DNA from: Deltaproteobacteria bacterium
GTDB taxonomy: Bacteria > Myxococcota > Polyangia > Polyangiales > B10-G4
Direction: 5' to 3'
DNA: 7,722 nucleotides
Assembly (NCBI GenBank): GCA_019312705.1
Contig: JAFDCW010000178.1
Coordinates: forward strand, 1 to 7,722
Of this stretch, positions 1 through 7,722 are shown piece by piece; position 1 is the stretch's first letter, and each line of letters opens with the position of its first letter. A model generated the notes under the pieces. That model was not told the DNA's origin. It saw only the letters and a program-made list of their open reading frames with translations, and did not search any database. Position numbers and translations under genes: made by a program.

Positions 1-509
1 GTGAAGGCCCGAGGCGAGAGGGCCGGACAGCTCCGGGCGCCGCAGTTGAGCGCAAAATGGATCCGGGCGTCATGGAAACGCGGGCGAATGATTTGGTTTT
101 CGAGGTGGTCTAGGGTGCGGGAGTGCCCCGCGACGCTATGGGTCACGGTATTGAAGAACCCATCGACGTCGCGGACCGAGTCGAGGGGGTAGCGGGTGGT
201 GATCGCGTGCACGACGAGGGCGTTGTAGGCATTGAGCCAGGACGCGAGGCCTTCGTCGTCGTTCATTGCGCCCACCGCTTCGACGAAGCGGTTCAGATCT
301 GCGAGGCGCTCGGGATCGGCCCGAAGCCCCGCGTAGTCGAAGCCGCCGCCCCGGGCGTGAGCCGTCAGGACGCGCTGCCACGGGCCCGCGTCGAGGGCCT
401 GGGCCGCCCCTGGAACCGCCGACATGAGCAGGCCGAGCACCATCGCGGAGAGCGCCACAGGGTTGCTGATGCGGGCCAGGGTCTGACGAGCCACGGGGTT
501 GGTACGCAC
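1..509 (-). CDS. DUF547 domain secreted protein (3' end outside window)
   Basis: This reading frame on the minus strand runs off the left edge without a stop; 169 codons are visible. From the GTG at 509, a basic N-terminus is followed by a hydrophobic stretch (about residues 18-36) ending in AQA, a good signal peptidase I site after residue 38, so the protein is probably exported. The mature part matches the DUF547 family: WLNAYNALVVHAI at 91-103, LDHLENQIIRPRF at 133-145, and HFALNCGARSCPAL at 151-164 with the paired conserved cysteines (C156, C161). The biochemical role of DUF547 is not established, so none is assigned; the conserved Cys and His residues hint at a catalytic or metal site (inference). 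GTG 533 is an alternative in-frame start; a GAAGGA lies 12 bases before GTG 509. The next in-frame stop upstream is TAA at 566-564, which rules out a longer form. The gene is divergent from the copper-binding lipoprotein gene. Confidence 0.9.
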   Translation of the reverse strand, partial: MRTNPVARQTLARISNPVALSAMVLGLLMSAVPGAAQALDAGPWQRVLTAHARGGGFDYAGLRADPERLADLNRFVEAVGAMNDDEGLASWLNAYNALVVHAITTRYPLDSVRDVDGFFNTVTHSVAGHSRTLDHLENQIIRPRFHDARIHFALNCGARSCPALSPRAF

Positions 510-605
510 GATGGAGCACGATCCTTCAATCACGGGGGACCCTACGCTCTCGCGCCCATGGCGTTACCCCTTGACGAGGCAAAGTTCGGGGGACACATCG
601 CCCGC

Positions 606-1019
606 ATGTTACGCCTTCCCCTCGCGTCCGCATTCTCCATCTTCTGCATCCTGACCGCAGTCGGGGCCCTGGCGGCCCTCTCGGGCTGCGAAGAGACCAG
701 CCGAGCGGGCTCAGCCCCCACCGCCGTCACGGCCCCGGCCGACGCCACCTACACGGTCCGCGGCCGCATCGCTGACGTCATCGGCGACGAGGTCTCGATC
801 CAGCACGAGGAGATCGCCGACTTCAAGAACCGCGACGGGGAGACCGTCGGCATGATGACCATGACCATGGCCTTCTACCGCCCCGACAGCGTATCGATGC
901 ACGGCCTCGCGGTCGGCGACGCCGTCGAATTGACGTTCGAGATGCGCTGGGAAGGCGACCACCGCCTCACCATCGCCGCGCTCTCCAAGCTGCCCGACGG
1001 AACCGAACTCGAGCTCTGA
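606..1019 (+). CDS. CusF-like periplasmic copper-binding lipoprotein
   Basis: 137 residues. The N-terminus is a lipoprotein signal: hydrophobic residues 4-25, then the lipobox LSGC with the lipidated Cys at 28, followed by an Ala/Pro/Thr-rich linker to about 47. Residues 49-129 match the small beta-barrel CusF/CusF-like domain: YTVRGRIADV, IQHEEI (H67), the methionine-rich MMTMTMAF (83-90), GLAVGDAVELTF (100-111) and a closing RLTIAALSKL. By homology with CusF, H67, M86 and M88 are the likely Cu(I) ligands; M83 sits where E. coli CusF has its capping Trp. Such proteins bind or shuttle periplasmic copper; here it is likely membrane-anchored. No Cus efflux pump, SCO or cytochrome oxidase gene lies in the window, so export versus cuproenzyme assembly is undecided. 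ATG 606 places the signal peptide at the very N-terminus; ATG 558 would add 16 residues that are not signal-like. The open frame extends further upstream but only as non-coding shadow. Confidence 0.88.
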   Translation: MLRLPLASAFSIFCILTAVGALAALSGCEETSRAGSAPTAVTAPADATYTVRGRIADVIGDEVSIQHEEIADFKNRDGETVGMMTMTMAFYRPDSVSMHGLAVGDAVELTFEMRWEGDHRLTIAALSKLPDGTELEL

Positions 1020-1029
1020 GGGCGGGGGT

Positions 1030-1935
1030 CTATTCGGCGGGACGCCGACCGATCACCACCCGGCCGATGCCGGACAGGTCGGGATGCACGACGACGTCGT
1101 CATACCCCGCCGCGCGGAGAAGATCGGCGACGACCTTCCCCTGGTCGTAGCCGACCTCGAGGGCCAGGGGTGCGCCGGCCTCGAGATGCTGAAGTGCGCC
1201 TGCGGCGATGCGGCGGATGATGTCGAGGCCATCCGCGCCGGCGGCGAGAGCCAGCATCGGCTCGTGGTCGCGCACGTCGGCATCGAGCTGAGCGATGTCC
1301 GCATCGGTGATGTACGGAGGATTCGCCACGATCGCGGCGATGCGCGCACCTTCATCGACCGCACCGAAGAGGTCCCCAACGCGGAACTCCACCCGGTCCG
1401 CGACGCCGAGACTCTCGGCGTTCTGCCGTGCGACCTCCGCCGCGTCGTCCGAGATGTCGGTCCCGACCACGCGCACATCCGGTCGCTCGGCGGCGAGGGT
1501 CACCGCGACGCAGCCGCTCCCCGTGCAGAGGTCCAAGATGTGCACGGTATTCTGGGCGGGGCCGGCGGCGGCTTCGTCCCGGGCGCCGAGGGCCTCGAGG
1601 GTGTACTCGACGAGGTGCTCGGTTTCCGGGCGCGGCACGAGCACGGCCGGGCTCACCGAAAAGGACCGCCCGTAGAACTCCCGGCGCCCGAGGATATAGG
1701 CGATGGGCTCCCGGTCCCTGCGCCGCGGAACGAGGGCCCGGACCTTGGCGAGCTCGTCGGCCATCAACGGCCGGTCCAGGTCGAGGTAGAGGCTCACGCG
1801 AGGCAAATCGAGGGCGTGGGCGACCAGGAGGTCCGCGTCGAGGCGGGCGCTCTCGATGCCGCGCCTGGCGAAATCCTCCGCCATCCACATTACCATTCGG
1901 CGAATCGTCCAGGGTTCGGCGCTCACCCGCGGCAT
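1030..1935 (-). CDS. prmC: Peptide chain release factor N5-glutamine methyltransferase
   Basis: 301 residues, close to the usual 280-300 for PrmC/HemK. It transfers a methyl group from S-adenosylmethionine to the glutamine of the GGQ motif of release factors RF1/RF2 in the cytoplasm, which speeds translation termination. The N-terminal helical domain (about 8-95) has WTIRRMVMWMAEDF, ARLDADLLVAHAL, and EPIAYILGRREFYG (76-89). The RPETE motif is at 102-106, the SAM-binding glycine loop LDLCTGSGC at 134-142, the acidic ribose-binding GTD near 158-160, and the catalytic glutamine-binding NPPY at 205-208. The C-terminus carries the family's DLSGIGRVVIGRR. The ATG at 1935 retains the conserved first helix; the next Met (residue 14) would cut it. 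No clear Shine-Dalgarno is visible. prmC often follows prfA; here the upstream gene is an unrelated lipoprotein 97 bases away. The stop lies only 10 bases from that of the convergent CusF-like gene. Confidence 0.97.
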   Translation of the reverse strand: MPRVSAEPWTIRRMVMWMAEDFARRGIESARLDADLLVAHALDLPRVSLYLDLDRPLMADELAKVRALVPRRRDREPIAYILGRREFYGRSFSVSPAVLVPRPETEHLVEYTLEALGARDEAAAGPAQNTVHILDLCTGSGCVAVTLAAERPDVRVVGTDISDDAAEVARQNAESLGVADRVEFRVGDLFGAVDEGARIAAIVANPPYITDADIAQLDADVRDHEPMLALAAGADGLDIIRRIAAGALQHLEAGAPLALEVGYDQGKVVADLLRAAGYDDVVVHPDLSGIGRVVIGRRPAE

Positions 1936-2032
1936 GTAGCGGCCGCGAGGGGCGCGGGCAAGGGCGACAAGTCCATCGAGGTCGTCCCAGCGGACCTAAC
2001 GTGCGAGGTTTACGCGAGCGAATCGAGTCCCA

Positions 2033-4267
2033 TCAGGGAATGCAGCCCTGGGCCGCATCGAGGAATGCCCGGTCATCTGAATCGATCGCACCGCTCTGGT
2101 CGAGGTCGGCGCGATCGCACCACCCGTTGCCTTCGCTGCACTCCGTGCCGTCGGGGAATCCGCCGCGCAGGGTGTCGAATCGGGCGATGTCAGCCCCATT
2201 CACGCCGCCGTTGTCATCGAGGTCGACGTGCGTGCACCCCAGCCTGGCCCAGGTGCAGTCCAACGTCTGGGGGCTGTCGATGCACAGCGCCGCTTCGAAC
2301 CAGAGGTCAAACGGCCCCAAGTTGAACACCGTGTGGTGTGGGTTCTCGACGGCCCCCCACGTGCCGTCGGCCTGGACGGCCTCGTATCCCGCACCGGCGC
2401 GCCGCACCGGCGGGGTCGATCCGAACCGATCCCGGTAGCGCTCCACCCTCCAGGGCGCGCGCTCCGTGATGCTGAACAGATGAGCCTCGACCCTCGCCTG
2501 AATCTCCCCGTCGCCAATGAGTGGTGCACTGGCTGTGTCCGCCAAGGCAAGCGGGGCCTCGAGGGCGCGCGTGTGCTCCTCCCCGCGACCGAATCCGGCG
2601 ACGATAGACAGGGGGCTGTCCAAGGCGAACATCCGGGTATAGACGCCGCCCATGTACTGCATCTGCTCGAGCCGGGCGATCCGATTCGGATCCCCATCGT
2701 CACGTACGATCTCTTCCACCACGCCCTGAAACCGCAACAGGTGCCTCAGATTCGCGATGGCCTCGTCGTAGAGCGCGGCGTCTTCCGTCATGCGGGCATA
2801 CGACGCGAGCGCGACGGGACCGATCAACATCTCGGCGAAATCGTCCATGGTGGTGTCGATGATCCCCAACAGCATGTCAGGCCCGAACATGTCGAGGACA
2901 CCGTGGATCATCGGCCCGGAGATATCGGCCCAGCTCACGCCACCGAACGCCTCATCGATGGAGCTGCACGAGTTGGGTGTCCCGTCGGAGGGGAAGCCGA
3001 GGGAGGTCAGGATCAGCCCGAACCCAGCCAGGTCCGAAGCGCCTGCCAGCGGCGTCTCGGGCACGGGAGACCTCAAGCCGCCGCTCGAGATGGCGTGAGC
3101 GAGGTAGATCATGGCGCACGAGTTGAGGCTGCCCAGGTCCTGGGGCTCTTCCTCGCCGTCGGGGTTCCGCTGACCCGCGGGGCTGAGCGTATTGTAGTCG
3201 TGCCACTCGTCGACGGTCATCAAGACGTTCCCGTGGGCCACGATGCTGTCACCCGTGCGCCGGGCCGCGTCGACGGCGCTTTGTGCCGCGTTCCGTAGGT
3301 CCGTGGGCACGCAGGCCATCCGGCGAATGTCCATGGCGGCGAGGAAGCCCATGGCGACGTCGGTGAAGTTGTCGCGGGAATTGTGGTTACCCCACCATGC
3401 TCCGGCCCAGGGGCCCCTCTCGGAGCGCACAAACGACGAGCAGCAGTCGGATTGCCGGATGAACGCCGGACTGCCGTCAAGCTCCGAGAACACATAGGTG
3501 GCGGAAAACGACCCGGTGTCGTGCAGGGGCATGAACCGGAAGAAGAAGTCTTCGGGGTTCTCGCGATAGGTGAAACGCACCCCCTCGTAGAAGCTGTCGA
3601 GGATCTCCTGTTCGAGTCCGGGCGGTGGTGCAACGGGGGGGTCTAGCGGTGTGCCGAGACGAGTCCTCGTGACCGTGTCGGCGACGCCGTCGGTGACGCG
3701 GGTCCATCCGGGCAGCGCCTCGCGGGTGGTGAGGCCCGGGTGCCCCGAGACGGCCTCGTTGAAGGCCGCCCCGCGCAGCATGCGAATCAGCGAGAGCTCG
3801 AAGTCGCGACCCCCAAGCGCCTGGTACAGCTTGTAGGTGGCGAAGAGGGACATGCACATCGGCATGTTGTTGTCCGGGCCGAGGATGACCTCGTAGTTGT
3901 CACCTGACCGCGCGACGGCCGAGCGCCCGAAGAAGTTCGCCGCCGACGCGTCGCCGCCGAGAGCAAAACGGTTGACGGAGACGAGCACCCGACTCGACCG
4001 CTCGCGGTAGAATGCCTTGAAAGCGTCCGCTCGCGCCGACGGGTTGGGCTCGGATATCGCGGTGGATGCGGGGTCAGGCCAACACGCCAGGTCTGGGATG
4101 ACGGGCGCGGGTGGTCGGGCTGCGTCCGAGTCGGTCGCGCCGTCGCCGACGGGGCCTGCATCACCGACGGGTCCGGTATCGACGTCGCCCGGCGACTCCC
4201 CCCCGCATGCGGACCCGACCGCGACGAAGACGAGCAGCAGTGGCGTCAGCATGTGCGTTGTTCTCAT
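2033..4267 (-). CDS. Large lipoprotein with C-terminal dockerin-like EF-hand pair, unknown function
   Basis: 744 residues. The N-terminus is a lipoprotein signal (hydrophobic 8-18, lipobox GSAC, Cys at 21), then an Asp/Gly/Pro/Ala-rich linker to about residue 55 containing a GPVGD-AGPVGD repeat, typical of surface lipoproteins in myxobacteria-like genomes. The main body (about 60-660) is not recognised; it looks globular and largely alpha-helical, with aromatic-rich segments such as ENPEDFFFRFMPLHDTGSF and AWWGNHNSRDNFTDVAMGF and several cysteines, including a CC pair. The C-terminus has two calcium-loop repeats: D682-L-D-D-N-G-G-V-N-G-A-D693 and D721-L-D-Q-S-G-A-I-D-S-D-D732, both with ligands at loop positions 1, 3, 5, 9 and 12, as in dockerin domains, and with Cys residues around them. 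It is probably anchored to a membrane and exposed to the periplasm or exterior. An enzyme of polysaccharide turnover is one possibility from the dockerin-like tail, but no catalytic motif supports it. ATG 4267 fits the signal peptide; Met6 is an alternative. Confidence 0.88.
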   Translation of the reverse strand: MRTTHMLTPLLLVFVAVGSACGGESPGDVDTGPVGDAGPVGDGATDSDAARPPAPVIPDLACWPDPASTAISEPNPSARADAFKAFYRERSSRVLVSVNRFALGGDASAANFFGRSAVARSGDNYEVILGPDNNMPMCMSLFATYKLYQALGGRDFELSLIRMLRGAAFNEAVSGHPGLTTREALPGWTRVTDGVADTVTRTRLGTPLDPPVAPPPGLEQEILDSFYEGVRFTYRENPEDFFFRFMPLHDTGSFSATYVFSELDGSPAFIRQSDCCSSFVRSERGPWAGAWWGNHNSRDNFTDVAMGFLAAMDIRRMACVPTDLRNAAQSAVDAARRTGDSIVAHGNVLMTVDEWHDYNTLSPAGQRNPDGEEEPQDLGSLNSCAMIYLAHAISSGGLRSPVPETPLAGASDLAGFGLILTSLGFPSDGTPNSCSSIDEAFGGVSWADISGPMIHGVLDMFGPDMLLGIIDTTMDDFAEMLIGPVALASYARMTEDAALYDEAIANLRHLLRFQGVVEEIVRDDGDPNRIARLEQMQYMGGVYTRMFALDSPLSIVAGFGRGEEHTRALEAPLALADTASAPLIGDGEIQARVEAHLFSITERAPWRVERYRDRFGSTPPVRRAGAGYEAVQADGTWGAVENPHHTVFNLGPFDLWFEAALCIDSPQTLDCTWARLGCTHVDLDDNGGVNGADIARFDTLRGGFPDGTECSEGNGWCDRADLDQSGAIDSDDRAFLDAAQGCIP

Positions 4268-4569
4268 GGCGTCCCAGCGCGCGGGAAGCTACGGCGCGCC
4301 CTGGACGAAGGCAAGCGGGGCACCGCTGCCTGCAACATCGTGGTGCGACTCGTCTGAGGCTGAACGGGTTATCGCCCGTCCGCGCACTGAAGACAGCCGA
4401 GCACATTGGGCGGCGAAGTCTTCGAGTGCCGCGACGGAAACAACCGAGGCGTGATCCCCGCCGTACTGTGCGGTCCGATGTAGCGGGACGCTCTTCGCGC
4501 ATTTCATCGATTCCTCGGAGCCCAGCCCGCTCCGCCACACCCCAAACAGCGCCCCCCCCACGGCACGAC

Positions 4570-4583
4570 GTTCAGGACTGAAC
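4570..4583. promoter_or_regulatory. Perfect palindrome, candidate operator
   Basis: GTTCAG-GA-CTGAAC: two perfect 6-bp inverted arms with a 2-bp spacer, overlapping the -35 hexamer of the promoter for the HTH-like gene. Its position suggests a repressor site, possibly for the product of the downstream gene itself (inference). It does not fit the published Myxococcus LexA consensus beyond the GTTCAG core. Confidence 0.45.
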
Positions 4584-4607
4584 ATCTTGGCCCGCATATC
4601 CTATAGT
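4579..4607 (+). promoter_or_regulatory. Sigma70-like promoter for the HTH-like gene
   Basis: TGAACA (4579-4584, 4 of 6 to TTGACA), a 17-base spacer, then TATAGT (4602-4607, 5 of 6 to TATAAT). The surrounding sequence is locally AT-rich compared with the rest of the window. Transcription would start near 4614, about 40 bases before the ATG at 4655 and about 145 before the alternative ATG at 4760. Confidence 0.5.
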
Positions 4608-4654
4608 TTCAGCCAGTTACCTTAAGCCCGAAACAATCCCGAAATGAGCCCAAC

Positions 4655-5326
4655 ATGCCTCGAACGCCTCTTCGGCCCTCTCGGGTCCGCACGTCCATCA
4701 ACGCTGGCCCCGTCGTGCCGCTGGCGAGGGTGCCATCGACGGGTCGCGCGAGGCGGGCCATGGGCGAAGCGCTCATCGCCGACATCGCGGCACGGCGTGA
4801 ACGCATCGCCGAGGACTTCTACGAGATCGGCCTGAACCTCCAGAAGCTGTCGCGGAGTCAGGTGTATCGCGCGATGGGCTACGACAGCTTCGACGCGTTG
4901 CTGACGGGCCGCCGGCTGATGGCGCGGGTGCAGGCGTTCAAGCTCATCACGGTCGTCGAAGCCTACCCCAAGGCGATAGCCCTCAGCCTCGGCGTCGAAG
5001 TGGGTTACGCCCTCGTGCGCTTCACCGCGGCAACCCCCGCCCCCGACGTCGCCCGAAGGTTGGCCCAGTCCAACGCGATGATCGACGGCAAGCGCGTCAA
5101 GAGCATGACCGTCGCCGACCTCCGCAACGCCACCAAGCGCGTCACGGCCGCCCCGCGACCAACCGACGCCGACACCCGCCACGCCCGGGGCATCGCCCGA
5201 ACGCTGCAAGCCATGATGCGCCGCCGGGGCGCGCCGTCGGCCACGGTCCGAGCAGAGCGCCAAGGGGCCAAGTGGAAGCTCCGGGTCGAGCTGGACCTCG
5301 ACGAGGGCGAGGTGCTGGGGCGGTGA
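4655..5326 (+). CDS. Small basic protein with HTH/ParB-like helical region, putative regulator
   Basis: 223 residues from ATG 4655, 188 from ATG 4760. Not firmly recognised. Residues 38-105 are helical: ALIADIAARRERIAEDFYEIG, then LQKLSRSQVYRAMGYDSFDALL, then a MARVQAFKLITVVEAYP segment. This order (an 'FYEIG' helix, a 'YRxxGYxSF' turn, then a helix reading 'AxKLI') resembles HTH-containing regulators of the DUF3102/ParB-accessory kind. Residues 150-156 (SMTVADL) are followed by an Ala/Arg/Thr-rich linker and a basic C-terminus with alternating beta-like residues (KWKLRVELDLDEGEV). DNA binding is an inference. The N-terminal 35 residues are basic and low in complexity; ATG 4760 has a much better Shine-Dalgarno (GAGG, 6 bases upstream), so the true start may be there. 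The gene has its own promoter and operator-like palindrome and reads toward the Fic gene, but a gap of about 310 bases makes a shared operon unlikely. Confidence 0.75.
   Translation: MPRTPLRPSRVRTSINAGPVVPLARVPSTGRARRAMGEALIADIAARRERIAEDFYEIGLNLQKLSRSQVYRAMGYDSFDALLTGRRLMARVQAFKLITVVEAYPKAIALSLGVEVGYALVRFTAATPAPDVARRLAQSNAMIDGKRVKSMTVADLRNATKRVTAAPRPTDADTRHARGIARTLQAMMRRRGAPSATVRAERQGAKWKLRVELDLDEGEVLGR
4750..4753 (+). promoter_or_regulatory. Shine-Dalgarno favouring an internal start at 4760
   Basis: GAGG followed by six bases and ATG (4760, codon 36 of the longer form). No comparable site precedes ATG 4655. If this start is used, the 35-residue basic N-terminal tail is not made and the transcript has a leader of about 145 bases. 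Confidence 0.4.
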
Positions 5327-5484
5327 CGACCCTCCCCCCCCCGAAGAGCCCAAGGCATCCGCCAAGGTCGGGATGGTGAGCAACGTCGTCGGCCGCGGGT
5401 TGGGCGCCGAGTGTTGCAGGCCGCGGAAACGCTCACCAGCATCACCGATGCCAGCACCAGGAAGACGATTTGCCGACGGTCCAT
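5327..5484 (-). pseudogene. Possible remnant of a lipoprotein gene (signal peptide only)
   Basis: From an ATG at 5484 the minus strand reads MDRRQIVFLVLASVMLVSVS and then AAC: a short charged n-region, a hydrophobic core and a lipobox (SAAC, Cys at 23), with strongly G/C-biased codons. After the Cys the same frame turns arginine-rich and runs antisense through the HTH-like gene, which looks like shadow rather than protein. The other two frames over this stretch read more like ordinary protein for 10-20 residues, as expected if a frameshift or truncation had broken the gene. The left boundary is set arbitrarily at the neighbouring stop codon. A chance hydrophobic ORF remains possible. Confidence 0.3.
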
Positions 5485-5583
5485 AGCCGGCTCATGGTCA
5501 CCGTTCGAGAGACCGTGCAAGAGGGCCTATGATTGCTGATTGTCCGCATCCCGCCCCTCCTGGGCGCCCACCCCCGAACTAGC
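5327..5583. other. Gene-poor intergenic stretch with C9 tract and possible lipoprotein remnant
   Basis: Between the HTH-like gene and the Fic promoter no plus-strand gene is visible. A run of nine C lies at 5334-5342, just after the stop codon at 5326. On the minus strand the bases before 5484 encode a convincing lipoprotein signal (listed separately). An ATTGTC at 5539-5544 matches half of the inverted Fic operator repeat but is too short to call. No terminator hairpin was found for the HTH-like gene. Confidence 0.5.
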
Positions 5584-5616
5584 TATCCTTGACAATCAAC
5601 CCGTATCCTTGACAAT
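5584..5616 (+). repeat. Two 13-bp direct repeats (TATCCTTGACAAT), candidate operator
   Basis: TATCCTTGACAAT occurs at 5584-5596 and again, identically, at 5604-5616, separated by CAACCCG. The 20-bp period puts both copies on nearly the same face of the helix. A reverse-complement partial copy (CAAGGATAG, 5642-5650) lies over codons 2-5 of the Fic gene. The arrangement is that of an autoregulatory operator; the likely binder is the winged-helix N-terminus of the protein encoded immediately downstream (inference). Confidence 0.75.
5589..5616 (+). promoter_or_regulatory. Promoter of the AbiEi-Fic gene, built from the repeats
   Basis: A perfect -35 TTGACA (5589-5594) in the first repeat, a 16-base spacer, and GACAAT (5611-5616, 4 of 6 to TATAAT) at the end of the second repeat. 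Transcription would start around 5623, leaving a leader of about 15 bases. The TTGACA of the second repeat (5609-5614) has no credible -10 at the right distance, so the first copy is preferred. Confidence 0.55.
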
Positions 5617-5627
5617 AGAACTGAGCC

Positions 5628-5632
5628 AGAGG
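5628..5632 (+). promoter_or_regulatory. Shine-Dalgarno of the AbiEi-Fic gene
   Basis: AGAGG, five bases before the ATG at 5638, supports this start and fits the short leader predicted from the promoter. Confidence 0.65.
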
Positions 5633-5637
5633 CCTCA

Positions 5638-7152
5638 ATGCCAAGGATAGCCCCACGCACAGCCCATGAAGCCCTCCAGGACTGGGTCGCCCGGCTTCCC
5701 GAACTCTTCCGGTCCGACAACACCGTCACGAGAGACGTCTCCCGGGCTGTGCGCCGCGGCCTCCTGCGCAAGGTGGCCCCTCGTCTCTACACGACCGACA
5801 CCACCACGCCCCTCGAGCGGTTCACCGCCCAGCGTGCACTCGAGGTCGCCTCGCTTCTGTGTCCGGGCGCCGTGATCTCCCATCGCTCTGCCTTCGAGAT
5901 GCGGCCCGCCGAGGGCACCCTCTTCCTCACCGGCAGGTACGAGCGAACGATCCGCCTGCCGGGACTGACGCTGCGCTTGATTCGAGGGGGCGGCCCGCTC
6001 CCCCACGACATGTCGTTCCTAGACGTGCACCGGGCTTCGGACGCCCGCGCGTTTCTCGAGAACTTCAAGCGCACCAAGATCCGTGGTGTCTCACGGGTCC
6101 TCCCACGAGCCGAGCTCGAAACTCGCCTCGAGCGCCTGCTCCAAGAGCGCGGAGAGGACGACCTGAATGCCCTCCGCGATCACGCCAGGACGCTCGTCGT
6201 TGCCCTCGACGCCCAAGACGCATTTGACGAACTCGATGCCGTCGTCGGCGCACTTCTCCGGTCGCGGGCAGCCCCCCTGTCGTCGCCAACCGCTCTCGCG
6301 CGCGCCTCCGGCGGAAGGCCCTTCGACGCACGACGCATCGCACTCTTCGAGGTGCTGCGCGACGAACTGCAAAACGAGTGGGGCCAGACCACCCGCCCCG
6401 CACCCCACTTCCTCGGACACGCACTCCAGCACCTCGCCTTCATCGATGCTTATTTCTCCAACTTCATCGAGGGCACACGCTTCGAAATCGCCGAGGCCGC
6501 GGGCATCGTCCTGGGCAATGACTTCCCCCGGGCGAGACCCGAAGATGCCCACGACATCCGGGGAACCTTCGAGCTCCTGAGAGACGAGTCGGAGATGCGA
6601 GTGAGCGCCAGCGACGTCGCCGGCTACGAGGCCTTCGCCGCGATGCTCACTAGGCGCCACGCGACCTTGCTCGTCGGTCGGCCAGACAAACGCCCCGGTG
6701 AATTCAAGGAACGCGCCAACCGCGCCGGCAATACCCACTTCGTAGCCCCGGAGCTCGTAGAAGGAACCTTCGAGCAGGGCCTATCCCTCTTCGACACGCT
6801 CACCACGCCGTTTCAGCGCGCCGCGTTCATGATGTTCATGGTCGCCGAAGTGCATGCCTTCGACGATGGCAACGGGCGACTGGCCCGGGCGATGATGAAC
6901 GCAGAGCTCTGGGCCGGCGGCGAAGCACGCATCCTAATCGCCACCGCCTACCGGACCGACTACCTCGGCACCCTCCGGCGCCTCTCCCGGGACCAGGCAC
7001 CCCGGGACTACGTACGCATGCTGAACCGCGCCCACGAGTTCTCCTCGCGCCTCGACTTTGCAGACCTGTCGGCACTCACCCGCACCCTCGAAGACTGCAA
7101 CGCCTTCGACGACTCCGGGCGACGCATCTTGCGGCTTCCGAAAAGGCCGTGA
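5638..7152 (+). CDS. AbiEi-like winged-helix / Fic domain fusion protein (putative AMP-transferase)
   Basis: 504 residues. Residues about 12-55 form a winged-helix-like unit (TRDVSRAVRRGLLRKVAPRLYTTD) followed by CPGAVISHRSAFEM (75-88) and a beta-rich segment to about 145 with LPGLTLRLIRGGGPLP; this layout is that of AbiEi-type antitoxin/transcription regulators. A helical connector (about 155-255) leads to a Fic domain. Its motif is HAFDDGNGRLAR (406-417), matching HPFx(D/E)GN(G/K)RxxR except Ala for Pro; His406 would be the catalytic base and D410, N412, R414 and R417 the ATP/Mg site. An inhibitory motif (S/T)xxxE(G/N) is present N-terminal to it as S274-NFI-E278-G279, as in class II Fic proteins, with R414 its expected partner. 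The flap is near 354-371. Fic domains usually transfer AMP from ATP to Ser/Thr/Tyr hydroxyls of target proteins; the target here is unknown. The promoter repeats suggest autorepression through the N-terminal domain. There is no separate antitoxin gene. The family assignment of the N-terminal half is from pattern recognition only. Confidence 0.9.
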   Translation: MPRIAPRTAHEALQDWVARLPELFRSDNTVTRDVSRAVRRGLLRKVAPRLYTTDTTTPLERFTAQRALEVASLLCPGAVISHRSAFEMRPAEGTLFLTGRYERTIRLPGLTLRLIRGGGPLPHDMSFLDVHRASDARAFLENFKRTKIRGVSRVLPRAELETRLERLLQERGEDDLNALRDHARTLVVALDAQDAFDELDAVVGALLRSRAAPLSSPTALARASGGRPFDARRIALFEVLRDELQNEWGQTTRPAPHFLGHALQHLAFIDAYFSNFIEGTRFEIAEAAGIVLGNDFPRARPEDAHDIRGTFELLRDESEMRVSASDVAGYEAFAAMLTRRHATLLVGRPDKRPGEFKERANRAGNTHFVAPELVEGTFEQGLSLFDTLTTPFQRAAFMMFMVAEVHAFDDGNGRLARAMMNAELWAGGEARILIATAYRTDYLGTLRRLSRDQAPRDYVRMLNRAHEFSSRLDFADLSALTRTLEDCNAFDDSGRRILRLPKRP

Positions 7153-7320
7153 ACGGGGCACTTCCCTACCCGCAATCCGCCTCCGAGCTCATCCGAGTGG
7201 AACGGGGCGACGTTCGCGCGCCACGGCCTGTCGTTCTTTCCCTGACCTGAACGAAAACGGTCATGCACCAGGACACATTCCCCTCTGGGGATCTACTTCC
7301 GCGAAACCGAGCAGGTGTGG
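7153..7320. other. Spacer between Fic and LRR genes
   Basis: 168 bases without a recognisable gene, terminator or clear promoter. GAACGGGGC occurs twice (about 7152-7160 and 7201-7209), probably by chance. The LRR reading frame is already open from the TGA at 7243-7245. Confidence 0.4.
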
Positions 7321-7722
7321 GTGAACATGACCGGAATGAAGATGCTCCGCGTTCCGATCTTGGAGGAGCTGCAACACCAGCGAGCTCTTCGTCACCTCGT
7401 GGTCACCGAGTCGGCCGACTTCAGAGAGATTCGTGGGTTGGACCAGCTGGAGGTGCTCGACGCCTTCTGCCGCGCCACCGACTTCGACGCGCTCGGCACA
7501 CTGACAGGACTGCGATGGCTACGCTTCAAACCGAACGACGAAGGCCAGGTCCGCCAGATCGCAGGTCTGCCTCGTCTCGAGCACCTCGATGTCCTGGGCG
7601 GCTACCTCGAGCAGCCCGACCTCGAGGTGCTCGCGGGCATGACGCAGCTTCGTTCGCTGTCGCTCAGAAGCGTGGGTTCCCGCCGCCCGCTCGACCTGGC
7701 CTGCTTGTCCAACCTGAGGAAC
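7321..7722 (+). CDS. Leucine-rich-repeat protein (3' end outside window)
   Basis: 134 codons are visible, with no stop before the right edge. The translation contains regular leucine-rich repeats beginning at L23, L43, L64, L86, L110 and L132, a period of 20-24 residues, with units such as LEVLDAF, LRWLRFK, LEHLDVL and LRSLSLR that fit the LxxLxLxx strand pattern. LRR proteins form curved solenoids that bind other proteins; the partner and cellular location are unknown, and no signal peptide or membrane segment is visible. The start is uncertain: GTG 7321 has AGG five bases upstream; GTG 7315, ATG 7327, ATG 7336 and ATG 7342 are alternatives. In-frame sequence upstream of 7321 (GIYFRETEQVW, 7288-7320) also reads like protein and the frame is open back to the stop at 7243, so the gene could be 5'-shortened or frameshifted there. 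It lies 168 bases after the Fic gene on the same strand; a functional link is not shown. Confidence 0.8.
   Translation, partial: MNMTGMKMLRVPILEELQHQRALRHLVVTESADFREIRGLDQLEVLDAFCRATDFDALGTLTGLRWLRFKPNDEGQVRQIAGLPRLEHLDVLGGYLEQPDLEVLAGMTQLRSLSLRSVGSRRPLDLACLSNLRN

What the first reader, a model, noticed from the sequence alone, without database searches (positions are those of the whole stretch)
5638..7152. One-polypeptide AbiEi-like DNA-binding module fused to a Fic AMP-transferase
In classical AbiE systems an AbiEi antitoxin/repressor is paired with a separate AbiEii nucleotidyltransferase toxin. Here an AbiEi-like N-terminal half is joined to a Fic domain that keeps nearly the full catalytic motif (H406...R417) and carries its own inhibitory S274-xxx-E278-G279. 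The protein could therefore combine repressor, autoinhibitor and toxin or modifying enzyme in one chain, coupling AMPylation activity to its own expression. I believe similar Fic proteins exist in other genomes, but I cannot say whether this logic has been described.
Basis: partly seen in the sequence, partly recalled or inferred. Interest (0 to 1): 0.7.

Follow-up and report, generated by a model that had tools for sequence, protein, structure and literature searches.

The report
AbiEi-like repressor fused to Fic enzyme
One bacterial gene appears to encode an enzyme of the AMP-transferring Fic family fused to its own DNA-binding repressor, with matching DNA boxes over its own promoter, so a potentially harmful enzyme may keep itself switched off; this is a new arrangement of a strategy already known from other Fic proteins.

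Summary

New here: the promoter is built of boxes. Two TATCCTTGACAAT repeats carry the -35 and -10; an inverted copy sits at the ATG. In the genome of an 86%-identical relative, the box (up to one mismatch) occurs three times, all at this gene. Other members have different boxes, helically phased, often reaching into the first codons. Repeats also precede 12 of 41 other Fic genes.

Best reading: a one-gene, self-repressed, autoinhibited AMP-transferase. The logic is known from CccR (C-terminal HTH); this is a new variant. Repression, AMPylation and toxicity are untested.

The parts
5584..5596 (+). Box 1, TATCCTTGACAAT; contains the -35-like hexamer TTGACA (5589-5594)
   Evidence: first 12 bases kept in L001
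5604..5616 (+). Box 2, identical 13-mer, 20 bp downstream of box 1; contains the -10-like hexamer GACAAT (5611-5616)
   Evidence: kept in L001
5637..5649 (-). Box 3, inverted copy (2 mismatches) over the start codon and first codons; the corresponding site in the L001 genome has 1 mismatch to the 12-mer TATCCTTGACAA
5589..5616 (+). Sigma-70-like promoter TTGACA-16-GACAAT, made of the two boxes
   Evidence: consensus match only
5628..5632 (+). Possible ribosome-binding site AGAGG, 5 nt before the ATG (read by eye)
   Evidence: sequence
5638..7152 (+). AbiEi-like-Fic fusion gene, 504 aa
5659..5811 (+). Winged-helix-like domain, about residues 8-58
5812..6252 (+). AbiEi-like second domain (nucleotidyltransferase-like fold), about residues 59-205
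6457..6474 (+). Inhibitory motif S274-N-F-I-E278-G279, N-terminal to the Fic motif (class II)
6652..6906 (+). Pfam Fic domain match, residues 339-423
6853..6888 (+). Fic catalytic motif HAFDDGNGRLAR, H406-R417

Best explanation
A single-gene, self-controlled AMP-transferase. The N-terminal AbiEi-like part (winged helix, residues 8-58, plus AbiEi-type second domain, 59-205) binds the boxes that carry the -35 and -10 elements and the start of the gene, and so represses its own transcription. The C-terminal class II Fic domain is held inactive by its S274-xxx-E278-G279 helix. When the protein level falls or a signal loosens the protein from DNA or the inhibitory helix, the gene is derepressed and the enzyme can AMPylate an unknown target, probably to slow growth. 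SHOWN by computation: predicted fold, motifs, box array, box placement on the promoter, box scarcity in one genome, helical phasing in the family. INFERRED: binding of the boxes by this protein, repression, autoinhibition, AMPylation, target, toxicity.
Confidence: 0.7

Rival explanations
1. The DNA contact mainly controls the enzyme rather than the gene: DNA binding switches Fic between AMPylating and de-AMPylating or inactive states, as reported for Coxiella CbFic2, and the boxes serve as the activating or silencing ligand.
For: CbFic2 is a class II Fic whose activity is changed by DNA through a C-terminal HTH (PMC10628234, passages). The boxes are found only at this gene in G001. Not exclusive of autorepression.
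Against: The boxes coincide with -35, -10 and start codon, which fits repression directly. No activity data.
Confidence: 0.15
2. The N-terminal part keeps the AbiEi fold but works as a protein-protein or substrate-recognition module; the boxes belong to another regulator.
For: [quoted passage not shown] Box and N-domain sequences did not covary.
Against: Boxes differ between members yet tend to keep the spacing layout, are conserved with the gene as one block in L001 and are found only at this gene in G001. A related N-module is fused to ROK-family proteins.
Confidence: 0.1
3. The repeats are chance duplication of a strong -35 element (TTGACA) with no regulator.
For: The core of each box is TTGACA. 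The pattern used was taken from the sequence itself.
Against: 12-13 bp identical, not 6; kept at three positions in L001 while the spacer changed; z 6.8 against shuffles; other members have boxes without TTGACA and with the 31/41-bp layout.
Confidence: 0.05

Closest known systems
CccR of Yersinia pseudotuberculosis (class II Fic with C-terminal HTH; PMC9755527, passages)
   Same: Class II Fic with in-chain inhibitory motif and a fused DNA-binding domain; operator repeats near -35 and -10; negative autoregulation shown there.
   Different: HTH is C-terminal, not an AbiEi-like protein at the N-terminus; operator is a 10-bp inverted repeat with a 26-bp spacer; secreted by a T6SS. Here: two direct boxes plus an inverted one at the ATG; secretion was not examined.
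AbiEi of AbiE type IV toxin-antitoxin systems (S. agalactiae AbiEi 6y8q; M. tuberculosis Rv2827c 1zel)
   Different: AbiE pairs AbiEi with a separate AbiEii nucleotidyltransferase toxin; here the partner is a covalently joined Fic domain and no second gene is conserved nearby.
CbFic2, SoFic, BtFic (Fic proteins 8cil, 3eqx, 3cuc)
   Different: The wHTH of CbFic2 and SoFic is C-terminal; no AbiEi-like domain is described for them in the passages seen.
AbiEi-like-module-ROK proteins (L007:2944-4656, Klebsiella plasmid; others named Biostraticola, Rahnella, Acerihabitans)
   Same: Related N-terminal module, 37.7% identity over residues 34-145; AbiEi_4 match below cut-off.
   Different: C-terminal MarR/IclR-like stretch (below cut-off) and ROK domain instead of Fic.

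Membership tests
[quoted passage not shown]
   H406-R417; motif in 120 of 120 listed proteins, the window's own included; Pfam above cut-off
Fic/Fido AMP-transferases, class II | Inhibitory (S/T)xxxE(G/N) motif N-terminal to the Fic motif in the same chain | tested here: met
   S274, E278, G279 in 73 of 73
Fic/Fido AMP-transferases, class II | Nucleotide transfer activity | not testable with these tools
   needs biochemistry
AbiEi antitoxin/repressor fold | N-terminal wHTH plus AbiEi-type second domain | tested here: met
AbiEi antitoxin/repressor fold | Pfam AbiEi_4 match above the curated cut-off | tested here: not met
   No match in this protein; best relative scanned 24.9 bits against 25. 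I therefore call it AbiEi-like
AbiE type IV toxin-antitoxin system | Separate AbiEii (DUF1814) nucleotidyltransferase gene next to AbiEi | tested here: not met
   7 chosen window proteins scanned, no such domain; no partner conserved within 1.5 kb in 39 loci, where that DNA was held
CccR/SoFic-type Fic regulators | C-terminal HTH after the Fic core | tested here: not met
   After helix 477-486 the model has only an 18-residue tail
CccR/SoFic-type Fic regulators | Repression of own promoter | not testable with these tools
   boxes over -35/-10 fit it
Class I Fic toxin-antitoxin pairs (VbhT-VbhA, FicT-FicA, Doc-Phd) | Inhibitory helix on a separate antitoxin protein | tested here: not met
   inhibitory motif is in-chain; no conserved neighbour

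The most novel reading that the evidence does not exclude
The protein senses its own operator. It sits silenced on boxes that, in the one genome tested, lie only at its own gene, and loss of the gene (for example loss of the plasmid or island that carries it) or of DNA occupancy frees the Fic domain, so one gene acts as repressor, antitoxin-like restraint and toxin: a single-polypeptide addiction or defence module. The AbiEi second domain would act as an in-chain antitoxin.
Probability: 0.12. Interest if true: 0.8.

Novelty: new variant of a known kind. Interest (0 to 1): 0.5.

Why it matters
It gives a large family (3781 proteins scored at E<=1e-5 in a capped search; the source names shown for the best 120 are 'Fic family protein', 'Fic/DOC family', 'fido' or 'hypothetical protein', and many have none) a testable regulatory logic. 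It also shows AbiEi-type repressors, known from two-gene abortive-infection systems, fused to other domains (Fic, ROK). If box binding gates the enzyme as well as the promoter, it would be a one-gene toxin module that monitors its own locus. The boxes make this directly testable.

Tried and rejected
Tried without a clear result: scans of the window protein for AbiEi in Pfam and NCBIfam and a PDB profile search of the N-terminal part found nothing; the fold search did. The profile comparison used 12 ORFs picked by script at AbiEi_4 loci; two of them (L163, L166) look doubtful, and in the part of the plain HMM search output that I could see no domain scored below 0.04. Covariation of box sequence with the DNA-binding domain: null. 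The idea that upstream repeats are specific to this architecture was rejected: 12 of 41 other Fic genes have them; in proteins of 300 aa or more 10 of 28, in shorter ones 2 of 13. Of those 12, 10 were scanned with Pfam: one has an HTH over the cut-off (MerR_1, L119), two more only below it (L123, L144). One of the 41, L111, looks by eye like a second AbiEi-like-Fic type, so that control set is not pure. A two-gene toxin-antitoxin reading was rejected for lack of a conserved neighbour. No match in 50,697 phage records. The free-standing N-module is rare: 7 hits among 2057 candidates. PHROGs gave no hit for the 223-aa neighbour or the N-terminal part.

Row handling: 81 loci matched; 10 were excluded by rule (no start codon in frame, under 150 bp upstream, or broken/cut N-terminus) and 32 as duplicates at 75% identity or more, leaving 39. 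Excluded L026 and L062 have repeats (p 0.01 and 0.02). The earlier run gave upstream 19 of 49, downstream 1 of 44, ORF 2 of 49; it included 18 near relatives of one clade, of which only L047 reached 0.05, and near-duplicates among the positives (L001 with the window, L029 with L028). In one search the phasing strength was similar for periods of 10 to 11 bp, so 10.5 is not singled out; the 90 control spacings come from the best repeats of control regions whether or not significant. The count of boxes reaching into the coding sequence has no control.

Full report
OBSERVATION. The ORF 5638-7152 (+) of 504 aa exists as described. Its C-terminal half is a Fic domain (Pfam PF02661, E=6e-11, residues 339-423). 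The motif H406-R417 is complete, and the inhibitory motif S274-xxx-E278-G279 lies before it. In an alignment of 73 members these residues are invariant. One oddity is HAF instead of HPF (A407; 72 of 73 have P), at a position that is free in the motif as printed in PMC9755527 (HXFX(D/E)GNGRXXR, passages).

FAMILY. A protein search returned 3781 proteins at E<=1e-5, the window's own included, among 8000 scored candidates (a cap, so a lower bound). The best 120 are 416-525 aa and all 120 carry the Fic motif. Distribution in sampled genomes is patchy: 11 of 289 in the class of G006 and 3 of 282 and 31 of 296 in the phyla of G001 and G004 (E<=1e-50); 5 of 398 and 9 of 246 in the phyla of G006 and G005 (E<=1e-40; the G006 sets overlap). 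It occurs on plasmids (30 of 72,556 records match, 16 with 80% or more of the query covered) and on 9 IMG/VR contigs at E<=3e-88 (a capped scan), but in none of 50,697 phage records.

OPERATOR. Two identical TATCCTTGACAAT boxes (5584-5596, 5604-5616) supply the -35 and -10 of the better of two promoter-like sites (TTGACA-16-GACAAT). A third, inverted copy covers the ATG (5637-5649). In L001 (86% identical protein) all three are kept while the spacer changed, and DNA similarity begins exactly at box 1 and ends at 7145, so boxes and gene form one conserved block. In the 7.1-Mb genome assembly that holds L001, the 12-mer (up to 1 mismatch) occurs three times, all here; the reversed control pattern gave 2 matches. 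In G321 (66% identical protein, L026) an 18-mer of its boxes (up to 3 mismatches) occurs twice, both within 80 bp upstream of its matched coding stretch.

FAMILY-WIDE BOX TEST. 39 representatives below 75% identity were scanned for repeated 14-mers in 150 bp upstream plus 24 bp of ORF against 300 dinucleotide shuffles. p<=0.05: upstream 17 of 39, downstream 2 of 36, inside ORF 1 of 39, far upstream 1 of 38. Box sequences differ between members, but a layout is shared. Of 41 same-strand spacings in the 17, 26 are 30-32 or 40-42 bp (controls 11 of 90), with strong phasing near the helical repeat (R=0.69 at 10.5 bp, similar at 10-11; controls R=0.09; one spacing per locus R=0.88, n=17). In 11 of 17 a box reaches into the coding sequence (no control made). 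By best direct-repeat offset, 30-32 bp is found in 10.45 of the 22 members without significant repeats (shuffles of them: mean 0.81, maximum 3.0), in 3.2 of the 17, and in 5.08 of 36 downstream, 2.5 of 39 ORF, 0.75 of 38 far-upstream and 4.5 of 41 other-Fic controls. This was not a blind hold-out, as I had seen the listings of all members. The window's own spacing is 20 bp, as in L001 and L026.

AGAINST UNIQUENESS. 12 of 41 other Fic genes from viral contigs also have upstream repeats, more often in proteins of 300 aa or more (10 of 28) than in shorter ones (2 of 13). Of 10 of them scanned, Pfam gave an HTH over the cut-off in one (L119) and below it in two. Self-operators may thus be common among Fic proteins with a DNA-binding domain; that is an inference. 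Box and N-domain sequence did not covary.

SURROUNDINGS. No partner gene is conserved within 1.5 kb in the 39 loci, as far as that DNA was held; only three pairs of loci share any flanking ORF. The gene appears to stand alone. In the window it lies downstream of a 223-aa ORF (4655-5326); in L001 the gene sits directly before a homologue of that ORF that lacks its first 80-85 codons. That ORF belongs to a multi-copy family in G001 (6 matches). A past insertion or recombination of the boxes-plus-gene block next to such copies is a guess.

MECHANISM. Most likely: self-repression through the AbiEi-like part on boxes that overlap promoter and start, autoinhibition of the Fic part, and AMPylation of an unknown target on release. 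Repression, autoinhibition, AMPylation and growth effect are inferred from CccR, AbiEi and class II Fic work.

COMPARISON WITH WHAT IS KNOWN. Kinch and colleagues noted HTH-Fic fusions in 2009 and suggested that the HTH may regulate expression of fic (PMC2686095, passages). CccR showed it for a C-terminal HTH (PMC9755527, passages). CbFic2 links DNA binding to activity (PMC10628234, passages). AbiEi and Rv2827c autoregulate through inverted repeats (PMC3985639, PMC7319586, passages). My paper searches for an AbiEi-Fic fusion (open-licence PMC only, capped listings) showed no paper that I recognised as describing it; apart from the papers named here I saw listings only. PMC2701414 (passages) lists Fic/Doc with AbrB, Xre and YhfG neighbours and contains none of the terms COG5340, AbiE or COG2253. 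Verdict: a new variant of a known kind.

Noticed in passing
window 4655-5326; L001 about 2529-2948: 223-aa ORF of unknown family next to the gene; in L001 a homologue lacking its first 80-85 codons lies directly downstream of the Fic gene instead. The ORF family has 6 matches in genome G001 and 1 in G321.
   Followed up: partly
L007:2944-4656 (Klebsiella plasmid record): Related N-terminal AbiEi-like module fused to a MarR/IclR-like stretch and a ROK domain; 10 such proteins in the search.
   Followed up: partly
L119, L103, L126, L111, L144 upstream regions: Other Fic genes on viral contigs also have strong repeats at their promoters (L119 has a C-terminal MerR-type HTH), suggesting that self-operators may be common among DNA-binding Fic proteins.
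   Followed up: partly
L111:1801-3369: 523-aa Fic protein whose N-terminal part looks by eye like a different AbiEi-like protein, with repeats upstream: possibly a second AbiEi-like-Fic fusion. The family's N-terminal HMM did not match it.
   Followed up: no
L057:2046-2771 and L059:1341-1943: A gene annotated DUF6088 lies near the Fic gene in two Bacteroidota plasmid loci.
   Followed up: no
window 7315-7722: Start of a leucine-rich-repeat-like protein running off the contig end (Pfam LRR_14 E=1e-6, below cut-off).
   Followed up: no
window 2033-4267 (-): 744-aa ORF with a signal-peptide-like start (by eye), without any Pfam or NCBIfam match at E<=1.
   Followed up: no
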